From Nitrospirota bacterium (GTDB lineage: Bacteria; Nitrospirota; Nitrospiria; SBBL01; JAADHI01): 57,544 bases of DNA. The first letter of the stretch is position 1. Every line of letters starts with the position of its first letter. Under the pieces are notes generated by a model. The model was not told where the DNA came from, did not search any database, and saw nothing but the letters and a program-made list of their open reading frames with translations. Shown one piece after another: positions 1-57,544 of the stretch. The position numbers and the translations under genes are program-made. Location of the stretch: the NCBI GenBank assembly GCA_029261165.1, contig JAJDBV010000031.1, positions 1 to 57,544 of the forward strand, written 5' to 3'.

Positions 1-287
1 GAACTGGTTGTTGAGCGAGTGAAAAACTCCCGGCGACTTGTGCGCACTGCCATATGGTCTTCCTGAGTGCTTCTGAGGAGGGACACATTGATGCGGTGCT
101 TCAAGATTTGAAGACGAAGAGCATCCTGACGGTAGGCGACATGAAATCGTTTGCGCGTCGTGGCGGCATCGTTTTCTTTGTGAGAAGAAAAAACACGGTT
201 CGACTCGAAATCAACCTCCGTGCTGCGGAACGGGCGGGATTAAAGATCAGCGCAAAACTGCTGGAAGTTGCAAAGATTGTGAAGTAA
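1..287 (+). CDS. YfiR-family periplasmic protein, 3' part, apparent frameshift
   Basis: This is the C-terminal part of a YfiR/DUF4154-type protein. The family acts in the periplasm and, in YfiR itself, holds a CHASE8-domain inner-membrane partner inactive. Visible family signatures are the Cys-His start of the first strand (CHMVFLS, codons 48-68), the TVGD followed by FARRGG, and the EINLRAAERAGLKISAKLL end. The conserved frame has a stop at 12-14. The next frame is open from base 1 and reads a plausible upstream segment (VERVKNSRRLVRT). The gene therefore seems to change frame near 40-50, through a missing base, a sequencing error or a real frameshift. The rest lies outside the window. The stop is 8 bp before the kinase gene, so co-transcription is likely. 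Confidence 0.75.
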
Positions 288-295
288 GGGACCCG

Positions 296-1897
296 ATGTC
301 ATTTATTCAAGATTTACCGATCAAGCAAAAATTGGCCCTGATTGTGACCCTCACAAGCTTTACCGGGCTGCTGGTGTCCGCTCTGATCCTCTATGCGTAT
401 GACAAGAAGATGCATCGGCAGGAGATGAGGGAGGAGTTGGCTGTTCTGGGAGAGGTGATCTCGGATCGGAGTACGGCCGCATTGGTTTTTAGTGATCCGG
501 ATCTTGCCAGAGAAAATCTCGCGTCGCTCAGCGCAAGCTCGTCTATTGTCGCAGCCTGTATCTATTCAGAGTCAAGTACAATATTTGCGACTTATACGCG
601 TGGCCAATCAGACGAAACACCTGCAGGCGGAAGGTCTTGCCCCTCTGAGCCATCCGGGGGAGGCCATCGTTTCGGAGAGAACAGCCTGCATCTGTTTCAG
701 GACATTGTTCTGGATGGAGCGCAGATCGGCACGATTTACATCCGTGCCGATCTGCGTGAGATCAATGCCCATATGACCCAGAATCTCCTGATTGTCATAT
801 CGGTGATGTTTGTTGCCAGTCTGGTTGCGTTCCTCTTCTCTTTGAAATTACAGGGCCTGATCTCCAGTCCGATTAGGCATCTTGCCGATAGGGCAAACCT
901 TGTTGCGACACGGAAAGACTATTCTGTCCGCGCCGTCAAAACGGGTCGGGATGAACTGGGCCTTCTGACAGACCGATTCAACGCCATGCTTGAACAAATT
1001 GAACGGCAACAGACGGACCGTGACAAGTCAGAAGAAGAGTTAAGACTGCACCGCAATCATCTGGAAGGGCTGGTGCGCGTCCGGACAGAAGAGCTATACT
1101 TAAAAAACAAGGAACTTGGTCAGTCCCAGGAGGCCCTCACCTCACTCCTTGAAGATGTCAACGAATCGAGGGTCGAACTGGATGAGGCGAACCGACAACT
1201 GAAGGAACTGGATGACCTGAAAACGATGTTTATTGCCTCGATGTCTCACGAGCTGCGTACCCCTTTGAACGCGATTATCGGCTTTACCGGGATTATCCTG
1301 CAAGGAATGTCGGGTGAGATCAATGCGGATCAGAGGGCGCAACTGAAACGGGTCTATGTTTCAGCGAAACACCTCTTGGGACTGATCTCAGAGATTATTG
1401 ATATCTCGAAGGTTGAGGCCGGCAAGTTGGAACCCTACCTGCAGACTTTCTCTCTGTATGGGGTGATCAAGGAAGCGATCTCCAATCTGAAAAACCAGAT
1501 CAAGGAGAAGGGGCTTGGCATTGAAACAGACATTCCTCCCTACATCCAATTGAAGAGTGATCGTACCCGGCTCCTCCAGTGCCTTCTGAATTATCTCTCA
1601 AATGCGGTGAAGTTTACTGACCGGGGAAAGATATTTATTATGGCCAAAGAAGTGAACAATATGATCGAAATACGCGTGAAGGACACCGGCGTTGGTATTC
1701 AGGACGTAGATATTCCAAAACTCTTTTCCCCCTATTCCCGTATTGATACAGGGCAGAGGCCCAGGCCGCTCGGTACGGGACTGGGTCTTTATCTGACCCA
1801 AAAACTGACCGATGAAGTTCTGAGAGGCTCGGTCGCATTGGAGAGTGAATATGGAAAGGGGAGCACCTTTATTTTGAAGGTGCCGGTAAATATTTAG
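296..1897 (+). CDS. CHASE8-like sensor histidine kinase
   Basis: A membrane-bound histidine kinase of 533 residues. Order: transmembrane segment at about 13-34, a periplasmic CHASE8-like region with the LAVLGEVISDRSTAALVFSD signature, second transmembrane segment at about 163-183, HAMP at about 184-237, coiled coil at about 240-310, then HisKA with phospho-acceptor His318 in SHELRTPLN. The ATPase domain has an N box near residue 430 (NYLSNAVKF) and glycine boxes DTGVGI and GTGLGL. It directly follows the YfiR-like gene. In known systems YfiR controls a CHASE8 diguanylate cyclase, so here the same type of periplasmic regulator may control a kinase (inference). A single receiver protein follows 32 bp downstream and is the obvious phosphate acceptor. 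Confidence 0.9.
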   Translation: MSFIQDLPIKQKLALIVTLTSFTGLLVSALILYAYDKKMHRQEMREELAVLGEVISDRSTAALVFSDPDLARENLASLSASSSIVAACIYSESSTIFATYTRGQSDETPAGGRSCPSEPSGGGHRFGENSLHLFQDIVLDGAQIGTIYIRADLREINAHMTQNLLIVISVMFVASLVAFLFSLKLQGLISSPIRHLADRANLVATRKDYSVRAVKTGRDELGLLTDRFNAMLEQIERQQTDRDKSEEELRLHRNHLEGLVRVRTEELYLKNKELGQSQEALTSLLEDVNESRVELDEANRQLKELDDLKTMFIASMSHELRTPLNAIIGFTGIILQGMSGEINADQRAQLKRVYVSAKHLLGLISEIIDISKVEAGKLEPYLQTFSLYGVIKEAISNLKNQIKEKGLGIETDIPPYIQLKSDRTRLLQCLLNYLSNAVKFTDRGKIFIMAKEVNNMIEIRVKDTGVGIQDVDIPKLFSPYSRIDTGQRPRPLGTGLGLYLTQKLTDEVLRGSVALESEYGKGSTFILKVPVNI

Positions 1898-1929
1898 GCT
1901 GAATACTGAACTGCACATGGAGGACCAGG

Positions 1930-2295
1930 ATGAAAACAGTACTCATCATCGAAGACAATGACGACAACATGGCATTGATTACATTTATTCTTGAGAAAAA
2001 CGGTTATGCTACAATAATGGCTGAAAATGGGCAGCAGGGAATGACGCTTGCGGATACCCATCGGCCCGCTTTTATCATCCTCGACATCCAGCTCCCTGAT
2101 ATGAATGGGCTCGAGGTGTTAAAGGGGATTCGGAACTCAGAGGCCAATGGCGACATCCCGATTATTGCCATGACCTCTTATGCCATGAGCGGCGATAAGG
2201 AACGGCTGCTTCGGGAAGGCTGTAACGGGTATATCGAGAAGCCGATTGACCCCGCTAAAGTCATGGACCAGATCAGGGAGATTGTTGAAAAATAA
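1930..2295 (+). CDS. Stand-alone response regulator receiver protein (DivK-like)
   Basis: A 121-residue protein consisting only of a CheY-like receiver domain. The acidic pocket (Glu8, Asp9), phospho-acceptor Asp52 (in ILDIQLPDMNG), the switch Thr82 and Lys104 (in EKP) are all present, so it should be phosphorylated. There is no output domain, so it probably passes phosphate on or acts by protein contact, as DivK and CheY do. It follows the histidine kinase and precedes two larger receiver proteins, which suggests a phosphorelay. A GGAGGACCAGG stretch just ahead of the ATG can serve as the ribosome binding site. Confidence 0.92.
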   Translation: MKTVLIIEDNDDNMALITFILEKNGYATIMAENGQQGMTLADTHRPAFIILDIQLPDMNGLEVLKGIRNSEANGDIPIIAMTSYAMSGDKERLLREGCNGYIEKPIDPAKVMDQIREIVEK

Positions 2296-2389
2296 GGGTA
2301 CCGTTGTCAGAGTGCAGGAATGTCAAATGATTTTAAAATCTTTTCCTGACTCCTGCACCCTGAAGCCAGACCTTTGCAAGGAGACCCCC

Positions 2390-4192
2390 ATGAAGATCCT
2401 TATCGTTGATGACAATGAGGATGCAAAGATAATTCTGACAAGAACACTCAAACATCATGAGCACAGTGTCGAATCGGCTTCCAATGGTGTTGAGGCACTT
2501 TCGGTGGTAAAAATATTTTCCCCTCAGTTGATTATTTCAGATGTCATGATGCCGGAGATGGATGGTTTTCAGCTCTGCCGTGAGCTGAAAACAGATCCGT
2601 CTCTGCAAAAAATCCCCTTTGTCTTCTATTCCGCTTCCTATGTAGATCCACAGGACGAACGCCTGGCAGCCAGTATGGGTGCGTCCCGTTTTATTGTGAA
2701 ACCTCTGGGGGGAGAGGCCTTTCTCAGGGTCATCAATGAGGTGATTGAGGAGTACAAAGAGGGTCGGCTTCCTTTGCCTGAAAAGCCTGGAGAAGAGGAG
2801 TCTATATTATTACGGCGGCATGAGACGCGCTTAACCGATAAGCTTACAAAAAAGGAAAAGGAACTGAAAGATCGGGAAGAGCGGTTTATCTACCTTGTTC
2901 ATCATGACCCCCTCACCGATCTTCCCAACCGACGTCTCTTGATGGACCGGGTCGGGCAGGCGATCAAACAGGCAGACCGGGATGAGACCCCCCTGTCCTT
3001 TTTGTTTATCGATCTGGACCGATTCAAGTTTATTAACGATGCGGTGGGCCATGAAATGGGCGACCGCTTGCTGGCCGCAGTTGCCCGACGCCTGAAAGGC
3101 TGCGTTCGAGGAGTTAACACCGTTTCCCGTCTCATGGGGGATGAGTTTGCCATTCTTTTGAGCCCTCCGAGTGATATGCAGCATACGGTGGCGATTTCCC
3201 AAAAAATACTCGCGGCAATGTCTCAACCGCTGACACTGGATGGACGTGATTTTATTATCAGTGCCAGTATCGGAATCAGTCTTTACCCGACGGACGGAAG
3301 AAATGGAGAAACCTTGCTAAACCGTGCAAAGCGTGCGGTTTACCGGGTCAAAGAACAGGGACGAAACGGTTACCGGTTTTACTCGGAAGAAATGAATTTG
3401 CAGTCAGGGGAGCGCATCGTGCTGCAATCTGAACTGCGCCGGGCACTGAATCGAGAAGAGTTCCGGGTTTACTATCAACCTCAGGTGGATCTGATAACGG
3501 GGAAAATATTTGGGATGGAGGCCCTCGTCCGTTGGCAACATCCGGAGCGCGGGTTCCTCTCCCCGGCCGCATTCATCCCGCTGGCAGAAGAGATGAACCT
3601 GATTGTCCCCTTGGGAGAATGGGTGCTTCGGACTGCATGTCGACAGACCAAAGCGTGGCTTGACGCCGGATTTTCCGAATTGCGTATCGCGGTCAATCTT
3701 TCCACGCGCCAGTTTCAGCATCGTGAATTATCAGAGCTGGTAGGGAATGTGCTCAAAGAAACAAACCTCGACCCAAAATATTTGGACTTGGAAATCACTG
3801 AAACCATCACCATGCAAGATGTCGAAAAGAGTATTGTCATCATGAATCAGTTGAGCGATCTCGGCGTTGAATTTTCTGTAGATGATTTTGGCACAGGGTA
3901 TTCGTCTCTAAGCTACCTGAAGCGCTTTCCATTGAACACGCTCAAGATCGATCGATCCTTTGTGAAGGGGCTTTCTGAAGACCACGACGCAGAAGCCATT
4001 ACCACTGCAATTATTGCGATGGCCCATAACCTCCACTTGAAGGTCATCGCAGAAGGGGTTGAATCAAAAGAACAACTGAAATTTCTTCGCGCAAACCGGT
4101 GTGATGCGATGCAGGGCTTCTATTTTAGCCGGCCCCTCCCTCCGAAGGATTTTGTTGCCCTGCTGGAAGAAGAGAAACATCTCGAATTTTAA
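2390..4192 (+). CDS. REC-GGDEF-EAL response regulator (c-di-GMP turnover)
   Basis: A 600-residue three-domain regulator. REC at 1-120 has phospho-acceptor Asp51. A charged linker with PEKP follows at about 130-175, then GGDEF at about 180-345 and EAL at about 360-600. The diguanylate cyclase signature reads MGDEF (249-253) rather than GGDEF, so cyclase activity is doubtful. The EAL side looks complete: EAL at 377-379, EITET, VDDFGTGYSSL, KIDRSF and AEGVES. I therefore expect a phosphodiesterase controlled by phosphorylation, perhaps with GTP binding at the altered site. The ATG at 2390 was chosen because AAGGAG lies just upstream; the frame stays open further upstream over the end of the previous gene. 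Confidence 0.88.
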   Translation: MKILIVDDNEDAKIILTRTLKHHEHSVESASNGVEALSVVKIFSPQLIISDVMMPEMDGFQLCRELKTDPSLQKIPFVFYSASYVDPQDERLAASMGASRFIVKPLGGEAFLRVINEVIEEYKEGRLPLPEKPGEEESILLRRHETRLTDKLTKKEKELKDREERFIYLVHHDPLTDLPNRRLLMDRVGQAIKQADRDETPLSFLFIDLDRFKFINDAVGHEMGDRLLAAVARRLKGCVRGVNTVSRLMGDEFAILLSPPSDMQHTVAISQKILAAMSQPLTLDGRDFIISASIGISLYPTDGRNGETLLNRAKRAVYRVKEQGRNGYRFYSEEMNLQSGERIVLQSELRRALNREEFRVYYQPQVDLITGKIFGMEALVRWQHPERGFLSPAAFIPLAEEMNLIVPLGEWVLRTACRQTKAWLDAGFSELRIAVNLSTRQFQHRELSELVGNVLKETNLDPKYLDLEITETITMQDVEKSIVIMNQLSDLGVEFSVDDFGTGYSSLSYLKRFPLNTLKIDRSFVKGLSEDHDAEAITTAIIAMAHNLHLKVIAEGVESKEQLKFLRANRCDAMQGFYFSRPLPPKDFVALLEEEKHLEF

Positions 4193-4202
4193 GGAGTCTG
4201 CC

Positions 4203-6209
4203 ATGAAAATATTGATTGCGGATGATGATGTAGACGCAAGAATGGTTTTAAAGAAAATGCTTGAGCATGCGGGGTATCATGTTGAAGCGGCGACGAATGG
4301 CAGGGCCGCCCTTGCAATGGCAAAGACCGCTCAGCCGGATATGATTATCTCTGACGTTCTCATGCCGGAGATGGATGGATTTTGCCTTTGTAGAGAAATA
4401 AAATCAGACCCAAAATTAAGAAAAATCCCTTTTATTTTCTATACAGCAACCTACCTTTCGGAAAAAGACAAGCAGTTGGCCTTCAGTATCGGGGCCTCCA
4501 GCTATCTTGAAAAACCGGTGGAGACGACCGCGTTTCTCAAGACGGTCAACGAGGTTATACAAGAATACAAAAGAGGAGAGTTAGAGATTCCTGAAAAACC
4601 CAGGGAAGGTGATGCTGTATTGGTCAAAATGTATGAGGAGAGTCTCTCCAAAAAGCTAGAGGAAAAAGAAGAAGCATTACGATTGTTCAAGGATATTTTC
4701 ACTCACTCAAGCGATGCGATCGCAATTATGGGTCCGGAAGGTCAATATATCGAGCAAAATTCCTCTCATCAATTGTTGATTGGATACTCGGATAAGGAGT
4801 TAAAAGGAAAAACACCCGCGATCCACCTCGGAGAAAAGGGATTTCTTGAGATGTTTAAAGAACTCAGGAAAAATAAAAAATACCGGGAGGAAGCGACCAG
4901 TCAGACAAAATCAGGCAAAAAAGTGCCTGTAGAACTTGCGGCATTTACAATCTTGAACTCCGAGGGGAACGCGCGCTATTACGTTGAGGTGAAACATGAC
5001 ATTACTGAGCGCAAGGAGATCGAGGAAAAGCAACTCCGAACACAAAAGCTCGAAACCATCGGTCAACTGGCTGGTGGCGTGGCACATGAATTCAATAATC
5101 TTTTAACCCCGATCATTGGATATGTCGAGATCCTCCTGGAACAGACCTTGAAGAAACCGCACATGCAAGACCCCCTCTTCATGGTTCAGAAGGCCGCTCA
5201 GCGTGCTGCCAGATTGACAAAAGAGCTCCTTTCTTTTAGTCGCCAGGTTCCCATGACCCTCAAGTCACAATCCCTGTTCGACCTTACTTTAGAGGTTGAA
5301 CACCTCCTCCGTCAGACCATTGACCGGCAAATAGAAATTACCGTCGAATCGTCTGACGATCTCTGGCCTGTCCTCATCGACGCAGATCAGATCCATCAGG
5401 TCATCGTGAACCTGTGCGTGAACTCGCGGGACGCCCTGAAGGAATGTATGCCCGACAGGAACGATTTTCAGCCTTTTATAAAATTCAAACTGAGAAATGT
5501 TTATCTTGATCAAGCGTTCTCCAGATCCCACCCTGGGGCGGAGGTCGGCGATTTTGTTTGCCTTTCTGTGGCGGATAATGGCCCGGGCATCGATGCGCTT
5601 ACCATCCCTCATCTTTTTGAACCATTTTTCACAACCAAGGAGGTCGGCCAGGGAACTGGTCTGGGTTTAGCCTCCAGCTACGGCATCGTTAAAAGACACA
5701 AAGGATGGATCGGCCTGAAAACAGCCAAGGGCAAAGGGACCACCTTTGAGGTCTATTTTCCTCGGAGCAAGCGTCCTGTTGTCGCGGCGGTTCAAGGGGT
5801 GACGGATCAACCCGGCACGCATGGCTCTGTGACCATCATGATTGTCGATGACGATGAACTTATACGGGATCTTGGAAAAACGGTCCTGGAACACTATGGT
5901 TACACGGTATTATTGGCCAATAATATGGATCAGGCACTGGAGATCTTCAAACGGGAAGGTGAACGTATCCAGATTGTTGTCCTCGACCTGACCCTGCCCC
6001 GTCAGTCCGGCTGGGAGGTGCTTCGGCGGCTCCGTGCGCTTGATCCCGGATTGAAAGTGATCATCTCCTCTGGTCACGATATTTCCGATGAACGGGAGGA
6101 AAAGAAAGACCTGGAACCGTTTACGGTCCTCCCAAAACCATTCAGCCCCCGTGACATGGAACGAACAATTCGAACGGTCCTCGATGAAGCCAAGCCCAAG
6201 CAGCGCTGA
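4203..6209 (+). CDS. Hybrid histidine kinase REC-PAS-HisKA-HATPase-REC
   Basis: A 668-residue soluble hybrid kinase. The N-terminal REC has phospho-acceptor Asp51. The same kind of PEKP linker as in the preceding protein follows, then a PAS domain at about 150-275, HisKA with His295 in AHEFNNLLTPI, an ATPase domain (VNLCVNSRDAL, DNGPGI, GTGLGL) and a C-terminal REC with Asp595. There are no transmembrane segments. AAGGAG stands 6 bp before the ATG at 4203, and the gene lies 10 bp after the GGDEF-EAL gene, so the two are probably one transcript. The first receiver and linker are closely similar to those of the upstream gene, which points to a tandem duplication followed by a change of output module. 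Confidence 0.9.
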   Translation: MKILIADDDVDARMVLKKMLEHAGYHVEAATNGRAALAMAKTAQPDMIISDVLMPEMDGFCLCREIKSDPKLRKIPFIFYTATYLSEKDKQLAFSIGASSYLEKPVETTAFLKTVNEVIQEYKRGELEIPEKPREGDAVLVKMYEESLSKKLEEKEEALRLFKDIFTHSSDAIAIMGPEGQYIEQNSSHQLLIGYSDKELKGKTPAIHLGEKGFLEMFKELRKNKKYREEATSQTKSGKKVPVELAAFTILNSEGNARYYVEVKHDITERKEIEEKQLRTQKLETIGQLAGGVAHEFNNLLTPIIGYVEILLEQTLKKPHMQDPLFMVQKAAQRAARLTKELLSFSRQVPMTLKSQSLFDLTLEVEHLLRQTIDRQIEITVESSDDLWPVLIDADQIHQVIVNLCVNSRDALKECMPDRNDFQPFIKFKLRNVYLDQAFSRSHPGAEVGDFVCLSVADNGPGIDALTIPHLFEPFFTTKEVGQGTGLGLASSYGIVKRHKGWIGLKTAKGKGTTFEVYFPRSKRPVVAAVQGVTDQPGTHGSVTIMIVDDDELIRDLGKTVLEHYGYTVLLANNMDQALEIFKREGERIQIVVLDLTLPRQSGWEVLRRLRALDPGLKVIISSGHDISDEREEKKDLEPFTVLPKPFSPRDMERTIRTVLDEAKPKQR

Positions 6210-6274
6210 TCAGGTCATGACCCGTTTTTTCACCGCGCGGATGTTTCGCTTAGACTGAATAGTCACAAAATCGC

Positions 6275-6303
6275 TTGATTGGGGGAAATGGATTCGTTAT
6301 AAT
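6275..6303 (+). promoter_or_regulatory. Sigma70-type promoter
   Basis: TTGATT (6275-6280), a 17-bp spacer and a perfect TATAAT (6298-6303). It lies 30 bp upstream of the ATG at 6333 and separates this small gene from the signalling block before it. Confidence 0.65.
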
Positions 6304-6332
6304 CGGTCCAAACTGAAGGGGAGCGGCTTGAT

Positions 6333-6614
6333 ATGGTTTATGAGATTCACCATCTGGAAGGGTTCGATCCACTGTTAAGGATGTATAGCCGGAATGTGAT
6401 TGTCGAAGTGGATGAGAACGGTTATATGGGGCGTTTCGGTTATGAAGGCCTGAAAGTTCAGTCAAGCGAATATCCTACCGTCGAAGAGGTCCTGGGAGAT
6501 ATTATCAGGAAACTTCAAAAAAAAGGATTCACCGACCTTCGCTCTCGCGTCAATTTTCGTGACGACCGCTATTTGGCCGAACGAGAACCCTGGATCGATT
6601 ACAAGGCCTCATAA
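6333..6614 (+). CDS. Small protein of unknown function (93 aa)
   Basis: I do not recognise this 93-residue protein. It has no signal peptide or membrane segment and is rich in charged and aromatic residues (MVYEIHHLEGFDPLLRMYSR at the start, EPWIDYKAS at the end). The middle reads like a short alternating strand-helix fold (YPTVEEVLGDIIRKLQKKGF). It is likely real: a near-consensus promoter lies just upstream, AAGGGGAG precedes the ATG, and no competing frame is convincing. The downstream TPR gene starts 155 bp later. Function unknown. Confidence 0.65.
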   Translation: MVYEIHHLEGFDPLLRMYSRNVIVEVDENGYMGRFGYEGLKVQSSEYPTVEEVLGDIIRKLQKKGFTDLRSRVNFRDDRYLAEREPWIDYKAS

Positions 6615-6769
6615 GAACGGTCCACAATCCCCTCCTCGTCTCCACCTGTTTGTTTCACCCCTTGTTTCTGACCGTCCCGGACGATCCTGGCCCACAACCC
6701 GCTATAAAAGCTGGGGATATTTCCACCTCCCGCTTTTTTTCTTTAATCATTAGAGATAATCTTCTGAAA

Positions 6770-7960
6770 ATGAAGAGATCAGGAAGTTCTTTTAACTTTT
6801 TTCTCGGCCTTTTTATATTGCTCTGGTTCAGCGGCGGGATGTTGTGGATGTGCCCATTTCATGATGCTGCCTTTGCAGCGGAGCGGTTTAAAGCGGGCGC
6901 GGACCCTGATAAAAAGGGGGAACTTTTCCAGCTAAGGATAGATGCCCTGAAGCGTAGGCTTCGTCTTGCCAAAGAGAATAAGGGGGATGCCGAGCACCTT
7001 TCCTCTCTTGTAAAGTTGTACGATGAAAACCGCTTCGAAAGGGTGCTGGATACGGTTCGGGCTTTCCCGATAGAGGAAAAAAGTGCCGCTATTTTTCTCC
7101 TTTCCGGGAATAGTTTCTTTTTCCTTGGAGAAAAAGAAGAGGCCGTGGCCGCCTATCAAGAGGCCTACCGTCGTACAAAAAAAACCCGGGATAAAGCGGC
7201 CGCCATGGCGAATTTTGCGCTCGTTCTATCGACAAAAGGCAAATGGGAGCAAGCCATTGGGTGGTTGACACGTGCCCTGGAGATTGATCGCACAACCGAC
7301 AATTGGCTGGGACAAGGCACGGCCCTTTCCCTCCTTGGCGACTTGTACTTCCAGGCTGGGGACAGGGAGAAAGGAGCGGCCGCCCATATTGAGGCCCTGG
7401 AAATCGCGGAGACGATTCCGATCCCCTGGCTGGAAGCACGCCAGTTGACGTTGCTTGCGAATCTCTATACCCGTGATCACATTCTCGACATTGCACAAGA
7501 CTACCATGAAAAGGCGCTCACCCTTTACCGGAAGCTCGATAACCCGCTTGGGGAAGCCCTTTCTCTGGATGGTCTCAGCGTGATTGACAAAGATGAAAAA
7601 CGCTTTGATCTCGCACTGACGGCCCAGATAAGTGCCCTGGACATCTACAAAAAATTGGGGGATCGGCCCTCTCAGGCAAAAGCCCTCATCCATCTGGGCT
7701 TGATCCACCGGGAAAAAGGCGCCTTTGAAAAGGCGCTTGAATCGGCAGAGGAGGCACTTGAGATCCGGGAGATCCTGGGGGATACCAATGGGATGGCCCA
7801 TACGGAAGGAACGATCGGGACCATTTATGAGAAGAAGGGGGAGCTGTCTCGGGCGGTGGATCATCTGGAACGCGCGATGGCGCTTTTCAAGAAAACGGGC
7901 GCTTCTCCACAGATCCATGCGGTAGAGCTTCAGATTCAGAGGCTCCGAGACCAGATGTAG
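6770..7960 (+). CDS. Exported tetratricopeptide-repeat protein
   Basis: A 396-residue protein. It begins with a signal peptide (hydrophobic stretch at about 9-26, probable cut after AFA near residue 36), followed by at least six TPR units from about residue 95 to the end, with repeated patterns such as ALEIDRTTDNWLGQGTALSL and ALEIREILGDTNGMAHTEG. The repeats resemble the long TPR form with 40-residue periods seen in sensing or scaffold proteins. It should act in the periplasm or at the membrane as a protein-binding scaffold; the partner is unknown. The ATG at 6770 starts the signal peptide directly and is preferred over the in-frame upstream start near 6650. No strong ribosome binding site is visible. 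Confidence 0.8.
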   Translation: MKRSGSSFNFFLGLFILLWFSGGMLWMCPFHDAAFAAERFKAGADPDKKGELFQLRIDALKRRLRLAKENKGDAEHLSSLVKLYDENRFERVLDTVRAFPIEEKSAAIFLLSGNSFFFLGEKEEAVAAYQEAYRRTKKTRDKAAAMANFALVLSTKGKWEQAIGWLTRALEIDRTTDNWLGQGTALSLLGDLYFQAGDREKGAAAHIEALEIAETIPIPWLEARQLTLLANLYTRDHILDIAQDYHEKALTLYRKLDNPLGEALSLDGLSVIDKDEKRFDLALTAQISALDIYKKLGDRPSQAKALIHLGLIHREKGAFEKALESAEEALEIREILGDTNGMAHTEGTIGTIYEKKGELSRAVDHLERAMALFKKTGASPQIHAVELQIQRLRDQM

Positions 7961-7967
7961 TATCAGT

Positions 7968-8879
7968 TCATAATACGGCCGGCTCAAGCATGCGAAGTAT
8001 TCCGGCATTCGCGTCCAGCTGCATGGAAAGACCGAGGGGGAGGGTGGCTGTTCCCATGCCATGCCCCGAGGGAAAACCAAAAAGAATAGGACATCGGACT
8101 TCCCCCAGGATGTCGAGGATGATATCCGGAAGATCCTCTGGGTGGCAGCCGGGCATCTCACCAAAAATAATGCCCCGTACGTGATCAAACTTCCCCAGAA
8201 ATTTCAAATAGGAAAGCATCCGATCGATGCGATAGGGGGCTTCATTGATGTCTTCAATGAAGAGAAGCCTGTCATCGGTTTCTATTTCAAAAGGGGTTCC
8301 GATGGTGGTGCAAAGCAGGGTAAGACATCCCCCTGTCAAAATTCCATCGACCGTTCCCGGCCTGAGGGTCTGGAGGTCTGGAAATTTCATTTCAGCGATT
8401 TCCCCGGAAAGCAAAGTAAATAAATGGGTCTCATGTGCAGGTAAAGGTTCTTTGCCAAAATGGGTGGCCGCCATCGGGCCGTGAAATGTGACCCAGTCGA
8501 ACGAATGTGTGAGGTAGAGGAGCAGCGTGGTGATATCGCTTGAGCCGACAACAATCTTCGGAGAACCTGCCAGCAAATCTTGATCCAGATGGGGGATGAT
8601 TCGGGCTGTGCCCACCCCGCCTCGGGCACACAAGATGGCGTCCACCTCATTGTTCAATACCATGTCCTGAAAATCTTCGGCCCGTTCGCGATCTGTCCCA
8701 GCGAGATAGCGTTGTTTCCTGGTTACATTTTTTCCCGCAACAACATGAAAGCCCAGGTGTTTCAGTCGGGCAATCCCTTTATGGAGCAGTGTCGGGTCGA
8801 CCCGACCGGCAGGTGCGACGATACCGATTGTCCCTCCGGACGAGAGGCGGGGCGGTTTATTGGCGGAGCGATTATTCAT
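7968..8879 (-). CDS. ldcA: LD-carboxypeptidase (peptidase S66, LdcA-like)
   Basis: A 303-residue cytoplasmic peptidase that removes the terminal D-Ala from murein tetrapeptides during cell-wall recycling. The family triad is visible: Ser114 in GSSD, Glu209 in FIEDINE and His273 in FPSGHG. The early motifs IGIVAPAG and ARGGVGTARI also fit S66. It overlaps the end of the upstream serine hydrolase gene by 8 bp and is the last gene of a three-gene operon headed by mpl. That makes biochemical sense: LdcA yields the tripeptide, and Mpl joins the tripeptide to UDP-MurNAc. The length is normal for the family (about 300). MccF-like immunity proteins share the fold, but the context favours recycling. 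Confidence 0.92.
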   Translation of the reverse strand: MNNRSANKPPRLSSGGTIGIVAPAGRVDPTLLHKGIARLKHLGFHVVAGKNVTRKQRYLAGTDRERAEDFQDMVLNNEVDAILCARGGVGTARIIPHLDQDLLAGSPKIVVGSSDITTLLLYLTHSFDWVTFHGPMAATHFGKEPLPAHETHLFTLLSGEIAEMKFPDLQTLRPGTVDGILTGGCLTLLCTTIGTPFEIETDDRLLFIEDINEAPYRIDRMLSYLKFLGKFDHVRGIIFGEMPGCHPEDLPDIILDILGEVRCPILFGFPSGHGMGTATLPLGLSMQLDANAGILRMLEPAVL

Positions 8880-9996
8880 GAACGATCTCCTTGAAGATAA
8901 TGTTATGCAGGGCCGGTCGAAAGGCCCGGATCTTTTCGTTGGCCGTGTCCGGGTGAATACGGTTGGTCAAGAGAATGACGGCAAGGTCCTGCTTTGGGTC
9001 GATCCAGACGGAGGTTCCCGTGAAGCCGAGATGGCCGAAACTCAATTTAGAAAAATAATGGCCCGAGGAGGAAGGTATTGAAGGGGTATCCCATCCCAAT
9101 CCCCGCGAAGATTCTGCCGGGACTCTGTTCCCTCTTTGTCGTGTGGCAAAGTCTGAGGTAAGGGCCGGGTCGAAGATTCCCTCCCCTTTGAGGCTGTCAA
9201 GCCAGAGCCGGACCAGTTGATAAACCTCCTTCGCCGTTGAGAAGAGGCCGGCGTGGCCGGAGACCCCGCCCATAGCGTAGGTGTTGTCATCATGGACGAT
9301 GCCCGAGACCACCTTTTTTCGCCACACGGAGTCTTCCGTCGATGCGAAGTCCCGGCCTCGGGCGGCCTTAGGACGTCGTCCCCGATTGATAAAAAAGGTT
9401 TCTTTGCAGTGGGCTTTTGTAAAGAGTTTCCGGGAGCAGATTCGATGAAGCGCTGTCCCTTCGACCTTTTCAATGATCTCTCCCAGAAGCATAAATCCAA
9501 TATCGCTGTAGCGGCTTACCTCTCCGGGAGCGGAGATGAGGGACTCCTTCCGGGCCAATGCGTAAACGGTCGCTTTTGCCTCAGGCGATCCGAGAAAACC
9601 TTGTTCTTTCGTTGCCCGTTTTGCAATGGTTTGGAAATAGGGCTTCCAGTCGGGAAGTCCTGAGGAATGGGTCAAGAGGTGACTTAGGGTAATCTCTCTT
9701 TTTAGTCCGCGTGTAAATCCTGAAATAAATCGGGACAGCGGATCATCGAGGCTGACCTGATTTTCCTGAAGCAGGAGGAGCAGGGCGGCGCTTGTTGCCA
9801 GCGGTTTGGTTAAGGAGGCAAGATCAAAGAGGGTATTGCGCTTCATCTTTTTTTTATGAGGAAGGAGCGACGCATGACCAAAGGCCTTGTGATAAACGAT
9901 TTTTCCCCGGTGGTGGACGAGCAAGACGCCTCCGGGGAAGACCTTCGTTGAGAGGCCTTCTTCCATCTTCTGTGTAATCGGTTCAGGGGTTTTCAT
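8872..9996 (-). CDS. Class C beta-lactamase-fold serine hydrolase
   Basis: A 374-residue member of the beta-lactamase/D-aminopeptidase/EstB superfamily. The active-site SxxK is SLTK (Ser61-Lys64), the second motif is Tyr-Ser-Asp in RYSDIGFMLLGE, and the third is HLGFTGT. There is no clear signal peptide, so it may act in the cytoplasm. It sits between mpl and ldcA and is translationally coupled to both: ATGA overlap with mpl, 8-bp overlap with ldcA. It probably cleaves a murein-derived peptide or ester during recycling. That role is inferred from position, since the family covers esterases, transpeptidases and aminopeptidases. The start at 9996 is chosen for the ATGA junction; the frame is open further upstream inside mpl. 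Confidence 0.85.
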   Translation of the reverse strand: MKTPEPITQKMEEGLSTKVFPGGVLLVHHRGKIVYHKAFGHASLLPHKKKMKRNTLFDLASLTKPLATSAALLLLLQENQVSLDDPLSRFISGFTRGLKREITLSHLLTHSSGLPDWKPYFQTIAKRATKEQGFLGSPEAKATVYALARKESLISAPGEVSRYSDIGFMLLGEIIEKVEGTALHRICSRKLFTKAHCKETFFINRGRRPKAARGRDFASTEDSVWRKKVVSGIVHDDNTYAMGGVSGHAGLFSTAKEVYQLVRLWLDSLKGEGIFDPALTSDFATRQRGNRVPAESSRGLGWDTPSIPSSSGHYFSKLSFGHLGFTGTSVWIDPKQDLAVILLTNRIHPDTANEKIRAFRPALHNIIFKEIVHE

Positions 9997-11420
9997 GCAG
10001 GCTGTAACTGGGAAAGGAGTTTTTGGTGAATGCCTCCGAACCCGCCGCTGGACATGATGCAAACTAGGTCACCAGCTTGAAGTTGTTTGGATAATTCAGA
10101 AATGATTTGTTCTGGCGTCGGGATGAAAAATGCCTTTTTCCCCGCATGGCCCAACGCTTCAATAATTCTGTCGGGGTCAAGACGCTCCTCGGGAGGGAGC
10201 TTCTCCGGGGCAAAGGGCTGGGCCAGAACAATCCGGTCTGCTTTCTTGAAGGCTTCTATAAAGGCCTCTTGAAATATGTTGCGCCGGCTCGTTGCCGATC
10301 GCGGTTCAAAGATGACCCAGATCCGTCTGCTGGGATAGCGCAGTCGGAGAGAGGCCAGGGTCTCAGCGATTGCGGTCGGATGGTGGGCAAAATCGTCCAT
10401 GATGATGATATCTTCGGCGATGCCGACGATTTCCTGGCGACGTTTTACACCCTGAAACAGTTTGATCCCTTCCTTGATCTTTTCCCAGGAAAGGCCGAGG
10501 TGATGGCAAAGGGCGATGACGGCCAGGGTATTTTTGATATTATGTCGACCGAAGAGCGGGCTTTCGATGGCCCCCAGCTTTTTCTGATGATAGGAGACAT
10601 CAAAGCGGATCAGATCTCCCACGACCTGAATCCCATCGGCCAGCCAATCCATAAGGTGCAGTTGTGTATTGTCATCCATCTCAGTGCCATACCGTTCGAC
10701 CCGGCAACTTAGGTTCGATGTGACCTCATCAATCGCCTCATCGCCTGCTCCTGCCAGCAAGATGCCCTCCGGCGGCAGGAGCCGGACAAATTTCTGAAAG
10801 GCCGCCTTTACGGCAGAGAGATCTGAGAAAATGTCGGCATGATCGAATTCGATACTGGTCAGAATGGCATGCTGTGGGCGATAATGGAGAAATTTAGGAC
10901 CTTTGTCGAAGTAGGCGGTATCATATTCATCGCCTTCAATCACAAAATGCTGCCCCGAACCGAGGCGATGATTGCTGTTGAGGTTTTGCACCCAGCCACC
11001 GATCAGCATACTCGGATCGCACCCGGCCGAGGTCAATACCCATCCTAAAATGGAGGAGGTTGTCGTCTTGCCGTGTGTCCCGGAGACCACCAGGGACTGC
11101 CGGGGCTTCAGAAAATACTCTTCCACCGCGGCAGCCATCGAAAGGGTCGGGAGCTTCCGTTTCAGGGCTTCCACGACCTCTGGATTGTTTTTTCCAACGG
11201 CGTTCCCGATAATCACGAGATCTGTAAGCGGATCAATATGATCCGGGACAAACCCGCTCTTGCAGACAATCGCGGCCTTTTCGAGGAAGGTACTCATCGG
11301 GGGATAGACCTGCGCGTCGGAACCGGTGACGACATGTCCCTCTTTTTTTAAGAGTCCGGCAAGGGCCGCCATTCCGGTGCCGCAGATGGCAATCATGTGG
11401 ATATGTTTCGGCAAGGGCAA
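9993..11420 (-). CDS. mpl: UDP-MurNAc:tripeptide ligase Mpl
   Basis: A 475-residue Mur-ligase family enzyme. Mpl joins recycled L-Ala-gamma-D-Glu-meso-DAP to UDP-N-acetylmuramate with ATP in the cytoplasm, bypassing MurC, MurD and MurE. Visible features: N-terminal nucleotide-sugar motif IAICGTGMAALAGLL, ATP loop GTHGKTT (114-120), and FAHHPTAIAETL with the FEPRSATSRRN segment that is typical of Mpl rather than MurC. The start is a TTG at 11420, supported by a strong AGGAGGT 5 bp upstream. It heads an operon with a serine hydrolase and LdcA and is divergent from trpE. Confidence 0.93.
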   Translation of the reverse strand: MPLPKHIHMIAICGTGMAALAGLLKKEGHVVTGSDAQVYPPMSTFLEKAAIVCKSGFVPDHIDPLTDLVIIGNAVGKNNPEVVEALKRKLPTLSMAAAVEEYFLKPRQSLVVSGTHGKTTTSSILGWVLTSAGCDPSMLIGGWVQNLNSNHRLGSGQHFVIEGDEYDTAYFDKGPKFLHYRPQHAILTSIEFDHADIFSDLSAVKAAFQKFVRLLPPEGILLAGAGDEAIDEVTSNLSCRVERYGTEMDDNTQLHLMDWLADGIQVVGDLIRFDVSYHQKKLGAIESPLFGRHNIKNTLAVIALCHHLGLSWEKIKEGIKLFQGVKRRQEIVGIAEDIIIMDDFAHHPTAIAETLASLRLRYPSRRIWVIFEPRSATSRRNIFQEAFIEAFKKADRIVLAQPFAPEKLPPEERLDPDRIIEALGHAGKKAFFIPTPEQIISELSKQLQAGDLVCIMSSGGFGGIHQKLLSQLQPA

Positions 11421-11450
11421 CTCAGACCTCCTGACTTACAAGTAGAAAGG

Positions 11451-11479
11451 AGTTTATCAAGCAGATTTTATTTTATCAA
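11451..11479 (-). promoter_or_regulatory. Promoter of the mpl operon
   Basis: Reading on the minus strand: TTGATA (11479-11474), a 17-bp spacer and TAAACT (11456-11451). It lies about 30 bp before the TTG start of mpl, with the AGGAGGT ribosome binding site at 11432-11426. Confidence 0.5.
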
Positions 11480-11526
11480 GAGGAGGCCCTAATCTATTTG
11501 TAAAATTCTCGCAAACACTTGAATGA

Positions 11527-11555
11527 TTGACAATTTTTGGCCTCTGTGGTAGCGT
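11527..11555 (+). promoter_or_regulatory. Promoter of the trp operon
   Basis: A perfect TTGACA (11527-11532), a 17-bp spacer and TAGCGT (11550-11555), 26 bp before the trpE ATG. The leader would be only about 20 nt, too short for a classic Trp leader peptide or a T-box, so neither attenuator is present here. Confidence 0.5.
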
Positions 11556-11581
11556 AAATCCTTTTATAAAAGAGACATTAT

Positions 11582-13057
11582 ATGGTTATTCCTTCGTTCG
11601 AAGACTTTTGCGAAAAAGCCAAAAAAGGGAACCTGATTCCAGTTTATCGGGAGATCCTGGCCGATACGGAAACACCTGTTTCTGCATTCCTGAAGATCAA
11701 GGAGGGGGAATATGGCTATCTTCTTGAGAGCGTCGAGGGCGGCGAGAAGTGGGGACGATTTTCATTCCTGGGGACCGCCCCATCGGTTGTGGTCAAGGGC
11801 GAAGGAGATTCTGTCTCCGTGATCCGGGATGGGAAATGCGAGGTCATAAAGAGCGAAGGCAACCCGCTCCATGTATTGAAACGGGTTCTTGCAGAATACA
11901 GGCCGGTTGAAGTTACGGGTCTCCCGCGATTTTTTGGCGGAGCGGTCGGGACCCTCGGCTATGATATGGTTCGTTTTTTTGAGCCGCTACAATTTAAGAA
12001 GAATGATCGGACGACGCCGGACTTTTTTTTTATGTTGACCGACACCCTCCTCCTCTTTGACAATGTCAAGCACCGAATCAAAGTTGTTTCGAATGCCTTC
12101 ATCGAAAATGACGATCTGAAGGTTGTTTATGAGAGGGCGGTTGAGAAGATTGATCTCTTAATTAAGCGTCTGGCACAACCGCTTCCGGAGCAGGCTCCGG
12201 CGGCTTTGAATGGGCATGTTGCAGAGCCCAAGTCTAATTTCACACGAGACCAATACAAAAAGGCGGTTCTTTTGGCCAAGGAATACATCAAGTCCGGTGA
12301 CATTTTTCAAGTCCAGATTTCCCAACGTTTTTCAACCCGTTTAAAGGCCGATCCCTTCATGGTTTATCGGGCACTTCGAAGTATTAATCCATCTCCGTAC
12401 ATGTTTTACCTTCATCTGGGCCAGCGTCATATGGTCGGGACCTCTCCCGAGGTTCTGGTCCGACTGGAGGGAGAGCGTGTCGAGCTGAGGCCTATCGCCG
12501 GTACGCGCCCTCGCGGGCAGTCCCCGGAAGCGGATGTGGCCCTTGAGAAGGAACTTCTGGCTGATCCCAAAGAACGGGCTGAGCACGTCATGCTGATCGA
12601 TCTCGGTCGGAACGATGTTGGCCGTGTTTGTCAATATGGAACGGTCAAGGTCGATGAGGTCATGGTGATTGAGCGTTATTCTCATGTGATGCATATTGTC
12701 TCAAATGTAATTGGAAAGCTTGTTGCCGGAAGGGACGCCTTCGATGTACTGAGTGCCTGTTTCCCGGCCGGAACTGTGACCGGGGCGCCAAAAATCCGCG
12801 CGATGGAGATTATTGATGAATTGGAACCGGAAGGGCGCTCCCTATATGCCGGCGCGGTCGGTTATTTCAGTTATCAGGGGAACATGGATACCTGTATTAC
12901 CATCCGGACCATTATAATTGAAGGGGATGTGGCCACCGTCCAGGCGGCGGCCGGCATTGTCGCCGACTCCGATCCCGATCGTGAATATGAAGAAACGATG
13001 AATAAGGCAAAGGCGATGCTGGAGGCGATACAGCTCGCCGAAAACGGTTTAACGTAA
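11582..13057 (+). CDS. trpE: Anthranilate synthase component I
   Basis: A 491-residue enzyme that converts chorismate to anthranilate, using ammonia supplied by TrpG. Chorismate-enzyme motifs are clear: IAGTRPRG, LIDLGRNDVGRV, SHVMHIVS, CFPAGTVTGAPK and GAVGYFSYQGNMDTCI. The N-terminal tryptophan feedback element is seen as the LLES motif at about residue 42, so the enzyme should be inhibited by tryptophan. The length is normal. It is the first gene of trpEGDCFBA. Its stop codon lies inside the left end of a dispersed repeat element (13053-13193) that separates it from trpG. Confidence 0.96.
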   Translation: MVIPSFEDFCEKAKKGNLIPVYREILADTETPVSAFLKIKEGEYGYLLESVEGGEKWGRFSFLGTAPSVVVKGEGDSVSVIRDGKCEVIKSEGNPLHVLKRVLAEYRPVEVTGLPRFFGGAVGTLGYDMVRFFEPLQFKKNDRTTPDFFFMLTDTLLLFDNVKHRIKVVSNAFIENDDLKVVYERAVEKIDLLIKRLAQPLPEQAPAALNGHVAEPKSNFTRDQYKKAVLLAKEYIKSGDIFQVQISQRFSTRLKADPFMVYRALRSINPSPYMFYLHLGQRHMVGTSPEVLVRLEGERVELRPIAGTRPRGQSPEADVALEKELLADPKERAEHVMLIDLGRNDVGRVCQYGTVKVDEVMVIERYSHVMHIVSNVIGKLVAGRDAFDVLSACFPAGTVTGAPKIRAMEIIDELEPEGRSLYAGAVGYFSYQGNMDTCITIRTIIIEGDVATVQAAAGIVADSDPDREYEETMNKAKAMLEAIQLAENGLT

Positions 13058-13193
13058 GGGTCCAGCTCACCCGTCTAAGGCTCCATGGCGGCGTTGGTGC
13101 GGTGCTCGAATCCTCACGTATAAATATACGTTGCGGTTCTGCGCGCCTCGCGCCTTGCCCTGAAGCCTTTTCCAGGCAATCTGAATCCTTACG
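13053..13193 (-). repeat. MITE-like repeat, copy A (trpE-trpG)
   Basis: A 141-bp non-coding element with terminal inverted repeats: CGTAAGGGTCCAG at the left, and CTGAATCCTTACG (the complement of CGTAAGGATTCAG) at the right. It shares with the copy at 45209 the core GGATTCGAGCACC.CA..AACGCCGCCATG, here on the minus strand, and the run CGCCTTGCCCTGAAG. The left repeat supplies the TAA stop of trpE. The right end forms a perfect hairpin CTGAATCC-TTAC-GGATTCAG (13181-13200) upstream of trpG. No direct repeat flanks it. Confidence 0.75.
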
Positions 13194-13228
13194 GATTCAG
13201 AATAGATTAATACGAGGTATTGAGGATA

Positions 13229-13792
13229 ATGCTGCTTGTAATCGACAATTACGATTCTTTTACATACAATCTGGTTCAATACTTGGGTGAGATGGGGGAA
13301 GAGATCGCGGTTCACCGAAATGATCAGATTGCCTTGGAAGAGATAGAGGCCCTGCGCCCTGATAAGATTGTCATTTCTCCGGGTCCGGGGATGCCGAAGG
13401 ACGCCGGTATTTCTATTGAGGTGGTCCGGAAATTTGGGCAGAATATTCCGATTTTGGGGGTCTGTCTGGGGCATCAGGCGATTGGAGAGGCCTTCGGTGG
13501 CGAAGTGATCCGTGCCGATCGCCTCATGCACGGGAAGACTTCAATCATCTCGCATGACGGCCATTCAATTTATCAGGATCTTCCGGATCGGTTCCCGGCG
13601 ACCCGCTATCATTCGCTCATTCTGCGGCGGGAGAACCTTCCTGATCTTTTTGAGGCCACGGCATGGACCGACGAAGGCGAACTCATGGGCATCCGTCACA
13701 AGACGGCCCCCATTGAAGGGGTGCAGTTTCACCCTGAGTCCATATTGACGGAAGTTGGAAAAGACCTTTTGAAAAATTTCCTGAAGAAATAA
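13229..13792 (+). CDS. trpG: Anthranilate synthase component II (glutamine amidotransferase)
   Basis: A 187-residue class I glutamine amidotransferase that delivers ammonia from glutamine to TrpE. Catalytic Cys79 sits in GVCLGHQ, and His168 and Glu170 in VQFHPES. The oxyanion segment SPGPGMP and the start VIDNYDSFTYNLVQYLG are typical of TrpG/PabA. A single copy may also serve p-aminobenzoate synthesis, as in many bacteria (inference). ATG 13229 is preferred because CGAGG lies 11 bp upstream; the in-frame TTG at 13220 is too close to it. The gene is separated from trpE by copy A of the repeat. Confidence 0.95.
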   Translation: MLLVIDNYDSFTYNLVQYLGEMGEEIAVHRNDQIALEEIEALRPDKIVISPGPGMPKDAGISIEVVRKFGQNIPILGVCLGHQAIGEAFGGEVIRADRLMHGKTSIISHDGHSIYQDLPDRFPATRYHSLILRRENLPDLFEATAWTDEGELMGIRHKTAPIEGVQFHPESILTEVGKDLLKNFLKK

Positions 13793-13823
13793 AAATCTGT
13801 GAAAAAAGATCATAGGAGAACTC

Positions 13824-14852
13824 ATGATTAAAGAGGCAATCAGTAAGGTGGTCGAGCGCGTTGATCTGTCGGAAGCTGAAGCGGAAGGGGCGATGCGTGA
13901 GATCATGGAAGGGGCTGCAAGCCCTTCCCAGATCGCTTGCTATATCACCGCGCTCAGGATGAAAGGAGAAACCGTCGCAGAGATTACCGGGTCGGCGCGT
14001 GTGATGCGTGAAAAGGCGACCTTGGTGCGGGTCGATGATCCCCTGGTGGTGGATACCTGCGGAACCGGCGGAGACCGGATGAATACCTTTAATGTCTCGA
14101 CAACCGTGGCCTTCGTTGTGGCCGGGGCGGGGGTGACGGTCGCAAAACACGGCAACCGGTCTGTCTCAAGCTCCTGCGGGAGTGCCGATGTGCTGAAGTC
14201 GCTCGGCGTTCGGATCGATCTTCCACCGGATGAGGTGGAGCGCTGTGTCAATGAACTCGGTGTCGGTTTTCTTTTCGCGCCGCTCTTTCATGGGGCGATG
14301 AAGCATGCCATGGTTCCCCGGAAGGAAACGGGCATTCGGACAATATTTAATATCCTCGGCCCCTTGACCAATCCGGCCCGGGCGTCGGTCCAGGTCCTGG
14401 GGGTTTTTTCGGAGGAACTGACCGACCTTATGGCGCAGGTTCTCGTCAATCTTGGGACCCATCACTGTTTTATCGTCCATGGGATGGATGGCTTGGATGA
14501 GATTACGGTTTCCGGAAGGAGTCGTATTTCAGAAGGAAAAGAAGGACGGGTCGCAGCGTATACCCTTGAACCCAAAGACTTTCAGTTTTCCAATAGAGAC
14601 TTAAAAGACCTGATGGGGGGGAGTCCTGAGAAGAATGCAGAGATCCTCCTTTCCGTTTTGAGAGGTGAAAAAGGGGCGAGACGCGAAGTGGTTTTGATGA
14701 ATGCCGCCCCGGCACTTGTGGCGGTCGGAAAGGCGAAAACTTTGCAGGAAGGTGTGGCGCTGGCCGGCGAATCGATTGATTCCGGGAGTGCGTTGGAAAA
14801 ACTCAATCGCTTGATAAAGATCACTGACAAATCCTCACGGTCGGGAAGCTGA
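13824..14852 (+). CDS. trpD: Anthranilate phosphoribosyltransferase
   Basis: A 342-residue enzyme joining anthranilate and PRPP. Family signatures are present: CGTGGDRMNTFNVST (PRPP loop), KHGNRSVSSSCGSADVLKSL and FNILGPLTNPA. TAGGAGAA precedes the ATG. It is the third gene of the trp operon, 31 bp after trpG and 5 bp before trpC. The length is normal and nothing is missing. Confidence 0.96.
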   Translation: MIKEAISKVVERVDLSEAEAEGAMREIMEGAASPSQIACYITALRMKGETVAEITGSARVMREKATLVRVDDPLVVDTCGTGGDRMNTFNVSTTVAFVVAGAGVTVAKHGNRSVSSSCGSADVLKSLGVRIDLPPDEVERCVNELGVGFLFAPLFHGAMKHAMVPRKETGIRTIFNILGPLTNPARASVQVLGVFSEELTDLMAQVLVNLGTHHCFIVHGMDGLDEITVSGRSRISEGKEGRVAAYTLEPKDFQFSNRDLKDLMGGSPEKNAEILLSVLRGEKGARREVVLMNAAPALVAVGKAKTLQEGVALAGESIDSGSALEKLNRLIKITDKSSRSGS

Positions 14853-14857
14853 GGTCG

Positions 14858-15637
14858 ATGCGCTTTTTAGACGAGATCGTCCGTGTAAAGCGTGAAGCGG
14901 TACATGGTCGAAAAAGCCGAGCCTATCTCGGAGAGCTTCGATCGCGGATTGAAGATGCCGAAGCCACGCGTCCATTCCAGAAGGTCCTGAGCGGAGAAAA
15001 ACAGGCTTGTCCGAGACTGATTGCTGAGATCAAAAAAGCCTCGCCCTCGAAAGGGGTCATTCGCGAGGACTTTAATCCGGTCGAGATCGCGCAAATATAC
15101 GAAGACGGGGGTGCAGCCGCCCTGTCCGTCCTCACAGAGGAACATTTTTTTCTCGGAGATCCTTCTACCCTTAAGGCGGTCCGTTCGAAAGTGTCGCTTC
15201 CTCTTTTGAAGAAGGATTTTATCATTGATGAAATTCAGATTTATGAGGGACGTTCCTGGGGCGCCGATGCAATCCTGTTGATCGCGGCCTTGATGGAAGA
15301 ATCAGAGCTGAAAGATTATTTTGACTTGGCGAGAGCGCTTTCTCTTGATGTCCTTGTCGAAGTACATCAAGAGAAAGAATTAGAAAAGGTTATCGAATGG
15401 GCGCCGATGATCGGGATCAATAATCGTGATCTGGAAACCTTCGAGACAAAGCTCGATACGACATTCCGCCTGCTCAAAGAAGTGCCGAAAGACCGGACCA
15501 TTATCAGCGAAAGCGGGATCACTTCACGAAAAGATGTTGAGGCCCTTCATAGGGCGGGGGTTGATGCTATCCTGGTGGGAGAATCTTTGATGGCATCGGA
15601 AAAAATAGATGAAAAGGTGAAAGAATTAATCGGGTAG
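14858..15637 (+). CDS. trpC: Indole-3-glycerol-phosphate synthase
   Basis: A 259-residue (beta/alpha)8-barrel enzyme that closes the indole ring. Visible motifs are LIAEIKKASPSKG near residue 54, LSVLTEEHFFLGD, LPLLKKDFIIDEIQIYE (with the catalytic Lys), VEVHQEKEL, IGINNRDLETF and ISESGI. It is a stand-alone enzyme, not fused to TrpF, whose gene follows 14 bp later. Confidence 0.96.
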   Translation: MRFLDEIVRVKREAVHGRKSRAYLGELRSRIEDAEATRPFQKVLSGEKQACPRLIAEIKKASPSKGVIREDFNPVEIAQIYEDGGAAALSVLTEEHFFLGDPSTLKAVRSKVSLPLLKKDFIIDEIQIYEGRSWGADAILLIAALMEESELKDYFDLARALSLDVLVEVHQEKELEKVIEWAPMIGINNRDLETFETKLDTTFRLLKEVPKDRTIISESGITSRKDVEALHRAGVDAILVGESLMASEKIDEKVKELIG

Positions 15638-15651
15638 ATGGGGGATGTAAA

Positions 15652-16284
15652 ATGAAAGTTAAGATCTGTGGCCTAACAAATTTAGAAGACGCGCTCGCCG
15701 CAGTCGAATTTGGGGCGGATGCCGTCGGTTTTATCTTTGTGCCGGAGAGTCCTCGCTATATTTCGTTTGAGGATGTTTCTGAGATCATCTCCAAACTCCC
15801 GCCGTTTGTGACCACAGTCGGCGTATTTCGTTCGGGAGGAGAGAGGGAATTGCAGTCTGCAATTGATCAGTGCGCGATTGATCTGATCCAGTTATATGGG
15901 GCTTTTCCCCAGGAGATCTCGTTTGACTTTTCAAGGAGAATTATTCAGGTGATTCGTGTTCAGGATGAGCGAAGCCTCGATGTCGTCCCTCCCGCTCCGG
16001 TTCGGGCTTTTCTTCTCGATACATACCAGGAGGAGGCTCTCGGCGGGAGTGGTGTTGCGTTTGATTGGAATGTTGCTGCCAAGGCAAAACGCTTCGGAAA
16101 GATTATCCTTGCCGGTGGTTTAACGCCGGAAAACGTTCAAACGGCGATCGAGAAGGTCAGGCCGTATGGTGTTGATGTAAGTAGTGGCGTAGAGATGCGT
16201 CCCGGGAAGAAAGATCACCTTAAGCTGAAACAGTTTATCAAAGCGGCAAAAGCGGTGGAGGAGATGCATGCTTCTTCCGAATAA
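15652..16284 (+). CDS. trpF: Phosphoribosylanthranilate isomerase
   Basis: A 210-residue barrel enzyme of tryptophan synthesis. KICGLT at the start carries the catalytic Cys7; the general-acid Asp lies in [14 protein letters not shown], and the phosphate-binding end is [10 protein letters not shown] followed by GVDVSSGVE. The 3' end overlaps trpB by 17 bp, so translation of the two is probably coupled. Confidence 0.95.
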
Positions 16285-17464
16285 GAAGGGCCGCTTCGGC
16301 CCCTATGGGGGGCGATATGTTGCTGAAACATTGATGCCGGCTCTTCAGGAGTTGGAAGCCGTTTATCAGTCGGTCCGTCGAAAGCCGGGATTTAAAAAGA
16401 AACTGGCCGATATCCTGAAACATTTTGTCGGTCGTCCGACCCCCCTTTATTTTGCCCCGCGTCTTTCGGAACATCTCGGCGGCCTGAAGATCTATCTGAA
16501 AAGGGAAGACCTCTGTCATACCGGTGCCCATAAGATTAACAATACCCTTGGACAGATCCTTCTCACACAGGAAATGGGAAAAAAGCGGGTGATTGCCGAG
16601 ACCGGTGCCGGTCAGCATGGTGTCGCCACCGCGACGGCGGCGGCCCGGTTCGGGATGGACTGTGAGGTCTACATGGGGACGGAGGATATGAAGCGTCAGG
16701 AGCTGAATGTCTTTCGGATGCGGCTACTAGGCGCAAAGGTCTCCGGTGTTGATGCGGGAAGTAAAACATTGAAGGATGCGATCAGCGAGGCCTTACGGGA
16801 TTGGACGGCCAATGTTCGGGATACCCATTACATTCTAGGATCGGTTTTGGGGCCACATCCTTATCCAATGATGATCCGGGATTTTCAGTCGGTCATCGGA
16901 CAGGAGGCGCGGCAACAGATCCTGCGCACTGAGGGACGGTTTCCCGACGTCATGATCGCCTGTGTCGGCGGGGGAAGCAATGCGATCGGTCTCTTCACGC
17001 CTTTTCTCTCCGAGTCCGAGATTCGAATGATTGGTGTTGAGGCGGGCGGCCTGGGGATCGAGACCGGGAAACATGCGGCCCGATTTGCCAGCGGGACCCT
17101 GGGTGTCCTCCACGGAACGATGACGACTCTGTTACAGGACGCTTATGGTCAGATCCAGAACACCCATTCAGTCTCAGCCGGATTGGACTACGCGGCGGTT
17201 GGTCCGGAACATAGTTATTACAGAGACAAACAGCGGATCGAATACACATCCGTTACGGATGATGAAGCCCTGTCGGCGTTTCGCTTGCTGGCCGAAATGG
17301 AAGGGATTCTCCCCGCGCTGGAGTCTTCGCACGCGGTAGCCTACCTTATTAAGCTGGCCCCTTCGCTTCCCAAGGGACAGATCGTTATCGTCAACCTATC
17401 CGGGCGGGGAGACAAAGATGTGGCCCAGCTTTCCAGAATGGAGCAACAGAATGAGCCGGATTGA
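16268..17464 (+). CDS. trpB: Tryptophan synthase beta subunit
   Basis: A 398-residue PLP enzyme that joins indole and serine. Lys89 in GAHKINN binds PLP, and the phosphate loop is [22 protein letters not shown] and [13 protein letters not shown] identify the standard TrpB1 form, which works with TrpA. The segment GGAGGAG lies just before the ATG, inside trpF. It overlaps trpA by 14 bp. Confidence 0.96.
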
Positions 17465-18248
17465 GGCTGCCTTGAGGAATGTCGGGATGAAAGGGGAGAA
17501 GGGCCTGATCGCCTATGTGATGGCGGGGGATCCGAACCTGGCGGAGAGCGGGAAAATTATTCTGGAGGTCGAAAAAGCGGGCGCAGACCTGATCGAGATC
17601 GGTGTCCCGTTTTCCGACCCGATTGCGGACGGCCCGACCATTCAGAAGGCATCCGAGCGTGCGCTTGCGAAGGGGGTCAACGTGAGGAATGTCCTGGATC
17701 TTGTCACCGACCTTCGACGTCAGACAAAGGTTCCCTTGATCCTCATGAGCTATTGCAATCCACTCTATGCATTCGGCATTGAGCGCTTTTTTAAAGAGGC
17801 CCGGCGTGCGGGAGTGGATGGGCTGATCGTTCCGGATCTTCCCCCGGAAGAGGCACGCGATTTCATACTACAGTCACGGAAGACAGGGATCGACCACATC
17901 TTTCTGGCCGCGCCGACAACACCTCAGGAACGGCTGGAGAAGATCATTAAGGTGGTTTCCGGGTTTCTTTATTATGTTCCGCTCACAGGCGTTACCGGTT
18001 CGGAGTTGAAGGGGAAAGAGACCATCAGCGAAAGAATTCGGCAGATTAAATCGCAAACGGAGAAACCCGTCGCCGTCGGTTTCGGGGTCTCAAACCCTGA
18101 AGAGGCCAGGGAACTCGGATCGGAAGCCGATGCCGTCATCGTCGGAAGTGCCCTGGTAAGAATCATCGAAACGGCCAAGAGTGATCCGACTTACCTAACC
18201 CGCCTGTCCACCTTCGTGCGTTCCTTAAAACAAGTGCTTCGGTCTTAG
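17451..18248 (+). CDS. trpA: Tryptophan synthase alpha subunit
   Basis: A 265-residue barrel that cleaves indole-3-glycerol phosphate and channels indole to TrpB. The catalytic pair is Glu49 ([11 protein letters not shown]) and Asp60 (ADGPTIQ); the phosphate end is [10 protein letters not shown] and VGSALV. The ATG at 17451 gives the usual [10 protein letters not shown] start and a 14-bp overlap with trpB; an in-frame start 33 bp upstream lies inside trpB and is less likely. It is the last gene of the operon. I see no strong terminator in the 67 bp before the convergent rnhA. Confidence 0.95.
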
Positions 18249-18315
18249 CTTGACTTGAACAGAGAAGTATATTTTATAGCGGTAAAGATTGTACCGTGGG
18301 TATTTGAGGGCAAAA

Positions 18316-19065
18316 TCAGCCTGTCCGATAATCCAGCAATTTCTTGATGTTGATTGGCTCAGAATATCGACAAAAAGAGGGATCTTTCCGGTCTATCCCG
18401 TGAACAGACATGCGGTCGGCGAGTTCGTTGCCTTCAATGCCACTGTGGGCCTTTACATGGGAGACAACAACACCCCCTCGTATTTTTTCGTATAAGGCAT
18501 GTGCTTTCTGGATAATGTCCAGATTTTTGATGTCCCCTGCCTTCTTTCTCTTCCAGCCTTTTTTCTTCCAGCCATAGGCCCAAACCGTGATGCAATTGAT
18601 CGTGTATTGCGAATCGCAAAAAACTTGAACCACTTTGCCCTGATCGATATAAGTTTTCGCGATCTGTAATGCCTGATGCAAGGCATTCAGTTCTGCGGTG
18701 TTGTTGGTTCCCTGGGGGTTGTAGAGGCCGTACCAAAGTTCGGTGAGTTTATTTTTTTGATAAACAGCCAGCCCCGATCCGGCTTTACCTGGATTGGGAT
18801 CACAGGCCCCATCGCAATAGATGGTAAGGTCAAATTTTTTTGTGGAGGGTGTACCAATACGGGGCGGCTTCGTAGGTTCTTTGTTAATCTTTTTCGGTGG
18901 AGGTGCTCCCCACCCTGCGGTATAGGCTGTTTCTGATTCTTCCCGTGTTGCAAACGATTTGTACTTTGCCCCGGGAAATTGATCAACCTGTTTTTTGGTT
19001 TGCGGCCAGCTTGTGAAAACCCCTGTTTCCCGGCCAACCCAGACAACATAAAACTTTCTTGGCAT
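18316..19065 (-). CDS. rnhA: Ribonuclease HI with N-terminal hybrid-binding domain
   Basis: A 249-residue nuclease for RNA in RNA/DNA hybrids. Residues 1-50 form a viroplasmin-like hybrid-binding domain (FYVVWVGRETGVFTSW, then YKSFATREESE). After a Pro/Lys linker (54-78) comes the RNase HI domain with the full acidic set Asp85 (YCDGAC), Glu125 (NTAELNAL), Asp151 (FCDSQY) and Asp217 (GNELAD), plus His207. This eukaryote-like RNH1 layout occurs in scattered bacteria. It lies 33 bp downstream of a 50-codon gene on the same strand and converges with trpA. Confidence 0.93.
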   Translation of the reverse strand: MPRKFYVVWVGRETGVFTSWPQTKKQVDQFPGAKYKSFATREESETAYTAGWGAPPPKKINKEPTKPPRIGTPSTKKFDLTIYCDGACDPNPGKAGSGLAVYQKNKLTELWYGLYNPQGTNNTAELNALHQALQIAKTYIDQGKVVQVFCDSQYTINCITVWAYGWKKKGWKRKKAGDIKNLDIIQKAHALYEKIRGGVVVSHVKAHSGIEGNELADRMSVHGIDRKDPSFCRYSEPINIKKLLDYRTG

Positions 19066-19098
19066 ACTTTTTCCCTGAGGAGTCAGTCCTTGAGGGAT

Positions 19099-19251
19099 CT
19101 ATCCGATTTCTCCCTCATTCGAAGGCTGATCTGAATTTTCTTTGGCCTGTTCCTCGTTCTTCTCCAGTTTGCGTTGTTTTTTTTCTTCTTTTTTCTTTAA
19201 TTTTTCTAATTCTTTCCTCCGCTTTTCAAATTTGAAATTTGTTCTCGCCAC
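19099..19251 (-). CDS. Small basic coiled-coil protein (50 aa)
   Basis: A 50-residue, very Lys/Glu-rich protein beginning MARTNFKFEKRRKELEKLKK. It starts with GTG at 19251, 5 bp after a GGAG. The start pattern MARTN(F/Y)KFEKR is one I have seen in small conserved hypothetical proteins of other Gram-negative bacteria, which supports it being real. It is predicted to be one charged helix, cytoplasmic and without enzyme motifs. It precedes rnhA by 33 bp on the same strand and may share its transcript. The basic helix and its neighbour suggest nucleic-acid or ribosome contact, but this is only inference. Confidence 0.65.
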   Translation of the reverse strand: MARTNFKFEKRRKELEKLKKKEEKKQRKLEKNEEQAKENSDQPSNEGEIG

Positions 19252-19558
19252 TTGATCTCCTCTCCAATGGGTATTCATTTTACAGATAAGACGCAGAGAT
19301 TTAGGACCTTTACTTCAGACCCTTTAAGCTTGGACCCTCTTAATAACGCTTATATCATTGTAAGTCAACCGGGTACCAAGGTAAGTGTTTTTGAAATGAT
19401 GGGGTATTTCTGCTATAGTGGCGTCCAATTACAAGGGATAGATTAACGACGAATCTTTTTTAACGCGGATATAAATCAGGGCGCGGTGTTGCGCTTCTTG
19501 TGCGGGTGTTCTTCGTTTGGTGATGCGACTGATTTTTCCGTTCCGGTAATGAAGGCAA
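19252..19558. other. Divergent intergenic region
   Basis: A 307-bp region between the rnhA transcript (-) and the gene at 19559 (+). It holds one clear plus-strand promoter at 19391-19419 and about 130 bp of untranslated leader after it. I see no RNA gene, repeat or coding frame that I can support. Confidence 0.5.
19391..19419 (+). promoter_or_regulatory. Extended -10 promoter
   Basis: TTGAAA (19391-19396), a 17-bp spacer and TATAGT (19414-19419), preceded by TGC as an extended -10. It faces the gene at 19559 and would give a leader of about 130 nt. Confidence 0.6.
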
Positions 19559-20545
19559 ATGGTTTTTTATCTTTACGAAGAGGCAATGAAGGGTGTTGCC
19601 AAGATTTCGGTCGATGGCATTGTCCCACAAAGTTTTCACCTCAGTCACTGGAAGGGGAATAAAACCCCCGCGCCTCTGAAAGCGGACACCGCGACAGAAA
19701 TTGTGATGCGCTATATCTCCCACCCGGATCGCAAGTCTTTCTTCCCGCAAGTCAACATTCTTACAAATAACCATTTTGATACTGACGGTCTTTTGTCGGT
19801 GTGGGCCTTGTTGAATCCCCATAAGGCGGAGCCGATTTCCGGGAGATTGGTCGCCGCCGCGGAGGCGGGAGATCATTCCATCTTTTCATCAGAAGAGGGG
19901 GTCCAGATTAATTTATTGATTAATGCCCTTTGCCACTCTGAAGAGAGTCCGATTGCTTCTCAACTTGCTTCTTACTCCGGTCCAAAAGAAGCGTCTTATT
20001 ACAAAGCGCTCTTTCCCCTTCTGCCAGACCTTTTCCGGAAGAAGGACACTTACCGTTCATTATGGCAAGAGGCTTTTGATGAGATCCTTCTCTCAATGGA
20101 ACTTTTTGAAAAAGGGATCATCGGCCTGGAGGAACATCCGGAGGTCGGTCTTTCTGTTGTGATTGATGAGCAGCGTCCGGCGCGAGAGGCGATTGACCAC
20201 TTCTGCCAGGGGAATATCTTCCTGGTGATCGAAGATCGGGAGTGCGAAGAGGGCGGGTTTGGATACGAACTGGAATACCGCTACTATGCCTGGGCCGAGA
20301 CCGTGACACGACCCCTTATTTCGATGGTCCCGATGGAGTCTCTGGCGGAGCATCTCAACCAAATGGAAAGCCCTGTTGAAGGGAAATGGCTCACGCAGGG
20401 TTATGCGGGCCGATCGATGACCTCTGCCTTAAAATTTACTGATGTAGAGGGGAAACGGCACTTCAGCCGGCTTCACCCGGATCAAGTCATTCAATCGATT
20501 TTGTCTCACCTCCCATCAATCGTGGAGGATTCTGAGGATGATTAA
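19559..20545 (+). CDS. DUF6687-like protein, possible DHH-type phosphoesterase relative
   Basis: A 328-residue cytoplasmic protein. The start (VDGIVPQSFHLSHWKGNKTP followed by LKADTATEIVMRY) and the segment NNHFDTDGLLSVWALLNP recall the family named DUF6687. The NHFDTDGLLS segment resembles the first Asp motif of DHH phosphoesterases, so a metal-dependent phosphoesterase is possible; this is inference from one motif. A stop codon 9 bp upstream fixes the start region and the ribosome binding site is weak. It overlaps the downstream peptidase gene by 8 bp, so the two are translated together. No membrane segments. Confidence 0.7.
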   Translation: MVFYLYEEAMKGVAKISVDGIVPQSFHLSHWKGNKTPAPLKADTATEIVMRYISHPDRKSFFPQVNILTNNHFDTDGLLSVWALLNPHKAEPISGRLVAAAEAGDHSIFSSEEGVQINLLINALCHSEESPIASQLASYSGPKEASYYKALFPLLPDLFRKKDTYRSLWQEAFDEILLSMELFEKGIIGLEEHPEVGLSVVIDEQRPAREAIDHFCQGNIFLVIEDRECEEGGFGYELEYRYYAWAETVTRPLISMVPMESLAEHLNQMESPVEGKWLTQGYAGRSMTSALKFTDVEGKRHFSRLHPDQVIQSILSHLPSIVEDSEDD

Positions 20546-21677
20546 CACAGATCGGATGATTGCCCATTTTCTGAAGCTGGTCCAAATAGACAGTCATTCA
20601 AGGAAAGAGGGCAAAGTTGCCCTTCAACTCAAGTCGGATCTGGAGGCCCTGGGTGCGGAGGTTGTCTTTGACGATGCGGCGGAAACCGTTGGCGGTGAGA
20701 TTGGAAATCTGATTGCCCGAATCCCTGGTAACAGCAAAGATCATGCGCCTCTTCTTTTATCCGCGCACATGGATACGGTGATGCCGGGAGAAGGGATCAA
20801 ACCGATTGTTGAAGGAAGAATTATAAAGAGCGACGGGACGACGATTCTCGGCGGAGATGACAAATCTGGAATCGCGATTATTATCGAAGTGCTTCGGGTG
20901 ATTTGTGAAGAGAAGGCGGAGCATGGCGAAATTGAAGTGGTCCTGACCATTTGTGAGGAGGATGGTCTGGTCGGCGCGAAACATCTTGATTACGAAAAAC
21001 TGCATGCCAGGAATGGTCTGGTGCTTGATTGCGACCGGGTTGATTTTCTCTTCACAAAATCACCTGCGTCAGACCGCATGGAGTTCATTATCCACGGACT
21101 TGAGGCCCACTCCGGACTCGCCCCGGAAGCCGGAATTTCAGCCATACAGATTGCGTCTGAGGCAATCAGCCGGATGCGTCTTGGGTGTATTGATTCTGAA
21201 ACAACGGCTAATATCGGCTTGATTGAGGGAGGGTCTGCCGTCAACATCATCCCCAAAACGGTCCGGGTCAAGGGAGAATCCAGGAGCCGGGATGAGGAAA
21301 AACTGGTGGCCCAGACCGAACATATGCGCGACTGTTTCCGTGAGGCCGCCGCAAAGTATTTTGTGGAAGTGAACGGCAAACGGACCTCCGGTCGTATTGA
21401 AGAAAAGATATGGCGAGATTACAACAGAATGAATCTTTCAGATGCTACGCCGATTGTTAAAGCAATCATGCGCGCGGCCAAACGGCTTTCCGTCCGTGTG
21501 CAAACCGAGGCGACGGGCGGCGGGTGCGATGCCAATATTTTTAATGAGAAAGGGATTGCGGTCGCAAATCTTGGGACCGGCATGCACGCGATCCACACTG
21601 TCCGGGAGTGGGTTCATATCGACGAGATGACCCAGTCAGCTCAGATGGTCCTGGAAGTTGTCAAAGATCCTCCTTGA
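20538..21677 (+). CDS. Peptidase T-like M20 metallopeptidase
   Basis: A 379-residue zinc aminopeptidase-type protein (PepT/M20 family) acting on small peptides in the cytoplasm. Metal and catalytic residues: His77 and Asp79 in SAHMDTV, Asp107 in GGDDKSG, Glu140-Glu141 in CEEDG, and a late His in TGMHAIHTVREWV. The lid domain lies at about 180-300 (GLEAHSGLAPEAG). The closest type is the PepT2/YqjE-like branch rather than classical tripeptidase PepT. It overlaps the preceding DUF6687-like gene by 8 bp. Confidence 0.88.
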   Translation: MINTDRMIAHFLKLVQIDSHSRKEGKVALQLKSDLEALGAEVVFDDAAETVGGEIGNLIARIPGNSKDHAPLLLSAHMDTVMPGEGIKPIVEGRIIKSDGTTILGGDDKSGIAIIIEVLRVICEEKAEHGEIEVVLTICEEDGLVGAKHLDYEKLHARNGLVLDCDRVDFLFTKSPASDRMEFIIHGLEAHSGLAPEAGISAIQIASEAISRMRLGCIDSETTANIGLIEGGSAVNIIPKTVRVKGESRSRDEEKLVAQTEHMRDCFREAAAKYFVEVNGKRTSGRIEEKIWRDYNRMNLSDATPIVKAIMRAAKRLSVRVQTEATGGGCDANIFNEKGIAVANLGTGMHAIHTVREWVHIDEMTQSAQMVLEVVKDPP

Positions 21678-21764
21678 TTGTCCTCTAATGAATAATGAAT
21701 AATGAATTTTCCGTAATCATCATAATAATCTGCCTTCACTTCTTTCCGTTGTCCCCTCTCTGAA

Positions 21765-21793
21765 TTGACCTTTTAGGGTACTTTTGATAAGGT
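21765..21793 (+). promoter_or_regulatory. Promoter of the aldolase gene
   Basis: TTGACC (21765-21770), a 17-bp spacer and TAAGGT (21788-21793), 42 bp before the ATG at 21836. TAGGAGAA serves as the ribosome binding site. Confidence 0.5.
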
Positions 21794-21835
21794 GGCGTCG
21801 GTTTTATTTCCAGGCCTCGTTCCTAGGAGAATCAG

Positions 21836-23290
21836 ATGCTTTTTCAGACCATGAGTCAGCTTGGAGACACCCTGAGAGGGATTATTGAGATCTCGGACGG
21901 GCAGGTCCATGTGATCGATGCGACCGGGGTTCGGGGTGCGCTGATTGACCGTCTGGTCTGGACCGCCGTGTTTCATGAGAAGGATGAGATGCGGGGAACG
22001 GCCCGATGGATCATCAAGATGACTGCGCCCCATCTCGGCATCCATTTAAGCTCCATCCAGCCGCTTTACGAGGCCAGAGGAAGGGGAGAGAATGAGGGGT
22101 TTACGATTCCTGCGATCAACGTCCGAGGAATGGCTTATGACACCGCACGTGCAATCTTTCGGGCGGCCTCCCGGGGAGAAGTCGGGGCTTTTATCCTGGA
22201 GATCGCCAAGTCGGAGATGAATTATACCCATCAGTCTCCTGCGGAATATGCCGCAGTGATGACGGGCGCTGCGATCCAGGAGGGTTTTAAGGGACCCCTG
22301 TTTATCCAGGGAGACCATATTCAGGTCAATGCGAAGAAATTCACCGAAGATCGTGAGAATGAACTGAGCGGTATCCGCCAGTTGATCAAAGAGGCAATTA
22401 CGGCGGGTTTTTATAATATTGACATCGATTCTTCTACGCTCGTCGTCCTTGAACGACCGAATGTGATTGAGCAGCAGCGGGACAATTTTGAGGTTGCCGC
22501 GGATCTGACGGCCTATATCCGCTCTCTTGAACCGTTGGGGGTGACGATCTCAGTGGGCGGAGAGATCGGTGAAGTCGGAGGAAAAAATTCGACGGTGGAG
22601 GAATTCGAAGTCTATCTCGATCAATTCCTCGAAAGTCTTCAGCAGCAGGGATCGAAGCTTACAGGGATCAGCAAGATCTCCGTTCAGACGGGAACAAGCC
22701 ACGGGGGGGTCCCCCTGGCCGATGGGACCGTCGCAGAGGTCAAACTCGATTTTAGTGTATTAGAAAAGATTTCAAAGGTGGCCCAGGAAAAATATGGCTT
22801 GTCCGGTGCCGTTCAACACGGGGCATCGACCTTGCCGGCAGAAGTATTTGACCGCTTCCCTCTGACCGGGACATCTGAGATTCATTTGGCCACCGAATTT
22901 CAGAATATGATCTATGACCGGCTCCCGGCATCCTTAAAAGAAGAGATCTACGCCTATTTACGTGAGGCCTGTAAGGGAGAGAGGACATCGGACCAGACGG
23001 AGGAGCAATTTATTTACAAGACCCGCAAGAAGGCAATTGGACCTTTCAAAAGACGTCTTTGGGGACTTCCCTCTGAACTCCGGGAAAAGATTGGCCGGGC
23101 GCTTGAAGAACGATTTGTCTTTCTATTTAATAAATTAAACGTCGTCATGACCCGAGATCTGGTTGCGAAAACCGTCCAACCCGTCGCCGTGTCTTTCATG
23201 ATACGGGATGAGATCGCCGCCGCAGAAGCAGAATCCAGGAAGGCCTCAGGGCCGAAGGTACAGGAAGACATAAACCCCCTGGCGGATTAA
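21836..23290 (+). CDS. Class II fructose-bisphosphate aldolase family protein, long form
   Basis: A 484-residue barrel protein of the zinc aldolase family (fructose- or tagatose-bisphosphate cleavage). Motifs in order: IPAINVRGMAYDTARA, FIQGDHIQVN (Asp160 base, His161 metal ligand), NIDIDSS, GGEIGEVGG (Glu), GTSHGGVP, VQHGAST and GTSEIHLATEFQN. It is much longer than the 285-360 residues of ordinary class II aldolases, with about 75 extra residues at the N terminus and a C-terminal extension of about 100. I believe this long form occurs in several non-model phyla, and its substrate is uncertain. Copy B of the repeat begins right after its stop. Confidence 0.8.
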   Translation: MLFQTMSQLGDTLRGIIEISDGQVHVIDATGVRGALIDRLVWTAVFHEKDEMRGTARWIIKMTAPHLGIHLSSIQPLYEARGRGENEGFTIPAINVRGMAYDTARAIFRAASRGEVGAFILEIAKSEMNYTHQSPAEYAAVMTGAAIQEGFKGPLFIQGDHIQVNAKKFTEDRENELSGIRQLIKEAITAGFYNIDIDSSTLVVLERPNVIEQQRDNFEVAADLTAYIRSLEPLGVTISVGGEIGEVGGKNSTVEEFEVYLDQFLESLQQQGSKLTGISKISVQTGTSHGGVPLADGTVAEVKLDFSVLEKISKVAQEKYGLSGAVQHGASTLPAEVFDRFPLTGTSEIHLATEFQNMIYDRLPASLKEEIYAYLREACKGERTSDQTEEQFIYKTRKKAIGPFKRRLWGLPSELREKIGRALEERFVFLFNKLNVVMTRDLVAKTVQPVAVSFMIRDEIAAAEAESRKASGPKVQEDINPLAD

Positions 23291-23399
23291 TGTAACGATC
23301 CAGCAGACCCCTCTTTTCTCCTATTGTTGTGTTGGGTGGCGTTTCCGCGCTCCTCGCGCCTTGCCCTGAAGTAAAATAGTGGCATGCTGAACAGTTACA
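23291..23399 (-). repeat. MITE-like repeat, copy B
   Basis: A 109-bp element bounded by TGTAACGATCCAGCA (23291-23305) and TGCTGAACAGTTACA (23385-23399), which are imperfect inverted repeats (12 of 15). It keeps the run CTCGCGCCTTGCCCTGAAG shared with copy A, but lacks most of the GCTCGAATCC half of the core, so it looks internally deleted. It starts on the base after the aldolase stop codon. Same orientation as copy A. Confidence 0.7.
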
Positions 23400-23449
23400 G
23401 TCGAATAAGCTCAGAAGCGAAAGTTTACGAACGAAGTAAGGAGGACGTG

Positions 23450-24253
23450 ATGTTTCAAAGGAGGATCGGTTGTTTTATTTTTTTAATCATCCTGATGTCG
23501 GCTTCTACCGCCTCTGCCGGTCTGATACTTCGCTTTGAGGCCAAAAAGCCAACAGGGGAGTCTACGCATGCGGTGACCTTCATGTTGGAAGGACAGAAAC
23601 TGCGCGTTGAGGATTCAAGAGGCGGTACCCTGATCTTTGATGGTGGTCAGCAGAGGCTCTGGACAATCGATTCAGAACAAAAAAGTTATTCCGAAGTCAG
23701 TGAAGCAGACATCGCACGTATCAAGACGATGCGGGAGAAGATGAAGCGCCGAATCGAAAAACAGATGGAAAGATTGCCTTCAGAGCAGCAGATGGAACTT
23801 CGGGGCATGTTGAAACAGATGGCGCAGGGGACGGCTGAGCCCCCCAGAGCCTTGACTTTTAAAGCAAGCGGGACGAAACGAAAGACGAAAGACGGCTTCT
23901 CTTGCAGCCCATTTCGCGTGATGGAGAAAGGCCTTCCGATTGAAGAGATTTGTTTTATTGTATGGGAAAAATCGGGTTTTTCGCTTAAAGATTTTCAGGC
24001 TTTTGATGCCTATGAACAGTTTTTGGTCAAGATCGGGGCCAATACCACGGGTCAAAACAAGATCTTCTTTGACCTGAAACAATCGCCGGGGATTCCGGCC
24101 CATGTTGCCGTGGTCAGCCCGGGGAACCGGAGTGGGCGGGAGCAGGTCCTCACCCTCTTGAAGCGGAAGCGCATTCCTGAAAAAAAATTTATGCCTCCCC
24201 AAGGATTTCAAAAAAAGCAGACATTAACCGAGCCGAACCAACCCGGTCGGTAG
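23450..24253 (+). CDS. Exported DUF4412-like protein
   Basis: A 267-residue protein with a signal peptide (hydrophobic at 7-20, cut after ASA at about residue 23). The mature N terminus (VTFMLEGQKLRVEDSRGGTLIFDG, continuing to WTIDSEQKSYSEV) resembles the DUF4412 type of periplasmic protein. A highly charged helix follows at about 90-135 (MREKMKRRIEKQMERLPSEQ). The C terminus is Lys/Gln-rich. The ATG at 23450 is chosen for the TAAGGAGG directly upstream and the clean signal peptide; an earlier in-frame start would lie in the repeat. Function unknown, probably periplasmic. Confidence 0.72.
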   Translation: MFQRRIGCFIFLIILMSASTASAGLILRFEAKKPTGESTHAVTFMLEGQKLRVEDSRGGTLIFDGGQQRLWTIDSEQKSYSEVSEADIARIKTMREKMKRRIEKQMERLPSEQQMELRGMLKQMAQGTAEPPRALTFKASGTKRKTKDGFSCSPFRVMEKGLPIEEICFIVWEKSGFSLKDFQAFDAYEQFLVKIGANTTGQNKIFFDLKQSPGIPAHVAVVSPGNRSGREQVLTLLKRKRIPEKKFMPPQGFQKKQTLTEPNQPGR

Positions 24254-24343
24254 AAAAATTTTTCTCAGGCAGAACCAGGCATCCGGGGCATCTCTCAGGA
24301 CTGCGTTTTTGTCGAACGATCCCCGTCAATTATAAGTGAAGCC

Positions 24344-25117
24344 GTGCATCAAAAACTTTTATGGATCATCGTTATTCTGTCTTTTCCCCTCTATACGGGC
24401 TTTGCGGCAGGACAGATCATCAACATCCTCGATCAGGTCGATGACTTGCCAGAGGGATATTCAGGCGCTGTGAGTCTTCCTCTGCAATGGCGGACGGGAA
24501 ACCCTGATCTCTTCCAGGTTTCAGGGGAGGTGGATGTGGGTTACCGGAAGGACGACCGTCTTGTGCTTTTTATCGCGAGAGGCGAATATGGAGAAAAAGA
24601 AGGAGAAAAGTTCCTGTCGGGTCATTTTGAGCATTTACGAGTCCGTAAGAAAAAGACAGATCGATTTTCGTGGGAGCTGTTTCTCCAGAATTCTCATGAT
24701 ACCTTCCAGAGATTGTCTGTCCGTGCTCTGGCCGGTATCGGTGGCCGCTTGACGCTCACAAGGTGGGATGAGGGTCGTTTTACCTTTGGAACGGCTTATA
24801 TGGCAGAGTATGAGGTGCTGACCGGAGCACCGGGAAATGGCACAAACGATCCAGAGACCTTTTCGAACCGATGGTCGAATTATATACAGTTGAATCTGAA
24901 TCTCGAGAAAAATCTCTTATTTTCTGAGACGGCCTTTGTTCAACCGGTCATTGATGATCCCGGTGATTTGAGGGTTCTCAGTGATACCTCTTTGAAGATC
25001 AGTGCCGGGGCCTTCTTTATCCGAAATACCTTTTTGTTGACAATCGATACCCGTACACCGGAAGGTGTTGACCGGCTCCAGACGACGCTAAAATCGAGAC
25101 TCGGTTTTGATTTTTGA
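24344..25117 (+). CDS. DUF481-type outer-membrane beta-barrel protein
   Basis: A 257-residue protein starting at GTG 24344 with a signal peptide (hydrophobic at 6-21, probable cut after GFA). The rest shows alternating strands with aromatic girdles, ending in SRLGFDF with a C-terminal Phe, as in outer-membrane barrels. The pattern of a duplicated 'RWSNYIQLNLNLEKNLLF' and 'FLLTIDTRTPEGVD' end is like DUF481/YdiY proteins. Substrate unknown. The gene follows the DUF4412-like gene after 90 bp and may share its transcript. Confidence 0.7.
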   Translation: MHQKLLWIIVILSFPLYTGFAAGQIINILDQVDDLPEGYSGAVSLPLQWRTGNPDLFQVSGEVDVGYRKDDRLVLFIARGEYGEKEGEKFLSGHFEHLRVRKKKTDRFSWELFLQNSHDTFQRLSVRALAGIGGRLTLTRWDEGRFTFGTAYMAEYEVLTGAPGNGTNDPETFSNRWSNYIQLNLNLEKNLLFSETAFVQPVIDDPGDLRVLSDTSLKISAGAFFIRNTFLLTIDTRTPEGVDRLQTTLKSRLGFDF

Positions 25118-25127
25118 GCAGATATAG

Positions 25128-25220
25128 TGAGCGTAACCCACGGCTCTTTCTCAAAGGGATAGAACCTGGAATGAATGCGCACAGAGAGCGCAACCCCTGC
25201 CCTTCAAAGGCAGAGTTCTT
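25128..25220. repeat. Degenerate tandem repeat between convergent genes
   Basis: Two imperfect direct copies about 57 bp apart: GAGCGTAACCCACGGCTCTT near 25129 and GAGCGCAACCCCTGCCCTTC near 25186, each followed by CAAAGG. They lie between the convergent barrel gene and the OB-like gene. The second contains a small hairpin, CTGCC-CTTCAAA-GGCAG. No coding role is evident. Confidence 0.35.
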
Positions 25221-25242
25221 CAACCGGGTGTACTCGTAATGA

Positions 25243-25683
25243 TCAGTCGTTGTGATTCGAAGGTCTCGGTGCCTGAGAGGGCGTCTTCGAGCTGGCATGA
25301 CCCCAATCTCTGATAACGGCGTCTGCCACGATAAAGTTCTCGGCAAGCAAGCCCCCAAACCGTCCTGTATGGTGGTAGACTCCCTGGACGATGACCCGGC
25401 TGTTGACAAGGTTATAGTGGGGGAAATCGCTGAAGACGGTGACCTCGTCTTCTTCTTCGCCCACTGTCGCGCTGACAAAATTCGAGCCCATCCTGCCTCT
25501 AATGACCATCGCTGAGCGCGCCCAACCCATGACGGCGACCCGCTGGTTGTCATATTTCTCCCCAAGTTCAGAGACATCAAGGAGGAGTGGGAGTTCTCTC
25601 GCGAGGACCGTGTAGGTCATTAAGAAGAGAACAGAGATGATCACTAAGGACGTTACTGTGAAAAAGCGTCTTAATGTATTCAT
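25243..25683 (-). CDS. Exported OB-fold-like protein
   Basis: A 146-residue protein with a signal peptide or N-terminal anchor (hydrophobic at 10-25, probable cut after VLA at about 28). The mature part has the strand pattern of a small OB fold (RVAVMGWARS, then VTVFSDF and SRVIVQGVYH), similar in outline to CcmE-like or tRNA_anti-like secreted domains. There is no CcmE heme-binding histidine motif that I can identify. ATG 25683 follows GGAGGTGG directly; an upstream in-frame ATG would remove this site. Function unknown. Confidence 0.65.
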   Translation of the reverse strand: MNTLRRFFTVTSLVIISVLFLMTYTVLARELPLLLDVSELGEKYDNQRVAVMGWARSAMVIRGRMGSNFVSATVGEEEDEVTVFSDFPHYNLVNSRVIVQGVYHHTGRFGGLLAENFIVADAVIRDWGHASSKTPSQAPRPSNHND

Positions 25684-25701
25684 TTTTCCACCTCCATAGT
25701 A

Positions 25702-25730
25702 ATTATACCACTGATCTGCCATTCTGTCTT
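25702..25730 (-). promoter_or_regulatory. Extended -10 promoter for the OB-like gene
   Basis: Minus strand: AAGACA (25730-25725), a 17-bp spacer and a perfect TATAAT (25707-25702) preceded by TGG. The start site would be near 25695, giving a very short leader that holds little more than the GGAGG site. Confidence 0.55.
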
Positions 25731-26029
25731 ATGTCTTGTAGGTATATCGATTCACAATATAGTCATATTTTGTGTGCCGATATGAACCTTTCTCCCCGTT
25801 TTTTCGAAATGTTTTTCTTTTCTTCTTATTCTTAACAGTCTTATCGGTCGAATTGATGATAATCTTGAATCCTCATCGCGAGTACAAGCCCTGTCCTCCT
25901 TGAGCGAAGGTTTTCAATGGTTTCCTGAATCCTATGATTTGATCTTGGGTTGAAATGCCTGATTTGACTTTTTTTGGAGGCTTCTGATAGCGTACTCCTG
26001 ATTTGTCCAACAAGGAGAAGGAGGTGGGA
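25731..26029. other. Intergenic region between divergent genes
   Basis: About 300 bp with promoters at both ends (minus at 25702-25730, plus at 25964-25993). The AT-rich middle (25760-25860) holds no coding frame, repeat or RNA that I can support. Confidence 0.4.
25964..25993 (+). promoter_or_regulatory. Promoter of elbB
   Basis: TTGACT (25964-25969), an 18-bp spacer and TAGCGT (25988-25993). The same TAGCGT hexamer is used in the proposed trp promoter. GAAGGAGGTGGG follows before the ATG at 26030. Confidence 0.4.
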
Positions 26030-26692
26030 ATGGCAAGAAAAATCGGCGTCATTTTGTCAGGTTGTGGTTATTTGGATGGTGCGGAGATACAGGAGTCCGT
26101 TGTGACATTGCTGGCCATTGATCGTGCCGGGGCAGAGGCGATCTGCATGGCACCTAATGTTGACCAGATGCATGTCATCGATCATCGGACCGGAAAGGAG
26201 ATGCCGGAGAAACGAAATGTCCTGGTCGAATCCGCCCGGATTGCGCGTGGGGATATACAAGACGTGAAGGGCGTCGATCCGGACGAGCTGGATGCCTTGA
26301 TCCTGCCGGGAGGCTATGGGGCGGCAAAAAATCTCTGCAATTTTGCGGTGAAAGGAGAAAACTGTGAGGTCGAGCCTGATGTGGGCAAGCTGGTCCGGTC
26401 GCTAGTGGATGCCCGGAAACCGATCGGGGTGATCTGCATCGCTCCGGCCCTTATGGCAAAAGTGGCGCAGGAAAAAGGTGAGAGGGTCAAGCTGACCATT
26501 GGGTGTGATGGTGAGACCGTCGCCACCCTGAAAAAGTTGGGGATTGAACATGTCGACACAAAAGTGGAAGATATCGTTGTCGATGAAACGCATCGTATTG
26601 TCTCGACACCGGCATATATGCTGGGTCAGCGGGTTTCAGAAGTTTCGGAAGGGATAGAAAAACTGGTCAAGGCGGTCATGGACATGATTTAG
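26030..26692 (+). CDS. elbB: ElbB-type glyoxalase (DJ-1/PfpI superfamily)
   Basis: A 220-residue cytoplasmic protein of the ElbB (isoprenoid biosynthesis glyoxalase) branch of the DJ-1/PfpI family. Start MARKIGVILSGCGYLDGAEI, then LDALILPGGYGAAKNL and VICIAPALMAKV, where the nucleophile-elbow Cys lies in GVICIAP. Known ElbB proteins have weak glyoxalase activity and an unclear physiological role. The ATG at 26030 has a strong GAAGGAGGT site; in-frame codons upstream have none. The 3' end overlaps the convergent GlnE-like gene by 4 bp. Confidence 0.9.
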   Translation: MARKIGVILSGCGYLDGAEIQESVVTLLAIDRAGAEAICMAPNVDQMHVIDHRTGKEMPEKRNVLVESARIARGDIQDVKGVDPDELDALILPGGYGAAKNLCNFAVKGENCEVEPDVGKLVRSLVDARKPIGVICIAPALMAKVAQEKGERVKLTIGCDGETVATLKKLGIEHVDTKVEDIVVDETHRIVSTPAYMLGQRVSEVSEGIEKLVKAVMDMI

Positions 26693-28911
26693 GACGGCGC
26701 ATCTCTCTCCCAAAAGAGAGAAGCAAATACCTCATGGGCCTCCGACATATGCCCTTGAATGTCCGATTCCAGTTCACATCTTCCTTTTTCCCAGTCACGT
26801 TGTCCATACCCCATTCTACGGCCCAGAAAGGTGAATTCTTCTGAGCGGGTTTCCGGGAGGATGAGGTCTTTTGCATTTCCTCTCACAATCCGCAGGGCAT
26901 CAATCAAGGTCCTCAGGAAAAGATATATTCTTTGTAGATTTCTCCCGGTCTCTGCCGGGATTATTTTGTGCAGGGATAACTGGTGAAGCGCCTTCAAGGT
27001 GTTGGAGGTCCTGAGTCCCGGCTGTTGATGACCATGAATGATCTGAAGATATTGTGCCAGATATTCAATATCGAGGATCCCTCCAGGACTATATTTGACA
27101 CTGACCCTCTCCTTGGGGACCAGTTCATTGATCTGTCTTTCCCGGAGTGCGACTGCCGTCCTGAGATCCCAGGGATGCTGGCTGTAGACGAATTGGTTTC
27201 GCGCCGATTCACAGGTTTCTCCAAAGTGCCTGTTCCCCGCGACCTTCCTGAGTTTAATCAATGCCTGCCTTTCAAAAGGGGCTGCGTCACCTGTCGCGTC
27301 ATAATAAGAGGTAAACAGAGAAAAAGGGAAGGCGAGTCGGCCCGATTCGCCATAGGGTCTCAACCGGATGTCAATATCGAAGATCCCTTCTTTTTTTGCC
27401 TGAATGAAGTGAATGATGTCCCGCGCCAGTTTCTCAAAATAGACCCTGTTATCAATCGAGCCTTTCCCCCCGGCGTCTTTTCCCCTTGTTCTCCCTGAAC
27501 CTTCGTAAATGAATAAAAGTTCGATGTCTGAGGCATAACCCAATTCCCGTCCTCCAAACTTGCCGAGCCCGCAGATGGAGAATCTGCAGATGGTGCCATC
27601 CTCCTTCAGAGGGGTGCCGTGCTGCTCTTCAAGATGACGGTGGCAGAGTTGATAGACCTGGTTAATCACCACTTCGGCCAGGTCCGTCAAAGCCTCTGAG
27701 AAATGGGTGAGATCTCCGGGAGGTTCGATCAAGTGCTTCATATCGATACGGAACAGTTCCTGATCTTTGTAGTCGTTCAAGACCCGTTTTTTTTCTTCGA
27801 GGACACTCACCGACTTTAACCGCCGATGGAGTGCACGCCGTGTTACGGATTTTCCGATCTGGAGTTCTTGTTCGTTGAATTGTTCAAGGATGGGCAGCAG
27901 GTTGTTAAACTGTGTCCTTAGAAAATCTTCCCATAAAAACTGGCTTGTTCCGAAGAGACGAGCCAGGACCCGCATCGTCTTTCTCTGCCTCAAAAACGAA
28001 AGGAGGGGGCGTGAATGTCCCGCCTCGAGGATTTTGTCCAGAAATTGGTCATAATGTCCGATCGCCATTGTTGGATTGGGTGCGCCAGTAAGGAAGTATG
28101 TAAACTGTTTTATCAGGATAGCAGAGATGCGAAGGGCCTTTTTATCCTCTTCCTTTTTTATTTTTTTACCCCGGCGGTCAGAGATGTAAAACCGGTCCTC
28201 AATTTCTTGTCCTTTCTTCTTTATCTTGATCTTGTGGAGATAGATATTCCGCATCGCGAGGGCATTTGAGAAGGCGTAGAGAAAGAAAGGGCTGTCTTGT
28301 CCGTGGATATCCAGGAGTGTCCACTTCCGGGAGACCGTGTTATTAAATCGGACGGTAATCGGCTGGAAAAGGTTCTTTTTCAGCCCTGGGACGCTTCCCT
28401 CGATTTGCCCCAGGTAAGCGACGAGGCGGTCATTGACGCGTTTCCGCGCTTCCCGGTAATGTTCTCTCCCTAGGAGTTGTTCGAGTATTTGAAATTCTTC
28501 CTTAAAACTTTCCTGTTGAGGGAGGTCAAAAACACCTTCATGGTTGGTTGTCCGGATGTGGAGGACATCGATAATCTTTCTGATTGTTCGGTCGGAATAT
28601 GTGTGGACTTCTCCTGAGACGATATCGAGGCCGAAGGAGGAGAGAAGGCCGCAGAGGATGGAGAACCCTGAAAAATAATCGAATGCAACGATGGTTATCC
28701 TGAATTGGCCTTCATCGAGGGGCTTTATATTTAAGGAGATAGGATGTTCCGGCTCAACCTGTCGGGACATTTGAATATGTTCGGCAATTTCGGGCGGCGT
28801 GTACAGAGAGAGATAATCCCGATCCATTTCGGATAGAAAATCATGGATGAAGGAGGTATCATCCTCCTTTAAATATGAAGTCAATTCATTGATCAGTTGT
28901 GTTTTTCGCAT
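26689..28911 (-). CDS. ACT-domain protein with a GlnE-like nucleotidyltransferase module
   Basis: A 740-residue protein. The N-terminal part (about 55-115) looks like an ACT domain (FRITIVAFDYFSGFSILCGL, then SFGLDIVSGEVHTYSD), the ligand-sensing domain also found in GlnD. A long middle region follows. A GlnE-type nucleotidyltransferase core comes near residue 450 (GLGKFGGRELGYASDIELLF) with DIDIRLRP and GGILDIEYLAQ further on. The metal motif is SD-I-E, where GlnE usually has SD-x-D. GlnE attaches or removes AMP on glutamine synthetase; here only one catalytic module is present. It is divergent from a second single-module GlnE-like gene. The ATG at 28911 has AAGGTGG upstream. Confidence 0.82.
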   Translation of the reverse strand: MRKTQLINELTSYLKEDDTSFIHDFLSEMDRDYLSLYTPPEIAEHIQMSRQVEPEHPISLNIKPLDEGQFRITIVAFDYFSGFSILCGLLSSFGLDIVSGEVHTYSDRTIRKIIDVLHIRTTNHEGVFDLPQQESFKEEFQILEQLLGREHYREARKRVNDRLVAYLGQIEGSVPGLKKNLFQPITVRFNNTVSRKWTLLDIHGQDSPFFLYAFSNALAMRNIYLHKIKIKKKGQEIEDRFYISDRRGKKIKKEEDKKALRISAILIKQFTYFLTGAPNPTMAIGHYDQFLDKILEAGHSRPLLSFLRQRKTMRVLARLFGTSQFLWEDFLRTQFNNLLPILEQFNEQELQIGKSVTRRALHRRLKSVSVLEEKKRVLNDYKDQELFRIDMKHLIEPPGDLTHFSEALTDLAEVVINQVYQLCHRHLEEQHGTPLKEDGTICRFSICGLGKFGGRELGYASDIELLFIYEGSGRTRGKDAGGKGSIDNRVYFEKLARDIIHFIQAKKEGIFDIDIRLRPYGESGRLAFPFSLFTSYYDATGDAAPFERQALIKLRKVAGNRHFGETCESARNQFVYSQHPWDLRTAVALRERQINELVPKERVSVKYSPGGILDIEYLAQYLQIIHGHQQPGLRTSNTLKALHQLSLHKIIPAETGRNLQRIYLFLRTLIDALRIVRGNAKDLILPETRSEEFTFLGRRMGYGQRDWEKGRCELESDIQGHMSEAHEVFASLFWERDAPS

Positions 28912-29000
28912 CGGGACCACCTTTCCAGTATCAAAATACAAGAAAGCAGGTCGTTTATCAATCTAGGCAGGAGGATGGCCATGGGTCTGTTTCTGAAAAA

Positions 29001-29029
29001 TTGCATCGCCCATTCTTGATGCGTATAAT
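29001..29029 (+). promoter_or_regulatory. Promoter of the second GlnE-like gene and priA
   Basis: TTGCAT (29001-29006), a 17-bp spacer and a perfect TATAAT (29024-29029), about 34 bp before the start at 29063. Confidence 0.65.
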
Positions 29030-29062
29030 GCCCTTAAATGATTATCGATATGGAATTTTGTG

Positions 29063-30661
29063 ATGGGAACATACATGATAAAAGATCTTCTTTTGGCACG
29101 GGAACTCGATTTTCAGGAGGTTGCCGCGCTGTTGCGGCCTTTTGGTTTCCAGGATATAAAAAAGGCCGATACCAATATTCAACTTATTGCAGCAGAACCG
29201 GAGGCGCGGGCACTTTTCGCCGAGATCCTGGAGGAGTGTCTGCGTTGTTTTTCGCTGACGCCTTCCCCGGATCTGGCCATGAACCATTTTGAGCGGTTTT
29301 CCCGGGCGTCTTTCGGTAAGATACCGTTTCTCTCTTACCTACAGAAATCTCCACAAACCCTTTGGCGCTTGTCACAGGTTTTTGGGAGCATTCCTTTTTT
29401 TTCAGAGATCTTAATCAGAAATCCGGAATATCTTTATTGGGTCTTTTCCCCGGAAGCCTTGGATCAACCAAAGAAGCGGGGAGTGATTTCAGCTGAACTT
29501 TCAAGGGCGTTGCGCCTCTTGAAAGCGAAGGAAGCGCGACTTGATTTCCTCAGAATCTTTAAGCGGAAAGAGATTCTTAGAATCGGGGTCAGAGACTTTC
29601 TGGGTCGATCCGGGATCGAAGAGACCTTGAAGGCTCTATCAGACCTGGCCGATGTTCTCATCCGGCAGGCCTATTGGATTTGTGATAAAGAGATGCGGCG
29701 GAAATATGGGATTGCCCGGGTAAAGGACGATTTCGGTAAAAACCATCCCATCGGGTTCACGGTCCTGGCGCTGGGGAAATTGGGAGGAAGAGAGTTAAAT
29801 TTCAGTTCTGACGTTGACCTGATGTACCTCTATGCACTGAGTACAGGCGAGTCGTCGGGCGGACGCGGGAAAAAATGTATCCCAACTGCGGTTTATTTTG
29901 AGAAACTTTCAAAGGAGATGACGGCGGCTCTGAATGCGACGATGGAACAGGGTTATGTTTACCGGGTTGATCTTCGTCTTCGGCCTGAAGGGAAGACGGG
30001 ATTAATCTCAATCCCCTTTCAAGGGTATCGGCGGTATTATGCCTCCCGCGGGGAAACCTGGGAACGTCTCTCCCTCGTGAAGGTTCGGCCTGTGGCGGGA
30101 AATCGCCTGCTTGGGAGGCGCTTTCTGAAAATGGCGGAACCCTTCATTTACAAAAAACCCTTTGGCCTTAAAGGCTTCGAAGAGGTAAGGAGGATCAAGG
30201 AACGGATCGAAGGAGAGTGTTCTGAGATGAATCAGTGTCTGAGGGATGTGAAGCGGGGAAGAGGGGGCATCAGGGAGATCGAGTTTATTGTTCAGTCCCT
30301 CCAGGTTGCGTTTGCCGGGAAAAACCAAAAAATCCGAGGTATTGGGACCATGGGGGTCTTAAAGAAATTGGGACGAAGCCGGTATCTTTCTGGCGAAGAG
30401 GTCTGTCTGTTATCAGAGGCCTATCTGTTTTTTCGAGATCTTGAAAATAAACTTCAAATGGTTCATGACAAACAAACCCATCTTATTCCGACCGATCCAG
30501 ATGATCTCCGGGTAACGGCGCTCATAATGAATTATGAAGACCTGGATCTGAGTTCTGTTTCGACACAGCTTCTGAAAGACCACACGCGCTACACGGAGCG
30601 GGTCCATAAGATATTCCGAAGGGTCTTTTATGCGAAGCAGAACACGGCGTTCCATCAATGA
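29063..30661 (+). CDS. Single-module GlnE-like adenylyltransferase
   Basis: A 532-residue protein that corresponds to about one half of GlnE (946 residues in E. coli, with two catalytic modules). The helical start is followed by the nucleotidyltransferase core near residue 235 (LALGKLGGRELNFSSDVDLM) with an intact DxD, then YRVDLRLRPEGKTG, VKVRPVAGN and GRGGIREIEFIVQSLQ, and a C-terminal helical region. It probably modifies glutamine synthetase; adenylylating and de-adenylylating activities cannot be told apart by eye. The start is ambiguous: GTG 29060, ATG 29063 or ATG 29075. It overlaps priA by 4 bp (ATGA), an unusual partnership. Confidence 0.82.
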   Translation: MGTYMIKDLLLARELDFQEVAALLRPFGFQDIKKADTNIQLIAAEPEARALFAEILEECLRCFSLTPSPDLAMNHFERFSRASFGKIPFLSYLQKSPQTLWRLSQVFGSIPFFSEILIRNPEYLYWVFSPEALDQPKKRGVISAELSRALRLLKAKEARLDFLRIFKRKEILRIGVRDFLGRSGIEETLKALSDLADVLIRQAYWICDKEMRRKYGIARVKDDFGKNHPIGFTVLALGKLGGRELNFSSDVDLMYLYALSTGESSGGRGKKCIPTAVYFEKLSKEMTAALNATMEQGYVYRVDLRLRPEGKTGLISIPFQGYRRYYASRGETWERLSLVKVRPVAGNRLLGRRFLKMAEPFIYKKPFGLKGFEEVRRIKERIEGECSEMNQCLRDVKRGRGGIREIEFIVQSLQVAFAGKNQKIRGIGTMGVLKKLGRSRYLSGEEVCLLSEAYLFFRDLENKLQMVHDKQTHLIPTDPDDLRVTALIMNYEDLDLSSVSTQLLKDHTRYTERVHKIFRRVFYAKQNTAFHQ

Positions 30662-33099
30662 ACGCTCAGCAACGGCATTATGTCGAGGTGGTGACTCCAG
30701 AGGTGGAGGGACGCTTTCATTACCATCTGCCCCCGGAACTTGTGGAAATGCGATTGGAGTCCGGGGTTCGGCTCCTGGTCCCGTTCGGAAGAGGCTGGCG
30801 AATGGCCTTCTTTGTCCGGGCCGTAGACCAACCGGATGTGAAGGCGACAAAGGCGGTGCTTACTGTCCTTGAGGAGACCTCACTCGTCGTTCGGCCGCTC
30901 TTCGAGCTCCTTCTCTGGATTTCAGACTATTATTTTGCCCCGCTGGGCGCTGTGATTAAGGGAAGCCTTCCCCAGGGGATCCATCTTTCGGTTCGGAGAA
31001 GATTCAGCCTGACTGGATCCGGAGAAGTGGATCCAGCGGAAAAGAAGAAGCCGGTTCAAAAAAGTGTGATTGATCTTCTGGCGAGCGAAGGTCCGCTGAC
31101 GGAAGCGCAGTTAAAGAAACGCCTTGAGGGAAAGGGATTGATCCGTATTCTGTCCATTCTCGTGAAGGCGGGAAGGGTTCAGGCGCAGTGGGAGATCGTG
31201 CCGCCGGCCGTCAAAAAAATATTTCGTCGTATCCTTGTTTTAAAGAAGAGTGTCGAAGAAACGGAAGCCTTTGCGGCTTCGCTTTCTAAGCGATCTCACC
31301 GACAGGCGGCCCTCCTGGGGATCCTCCTCTCGGCGGGGGGATCGCTTCCCGCGACGGCACTGGAGGCCCCGCTTCGCGCCCCCCTGAAACGCCTCATTGC
31401 GAAAAATTGGATTGATCAGCTTGAAGAGCCGACACGGCGCATCCCAGAGAATAAAAGCGGTTTTCGTCCAAAGGGAACGATCCGGCTCAATCCCGATCAG
31501 AAGCGGGTCACTGAAGAAGTTGTGGCCGAAATAGAATCAAAGCGCTTTGTCCCCTTTCTTCTTCATGGGGTGACCGGGAGTGGAAAAACCGAGGTTTACC
31601 TCCGGGTGATCGAAGCGGGGCTGCGGAAAGGGAAAGGGGCGATCCTCCTTGTTCCGGAGATCTCGCTCACGGCGCAACTTGTCGCCCGATTTCATGAACG
31701 ATTTGGCGACGCCGTTGCCCTGTTTCACAGCGGTCTCTCAGCAGGGGAGCGTTACGACGAGTGGTGCCGAATCAAGGAAGGTCAGGCTCGTCTGGTCATC
31801 GGGGTCCGATCGGCGATTTTTGCGCCGATGAAAGAGGTCGGGGTCATCATTGTTGATGAAGAGCAGGATTCCTCTTACAAACAGGACGAGGGCGTTCGCT
31901 ACCACGCAAGGGATGTGGCGCTGGTGAGAGCGCGGTCTGAGAATGCCGTTGTTGTCCTTGGCTCTGCCACCCCTTCGTTTGAGTCCTACCACCACAGCCA
32001 GAGCGGCAAGTATCGATACCTGCATCTCCCGGACCGAATAGAGGCGCGGTCTCTGCCCGCGGTTCGTCTGGTCGATCTAAGAAAAAAAGAAGAGATGGTC
32101 AAGCCCTTCCTCACAAGACCCTTGATTGCGGCGATTGAAAAACGTCTGACGGAAAAAGAACAGGTCCTCCTGTTTGTCAATCGCCGGGGTTTTTCGTCCT
32201 CTCTGCTTTGCGGGGATTGCGGTGCGCTTCCTTCCTGCCTGCATTGCACGGTTTCTCTTACCTATCATAAAAATCGGAAGCGCCTGGTCTGCCATTATTG
32301 CGGGTTTGAAGCGCCGCCTCCCACCAAATGTCCTAAATGCCGCGGGTCGCGCATGGTTTACCTGGGAATCGGGACGGAACAGGTGGAAGAAACGGTTCGA
32401 AGCTTTTTCCCTTCCGCAAGCGTTGCCCGAATGGATCGGGATACCACACAGAAGAAAGGATCTCATCAGAAGATCATTGCCGCGATGGTGCAGGGAGAGG
32501 TGGATATTTTGATCGGGACCCAAATGGTCACGAAGGGGCATGATTTTCCGGGCGTGACCCTGGTCGGCGTACTTTGTGGAGACCTGTCTCTTCAATTTCC
32601 GGATTTTCGCTCCCCGGAACGGACCTTTCAGCTCCTTGCACAGGTGGCCGGACGTGCCGGTCGAGGTGAACGCCCGGGTGAGGTGATGATACAAACTTTT
32701 CAGCCGGATCACGCGAGCATTGTTTTCGCGACGGCCCATGATTACATTTCATTTTATCAGGGAGAGATTCAGGCGAGAAAGGCAGGTTTCTATCCGCCGT
32801 GCTGCCGTTTGACCCGACTTCTTTTTCGGCATCGCCGGGAAGAGGCCGTTGTCTGGGGGGCCGGGTCGCTGACGGCCCTGATCAAAGAGTATCTCAGTGG
32901 AAGCGGTGTTGAAATCCTGGGTCCGGCCCCAACCCCGATGGCGCGAATACGGGGGGAATATCGATACCAAATCCTGATGAAGGCCAAAGATCAGAAGCGG
33001 ATTGCGGCCGCGCTAAAACCGGCCATATACCGATGGAAGCAAAAAGCACAAGGGGGAACACGTTTGGAAGTTGATGTCGATCCGCAACAGTTTGGCTGA
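30658..33099 (+). CDS. priA: Primosomal replication-restart helicase PriA
   Basis: An 813-residue DNA helicase that reloads the replisome at collapsed forks. N-terminal DNA-binding region (YVEVVTPEVEGRFHYHLP), Walker A VTGSGKT at about 305-311, the helicase box DEEQ at 400-403, a zinc-binding Cys cluster between about 518 and 560 (CGDCGALPSCLHC, CHYCG, CPKC), and helicase motifs QMVTKGHDFPGVTLVG and QVAGRAGRG. The length is slightly above the usual 730. The ATG lies within the stop of the GlnE-like gene, so the two are coupled. A strong hairpin lies 47 bp after the stop. Confidence 0.95.
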   Translation: MNAQQRHYVEVVTPEVEGRFHYHLPPELVEMRLESGVRLLVPFGRGWRMAFFVRAVDQPDVKATKAVLTVLEETSLVVRPLFELLLWISDYYFAPLGAVIKGSLPQGIHLSVRRRFSLTGSGEVDPAEKKKPVQKSVIDLLASEGPLTEAQLKKRLEGKGLIRILSILVKAGRVQAQWEIVPPAVKKIFRRILVLKKSVEETEAFAASLSKRSHRQAALLGILLSAGGSLPATALEAPLRAPLKRLIAKNWIDQLEEPTRRIPENKSGFRPKGTIRLNPDQKRVTEEVVAEIESKRFVPFLLHGVTGSGKTEVYLRVIEAGLRKGKGAILLVPEISLTAQLVARFHERFGDAVALFHSGLSAGERYDEWCRIKEGQARLVIGVRSAIFAPMKEVGVIIVDEEQDSSYKQDEGVRYHARDVALVRARSENAVVVLGSATPSFESYHHSQSGKYRYLHLPDRIEARSLPAVRLVDLRKKEEMVKPFLTRPLIAAIEKRLTEKEQVLLFVNRRGFSSSLLCGDCGALPSCLHCTVSLTYHKNRKRLVCHYCGFEAPPPTKCPKCRGSRMVYLGIGTEQVEETVRSFFPSASVARMDRDTTQKKGSHQKIIAAMVQGEVDILIGTQMVTKGHDFPGVTLVGVLCGDLSLQFPDFRSPERTFQLLAQVAGRAGRGERPGEVMIQTFQPDHASIVFATAHDYISFYQGEIQARKAGFYPPCCRLTRLLFRHRREEAVVWGAGSLTALIKEYLSGSGVEILGPAPTPMARIRGEYRYQILMKAKDQKRIAAALKPAIYRWKQKAQGGTRLEVDVDPQQFG

Positions 33100-33145
33100 G
33101 ATGAAGTTCCTAAGCCCTGGCAGGTTGTTGAGAAACCCATAATCT

Positions 33146-33175
33146 GTCATTCCCAAATGTTTCATCGGGAATGAC
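33146..33175. terminator. Hairpin downstream of priA
   Basis: GTCATTCCC-(12 nt)-GGGAATGAC, a perfect 9-bp stem. There is no T-run directly after it, so it may be a transcript-end structure or a REP-like palindrome rather than a textbook terminator. It lies between the convergent priA and the small minus-strand gene at 33215. Confidence 0.5.
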
Positions 33176-33214
33176 GGCTTAACGCACAATTTAGATGCTA
33201 TTTTCAATAGCTTG

Positions 33215-33448
33215 CTAATGGACGAGTCGATTTTCCTGCTGTGTAACAAGCGCACCGTGCTTACGGTCTTGCTGTATCGTTGCCGCAACCTGGGCCACTC
33301 CGCCTGAAAAATCGAGAAATTCCTGACGGCTGAGGTGAAAGGTTGTTCGTCCGAAAAAGGAAAGATGGATTGCACCGCAGTTACATGCCTTGATGTTGAT
33401 CGAATCCCGATTTGTGAAGTGCTGCCCTTTTAGATTGTTATGCACCAT
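33215..33448 (-). CDS. Small protein with a Cys-Asn-Cys motif (77 aa)
   Basis: I do not recognise this 77-residue protein as a named family. The centre (SINIKACNCGAIHLSFFGRT followed by FHLSRQEFLDF) reads as a compact strand-rich domain with a CNC pair, then a helix with VAATIQQ. It has no signal peptide. GAGGAA stands 10 bp before the ATG. The gene is the second of a minus-strand pair, 96 bp after the 110-residue gene, behind a promoter with a Fur-like palindrome. The CNC pair and the regulator site make a link to metals possible (inference). Confidence 0.6.
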   Translation of the reverse strand: MVHNNLKGQHFTNRDSINIKACNCGAIHLSFFGRTTFHLSRQEFLDFSGGVAQVAATIQQDRKHGALVTQQENRLVH

Positions 33449-33544
33449 TGAATTAATTCCTCATGGTTAATAAGGCATGCGATCTCAACGTCCAGTGACC
33501 TATAAAAATCGCACTCCGAGACAGATGGAATGTTCCCTTTCTTG

Positions 33545-33877
33545 TTACGACCCTGCTCTCTGCGCGGTTGGTTTGTGCTGAAGACCGGGTCTTGGCATCA
33601 GATGTTTTGTTGGGAAAGGGATAATTTTTCCGGAGGATCTTGGTGTCTTGTTCCTTATGGTTTCAAGGTGGATCTCTGCTTTTTTGCAGAGGGTTTGGAG
33701 GCTGGCAAGGTTTCGACAATCGAGTTCGATCGTTTTCTGGGGATACCAGCCGATTCCTTCACCCCAAGAGAGGAGTCGAAGGTGCAGGTGTCCGGCCTCT
33801 CCTTTTTCAGAGTTGAGCAAGACCTCTACTTTTTCTGATTCATTCTTGCCATCAAGAACGCCGATGACTTGTTCCAT
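33545..33877 (-). CDS. Small protein of unknown function (110 aa)
   Basis: A 110-residue protein, no signal peptide. The core from about 15 to 70 (VEVLLNS, GHLHLRLLSWGEGIGWYPQK and TIELDCRNLASLQTLCKKAE) looks like a small beta fold with an exposed Trp/Tyr face, followed by a basic, low-complexity C terminus. GGGAGA precedes the ATG. It is the first gene of a minus-strand pair, with a near-consensus promoter and a 15-bp Fur-box-like palindrome just upstream. I cannot assign a function. Confidence 0.62.
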   Translation of the reverse strand: MEQVIGVLDGKNESEKVEVLLNSEKGEAGHLHLRLLSWGEGIGWYPQKTIELDCRNLASLQTLCKKAEIHLETIRNKTPRSSGKIIPFPTKHLMPRPGLQHKPTAQRAGS

Positions 33878-33910
33878 AGATTTTCTCCCTATTTTTGAGA
33901 TAGATGAACT

Positions 33911-33925
33911 TGATATTCATTATCA
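33911..33925. promoter_or_regulatory. Fur-box-like palindrome
   Basis: TGATATTCATTATCA, a 7-1-7 palindrome. It matches the Fur core TGATAATnATTATCA at 13 of 14 defined positions. It lies directly downstream of the minus-strand -10 hexamer, covering about +4 to +18, where a repressor would block transcription of the two small genes at 33877 and 33448. Confidence 0.5.
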
Positions 33926-33935
33926 ATACCTTGAG

Positions 33936-33964
33936 ATTCTATCCTGCCGTTGATTCAATGTCAA
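33936..33964 (-). promoter_or_regulatory. Promoter of the small-protein pair
   Basis: Minus strand: a perfect TTGACA (33964-33959), a 17-bp spacer and TAGAAT (33941-33936). The start site would be near 33929, with the Fur-like palindrome immediately after it. Confidence 0.65.
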
Positions 33965-34521
33965 GCACTTTCTCTCTCGGCCGATGGTCGCGTTTCGTAC
34001 TTCCACATTGACAATAAATTATGAATGTGATTAGTGTTTCATTCGGGGATGGTTGAAACCCCTTCATTGATCGTCGGAGGTCGTTCAGTTTAGGAAGCTC
34101 TGATTAAGTCTGGGTTGCATACGCGTCGCGTTAGCATAAAAATGATTATGTTCAACTCGTATCGAAGAATCCCTCCAGCTTGCTGGAAGGTTCTTCCATT
34201 TTTCATGAGATAAAATGTTTCGATTCAAGGCGCAAATCAAGGCGCAAATTACAGAGAATAGCCTGCTATTTGGAAGAACCACGCCCCGAAGGCGAAGCTT
34301 CTTCGACCTGAAATGAAAAGATCATTATTTTTAATTCGCTCGCTAACTCCGCGCACTCGCTATGCGTGTTCAAGATTTGCAACGCAGAAGCGGGACATTT
34401 TAGCCTTGAAAAAACAATTCATGACTTATTCAGCCCTTCCTTTAGTGTGGGTTTGCCAATATCGAGTTGTCTTCGTGAGCGCCATTGTGACCATCTGGGC
34501 GGAAATTTAGGACCCATTGTG
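33965..34521. other. Non-coding region, possibly a decayed repeat
   Basis: A 557-bp stretch between the minus-strand promoter and the ExeA-type gene. It holds a perfect tandem pair of the 12-mer CAAGGCGCAAAT (34226-34249) and a hairpin TCCAGC-TT-GCTGGA (34174-34187). Similar AT-rich segments (AAAAATGATTATGTTC near 34137 and the inverted AAAAATAATGATCTTTTC near 34317-34334) may be worn terminal repeats. No gene that I can support lies here, although the ExeA frame stays open over the last 150 bp. Confidence 0.4.
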
Positions 34522-35508
34522 ATGTATCTAAAATATTTTGGATTTAGTACCCCTCCTTTCAAGCTTGTCCCTGATCCACACTTCTTTTTCTCCAGCAAAA
34601 ACCATGATGAGGCAATTTCACATATCCAATACGGGCTTAAGGAGCGGAAGGGTTTCATTGTCATCGCTGGGGAAGTCGGAACCGGAAAGACGACCCTCTG
34701 CCGGCTTCTCCTGGGACAACTGGATTCTTTGTTCAAGACCGCATTGCTTTTTAATCCGCAACTGTCAGCCATCGAACTTCTCCAAAGCATTAATCAGGAT
34801 TTTGGTTTAAAAGGGAAAAGCCGGTCCAAAAAGAAACTGATTGATGAACTCAATCAGTTTCTGCTCGGTCTGCTGTCTCAGGGAAAAAGCGCGCTCCTCA
34901 TTATAGATGAAGCCCAACTTCTTTCCATCGCTTGTCTGGAGGAGATCCGTCTTCTTTCCAATTTGGAGACCGATCAGGAAAAGCTGATCCAGATTCTTCT
35001 CATCGGTCAACCCGAGTTGAAAGAGAAGCTGGCCTTCCGGTCGCTCCGGCAACTTAAACAGCGGATTTCTTTGATCCATGAGATCGGCCCACTCGGAAGG
35101 GAAGAAGTTGGATTGTACATCGCGACTCGGATCAAGGTCGCCGGAGGGGCCGATTCTGTGACCTTTGCTCCGAGAGCGATCGATAGAATTTTCCACTTCA
35201 GTGGAGGATTTCCACGTCTCATCAATGTCGTCGCAGATCAGGCCCTTCTGGCTGCCTATGTGGCCAACGCAACTTATGTGGTGGAATCACTTGTCATTCA
35301 AGCGATTAAAGAACTTGAAAAGGGTTTATCGGCGCCGTCTCCTGCCCCTGTTAAAAAAGTGGAGGTGACCCGTAGGCAGGGGACTTTAGGGACCCTTCTC
35401 TTCCTGATTATCGTGTCTCTTTTATTTGCCGCCGGTTGGTATTGGAGGGACCAGCTCATCACCGGGATAGACTTCCTGAAGACCTTCCTCTCAGGAAAGG
35501 CCGTCTAA
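34522..35508 (+). CDS. ExeA/GspA-type AAA ATPase
   Basis: A 328-residue AAA ATPase of the ExeA/GspA type, which helps place the secretin in the outer membrane by acting with peptidoglycan. Start MYLKYFGFSTPPFKLVPDPH is typical. Walker A is GEVGTGKTT (50-58), Walker B ALLIIDEAQ with Asp129-Glu130, and the arginine region HFSGGFPRLIN is present. One transmembrane segment lies near the C terminus (288-308), and only about 20 residues follow it. There is no peptidoglycan-binding domain as in full GspA. ATG 34522 is chosen for the family start and the AGGAC upstream. Confidence 0.85.
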   Translation: MYLKYFGFSTPPFKLVPDPHFFFSSKNHDEAISHIQYGLKERKGFIVIAGEVGTGKTTLCRLLLGQLDSLFKTALLFNPQLSAIELLQSINQDFGLKGKSRSKKKLIDELNQFLLGLLSQGKSALLIIDEAQLLSIACLEEIRLLSNLETDQEKLIQILLIGQPELKEKLAFRSLRQLKQRISLIHEIGPLGREEVGLYIATRIKVAGGADSVTFAPRAIDRIFHFSGGFPRLINVVADQALLAAYVANATYVVESLVIQAIKELEKGLSAPSPAPVKKVEVTRRQGTLGTLLFLIIVSLLFAAGWYWRDQLITGIDFLKTFLSGKAV

Positions 35509-35678
35509 CTGACCCCCTTCCCGATCCCAAAATGGGGGTGAAGACGGATATCGAGCGCAAACCCCGTCCTCATGTTAGGAGGGGGTTCCTCAATTGTTTT
35601 CACTTCCCCGACAGAATATAATTGGGACAGGTGTCGTCTGCGGTTTCATTGCGTTTGAACCGTTATTATGAGGAAAAT

Positions 35679-36392
35679 ATGATTCCGATCAAGGCGGATC
35701 GTCCCACCCGCACATTCCCGTTGATTACCATCTGTATTATCTCTATCAATATTTTCGTCTTTCTCTACGAGATTTCTCTCGGGACATATTCGGAGCAGTT
35801 CATTCTCACTTTCGGGGCAATCCCATTCAAGCTTACTCACATATTAACCCTGTTTACGCGTGGTGAGCCGGTTTCTCCCATCTTCAAGAGCATGATTACT
35901 TCAATGTTTCTTCACGGTGGATTATGGCACGTGGGTGGAAATATGCTCTACCTTTGGATCTTTGGCAACAATATAGAAGATGAGATGGGTCATTTTCGTT
36001 TTATCTTCTTTTACATCCTTTGCGGAGTCATTGCCGTCTATTCTCACGCCGCCATTGATCCGATGTCACAGGTCCCGATGATCGGGGCCAGCGGCGCAGT
36101 GTCGGGGGTGTTGGGGGCCTACCTGATTCGCTTCCCCGGGACAAAGATCCTGACGCTCATTCCGCTTGGATTTTTTGTTCATATGATCCGGATCCCGGCA
36201 ATCATTGTCCTGGGTTTTTGGATCGTTGCACAGTTCATGAATGGGATGTTCAGTCTTCAAGAGGGAGGCGGTGTCGCCTGGTTTGCCCATATTGGCGGTT
36301 TTGTTGCCGGCATGTTATTGATCACCCGATTTGGAAAAAAGAGGAAGGGCCTCCGAAAGCCTTCGGGAAAACCTTCTCCTGGCCGAGGATGA
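35679..36392 (+). CDS. Rhomboid-family intramembrane serine protease
   Basis: A 237-residue polytopic membrane protein of the rhomboid family, which cuts substrates inside the membrane. Catalytic Ser138 lies in GASGAVSG and His204 in FAHIGGF. The first-helix start (IKADRPTRTFPLITI) and the segment FLHGGLWHVGGNMLYLWIFG are typical. About six transmembrane helices. GAGG lies 6 bp before ATG 35679; an earlier in-frame start is less typical. It sits between the ExeA-type ATPase and gspC. It could process a secretion component, but that is speculation. Confidence 0.9.
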   Translation: MIPIKADRPTRTFPLITICIISINIFVFLYEISLGTYSEQFILTFGAIPFKLTHILTLFTRGEPVSPIFKSMITSMFLHGGLWHVGGNMLYLWIFGNNIEDEMGHFRFIFFYILCGVIAVYSHAAIDPMSQVPMIGASGAVSGVLGAYLIRFPGTKILTLIPLGFFVHMIRIPAIIVLGFWIVAQFMNGMFSLQEGGGVAWFAHIGGFVAGMLLITRFGKKRKGLRKPSGKPSPGRG

Positions 36393-36411
36393 CCTGAGGC
36401 GCTTGATTCAG

Positions 36412-36475
36412 GGGACAACCTGGGTTTGATCGTACTTTTCATCATGGGTGGGTTGTCCCGGAAGCAGCTTCCGGG
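36412..36475. other. Two overlapping inverted repeats
   Basis: GGGACAACC (36412-36420) can pair with GGTTGTCCC (36451-36459). CCCGGAAGC (36457-36465) can pair with GCTTCCGGG (36467-36475) as a perfect 19-base palindrome. The two stems share the bases 36457-36459, so they compete. They lie 20 bp after the rhomboid gene and 30 bp before the gspC promoter. No T-run follows. Confidence 0.6.
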
Positions 36476-36504
36476 GCTCGCAGGGGCTAAGTATGTGAAG
36501 ATGT

Positions 36505-36532
36505 TTGACTTTATTCCAGAAAATATTATACT
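36505..36532 (+). promoter_or_regulatory. Promoter of the gsp operon
   Basis: TTGACT (36505-36510), a 16-bp spacer and TATACT (36527-36532). The leader to the gspC ATG is about 120 nt and holds no obvious regulatory RNA. Confidence 0.6.
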
Positions 36533-36659
36533 GTGAGTAGGTTGTTTTGTCGTGATTCGCCACATGTGGGTTCATCGTTGCTCAGTGATTCATTCAGTAA
36601 TGAATGGGGTATTTGGGGGACATGATGCTTCTTTTTGAAACAGAGCTTACCTTTTAAAT

Positions 36660-37583
36660 ATGAAAAAATCATACTTTTGGCTAATGCATCTTCTTATGAT
36701 CGCCGTCGGGGCCTATCTTGCGGCTGATGTGGTGAATTTAGTCTTGGGATCCTATCTGGAGGCGTCTATCGCAATACCAAGTGAAGACCGTCGTTCCCCT
36801 CGAAGTGGGCTGGTCCCGGTTACTTTAAAGGGCAGCGGCCTGGAATATGGCTCCATTGTAGAGGGAAATATCTTCAACTCCAAATTACGGTTTAAAAAAC
36901 CCGAGCCTGTAAGAGGTGTGGAGGCCTCCCCCCCAATAATACAGGTTCCAAGGACCCCGTTGGATTTTACCCTTGTCGGAACGATTGTTGGAAGGGCCAC
37001 CTCTTTTGCGATTATTGAGAATAAGAGGACCAAGGAGCAGTCCCTCTATCGTGTGGGTCATATTTTAATGGGGGGTGCCAGGATCACCGATGTCGAGCGA
37101 AACAGGATCGTAATCCTTCGCGGGGGGAATAAAGAGATCCTGGAGGTTGCTTATACACCGAAACAATCGGGATCGAAGGGAAGACAAGCGAGACGGTCGA
37201 CTCCATCACCCGTTCCGGCGGCACTGGTCCCGACGCGGGGCGAGGGGGTGCGGCAGATTTCAAAAGATCAGTGGGTCCTTGACCGACAAGAAATTGATGG
37301 TGCGATCAACAATCTTCCTCAACTATTGACCAAGGCACGGATCATCCCGAACTTCAACAATGGCAAGCCGGATGGGTTTCGGATATTTGCGATCTCTAAG
37401 GGGAGCCTTTACGCCAAGATTGGGCTCCAGAACGGGGATATCCTCCACAGGGTCAATGGGATCGAAGTGAAAGACCCTAAGAATTTCCTGCAGGTATTTG
37501 AACAATTAAAAGACGAGTCTCAAATTACGGTTGATCTGGTTCGCAGGAACGAGAACGAGACCTTCAACTACGAGATACGATAG
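36660..37583 (+). CDS. gspC: Type II secretion protein GspC (PDZ form)
   Basis: A 307-residue inner-membrane protein linking the secretin to the inner-membrane platform. Transmembrane segment at about 7-30, the homology region at about 65-165 (GSIVEGNIFNSKLRF, then FTLVGTIVGRATSFAIIE), a basic linker, and a C-terminal PDZ domain at about 210-307 (PDGFRIFAISKGSLYAKIGL, NGDILHRVNGIEV). The start has no strong ribosome binding site. It is the first gene of the gsp operon. Confidence 0.92.
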   Translation: MKKSYFWLMHLLMIAVGAYLAADVVNLVLGSYLEASIAIPSEDRRSPRSGLVPVTLKGSGLEYGSIVEGNIFNSKLRFKKPEPVRGVEASPPIIQVPRTPLDFTLVGTIVGRATSFAIIENKRTKEQSLYRVGHILMGGARITDVERNRIVILRGGNKEILEVAYTPKQSGSKGRQARRSTPSPVPAALVPTRGEGVRQISKDQWVLDRQEIDGAINNLPQLLTKARIIPNFNNGKPDGFRIFAISKGSLYAKIGLQNGDILHRVNGIEVKDPKNFLQVFEQLKDESQITVDLVRRNENETFNYEIR

Positions 37584-37592
37584 GGAAACTTT

Positions 37593-39068
37593 ATGAGGAG
37601 TCGCTTCGGGGCCGGTTGTTTGATATCGGCCTTTTTTCTTGTTGGAATCATTTTTCCCTGTTCTCTCCCCGCTGAGACACAGCCTGTCCCGGAAGAATCC
37701 CATGAGGAGAAAGTCACGCTTGACTTTAATAATGTCAATTTGCCGGTCCTCGTCCAGTTTATCAGTGAACTGACCGGGAAAAACTTTGTCATTGATGAGC
37801 GGGTCAGAGGAAAAGTCACGATTTTTTCCCCTGGAAAGATAGCGGTCAGCCGCGTATATGATGTTTTTGTCTCCGTCCTCGAATTGAAGGGACTTGCGGT
37901 TGTTGTCCACGGAGATATTTACCAGATTCGACCGTTGGCAGAGGTTCCGCCGATCCGGTCCGTTCACGTCTATACCCTGGAGAATACGAGTGCAGAGGAG
38001 ATGGCAAAGGTGCTTCGGGGGCTTGTATCGAAACCGGCTGCACGTGGCGGACGCGTTAAACAGGCGTCCAGAGGCGTGGGGGCATCTGGACGGGCTATTG
38101 GAGAATTGCGTGGTCCAACTCAGGTCCTGGCCGATAAGGCCACCAATAGTTTAATCATTACGGCGACCGATAATGATTACGAGATCATTAAGGCGGTCAT
38201 TCAAAAGCTTGATAGGAAGCGCCGTCAAGTCTTTGTTGAGGCCGTCGTCCTTGAAATGAGAGCGGATAAGTTCAGAGAGCTCGGGACGGATCTCGGTGCT
38301 GTGTTCGGTTATACAACACCGAATCAAGGGCTTGCGGCCATTGGGGGTTTTAACCAGGATCCGAATGATTTAATCGCCCTCTCCAGAGTTCCGGGGGTTG
38401 AGGTGGGAACAGTCAATGTCCGGGGCCTGTTGAAGGCCTTACAGTCTGCAGATGATGTGAATATTCTTTCGACACCCCAGATTCTCACCAGCGACAGTCA
38501 GAAGGCCGAGATTGTCGTCGCTGAAAACATTCCTTTCCCCGGGGCGCAGAGCCAGACCACTGGCGGTAATGTTCAGACGACGATTGAGCGGAAAGATGTC
38601 GGAGTGATTCTTCGGTTGACTCCAAAGGTCTTGGAAAATGACCTGGTGCGGCTGGATGTCTACCAGGAGATCTCTTCGGTGACCGAAACCTCCCAGTCTG
38701 TCGGAAATACCGTGCTGGGTCCGACGACAAACAAGCGCTCAGCCAATACGACCGTCGTGGTTCGTGACGGACAGGCGGTGGTGATCGGAGGTCTGATCCG
38801 TGACAATGCCGTCGTCACAGAGCGAAAGATCCCTCTTCTGGGGGACATCCCGCTTCTTGGCTGGCTTTTCAAGGTGCAGTCCAAGCGACTTGAAAAAACA
38901 AATCTGATGATTTTCCTGACCCCGCATATCGTGAAAACACAGCGGGATCTGGATGAGATTCGCCTGGAAAAGACCACTCAGGCTGCCGTTTTTATGGAAG
39001 ACAACCGCTTGCCGAGACGTGAGAACCGGGGGGATGTGTTTGAAAAAATGGTAAACCTTCCTCAGTGA
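37593..39068 (+). CDS. gspD: Type II secretion outer-membrane secretin GspD, short form
   Basis: A 491-residue secretin forming the outer-membrane channel. Signal peptide with a cut at about residue 27, N0 domain at about 40-112 (VTLDFNNVNLPVLVQFISEL), one KH-like N domain at about 123-210 (VYTLENTSAEEMAKVLRGLV) and the secretin core to about 455 (VNILSTPQILTSDSQKAEIV, VVVRDGQAVVIGGLI, FLTPHIV). Usual GspD has N0 to N3 and about 650 residues, so two N domains seem to be missing. The C-terminal tail is only about 40 residues and no clear pilotin-binding S domain is visible. Confidence 0.93.
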   Translation: MRSRFGAGCLISAFFLVGIIFPCSLPAETQPVPEESHEEKVTLDFNNVNLPVLVQFISELTGKNFVIDERVRGKVTIFSPGKIAVSRVYDVFVSVLELKGLAVVVHGDIYQIRPLAEVPPIRSVHVYTLENTSAEEMAKVLRGLVSKPAARGGRVKQASRGVGASGRAIGELRGPTQVLADKATNSLIITATDNDYEIIKAVIQKLDRKRRQVFVEAVVLEMRADKFRELGTDLGAVFGYTTPNQGLAAIGGFNQDPNDLIALSRVPGVEVGTVNVRGLLKALQSADDVNILSTPQILTSDSQKAEIVVAENIPFPGAQSQTTGGNVQTTIERKDVGVILRLTPKVLENDLVRLDVYQEISSVTETSQSVGNTVLGPTTNKRSANTTVVVRDGQAVVIGGLIRDNAVVTERKIPLLGDIPLLGWLFKVQSKRLEKTNLMIFLTPHIVKTQRDLDEIRLEKTTQAAVFMEDNRLPRRENRGDVFEKMVNLPQ

Positions 39069-39092
39069 CGGATACTGGAATGAGGTCATGTT

Positions 39093-40802
39093 TTGATTTC
39101 AAAGAAACGGCCCTTCATTGGTCAGATATTAGTCGAAAAACGTTTTGTGACCTCGGCACAACTCGAGGAAGGTCTCCGTGTGCAGAAGGCGCAGGCGGGG
39201 AAAATTGGCGAGATACTTGTCCGGTTAAAATTCCTTAACGAGGAAGCGGTCCTTGAGGCCCTTTCTCATCAATGGCAGATTCCCTATATCCCTAGGGTTC
39301 CCGTTGCCGAGATTGATCCAATACTTATAGAGAAAGTTCCAATTTCTTTCGCGAAACGTCACGAAGTCCTCCCTTTCAAACGGGAGGGGAACGTGGTTCA
39401 GGTTGCCACCTCAAAGCCTCTAAATCTCTCTGCCCTGGACGATCTTCGCCTCTTAATGAAAGAACCGATACAGATCATCGCGGCACCTTCCCTTGTTGTC
39501 ATCGGTAGCATCAACCAGGTTTATGAGCGTGCGACCGGCAGCGCCGAACAGGCGATCTCTGATCTCGACGGTGATAGCCTAACCGTGCTGGCGGAGGAAC
39601 TTGCCGAACCGGAAGATCTTCTCGATGCGAGTGATGAGGCCCCGATGATCCGCCTCGTAAATTCGATCCTGTTTCAGGCGGTCCAACAGCGCGCTTCTGA
39701 TATTCACTTCGAGCCTTTTGAACGAGAGGTAATGATCCGGTACCGCATTGACGGGGTTCTGTACAATGTGCTTACCCCTCCCAAGCGGCTCCAGTCTGCC
39801 TTGCTATCACGTGTTAAAATTATGGCGGGGATGGACATCGCGGAAAAAAGATTACCCCAGGATGGCCGGATCGGCTTGAAGATCGGCGGTCGGGAGATTG
39901 ATATCCGGGTATCGGATGTTCCGACCGCGCACGGTGAGCGCTTGGTCCTCCGTCTGCTCGATAAATCGAGCGTCATGCTCAACCTGGAAGATATCGGTCT
40001 CGAGCGCGAAGGCTTGTCGACACTGGAACGCTTGCTTCGTTTATCGCACGGCATTCTTCTTGTGACCGGACCGACCGGGAGTGGAAAGACAACAACCCTT
40101 TACGCCGGCTTAAATCGTGTCAATTCTATTGAAAAGAATATTATTACCATCGAAGATCCGATCGAATACCAGTTGAAAGGGGTTGGCCAGATTCAGGTCA
40201 ATCCCAAGATTGAACTGACCTTTGCCAGCGGGCTCCGGTCTATTCTTCGTCAGGACCCGGACATCATCATGGTGGGAGAAATCAGGGACACCGAAACGGC
40301 AGAGATTTCGATTCAAGCCTCTCTGACGGGACATCTTGTCCTCTCAACCTTGCATACAAATGATTCAGCCGGGGCCATCACCCGTCTCCTGGACATGGGG
40401 GTTGAACCTTTCCTCGTTTCCTCGTCTGTGATTGCCATTGTCGCGCAACGCTTGGTCCGTCTGGTCTGTCCGGAGTGCCGGGTCTCCTATCGTCCCACAG
40501 CGGAAGAGTTGAAGAAGCTCGGGATCAAGGAGGAGGGGGACGCCTATCTTTTTTATCGGGGACAAGGATGTTCCCATTGTATGAAAACCGGTTATAGAGG
40601 CCGTTCTGGCCTATATGAGATCCTGTTGCTTGATGATGAGATCCGAAATATGGTCCTTTCAAAGGTTGATTCAGGGCGGATCAAAACCCTTGCGATTTCG
40701 AAGGGGATGATGACGCTGCGTGAAGACGGTGCCAGGCGGGTTGTCGCCGGACTGACCACGACGGAAGAGGTTCTCCGAGTGACGCAGGAGGACAGGGTCT
40801 AG
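39093..40802 (+). CDS. gspE: Type II secretion ATPase GspE
   Basis: A 569-residue secretion ATPase at the cytoplasmic face. N1E-like domain (GQILVEKRFVTSAQLEEGLR), then Walker A GPTGSGKTTT (326-335), the Asp box TIEDPIE, Walker B GEIRDTETAEI, the His box TGHLVLSTLHTND, and a zinc-binding Cys4 region (CPEC and CSHC). The start is TTG 39093, supported by GAGGT 6 bp upstream; no in-frame ATG fits the N terminus. It is co-transcribed with gspD and with gspF, whose ATG lies 4 bp after the stop. Confidence 0.95.
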   Translation: MISKKRPFIGQILVEKRFVTSAQLEEGLRVQKAQAGKIGEILVRLKFLNEEAVLEALSHQWQIPYIPRVPVAEIDPILIEKVPISFAKRHEVLPFKREGNVVQVATSKPLNLSALDDLRLLMKEPIQIIAAPSLVVIGSINQVYERATGSAEQAISDLDGDSLTVLAEELAEPEDLLDASDEAPMIRLVNSILFQAVQQRASDIHFEPFEREVMIRYRIDGVLYNVLTPPKRLQSALLSRVKIMAGMDIAEKRLPQDGRIGLKIGGREIDIRVSDVPTAHGERLVLRLLDKSSVMLNLEDIGLEREGLSTLERLLRLSHGILLVTGPTGSGKTTTLYAGLNRVNSIEKNIITIEDPIEYQLKGVGQIQVNPKIELTFASGLRSILRQDPDIIMVGEIRDTETAEISIQASLTGHLVLSTLHTNDSAGAITRLLDMGVEPFLVSSSVIAIVAQRLVRLVCPECRVSYRPTAEELKKLGIKEEGDAYLFYRGQGCSHCMKTGYRGRSGLYEILLLDDEIRNMVLSKVDSGRIKTLAISKGMMTLREDGARRVVAGLTTTEEVLRVTQEDRV

Positions 40803-40806
40803 CAGC

Positions 40807-42027
40807 ATGGCGATCTACGACTATAAGGGTTTGGACCTTCAGGGAAAAAATGCGGCAGGCATCATTGATGCCGACAACCCACGGATGGCAAGATTAAAGC
40901 TCCGGGACAGCGGTATTTTTCCCACTGAGGTCTTACCTGCGCATCAAGAAGCTGTAAGCCCCCTCTCCCGTCCGGTCTCTCTATTTTCGGAAAAGGTGAC
41001 GCTTTCAGAAACGGCGGTGATGACTCGGCAGTTGGCGACCCTTGTTGGAGCGGGAATCCCGTTGATGGAGGCGCTGACAGCGCTGACCGAACAGATTGAG
41101 AAAGAAGCCGCTAAAAAGATCTGGGTCGATGTCCGGGACGGGGTAAAAGAAGGAAGTGCGCTGGCCGATGCGCTTGGCCGCTATCCGGAGACCTTCTCTT
41201 CTCTCTATCGGCAGATGGTTCGGGCCGGGGAAGCAAGCGGGACGCTCGATCATATTCTGGTTCGGCTGGCCGACACCCTTGAATCCCAGGTGCGTCTCAG
41301 GAACAAGCTTTTTACGATCATGACCTATCCAATCCTGATGATGGCTGTCAGTCTCATGATCCTTGTTTTTCTGATTACCTTTGTGGTTCCCAAGGTGACA
41401 ACCATCTTTACCGATATGCAGCAGGCCCTCCCCTTGCCGACCGTGATCCTCTTGGCCTTCAGCGATTTTTTACGTCAGGACGGATGGCTTGTGGCGGTGG
41501 TCGGGGTGATCGGGGCCTTCTTTTTACGGCGTCATGTGAAGACCCCGCATGGAAAGGAGCAATACGATCGCGTCATTTTGAAGGTTCCACTTGTTGGACG
41601 GGTTGTGAAAATCATTGCGATTTCCCGATTTACAAAAACCCTTGCAGCCTTACTTGGGAGCGGCGTTCCGATTTTAACCGCAATGGAAATTGTTCAGCAG
41701 GTTGTTGAAAATAAGGTTCTGGAAGAGGTGATTCAGGAGGCGAGAGGAAATATCCGGGAGGGAGAGGGGATCGCGCTCCCGCTCCGCCGAAGCGGACTTT
41801 TTCCCCCGTTGGTGACCCACATGATTGCGATTGGAGAAAAGAGCGGCAAGCTGGAAGGGATGCTGCAGAAGGTCTCAGAGGCCTATGACAATGAAGTCGA
41901 AACCGCGGTGACCGGTTTAACCTCATTGCTGGCGCCGGTGATGATACTCGGAATGGGACTGGTTGTCCTTTTTATCGTACTGGCGATCCTGCTACCGATC
42001 TTTGAGATAAGCCAGGTTGTGAACTGA
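40807..42027 (+). CDS. gspF: Type II secretion inner-membrane protein GspF
   Basis: A 406-residue platform protein with two repeated cytoplasmic GspF domains and three transmembrane helices (about 170-195, 220-240 and 375-400). Recognisable parts: [47 protein letters not shown] and [15 protein letters not shown]. The spacing on both sides is tight (4 and 8 bp). The length is normal. Confidence 0.95.
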
Positions 42028-42035
42028 GGAGAGAA

Positions 42036-42581
42036 ATGGACAGTGTAAAGATAAATTGTAAGGGGGATGAAGGAGCAGGTCTCCTTTCAAAGAAAGCTTT
42101 TATGGCAAAACGTGTATCCCACCGGCAGATCTTCCGGATGCCGTACAGCAAGGCATTGACCTCTGATCGGGGGTTCACCTTGATTGAAATTATGGTGGTT
42201 GTCACCATTTTGGCGATTCTTGCTGCCTTGGTCGTTCCAAAACTGGTCGGAAGATCGGACGATGCAAGACGGGTGGCGGCAAAGGTCCAGATTAAGAATA
42301 TTGAGGGAGCCCTTCAGCTTTACAAACTCGATAGCGGCATCTACCCGTCGACTTCACAGGGACTCGATGCCCTTGTTGAGAAGCCGAATATTGGCCAGAT
42401 ACCCAAGAATTGGAAAGAGGGAGGCTACCTTGCAAAAGTTCCGAAAGATCCCTGGGGCAACCCTTACGCCTACCTGAGTCCGGGACGGCATGGAGATTAT
42501 GATCTCGTCTCCTACGGCACCGATGGGGAACAGGGTGGCGAAGGGAAGAGTGCTGATGTCGAGAGTTGGGATCTGGAATAG
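42036..42581 (+). CDS. gspG: Type II secretion major pseudopilin GspG
   Basis: The major pseudopilin, with the prepilin site [19 protein letters not shown] and the conserved Glu at +5, followed by [13 protein letters not shown] with the calcium-loop region [13 protein letters not shown]. The ATG at 42036 has a very good AGGAGAGAA site but gives a 46-residue leader. An internal ATG at 42138 would give a normal 12-residue leader ([12 protein letters not shown]) but has no good ribosome binding site. I keep the upstream start and mark it as uncertain. The mature protein is of normal length (about 135). Confidence 0.93.
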
Positions 42582-42597
42582 GTCGTCAGAGAAGAAG

Positions 42598-43146
42598 ATG
42601 AAGCGAAAGCGGGCGATATTAACCCTTCAGTGGTCTGATGGCGGGGCGGACGCTTATATCGAAAAGAGGAACGGTTTTACCCTGTTGGAATTGATGCTGG
42701 TCATCGCGATCCTGGGGATACTTGCCATGGTACTCTTTCCCCGGATGTCTTCATTTGGCAGCGGCAATATGAAAAGGACGGCGCGTCATTTTGCCGCATT
42801 GATCCAGCATCTTGCTCAGGAATCGGTCTCAAGAAAGAAGACCTTTCGCCTGAACTATAACCTTGAGAACGAAGCCTATTGGTCAGAGGTTTTGGGAGAG
42901 AACCTTGCGTTTGGCCCAACAGGCGACCCCCTGGCACCCAGACGGGTTTTGCCGAAGGGAATCTCTTTTGAAGATGTCATTACGCCGCAACAAGGAAAAG
43001 TCAGAGAAGGAGAGGCCTTTACACAATTTTATCCGGTAGGTGTTGAAAAGACCTGGATTCACTTAAAGCAGGGAGACCGATTATGGACTCTGGTGATCAA
43101 CCCATTAACCGGCCGGGTAAAGGTATTTGAAAAATATGTGGAATAA
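42598..43146 (+). CDS. gspH: Type II secretion minor pseudopilin GspH
   Basis: A 182-residue minor pseudopilin with prepilin site NG/FTLLELMLVIAILGILA after a leader of about 26 residues. The globular part includes HFAALIQHLAQESVSRKKTF, as expected for GspH. The start ATG 42598 lies 16 bp after gspG; in-frame starts further upstream would overlap gspG. The 3' end overlaps gspI by 11 bp. Confidence 0.85.
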   Translation: MKRKRAILTLQWSDGGADAYIEKRNGFTLLELMLVIAILGILAMVLFPRMSSFGSGNMKRTARHFAALIQHLAQESVSRKKTFRLNYNLENEAYWSEVLGENLAFGPTGDPLAPRRVLPKGISFEDVITPQQGKVREGEAFTQFYPVGVEKTWIHLKQGDRLWTLVINPLTGRVKVFEKYVE

Positions 43147-43513
43147 GGCCAAAAAATCACGATCTGGGTTTACCCTTCTTGAGATCATGATCGCCCTGGC
43201 GGTTGTCTCAATTTCTTTTGTGGTCCTGTTGGGGCTTCGCAACCGGGATATCGTACTGGCTGAGTATTCACGGCATATCACAGTATCGACGCTGCTGGCA
43301 CGCCAGAAGATTACTGAGGTCTCCGTGGAAGGATTTCCAGACCTCGGTTCCAGCGATGGCGGTTTTGGTGAGACCTATCCCGAGTTTAAGTGGCGGCAGG
43401 AAGTGAGGCAGACCCCTTTTGATGTGGTACGCGAGTTGGAACTGAGTGTCGTCTGGAAAGAGGGGGTGCGTGAAGAGGTGAGCCGGTTTACCGTCTATAT
43501 TTTTGATGCGTAA
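43136..43513 (+). CDS. gspI: Type II secretion minor pseudopilin GspI
   Basis: A 125-residue minor pseudopilin with prepilin site SG/FTLLEIMIALAVVSISFVV, then LLARQKITEVSVEGF, typical of GspI. The ATG at 43136 is used with AAAGGT 11 bp upstream; a TTG at 43127 is also in frame. It forms the pilus-tip complex with GspJ and GspK. Confidence 0.88.
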   Translation: MWNKAKKSRSGFTLLEIMIALAVVSISFVVLLGLRNRDIVLAEYSRHITVSTLLARQKITEVSVEGFPDLGSSDGGFGETYPEFKWRQEVRQTPFDVVRELELSVVWKEGVREEVSRFTVYIFDA

Positions 43514-43528
43514 GGGGGTTGTACGGAA

Positions 43529-44188
43529 ATGAACGGGAAAACGGATCGGGTCCGAGCTTGTCACGGATTTACCCTGATCGAGATGATGATTTCAATGGCC
43601 ATTCTTTCCGTCCTTTTTCTCTTGGTCTATGGGACATTCAGTGCGACATTTAAGGCCTCTGAACATATGGAGTCGGAGGCGGACGATTACCGACTGGCCC
43701 GGCTTGGCATTTATCATCTGGCGAAAGATCTCAGCATGTTCCACGTCGGGGATCCCGTGGTGTCCACGGGATCAGAGGCGTCCCCATTGATCTTCATCGG
43801 AGAAGACCGGATACGCTTAGCGGAGGGGGGTGAACTCCCCAATGATCTGCTTCAATTTACTTCGGTGTCTCATGGAAGAACGATGCGGGACGCGCCTGAA
43901 TCGGACCAGGTGACGGTGTCATACTACCTACAGGAAAAGCGCTTGATTCAGGAAGCCATCCTTTCGAACGGAAGGGTGGTCACACAAGAGATTGGTGAGC
44001 CGCTCAATGGACTAAATTTTAGATACCTGGATCCTGACGGTCGTACCTGGATCGACGAATGGGATGCGCTGGAGAAAAAGAACCGTCCCCCTTTGGCCAT
44101 TGAAGTGGAGTTTTATCTCAAGAAAGAAAAGGGCGAGGTCCGCCGCTTCAAGACCTGGGTTGATTTTCCGGTCGGCGCACGTCTATGA
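43529..44188 (+). CDS. gspJ: Type II secretion minor pseudopilin GspJ
   Basis: A 219-residue minor pseudopilin with prepilin site HG/FTLIEMMISMAILSVLF after a 13-residue leader. The C terminus contains LNGLNFRYLDPDGRTWIDEW, matching GspJ. It overlaps gspN by 4 bp (ATGA). Confidence 0.9.
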   Translation: MNGKTDRVRACHGFTLIEMMISMAILSVLFLLVYGTFSATFKASEHMESEADDYRLARLGIYHLAKDLSMFHVGDPVVSTGSEASPLIFIGEDRIRLAEGGELPNDLLQFTSVSHGRTMRDAPESDQVTVSYYLQEKRLIQEAILSNGRVVTQEIGEPLNGLNFRYLDPDGRTWIDEWDALEKKNRPPLAIEVEFYLKKEKGEVRRFKTWVDFPVGARL

Positions 44189-45132
44189 GCAAAACCCGTG
44201 AGCACGCTTCTGCGTCAAATCGTTCGACATTTGGATGGCTGAAAAGTAGAAAGAAGAAGGCCGCGGTTATCTTCGGCTATGTCTTTTTTGGTCTTTTGAT
44301 GTTCCTTCTTTTCTTGTATCTGACATTCCCTTTTCACCTTTTGACCTCGAAGTTGATTCTTGTTCTGGAAAAAGAGAGCGGATGCGAGATCTCCGTCGAA
44401 GAGAGTCAGTTTTATTTTCCATCCCGGGTTTTATGGAATGGGATTCGAACCCGCTGTAAGAATCTCTCTTTTTTACCAGGGGGTGGAAGAGATCTGGATC
44501 TCAATATTACCTCGATTGATGCACGTGTGGCCCCGGTTCCATTACTCACGGGAAGGCGAGGGGAGATCGATTTTGTTATCGGTGTCGCGGATGGCGTATT
44601 GTCAGGGCACCTGAGTATTTCAGAAAAGGATGACCATGTTTCATATTTTTTAAGGTTGCAGGGGGGGAAGGTTGATCTGGCCCGCTTCGGGGCATCTGGC
44701 CAGCTTGATTTGGAAGGGAACTCGGGTTGGTTGAATCAAGACGTCTTGAATGGAGAAGGGGTGCTCTCTTTTACCTTGAGGGAGGGACGTTTCAAAGAGA
44801 TTGGCGCGTGGGCCGTTCCAATCGGTGAGGTTTCCTTCTCAGACATTCATGGTAAAATATCCTGGGGAAAAGGGAGGGTCGTTATTGATCAATTTTCCGC
44901 GCGGGGGAGTGAAGTTGATCTTCAGGGTGAAAGCGGAAATCTGATTCTCCGAAAGCCGCTCGACGGGAGCCTGGTGACCCTGACGCTCAAAACAACGCCA
45001 AAAGGGGATCTCAAACGAATGGCCACGCTCTTCATACAAGGATATACGGGTCGGGAGTCCTTGATTCTCGGGATAAGAGGGCCTTTACGAAAGCCTAAGG
45101 TTTCACTGAATGGTCGACCGCTCAGTTTTTAA
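44185..45132 (+). CDS. gspN: Type II secretion protein GspN
   Basis: A 315-residue protein with one N-terminal transmembrane helix (about 27-50) and a long periplasmic part. The order of elements (KLILVLEKESGCEISVEES, GRRGEIDFVIGVADGVLSGH, ITSIDARVAP) resembles GspN, which also recalls AsmA-like lipid-transfer folds. GspN is absent from many type II systems. Its exact job is not known. ATGA overlap with gspJ; copy C of the repeat follows before gspL. Confidence 0.85.
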   Translation: MSKTREHASASNRSTFGWLKSRKKKAAVIFGYVFFGLLMFLLFLYLTFPFHLLTSKLILVLEKESGCEISVEESQFYFPSRVLWNGIRTRCKNLSFLPGGGRDLDLNITSIDARVAPVPLLTGRRGEIDFVIGVADGVLSGHLSISEKDDHVSYFLRLQGGKVDLARFGASGQLDLEGNSGWLNQDVLNGEGVLSFTLREGRFKEIGAWAVPIGEVSFSDIHGKISWGKGRVVIDQFSARGSEVDLQGESGNLILRKPLDGSLVTLTLKTTPKGDLKRMATLFIQGYTGRESLILGIRGPLRKPKVSLNGRPLSF

Positions 45133-45208
45133 TCATCTTTTCGGGCTCAATCCTAAGCAGCTTGCTGCGAGGATTCTTTATAAGATTGGTTTTTCAAAAT
45201 AGAAGGAA

Positions 45209-45349
45209 GGTAACGATTCAGGATGTCTGAATTTTTCTTCAGGGCAAGGCACGAGGCGCACAGAACCGGAGCGTAGTTTTTTACGTGAGGATTCGAGCAC
45301 CACAGCAACGCCGCCATGGAGAAAAAGACGGGCATACTGATTCGTTACA
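45209..45349 (+). repeat. MITE-like repeat, copy C (gspN-gspL)
   Basis: A 141-bp element bounded by GGTAACGATTCAG (from 45209) and CTGATTCGTTACA (to 45349). The core matches copy A in opposite orientation (CAGGGCAAGGCACGAGGCGC, then ATTCGAGCACCACAGCAACG and CCGCCATGGAG). It ends 12 bp before the gspL start codon, inside the gsp operon. No perfect flanking direct repeat is visible. Confidence 0.75.
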
Positions 45350-45361
45350 TTGAAGGGGTAT

Positions 45362-47095
45362 ATGGGACAGACAGTACTCGGTCTTGACATTGGAACTTCC
45401 GTGGTCAAGGGGGTCCGGATCACACAAGGCTTCAGGGGGCTTCGCCTCCTTGATGCCTTTAAAGGGAATGTTGCGAAGGAAGGGGAAACAGATTCCCTAG
45501 AGGGCGGGCCTTTGACTAAAGGTCAGATTCAAACACTAAAGAGGATGGTTACAGAGGGATTCATCCGATCAGGGGAGATGATTTCCGTATCCTTGCCGGG
45601 CCATCTCGTCTCAACCCGAAAAATGACGCTTCCTTTTACTGATCCGAAGAAGCTGGACCAGGTCGTTCCTTATGAGATGGAAAGTCATCTCCCATATGAC
45701 CTGGAAGAGATTGCAATAGATTATCAGGTCCTTGCCGCGGGGGAAGGGAGAAGTGAGGGAGAGCGTAAAGCGGAGAATGAGGACGAAGCCCGTCGTTCTC
45801 ATCTCTTGGTGTCGACCGTCCCCAAGACGGTATTGCGGAAATATTTGCAGGACCTACAGTCTGTGGGGATCGATCCTGCCTGGATCAGTGTCGATGCAAT
45901 TGCCCTGAAGACCTTCTCTCAATATTTTCTTGATGGTTTTCTTTCGGAAGAAACAGAGGATCAGGGCCATGGCGCCGGTTCAGGTGCGCATTTGATGATT
46001 GATGTCGGCGCGTCCAAGACGGTCCTTTCTTTCATTCAGGGGGGAAGTCTCGAAGGGGTTCGGACCATTCCGATGGGAGGGAATCTTGTCACAGAGGCGC
46101 TGCGATCGGCGTTTGAACTTTCGGAGGAAGCCGCAGAAAAATTGAAAAGAGAGATCGACCTGGCCAAAGTGGAACAGACCCCGGAAGTCCACAAGGCGGC
46201 TCAGTGCCTTGAGAAGGCAATCGAACCCTGGCTGACCGAGATTGAAAAGAGCCTGCGATATGTTTGGGAATCAGAACATCCCCTTGGTGGGACGGTGGGG
46301 GTGAAAAAAGGTGCTTTTTCGCTTTGTGGCGGGGGCGGGTCCCTCAATGGATTGAAGGCGGTTTTGTCAGATGTTCTCGAGATGAACTCCTTGTCCGATA
46401 GTTCCGGTCCGGTCAGCGAAGGATTTTCTATGACGGGTTTGGAGGTCCTGGACACAGCCTCGGTTGTTCACACTTATCAGATGGGGTTTGGTCTTGCCCT
46501 TCTTACGATGGAAGGGACGAAGATTAACTTTCGTCGTGGGGAGTTTGTCTACGGCAAGGAGACGATTGAAAGAAGAAACAGGGTTGTCTCGATCGGTCTC
46601 GTTGCCCTTTTGCTCTCAGCACTCGTCGTGGGAGATCTTTATCTTCGTTATGATCTAAAAGAGCAGCGTTACCGCGACTTGAAAGGTGAGCTTAGAGCAA
46701 CCTTTCTTGAAACCTTCCCCCGGGTTAGGAATGTGATGAATGAGGTTGAACAGGCGCGTGTGGAGATCGAAGAACTCAACCGAGCAGGATCCTTTTTGGG
46801 CGTGAGAGAGGAAAGCCCTCTAGATGTGCTAAAAGAGATTACGTCCCGTGTTCCGAAAGAGGTCCGGATCGATGTTCAGGAACTGGTTATTGATGGGAGC
46901 AATGTTCGCATCCTGGCTCGAACGGATTCGTTCGATTCAGTTGATCGAATCCGTAGCGGATTTCTGGAGGCCCCGCGATTTCAGGAGGTCAACGTCAGCG
47001 ATGCCAAGGTGATGGCGGACCAATCCCAAGTCCGTTTTCGAATCAAAATGAAGATCTCAGCTCAGGATGAGGGAAATGAGAAAAAACTTTCTTAG
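45362..47095 (+). CDS. gspL: Type II secretion protein GspL (PilM-PilN-like)
   Basis: A 577-residue protein. The cytoplasmic N-terminal two-thirds has the PilM/GspL actin-like ATPase fold (VLGLDIGTSVVKGVRI, LMIDVGASKTVLSFI, LCGGGGSLNGL). A transmembrane helix lies at about 408-428, followed by a coiled coil and a periplasmic ferredoxin-like domain (KEITSRVPKEVRIDVQELVI). GspL anchors GspE to the membrane and binds GspM. ATG 45362 follows AAGGGG, with a TTG at 45350 as an alternative. Overlaps gspM. Confidence 0.88.
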   Translation: MGQTVLGLDIGTSVVKGVRITQGFRGLRLLDAFKGNVAKEGETDSLEGGPLTKGQIQTLKRMVTEGFIRSGEMISVSLPGHLVSTRKMTLPFTDPKKLDQVVPYEMESHLPYDLEEIAIDYQVLAAGEGRSEGERKAENEDEARRSHLLVSTVPKTVLRKYLQDLQSVGIDPAWISVDAIALKTFSQYFLDGFLSEETEDQGHGAGSGAHLMIDVGASKTVLSFIQGGSLEGVRTIPMGGNLVTEALRSAFELSEEAAEKLKREIDLAKVEQTPEVHKAAQCLEKAIEPWLTEIEKSLRYVWESEHPLGGTVGVKKGAFSLCGGGGSLNGLKAVLSDVLEMNSLSDSSGPVSEGFSMTGLEVLDTASVVHTYQMGFGLALLTMEGTKINFRRGEFVYGKETIERRNRVVSIGLVALLLSALVVGDLYLRYDLKEQRYRDLKGELRATFLETFPRVRNVMNEVEQARVEIEELNRAGSFLGVREESPLDVLKEITSRVPKEVRIDVQELVIDGSNVRILARTDSFDSVDRIRSGFLEAPRFQEVNVSDAKVMADQSQVRFRIKMKISAQDEGNEKKLS

Positions 47096-47654
47096 AGGGC
47101 TTGATCGATCTTTCAGGCGTCTTTCTTTAAGGGAGAGATGGGTCCTGGCCGGAGGCGGCCTGGTCGCTCTGCTCCTGATCGGCTATGCAAACCTGTTCGC
47201 CCCGGCGTGGGAACGGATGACCCTGCTTGAGCGTCTGATTCCTCGGAAAGAAAATGAAGTCCGGGAATTCGCACAGTTAAAGGATGCGTACCTCAGTATT
47301 TCGGAGGGGATTCGGAGCATCGAAGAACGCCTTCCGACGGAGAACAAGTTCTCCCCCCTCTCCTTTCTGGAAGAAAAAGCGGTAAGGAACCAGATCCGCG
47401 GCAACATTGCCTATATTCGTCCCTTGGCGCCTCAGGTCCACGCGTCCTACCGTGAGATCCCGGTTGAAGTGAAGGTTGAGAATGTGACCCTGGCTGGAGT
47501 GATCCCTTTTCTAAACGCCATTGAGACGGCCCCTTATGCTTTGCGTATCAAGCGACTGGCTCTGAAGACCCGGTTTTCCGATCCCACCCTGATGGATATT
47601 ACTTTTCTTGTTTCTTCTTACGAGAAGGACGTGTCCCAGGCGATGGGAAAATGA
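47067..47654 (+). CDS. gspM: Type II secretion protein GspM
   Basis: A 195-residue bitopic protein. Basic N terminus, transmembrane helix at about 26-46 (WVLAGGGLVALLLIGYANLF), coiled coil, then a periplasmic ferredoxin-like domain (VKVENVTLAGVIPFLNAIE). It pairs with GspL. Start ATG 47067 or 47076; neither has a clean ribosome binding site because it lies inside gspL, so coupled translation is likely. ATGA overlap with gspK. Confidence 0.85.
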   Translation: MREMRKNFLRGLDRSFRRLSLRERWVLAGGGLVALLLIGYANLFAPAWERMTLLERLIPRKENEVREFAQLKDAYLSISEGIRSIEERLPTENKFSPLSFLEEKAVRNQIRGNIAYIRPLAPQVHASYREIPVEVKVENVTLAGVIPFLNAIETAPYALRIKRLALKTRFSDPTLMDITFLVSSYEKDVSQAMGK

Positions 47655-48592
47655 AACTTCGTAAAATTCTTGGGGATCAGAGGGGCTTTGCGCTGATCAT
47701 CAGCCTTTTGATCATGTTCCTCCTTGTTGTCATTGTTTTAGAGACTGACTTTTATACCCGCACGGACCTGCGTGCCGCTGGCAATTTTCGTGATGACCTC
47801 AAGGCCTTCTACCTGGCCCGGTCGGCTGTTTCTGCCGGGGAGGCGATCCTCAAAGATGACGTGAAGACAAGCAATCGTTATGACGGTTTGGATGAGCTCT
47901 GGGCTTTTCCGATCCCGGAATATGCTCTGGGTGATGGAACCTTGAGCGGTTTGATTGTTGATGAAGAAGGAAAAATTAACCTGAACAAGCTTGTCGAGGG
48001 GAAGGAAGGAAAGGTCAACCAAGCGAGGCGAAATCAAGTTCGTCTCCTTTTTGAGCTTCTTGAGATCGATCCTGATCTGGTTGATCCGGTGATTGACTGG
48101 ATCGATCCCAATTCCGAGACGGTCTCTTCATCGGGAGCGGAGGAAGGCTATTATCTCGGTCTCGACCCAGCCTATCCTGCCAGGAACGGCCCGCTTGAAA
48201 CTCTGCCAGAACTTCATATGCTGAAGGGAATGACGGATGAGATCTATCGCAAGATTGAGCCCTATGTAACCATCTACGGCATAGGACAGATTAATATCAA
48301 TACAGCGGAATCTCTCGTTCTCCAGAGTCTTGATCAGGGGATCGATGATTCAGAGGCGGGTCGGCTGATGCGTAAACGTCCTTTTGAATCTCCTGGACGG
48401 TTTAAGGAGCACCTCCTTCCGGATACAAAAGTTCGAATGACAACGGCCTGCAGAATCAACTGTATCAAGACCCGAAGCAATGTCTTTTCTCTGACTGCTG
48501 AAGGGACGGTCCAGGATACAAAGAAGATCGCCCATGCGATTATTCAGCGGAAAGGGACAAAAACCAAGCTCCTTTATTTTAGAGTTGAATAA
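47651..48592 (+). CDS. gspK: Type II secretion minor pseudopilin GspK
   Basis: A 313-residue large minor pseudopilin capping the pseudopilus. The leader ends RG/FALIISLLIMFLLVV and lacks the Glu at +5, as is usual for GspK. The inserted helical domain has DPDLVDPVIDWIDPNSE and YLGLDPAYPARNGPLETLPE, and GIGQININTAES follows. It is the last gene of the operon, after L and M rather than in the common I-J-K order. No prepilin peptidase gene (gspO) lies in the window. Confidence 0.93.
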   Translation: MKLRKILGDQRGFALIISLLIMFLLVVIVLETDFYTRTDLRAAGNFRDDLKAFYLARSAVSAGEAILKDDVKTSNRYDGLDELWAFPIPEYALGDGTLSGLIVDEEGKINLNKLVEGKEGKVNQARRNQVRLLFELLEIDPDLVDPVIDWIDPNSETVSSSGAEEGYYLGLDPAYPARNGPLETLPELHMLKGMTDEIYRKIEPYVTIYGIGQININTAESLVLQSLDQGIDDSEAGRLMRKRPFESPGRFKEHLLPDTKVRMTTACRINCIKTRSNVFSLTAEGTVQDTKKIAHAIIQRKGTKTKLLYFRVE

Positions 48593-48635
48593 GGTTTTCC
48601 ACCCACACATTATCAACAGCTTATCTTCAGGAATT

Positions 48636-48651
48636 CCACAATATAATGGTG
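48636..48651. promoter_or_regulatory. NrdR-box-like site 1
   Basis: CCACAATATAATGGTG, about 11 of 16 positions like the NrdR box (ACACWATATATWGTGT). It starts 31 bp upstream of site 2; NrdR boxes normally occur as pairs 31-32 bp apart. Confidence 0.45.
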
Positions 48652-48666
48652 CCTTCCTTATTTTTT

Positions 48667-48682
48667 CCTCTATATATTGTAT
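48667..48682. promoter_or_regulatory. NrdR-box-like site 2
   Basis: CCTCTATATATTGTAT, 13 of 16 positions like the NrdR box, ending 7 bp before the -35 hexamer. NrdR is the ATP/dATP-sensing repressor of ribonucleotide reductase genes, which fits nrdJ downstream. Confidence 0.55.
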
Positions 48683-48689
48683 TTTCTCC

Positions 48690-48718
48690 TTGACAAAAAA
48701 TTAAGGTTCCTCTACCAT
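48690..48718 (+). promoter_or_regulatory. Promoter of nrdJ
   Basis: A perfect TTGACA (48690-48695), a 17-bp spacer and TACCAT (48713-48718). The leader to the GTG start is about 170 nt. Confidence 0.55.
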
Positions 48719-48895
48719 CAGCTCCAATTCTAACAAGATCACTGCACCGAATATTCTTTTAAGATCTTTGAGGAAACCGAAGGGAGAAATAGACGCTTCA
48801 GTGCCGGATTGGGGTATTGTGGTCGGCACGGTTGTTGTTCTCTTGACGGCTATGAATTTAGAATATTACACTACAAGACAAAGGGGGGCGGATCA

Positions 48896-51385
48896 GTGGA
48901 AGTGTTAAAGGGAAGCGATAGGACGGAAGAGCGAAAATCAAGCCTTGGAAGCGGAGTTGCGCCGCCTGAAGGAGAAGAATACCGGAAAAAACTAGGGATG
49001 TCTCCGAATGCCCTGCGTGTCCTGGAAAAACGCTATCTCCTGAAGAATGAACAAGGAGAGGTCATCGAGAGCCCTGAGGCCCTTTTCCGCCGGGTCGCCA
49101 AAAATATCGCTGAGGGAGACCGTAGCTACGATCCACAGGCCAACGTCGTCGTCGTTGAAGAGGCCTTTTACGACATGATTTCCCGGTTCAAGTTTCTTCC
49201 GAATTCTCCCACCTTGATGAATGCTGGCCGAGACCTCCAGCAATTATCGGCTTGTTTTGTTCTGCCGATTGCTGATTCGATGGAGTCGATCTTTGAAACG
49301 GTCAAGCAGGCGGCCATCATCCACAAAACCGGCGGAGGGACTGGGTTCTCGTTCTCCCGTCTTCGACCGAAGGATGATGTTGTCCAGACGACCGGCGGGG
49401 TTGCTTCCGGACCCGTTTCTTTTATGAAGGTCTTCAACCACGCCACTGAGGCTGTCAAACAGGGTGGAACACGGCGCGGGGCGAATATGGGAATCTTGCG
49501 CGTCGACCATCCTGATATTCTCGATTTCATCTCGTGCAAGGCAGATACAAAAGAGATTACCAATTTTAATATTTCCATCGCGCTCACGGACCGTTTTATC
49601 ACAGCCTATGAAAAGGGAGAGGACTATGCCTTGATCTCTCCTCGTGATGGCCAGGTTGTAAAGGAGATTTCGGCAAAAGGGGTTATGGACAAGATTGCTG
49701 AGCAGGCATGGAAGACGGGTGAACCGGGTCTCTTTTTTATCGATGTAACCAATCGTGCCAACCCGACTCCCAAAGTTTCCGAGATGGAGGCCACCAATCC
49801 ATGTGGAGAACAGCCGCTCCTTCCTTATGAAAGCTGTAATCTGGGAAGCATCAACCTTGAGGCCCACCTCCTAGAGGCCAATGGAAAATACACGATCAAC
49901 TGGAGAGGACTGGAGAAGACCATTCGGACATCCATTCATTTCCTGGACAACGTGATTGACATGAACCGCTATCCGATTCGTGAGATCGAAATCATCACGA
50001 AAGCGAATCGAAAGATCGGCCTGGGGATCATGGGGTTCTCGCGGATGCTCTACAAGTTGGAAGTCCCTTATCACACTGAAAAGGGTATCCAGATGGCGCG
50101 GGAAGTCATGGGCTTTATCCAGCGTATCGGATATGAGGCATCGGCCCGGCTTGCTGAGGAACGGGGGGTCTATGCTAATTGGGAGGGATCGCTCCACCAG
50201 CACCGGGGCGAGCGTGTTCGCAACTCATATATCACCACGGTCGCGCCGACCGGCACGATTTCGATGATTGCAGATACCTCTGGGGGATGTGAGCCGGAAT
50301 TCTCGCTGATCTGGTATAAAAACGTCATGGACGGAGAGCATCTCCCTTATGTTCAGGACTATTTTGTCGAGGTGGCCAAGCGGGAAGGGTTTTACAGTGA
50401 GGATCTGCTCGACAAGATTTTAGGCAATCGCGGCTCCGTCCAGGGAATTGATCAGGTACCGGAACATTGGCAGAAGGTCTTCATCACCTCTCACGGGATT
50501 GCCCCGGAATGGCACGTCCGGATGCAGGCGGCCTTCCAGGAATTTACCGACTCCGCCGTCAGCAAGACGATCAATCTTCCCGCCACGGCGACCACTGAAG
50601 AGATCAAGGACGCATATCTTCTGGCCTACCGGCTTGGCTGCAAAGGGATCACCGTCTATCGGGACGGTGCCCGGCCCGACCAGGTCATGAATGTCGGCAA
50701 GTCGAAGAAGATCGAAGAGAAGTCGGCTGTTTCTGCGCCACCTGTAGCAAAACCCCAGATACAACCTGATGAAAAGAGCGATGATAATGAATCTCCGCTC
50801 TCCATGATTGCCCCACGTCCTCGTCCCGAGGTGATGACGGGAACGACTACGCGGAAGCGGACTTCGTGCGGCGACCTTTACCTGACGGTAAACCGGGATG
50901 AAACAGGGCTTCCCTTTGAGGCCTTTGCGACGATGGGGAAGGCCGGAGGCTGCGAAGGCTCTTTTAATGAAGCCATAGGACGCCTCATCTCCCTCTGTAT
51001 GCGTGCGGGAGTGACACCGCGGGATATCGTCAAGCAGTTGATCGGGATCCGCTGCAATAAACCGTTTGGGATCGGAAAAGAAAAGGTCCTCTCCTGCTCG
51101 GACGCCATCTCCAAGATATTTAACCAGGACCTCGGAAATAAGGTGACGGAGGCGCGTTACCCCGATGGTGAACTGAACGGCACGACTAACGGGGCAAGCA
51201 ATGGCGCAACAAATGGAGCAACAAATGGGACAACCAATGGTGCAACGCAGACGGCCCCTGTCCTCGAAGACCCCACCTCACACATTCAAAAGGTCATCTT
51301 CCCCTGCCCCGAATGCGGCCTGGAACTCGAATTCGGCGAAGGCTGCGAGAAATGCCACTTTTGCGGCTATTCCCGGTGTTATTAA
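48896..51385 (+). CDS. nrdJ: B12-dependent (class II) ribonucleotide reductase
   Basis: An 829-residue enzyme that makes deoxyribonucleotides with adenosylcobalamin, so it needs no oxygen. Visible sites: LPNSPTLMNAG and the Cys in QLSACF (about 120), the radical region NPCGEQPLLPYESCNLGSIN (Cys303, Cys314), and VAPTGTISMIADTSGGCEPE. A TSCPD domain follows at about 655-750 (TTRKRTSCGDLYLTVNRDET), then a low-complexity NGAT-repeat linker and a Cys-rich C-terminal zinc ribbon (CPECG, CEKCHFCG, from about 804). The GTG at 48896 is used because AAGGGGGG lies 6-16 bp upstream; a longer frame is open upstream. Confidence 0.93.
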   Translation: MEVLKGSDRTEERKSSLGSGVAPPEGEEYRKKLGMSPNALRVLEKRYLLKNEQGEVIESPEALFRRVAKNIAEGDRSYDPQANVVVVEEAFYDMISRFKFLPNSPTLMNAGRDLQQLSACFVLPIADSMESIFETVKQAAIIHKTGGGTGFSFSRLRPKDDVVQTTGGVASGPVSFMKVFNHATEAVKQGGTRRGANMGILRVDHPDILDFISCKADTKEITNFNISIALTDRFITAYEKGEDYALISPRDGQVVKEISAKGVMDKIAEQAWKTGEPGLFFIDVTNRANPTPKVSEMEATNPCGEQPLLPYESCNLGSINLEAHLLEANGKYTINWRGLEKTIRTSIHFLDNVIDMNRYPIREIEIITKANRKIGLGIMGFSRMLYKLEVPYHTEKGIQMAREVMGFIQRIGYEASARLAEERGVYANWEGSLHQHRGERVRNSYITTVAPTGTISMIADTSGGCEPEFSLIWYKNVMDGEHLPYVQDYFVEVAKREGFYSEDLLDKILGNRGSVQGIDQVPEHWQKVFITSHGIAPEWHVRMQAAFQEFTDSAVSKTINLPATATTEEIKDAYLLAYRLGCKGITVYRDGARPDQVMNVGKSKKIEEKSAVSAPPVAKPQIQPDEKSDDNESPLSMIAPRPRPEVMTGTTTRKRTSCGDLYLTVNRDETGLPFEAFATMGKAGGCEGSFNEAIGRLISLCMRAGVTPRDIVKQLIGIRCNKPFGIGKEKVLSCSDAISKIFNQDLGNKVTEARYPDGELNGTTNGASNGATNGATNGTTNGATQTAPVLEDPTSHIQKVIFPCPECGLELEFGEGCEKCHFCGYSRCY
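51176..51247 (+). repeat. Six tandem 12-bp units in nrdJ
   Basis: Six in-frame copies of a 12-base unit (AACGGCACGACT, AACGGGGCAAGC and so on) encoding NGTT-NGAS-NGAT-NGAT-NGTT-NGAT. It forms a flexible linker between the TSCPD domain and the zinc-ribbon tail. Confidence 0.85.
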
Positions 51386-51527
51386 TCTCCCATTCGGAGA
51401 GGGTCGAAACCCGTGGTCTTCGGGGGAAGAGAAGATTCAAGGTGTCGCATTAGAACAAGTCATTCCAGACTGTGAGCTGGAATCCAGACGATTCATTAAG
51501 ACTGGAACCATCGCAAAGTTCCCTGGA

Positions 51528-51603
51528 TGCCGGATCAAGTCCGGCACGTCCTCAGTCGATTTTAAATCGACCCTACTTGTACCTCTCGACTTATCGTCGA
51601 GAG
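51528..51603. repeat. Cluster of three perfect hairpins after nrdJ
   Basis: TGCCGGA-TCAAG-TCCGGCA (51528-51546), GTCGATTT-T-AAATCGAC (51555-51571) and CTCTCGAC-TTATC-GTCGAGAG (51583-51603) follow each other in the 298-bp gap between nrdJ and the SelO-like gene. The first, with the neighbouring CATTCCAGAC and CTGGAATCCAGA segments, resembles dispersed REP-like palindromes common in bacteria. None is followed by a T-run. Confidence 0.6.
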
Positions 51604-51683
51604 TCGTTTAGTTGCCTCATAAGTTCGGAAGTTATTTCACGATTCAAGTCAAGTCCCTTTCCTTTTTTTGACGCGATAGACGC

Positions 51684-53483
51684 GTGTATAAAAACTTTCT
51701 AAAAATAAACGGGGACCACCCCTGGCGGAGGGTCTGTCCGGATGGATATGTCGACTATCCTGTGCGTTACCGGCCGGGAGGCAAGGTCCTTTTTTTTAAT
51801 TTCCCTCTTGCCCGTGAGATGGGTCTTATTGCCAGGAACCATCCTGCGGTCATGAACCCGGAGCTGGAAGAGGCGGTTTTACAGACTTTTTCCCTGCAGA
51901 TTATTAATGAATATGACCAAGTTCATAAAACCCGGTTTGCGAAGGATACGCTAAGAGATCGGCCCTATATGGCCACCCGCTATTTGCAGGCCCAGCATAA
52001 GAACAAACAGGGGAAGACCTCAGGGGATGGCCGGAGTATTTGGAATGGCTGCATCAAGACAGGGGAAATGACCTTTGATGTTTCCAGTTGCGGTACGGGG
52101 GCGACCCTCTTGAGCCCAGGTGCGGATGAGGCGGGCCGTCCGCTCAAGACCGGGGAGTCGCGGTACGGATATGCCTCCGGACTGGCCGATCTTGACGAAA
52201 TGCTCGGCGCGGCCGTGGTCTCTGAGATATTCTACCGGACCGGAATTCCCACGGAAAGATGCCTGACCGTCATTGATTTCAAGAACAATACCGGCATCGG
52301 CGTCCGGACGTCTCCAAACCTGATCCGGCCCGCCCATATCTTTCGTTACTTAAAATCGGGATGCCAAATTGAACTGAAGGCCTCACTGGACTATTTTCTT
52401 GAGCGTCAGGAAAAGAATGGTGTTGTCACTCTCCCTCGCCAAGGGAAAGCCCGGTATCGGGCGGCACTTGCTTATATTTCACAAACCTATGCGAAATTAA
52501 CCGCCGTACTTGAAGAAGAGTACATCTTTAACTGGCTGGCATGGGACGGTGATAATATGCTGGCCGATGGGGCGCTCCTCGATTACGGCTCCATCCGACA
52601 GTTTGCAGCCAAACATAATAAATATCGTTACGACGATGTTGACCGTTTTTCCACCTCTCTGACCGAGCAGCGGTTTTGGGCCAGGAGGATGGTGCAAACC
52701 TTTGCACAAGCCATTGATTGGATCGTTTCAGAGACGAACAGGCCGCTTGAGGCGTTCAAAGATGATCCGAACTTATCTCTCTTCGACCGGTCCTTTACGC
52801 GGGAGCGGCTCAAGAGAATGCTCTGGAGAATCGGGTTTGCGCCCCAGCAGGCGGAGTCCCTCCTTGCAGATCATTTGGAGAAGGTCCAGGAATTTCGCAG
52901 GGCACTGAACTACTTTGAGGATGCTAAAACAGGTGACGGGATAAAAAAGGTGCCTGACGGGATTGACCATCCCCCGGTTTTTTTGGTGCGGCATATCCTC
53001 AGAGAACTGCCGCATTTTTTGATAAAAAACATGAAGAACGGCGCCTGGCCGGTCATGCCTGCTGACACCTTTTGTGAGATCATGGCGGCTTCTTATGTCA
53101 ATACGGGTGATCTGCAACTGACGGACCACCGAAGGCAGAGGGCGCTCCAGTTTCAAGCGTCATACCGTCAACTGATCGAGGCCGCCGGTAACAAGGAAAG
53201 AGAAACCCTTCGCGGTATCTCCAGTCGTTCTCATGTGGTCAACTATGCCTATCGCAAAACAGGGGATGGTCTTATCTGGGTGATTAAAGAAACCATCCAA
53301 CTCAAAGACCAGATGAAAAGGGAGGAGATCCAGGAGGGGTTGGAGCGGTTTATTGAATCTCAGGTTCTTGTCCCTGGTAAGTGGAAACCGATTCAACCGG
53401 ATGAGGTTGCAGGCCAGTCGATGAAGGCCAAGTACCTGCGGAAGATACAAGAGCTTCTGGAAATGTTTCAGGAGTTGATATGA
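51684..53483 (+). CDS. SelO/YdiU-family protein, divergent
   Basis: A 599-residue protein of the SelO pseudokinase-fold family, whose known members attach AMP to other proteins. Family marks: SGDGRSIWNG (about 113-122), RTGIPTERCLTVIDF (about 185-199), GVRTSPNLIRPAHIFRYL, catalytic-loop GDNM with Asp290-Asn291, DYG at 300-302, then YDDVDRFSTSLTEQR. It lacks the usual GPTPYSR segment and has SSCGTGATLLSPGADEAGR in that region, so it is a divergent branch. No C-terminal CxxU or CxxC is seen. The GTG start at 51684 is the only good upstream choice but has a weak ribosome binding site. Confidence 0.75.
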   Translation: MYKNFLKINGDHPWRRVCPDGYVDYPVRYRPGGKVLFFNFPLAREMGLIARNHPAVMNPELEEAVLQTFSLQIINEYDQVHKTRFAKDTLRDRPYMATRYLQAQHKNKQGKTSGDGRSIWNGCIKTGEMTFDVSSCGTGATLLSPGADEAGRPLKTGESRYGYASGLADLDEMLGAAVVSEIFYRTGIPTERCLTVIDFKNNTGIGVRTSPNLIRPAHIFRYLKSGCQIELKASLDYFLERQEKNGVVTLPRQGKARYRAALAYISQTYAKLTAVLEEEYIFNWLAWDGDNMLADGALLDYGSIRQFAAKHNKYRYDDVDRFSTSLTEQRFWARRMVQTFAQAIDWIVSETNRPLEAFKDDPNLSLFDRSFTRERLKRMLWRIGFAPQQAESLLADHLEKVQEFRRALNYFEDAKTGDGIKKVPDGIDHPPVFLVRHILRELPHFLIKNMKNGAWPVMPADTFCEIMAASYVNTGDLQLTDHRRQRALQFQASYRQLIEAAGNKERETLRGISSRSHVVNYAYRKTGDGLIWVIKETIQLKDQMKREEIQEGLERFIESQVLVPGKWKPIQPDEVAGQSMKAKYLRKIQELLEMFQELI

Positions 53484-53532
53484 GGACAACTCTTTTCAAG
53501 CTCAAAAACAGATAAAAAAACACCGAAAGTGT

Positions 53533-53560
53533 TTGACGATTTATTAAGATCTGGTATTCT
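53533..53560 (+). promoter_or_regulatory. Extended -10 promoter of the dehydrogenase gene
   Basis: TTGACG (53533-53538), a 16-bp spacer and TATTCT (53555-53560) preceded by TGG. The leader to the ATG is about 120 nt. Confidence 0.55.
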
Positions 53561-53688
53561 TCTGAAAGAGGGTTGGTGAGGATCGGAAGGACGCGTGGCC
53601 GAGGAACACTTGACGCTGGGTGCCAATAGCGGGGGTTGTTGTTCATGGTAATAATGAGATGTGTGACGGGGAGCCAAAGGAGAAGATG

Positions 53689-55122
53689 ATGGAATTATCG
53701 TTTAAAGAAAATGTCAACGCGATGGTCGACGGCGCAATTCGTGTTCTTGGTCTGGATGAGGGGATCGCGAAAGCATTAAAAGCGTGCAACTCCGTACTCA
53801 AAGTTCAATTTCCGGTGAAAGTGCGTGGTCGGGTCGAGTTGTTTACTGGATGGCGGGCGGTTCATAGCACCCATCGGCTTCCGGCAAAAGGAGGAATTCG
53901 CTTTGCGACTTTTGTGAATCAAGATGAAGTTGAGGCCTTGGCTTCTTTGATGACCTATAAGTGTGCCATTGTGGATGTTCCTTTTGGTGGTTCAAAAGGG
54001 GGGTTATTGATTGACCCAACAAAGTACAACCGGGATGAGATGCAGGCGATCACGCGCCGTTTCACGTTGGAGTTGACTCGGAAAGGGTTTCTGAGTCCCG
54101 CAACCAATGTCCCTGCCCCAGATATGGGAACGGGTGAACGAGAAATGGCCTGGATGGCAGATACCTACAAACATCTGGTCCCTGAAGATATTAATTTCAC
54201 TGCCTGTGTGACCGGGAAGCCTGTTGCGCATGGCGGAATCCGGGGGAGAACAGAGGCCACCGGTCGCGGTGTTCAATTCGGGATTAGAGAGTTCTTTCGT
54301 AATACCAAGGCGGTAAAGGCGGCTCATCTCACAAAGGGACTTGGCGGTAAAAAGATCGTGGTTCAGGGATTAGGAAATGTTGGATATTATGCTTCAAAAT
54401 TTCTTTCTGAAGAAGATGGTGCAAAAATCATCGCCATCATCGAACGGGATGGTGTCCTGGTCGATAAAACAGCAGGAAAAAAACAGGGTATCCCGGTCGA
54501 AAAAGTGCATCAGTACATGGTCGAAAAAGGGACATTAAAAGGTTACTCCAGTGCCGGAGTTGAGTTTCTGGATAAAAAAGCAGGACAGAAGGCATTGGAA
54601 ATAGAATGCGACATCCTGATTCCTGCTGCACTGGAGGCACAGATTACAAAGAAGAATGCCAAGCGGATCAAGGCCAAGTTGGTTGCAGAGGCTGCAAATG
54701 GGCCTGTCACGTTTGAAGCCGACCAGATTCTCAAGAAAAATGGAGTGACGATTCTTCCCGATGCTTTTCTGAATGCCGGAGGTGTGGTCGTCTCCTACTT
54801 CGAGTGGGTGCGAAATATTTCTCATATCCGTTTCGGGCGAATGCAACGCCGCTTCGAAGAAGCAAAAGGCCTTCAGTTTGCGAGTGCCCTAGAACGCCTG
54901 TCTGGGAAGCCGCTTCGTAAATCTGTGAAAGAGGACCTTGCCAGTGGCCCCCAAGAGGTAGACCTGGTTCGGTCGGGCCTGGATGACTCCATGCGCTTGG
55001 CGCTTCAAGAGATCTTCGAGACGAAAAAATCTGTGAAAGGGGTCGATGACTATCGTACGGCGGCCTATGTGGTCGCGTTGGATAAGATTGCACGAAGCTA
55101 CCTTGATATCGGTGTCTATTAG
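53689..55122 (+). CDS. Glu/Leu/Phe/Val dehydrogenase family (glutamate dehydrogenase-like)
   Basis: A 477-residue NAD(P)-dependent amino-acid dehydrogenase. Substrate and catalytic lysines lie in PAKGGIRF (Lys67), TYKCAI (Lys91) and GGSKGG (Lys103); the nucleotide-binding loop is VQGLGNVGYYASKF. NVPAPDMGTGEREMAWMADT is typical of glutamate dehydrogenase, and glutamate/2-oxoglutarate is the most likely pair. It is longer than the common 420-residue type because of an inserted C-terminal helical segment (about 395-440). ATG 53689 is favoured by AAAGGAG 6 bp upstream; ATG 53686 is also possible. Confidence 0.9.
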   Translation: MELSFKENVNAMVDGAIRVLGLDEGIAKALKACNSVLKVQFPVKVRGRVELFTGWRAVHSTHRLPAKGGIRFATFVNQDEVEALASLMTYKCAIVDVPFGGSKGGLLIDPTKYNRDEMQAITRRFTLELTRKGFLSPATNVPAPDMGTGEREMAWMADTYKHLVPEDINFTACVTGKPVAHGGIRGRTEATGRGVQFGIREFFRNTKAVKAAHLTKGLGGKKIVVQGLGNVGYYASKFLSEEDGAKIIAIIERDGVLVDKTAGKKQGIPVEKVHQYMVEKGTLKGYSSAGVEFLDKKAGQKALEIECDILIPAALEAQITKKNAKRIKAKLVAEAANGPVTFEADQILKKNGVTILPDAFLNAGGVVVSYFEWVRNISHIRFGRMQRRFEEAKGLQFASALERLSGKPLRKSVKEDLASGPQEVDLVRSGLDDSMRLALQEIFETKKSVKGVDDYRTAAYVVALDKIARSYLDIGVY

Positions 55123-55218
55123 GGGTCTCTGACCCAAGCGGCCCTTGTATCGTCGGTTTCTTGGGGACTATAATGAGTGAATGTGAGGATGAGCCGTTCA
55201 AGGAAGAGGGTTGTAGAA

Positions 55219-55554
55219 ATGGAGAACTTAGTAAACCGAAAATGTGAGGCCTGCAGGGTTGGTGCACCCTTGGTGACCCAGGACGAGATCGAGACACTTA
55301 TGCCCAAAATTCCTGAATGGGAAATGATTCAGGAGGAGGGGATGAATCGCTTAAGGAGGGTCTTTGATTGTCAGGGTTTTGAAGCGGCATTGTCATTGAC
55401 AAACAAGGTTGGCGCAATCGCGGAAGAAGAAGGCCATCACCCTGCCATTTTAACAGAGTGGGGAAAGGTGACAGTGACATGGTGGACCCACAAGATAAAG
55501 GGACTGCATGTCAATGATTTCATCATGGCCGCCAAAACAGATCATCTTGCCTGA
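55219..55554 (+). CDS. phhB: Pterin-4-alpha-carbinolamine dehydratase
   Basis: A 111-residue protein of the PCD/DCoH family, which dehydrates 4a-hydroxy-tetrahydropterin. The active-site motif EEEGHHPAILTEWGKVTVTW and the end THKIKGLHVNDFIMAAKTD are clear. An extra N-terminal segment (MENLVNRKCEACRVGAP) carries a CxxC pair, as is often seen in bacterial members. ATG 55219 has AGGAAGAGGG upstream; in-frame starts further upstream are less likely. No aromatic amino acid hydroxylase is nearby, so the role may be in cofactor maintenance. Confidence 0.92.
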   Translation: MENLVNRKCEACRVGAPLVTQDEIETLMPKIPEWEMIQEEGMNRLRRVFDCQGFEAALSLTNKVGAIAEEEGHHPAILTEWGKVTVTWWTHKIKGLHVNDFIMAAKTDHLA

Positions 55555-55595
55555 AGACGCGTCTCCCGCTCTTTTCGTCGAAAGGCAAAAATCGT

Positions 55596-55714
55596 TGTAA
55601 CGATTCAGCATGACTAGATTTCAGGGCAAGGCGCGAGGATTCGAGCACCACAGCAACGCCGCCATGAAGGGATGGGTCTCGCGAAGCCAAAGATGGGTGT
55701 GCTGAATTGTTACA
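55596..55714 (+). repeat. MITE-like repeat, copy D with target-site duplication
   Basis: A 119-bp element bounded by TGTAACGATTCAGCA (55596-55610) and TGCTGAATTGTTACA (55700-55714), inverted repeats with 14 of 15 matches. It is flanked by a perfect 6-bp direct repeat AATCGT (55590-55595 and 55715-55720). The core CAGGGCAAGGCGCGAGGATT then CGAGCACCACAGCAACGCCG matches copy C, but without the 35-bp middle segment. This is the best preserved copy. Confidence 0.8.
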
Positions 55715-55785
55715 AATCGTTCCTATCGATGCGTGAGCTGCTGTAGGTACTTCGTACAGATTGAGAACAGGCGCGGGCACTGTTT

Positions 55786-56334
55786 TCAGAGGCGGGGTTC
55801 TTCAAAAACCTGCCGATACCAGAGGAGAGCAAGGAGGGTCTTGCTGTCCACTATTTTCCCGGAGAGCCCCATCTGGAAGACCTCCTCAAGTGGAAGCGTG
55901 ACAAGCTCCAAAAACTCTTCGGCATCGGCATGTGCCTCCGTGCTTGGTGCCAGATCCCGGCCCAGGTAAATGGCAATTTTCCCGGTTGAAAAACCCACGG
56001 AGTGATAGTAGGTGAATAGAAAATCGAGTTTGTTGGGGACCATTCCGATTTCTTCAATCGTTTCCCGCCGGGCGGTTTCTAATCGATCTTCGTCCGGTTC
56101 CAGGAGGCCGGCCGGAATTTCCAACGTGACCTGACGAATTGCCGGCCGGTATTGTCTGACAAGGTTTACCCTCTGGTCCTGATCGATTGGAAGAACCCCG
56201 ACGGCATCAGGCGGAGAGACGATCTCCCGCAGGGCCTCTGTCCCATCCGGAAGCCGCACAATATGCTCCTCAGTGCGGAGATAGTGTCCCTGATAAACGA
56301 TTTTTTTTCGGATCAGCTCTTCTTCCAGGTCCAT
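55786..56334 (-). CDS. Nudix hydrolase, ADP-ribose pyrophosphatase type
   Basis: A 182-residue Nudix hydrolase. The Nudix box runs from Gly76 to Met98 with all the acidic residues (Glu82, Glu91, Glu94, Glu95). Before it, VNLVRQYRPAIRQVTLEIPA is the usual sequence of ADP-ribose pyrophosphatases (NudF-like), the most likely activity. ATG 56334 has AAGGA upstream; an upstream in-frame start would remove the normal spacing. Cytoplasmic. Confidence 0.9.
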   Translation of the reverse strand: MDLEEELIRKKIVYQGHYLRTEEHIVRLPDGTEALREIVSPPDAVGVLPIDQDQRVNLVRQYRPAIRQVTLEIPAGLLEPDEDRLETARRETIEEIGMVPNKLDFLFTYYHSVGFSTGKIAIYLGRDLAPSTEAHADAEEFLELVTLPLEEVFQMGLSGKIVDSKTLLALLWYRQVFEEPRL

Positions 56335-56400
56335 CCAAAATCCTTTTTTATTGAACCGACAAAGTGGCCGTATCATAAAGGATTACAGCCTCTTTTTCCA

Positions 56401-57544
56401 CTAAAACGGCTGGCCCGCGATGAGATAGTAGTGTGGTTTATCTTCATCGGCAATTGGAGAGTCGATCGGGACGGCGATATCAAAACGAACAATCGTTGGA
56501 TAAAGTCCAAAAACATCTACGAAAAATCGAAGACCGGCACCCATGTCGGTCTTGTACTGACTCGGCCGAAAGATATTACGCGAATCCGTGACCGTCCCGG
56601 CGTCGCCAAAAAAAGCGATCTGCAGAGTACGCTGGCTTGCCAAGCCAAAAAACTGAATGTCTGTCTCACGTAATAAGGGGAAGCGGTATTCAATGGAGAA
56701 AAGCGCCATGTTTTCTCCTTGGAAAGCCATTGTCGTATATCCCCGCATTCCCGAGCTTCCCCCCAGGAAAAATCGATTATTTTTGAAAAGTTTTCCAAAT
56801 GATTCACCAAGAAAGATACGGGTACTGATTTCATGATGGTTGGAGAAAGAGAAAATTCGACGTAGATCGAGTTCAACAAAGATAGAATTGTCAAAAGATC
56901 GATCTGTAAACTTTTGATTGTAGTGAAGGCGTGCACTGAGCTTAGGGTAAGTTCCCGTCAGACGCTGGATATTTTTCTCAAGTAGGGGAATATCCGGATA
57001 ATTCATCTCATATCCGAGATTGATGATGCCTGCGGATTCTTCTGGAAGCATCCCCTGAGCCGTTTTACGGTTTTCGTGTGTGATGCCTGTTGAAAGAATG
57101 TGTCTATTTTTTAGGGTCTGCGTGTAATCAAGCTGGGAAACGGTTTCGATGTCAGACCGTGAGAAGAAAAGTCGAATCCAGTTTTTCGTATCGTAAGTGC
57201 GCTGAAAGAGAAGACCGGCCCGATAGCTCAGAAAGCGAGATTGAAAATCATAGTTCACCGAGAAATCATTGAGCAGGACTTTCCATGAAGGAGGGGAGCG
57301 ATTATTTAAACGGTTTGAGTCGCTTGAAAGTTTGTGAGGGTCGAGCGCGACCGTCTTGATACGGGAGGGTGTCGTTACAACGACTTCGTGCGACTCTCCG
57401 GCACCATTCCAAATCATAGGAATTTCCGTCCCATTTTTTTCACTAAGGACGATTTGTAGCGGTTCGATTCCTTTTCCGCGTTTTTTTATGAGAATTCGGG
57501 TCTGGAATTTGTCATGATCCTTTGTGCGTCGGATGTCCTCAATA
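56401..57544 (-). CDS. M1-peptidase-like C-terminal domain fused to an Omp85-type barrel (5' end outside window)
   Basis: The frame is open to the window edge, so the start lies beyond 57544; at least 380 residues are visible. The first 95 or so resemble the C-terminal beta-sandwich after the catalytic domain in M1-family peptidases (VVTTPSRIKTVALDPHKLSS, then DSNRLNNRS). The rest is a beta-barrel of BamA/surface-antigen type, with alternating strands, the loop motif GGSSGMRGYTTMAFQGENMA and a terminal Phe. It should sit in the outer membrane. No catalytic HExxH is visible because that part would lie upstream. It is downstream-oriented toward the Nudix gene, 66 bp away. Confidence 0.75.
   Translation of the reverse strand, partial: IEDIRRTKDHDKFQTRILIKKRGKGIEPLQIVLSEKNGTEIPMIWNGAGESHEVVVTTPSRIKTVALDPHKLSSDSNRLNNRSPPSWKVLLNDFSVNYDFQSRFLSYRAGLLFQRTYDTKNWIRLFFSRSDIETVSQLDYTQTLKNRHILSTGITHENRKTAQGMLPEESAGIINLGYEMNYPDIPLLEKNIQRLTGTYPKLSARLHYNQKFTDRSFDNSIFVELDLRRIFSFSNHHEISTRIFLGESFGKLFKNNRFFLGGSSGMRGYTTMAFQGENMALFSIEYRFPLLRETDIQFFGLASQRTLQIAFFGDAGTVTDSRNIFRPSQYKTDMGAGLRFFVDVFGLYPTIVRFDIAVPIDSPIADEDKPHYYLIAGQPF

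Follow-up and report, generated by a model that had tools for sequence, protein, structure and literature searches.

An M1 aminopeptidase fold with a lost active site is joined to a predicted Omp85-type barrel in Nitrospirota

Omp85 proteins build the outer membrane. Almost all of those studied recruit their substrates or partners via POTRA domains. The N-terminus of an Omp85 barrel lies in the periplasm, and the solved barrels have 16 strands. In M1 peptidases, the groove binds the N-termini of peptides.

A survey of the Omp85 superfamily published in 2014 by Heinz and Lithgow described ten subfamilies, whose members carry POTRA, patatin, WD40 or PF00149 'Metallo' domains or consist of a bare barrel, and included no M1 or peptidase form (PMC4104836). 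Another layout is that of the patatin-Omp85 proteins, PlpD of Pseudomonas aeruginosa and FplA of Fusobacterium. In PlpD, the patatin domain was formerly regarded as secreted but has been shown to remain in the periplasm (PMC11116518). For Tma108, a yeast M1 homologue, binding of nascent chains via the substrate pocket has been proposed as the mode of action (PMC11266112). Here, we describe a protein family of Nitrospirota, known from metagenome bins at the organism level, that appears to combine elements of these systems.

The window, i.e., the whole stretch of 57,544 nucleotides that was analyzed, is the entire contig C25, one of the 89 contigs that make up a 2.9-Mb assembly. Its minus-strand frame at 56401-57543 ends with a stop at 56401-56403 and is open up to the contig edge, and the upstream part of the gene lies outside the window. 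A sequence-only reading of this DNA had proposed that the frame links an M1-type beta-sandwich to an Omp85 barrel, pointing to the strings SRIKTVALDP, SNRLNNRS and GGSSGMRGYTT. All three occur verbatim in the frame, and an AlphaFold model of the window fragment bears out the order of sandwich, then barrel. The features of the gene are as follows.

56401..57543, minus strand: 3' portion of the gene for pseudo-M1-Omp85, with 380 codons and a stop, still open where the contig ends
Contig C34 (locus L054), about positions 1-1499, minus strand: 5' part of the same gene, with an in-frame contig-end overlap of 63 bp
57343..57543, minus strand: C-terminal beta-sandwich of the M1-like region; fragment residues 1-67, ending in ...TVALDP (VELDP is still covered by the profile match with active M1 proteins); modelled with six strands
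57286..57342, minus strand: linker with a conserved SDxNRxNNR motif, between the M1-like region and the barrel
56404..57285, minus strand: predicted Omp85/TamA-type beta-barrel; 14 long strands in the model, nine of them ahead of loop 6 and five behind it
56731..56763, minus strand: GGSSGMRGYTT, the Omp85 loop-6 (V/M)RG(F/Y) motif; R267 and G268 invariant across the family
56596..56610, minus strand: FGDAG, the FxDxG motif, in the strand after loop 6 (residues 312-316); F312 and G316 invariant

As judged from sequence profiles and predicted structure, the barrel belongs to the Omp85 superfamily. Pfam matched the window fragment to Omp85 (PF01103, E=6e-10, 39.5 bits against a cut-off of 24) and to nothing else of weight, and a profile comparison of the barrel gave TamA at 1e-5. 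AlphaFold models the fragment (pLDDT 86.9) with a sandwich of six strands at residues 3-67 and then a beta-barrel whose best PDB matches, with E down to 4e-9, are TamA and BamA; a viral structure library added nothing of use. Like TamA and BamA, which are its closest solved barrels, the protein has a C-terminal Omp85-type barrel with the loop-6 RGY (here GMRGY) and FxDxG (here FGDAG) motifs of Omp85 barrels. Unlike them, it has an M1-like domain and lacks POTRA domains. Fourteen long barrel strands were found in this model and in that of a full-length relative described below, a number that may fall two strands short in the prediction. Since 14 is not the canonical 16, assembly activity of the BamA kind is not to be taken for granted.

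The missing upstream part was sought in the same assembly with the N-terminal half of a relative as query. This gave a single long match, on the minus strand, right where contig C34 begins. Where the frame in C34 runs out, it reads ...SIEYKRHTKDKHKIKTKNLIK; the window frame opens with IEDIRRTKDHDKFQTRILIKKRGKG. Window positions 57482-57544 and L054 positions 1-63 overlap over 63 bp, gapless and in frame, with 78% identity; at 12 of the 14 mismatched positions the C34 end has an A, and mismatches of this type are probably sequencing errors at the contig end and not divergence. C34 shares its gene order with intact genes from f5 and f9, two other families in the class. The two frames were taken as one gene. 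Its whole protein would carry a signal peptide (MRYMMPFLLLLLSLAITPPVQA) and be about 860 residues long.

Alternatively, the N-half on C34 and the barrel in the window might come from different strains or paralogues in a mixed bin. The low identity in the contig-end overlap would fit such a mismatch, as would the affinities of the two parts: the N-half is slightly nearer to a Manganitrophaceae-like family (f5, 45-47%) than to the family of its own lineage (f1, 40-45%), and the C-half shows the reverse. Still, we consider this extremely improbable, because the mismatches to A in one contig end have the look of sequencing error, each half has a single match in the genome, both halves share one frame in all intact relatives, and C34 shows the ancestral gene order of f5 and f9. 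Even if the halves were mismatched here, the fusion still holds in relatives.

The sequence-only reading had raised the possibility of an M1 domain upstream, as opposed to POTRA domains only. An M1 fold is indeed present in the same protein, and no POTRA domain was found in 20 members scanned with Pfam (E<=1). In these 20 members, Peptidase_M1 (PF01433) stayed below cut-off and the PF00149 domain was not found. The N-half is unnamed by both Pfam and NCBIfam, and its profile had no match in a sequence search of the PDB; the M1 assignment thus draws on hhalign, a reverse profile search and the fold. In hhalign, the family was compared with eleven active M1 proteins of the phylum, two of which come from the same genome as the window, and matched them with prob 99.4 and E 6e-22; the 458 matched columns span the N-terminal sandwich through to VELDP in the C-terminal one. 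In the reverse direction, the family profile retrieves active M1 proteins in other Nitrospirota genomes with E down to 4e-9, and the active Nitrospirota M1 proteins match F3, puromycin-sensitive aminopeptidase and LTA4H in the PDB. Finally, Foldseek matched the AlphaFold model of a full-length relative (pLDDT 82) to IRAP, tricorn factor F3 and ERAP1 in the PDB (E 1e-20 to 1e-18, about 575 columns). Together, profiles and model clearly assign the first 540-560 residues or so to an M1 fold, with a predicted N-sandwich, thermolysin-like helical domain and C-sandwich.

The family therefore resembles MEROPS family M1 (IRAP, ERAP1, tricorn factor F3, LTA4H) and the active Nitrospirota M1 proteins in fold, domain order and a length of about 540 residues. 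It differs from the active proteins in the fused membrane barrel and in the loss of HExxH, GAMEN/VENF and the catalytic-Tyr segment. Active relatives read VENF...GHExxHxWxGN...GNWxEGL, and the family reads LYQD...KRFHEASLAxGLxxLLWRE...WVIEGLA. The HExxH zinc site occurs in 0 of 29 members, as does a GAMEN-type motif (GxMEN or VENF). The catalytic-Tyr region has been replaced in the family. Active M1 relatives in the same genome and phylum retain HExxH. On this sequence evidence, the protein is a conserved pseudo-peptidase-Omp85 protein, and should not be the aminopeptidase anchored in the membrane by its own barrel that had been suggested for it.

Two residues of the region have been kept: the His before the helix (29/29 members) and the Glu of WVxEGLA (28/29), which could mark another metal or catalytic use. 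Together with the clear M1 fold, they are what might speak for an active outer-membrane-anchored M1 aminopeptidase that trims peptides by means of a variant zinc site, composed of the conserved His, this third-ligand-like Glu and a third, unrecognised ligand. However, HExxH is missing throughout, the general-base position after the conserved His varies (E, D, N, A or R), the other two catalytic segments are replaced, and hhalign aligns HExxH with residues just after the conserved His, i.e., with non-ligand residues. An active enzyme is very unlikely on these grounds. We also considered the 'HE' of KRFHEAS as a decayed HExxH. This is not certain, as hhalign places HExxH a few residues further on; the site is missing either way.

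Among 98 related genomes, 24 had a match, with frames mostly of 860-900 codons, and the full-length relatives are proteins of about 860-900 residues with an N-terminal signal peptide. Across Nitrospirota, the N-half profile had full matches in 18 of 396 genomes spread over the phylum, and the barrel profile had strong matches in 19 of the 396. The frames matched by the barrel profile are fusions with the M1-like half, or pieces cut by contig ends or a stop. The two halves thus occur together. An alignment search of GTDB contigs found 17 loci, all in Nitrospirota/Nitrospiria; the window fragment as a single-protein query against the same contigs found nothing. Named records with the gene belong to Ca. 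Manganitrophaceae, Ca. Troglogloeales, Nitrospiria and other Nitrospirota bins. Two families of the same class, f6, which is large, and f13, lacked pseudo-M1-Omp85 in the profile searches; the weak matches there were ordinary M1 proteins or other barrels. Plasmid records gave just one weak barrel match and one weak match to an M1 metallopeptidase.

Members thus occur in several families and at least two classes of Nitrospirota, so that the activity was either lost before these lineages diverged or never part of the fusion. The dN/dS ratio is about 0.08 in both halves in the closest pairs, where synonymous sites are unsaturated, and 0.2 in a more distant pair of family f11. As measured on these sequences, both halves are under strong purifying selection, and strong constraint after loss of the site implies that the M1-like domain has some other use. 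Single copies vary. In the Ca. Manganitrophus chromosome CP114561 (L040 7357-9940), the gene is broken into two overlapping frames, by a frameshift error or as a decaying copy, and is intact in the sister genome. Another genome (G116) has an in-frame TAG inside the M1-like half (L085 2580-2584). Genome G011 of family f5 has two gene copies, L046 and L042, which lie in different neighbourhoods and are clearly diverged from each other.

Compared with described systems, the protein is closest in plan to PlpD and FplA, which likewise have an N-terminal enzyme-fold domain, expected to be periplasmic, and a C-terminal Omp85 barrel. It differs from the patatin-Omp85 proteins in having an M1 and not a patatin fold and in lacking POTRA, and from PlpD, an active lipase, in its lost catalytic residues and in 14 predicted strands versus 16. 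The analogy with PlpD drawn in the sequence-only reading therefore holds for the layout of enzyme-like domain plus barrel; it does not imply surface display, as the PlpD patatin domain is periplasmic (PMC11116518). The 'Metallo' and 'WD40' subfamilies also carry a non-POTRA N-terminal domain on an Omp85 barrel, but theirs are PF00149 metallophosphatase-type domains or WD40 propellers (PMC4104836). Tma108 provides a parallel for an M1 fold proposed to bind and not to cut; that protein, however, keeps HExxH and is cytosolic, eukaryotic and free of a barrel. A search of the open literature on Omp85 or BamA joined with M1 peptidases returned nothing relevant, and unnamed database entries surely exist. 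From sequence and models, this would be a new domain architecture within the Omp85 superfamily, for which we found no published description. It would also be a bacterial, membrane-bound M1 pseudo-peptidase, and the sole M1 example in a review of pseudo-peptidases is eukaryotic (PMC11266112). If an inactivated aminopeptidase fills the POTRA position, it offers a natural test of what an Omp85 periplasmic domain must do.

From Omp85 topology and the precedent of PlpD, we infer that the M1-like domain should sit in the periplasm. Having lost its zinc site, it probably holds on to protein chains at the membrane rather than cleaving them. The reading we favor, at about even chances, is that of an exported outer-membrane protein, consisting of a Sec signal peptide, a dead M1 fold of about 540 residues and an Omp85/TamA-type barrel, in which a periplasmic domain for binding polypeptides or partners serves an auxiliary assembly or translocation factor. 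The signal peptide would export the protein via Sec, and the barrel would insert in the outer membrane. The dead M1 domain would then be periplasmic, placed at the barrel's inner mouth in the position that POTRA domains occupy in BamA and TamA, and would stand in for them. Its old substrate groove, or its surface, may hold segments of peptide or unfolded polypeptide, or a partner protein, beside the barrel, with outer-membrane or exported proteins as the clients of the factor.

The same genome has a separate POTRA-bearing BamA, and on its contig C17 (genome G000, 58981-62747, minus strand; L002, L102) a TamA-like Omp85 gene directly adjoins a TamB-family gene, likely a TAM pair. With BamA and this pair also present, pseudo-M1-Omp85 would be an auxiliary factor. 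The binding and the assembly or translocation role, the latter supported by no co-conserved partner, are less certain than the periplasmic location. A possible extension, which we hold tentatively, is that the family is an Omp85 subfamily old in Nitrospirota, in which a dead M1 domain replaced POTRA as the polypeptide-binding part of an assembly or translocation factor and the barrel was reduced to 14 strands.

Pseudo-peptidases often serve as scaffolds (PMC11266112), and the barrel is diverged, with 14 predicted strands. The protein may accordingly have a structural or scaffolding function in the periplasm, with the barrel a mere anchor, the dead M1 domain docking a soluble enzyme or envelope complex, and no part in assembly or translocation. 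This is less likely than the favored reading, in that loop-6 RG(Y/F) and FxDxG vary little or not at all, suggesting that the barrel has kept more than an anchoring function. A channel or transporter, whose barrel would let a small ligand, peptide or metal through and whose M1-like domain would capture or gate in the periplasm, seems improbable. The smaller Omp85-like barrel would suit it, and the lineage includes metal oxidisers (PMC9040806); but specific support is absent, the gene is also found in lineages of other classes, and the comparison for Mn oxidation found other genes, with no mention of Omp85 proteins.

Returning to the genomic context, the gene on C34 adjoins a divergently transcribed methyltransferase-like gene and nuo genes. 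Several families of the class have a methyltransferase-like gene and the nuo operon (L054 1695-14271) in divergent orientation beside the gene. Outside the class, a copy in a family of another class, read by eye, likewise adjoins nuoA/nuoB-like genes, which makes an old origin within the phylum probable. In relatives of the same family the neighbours differ. The gene order with nuo is a deep link, and the adjacent nuo and methyltransferase genes say nothing on function. On the other side, downstream in the window (55786-56376, minus strand), lies a putative Nudix hydrolase gene (ADP-sugar pyrophosphatase type by its Nudix box) that is probably unrelated.
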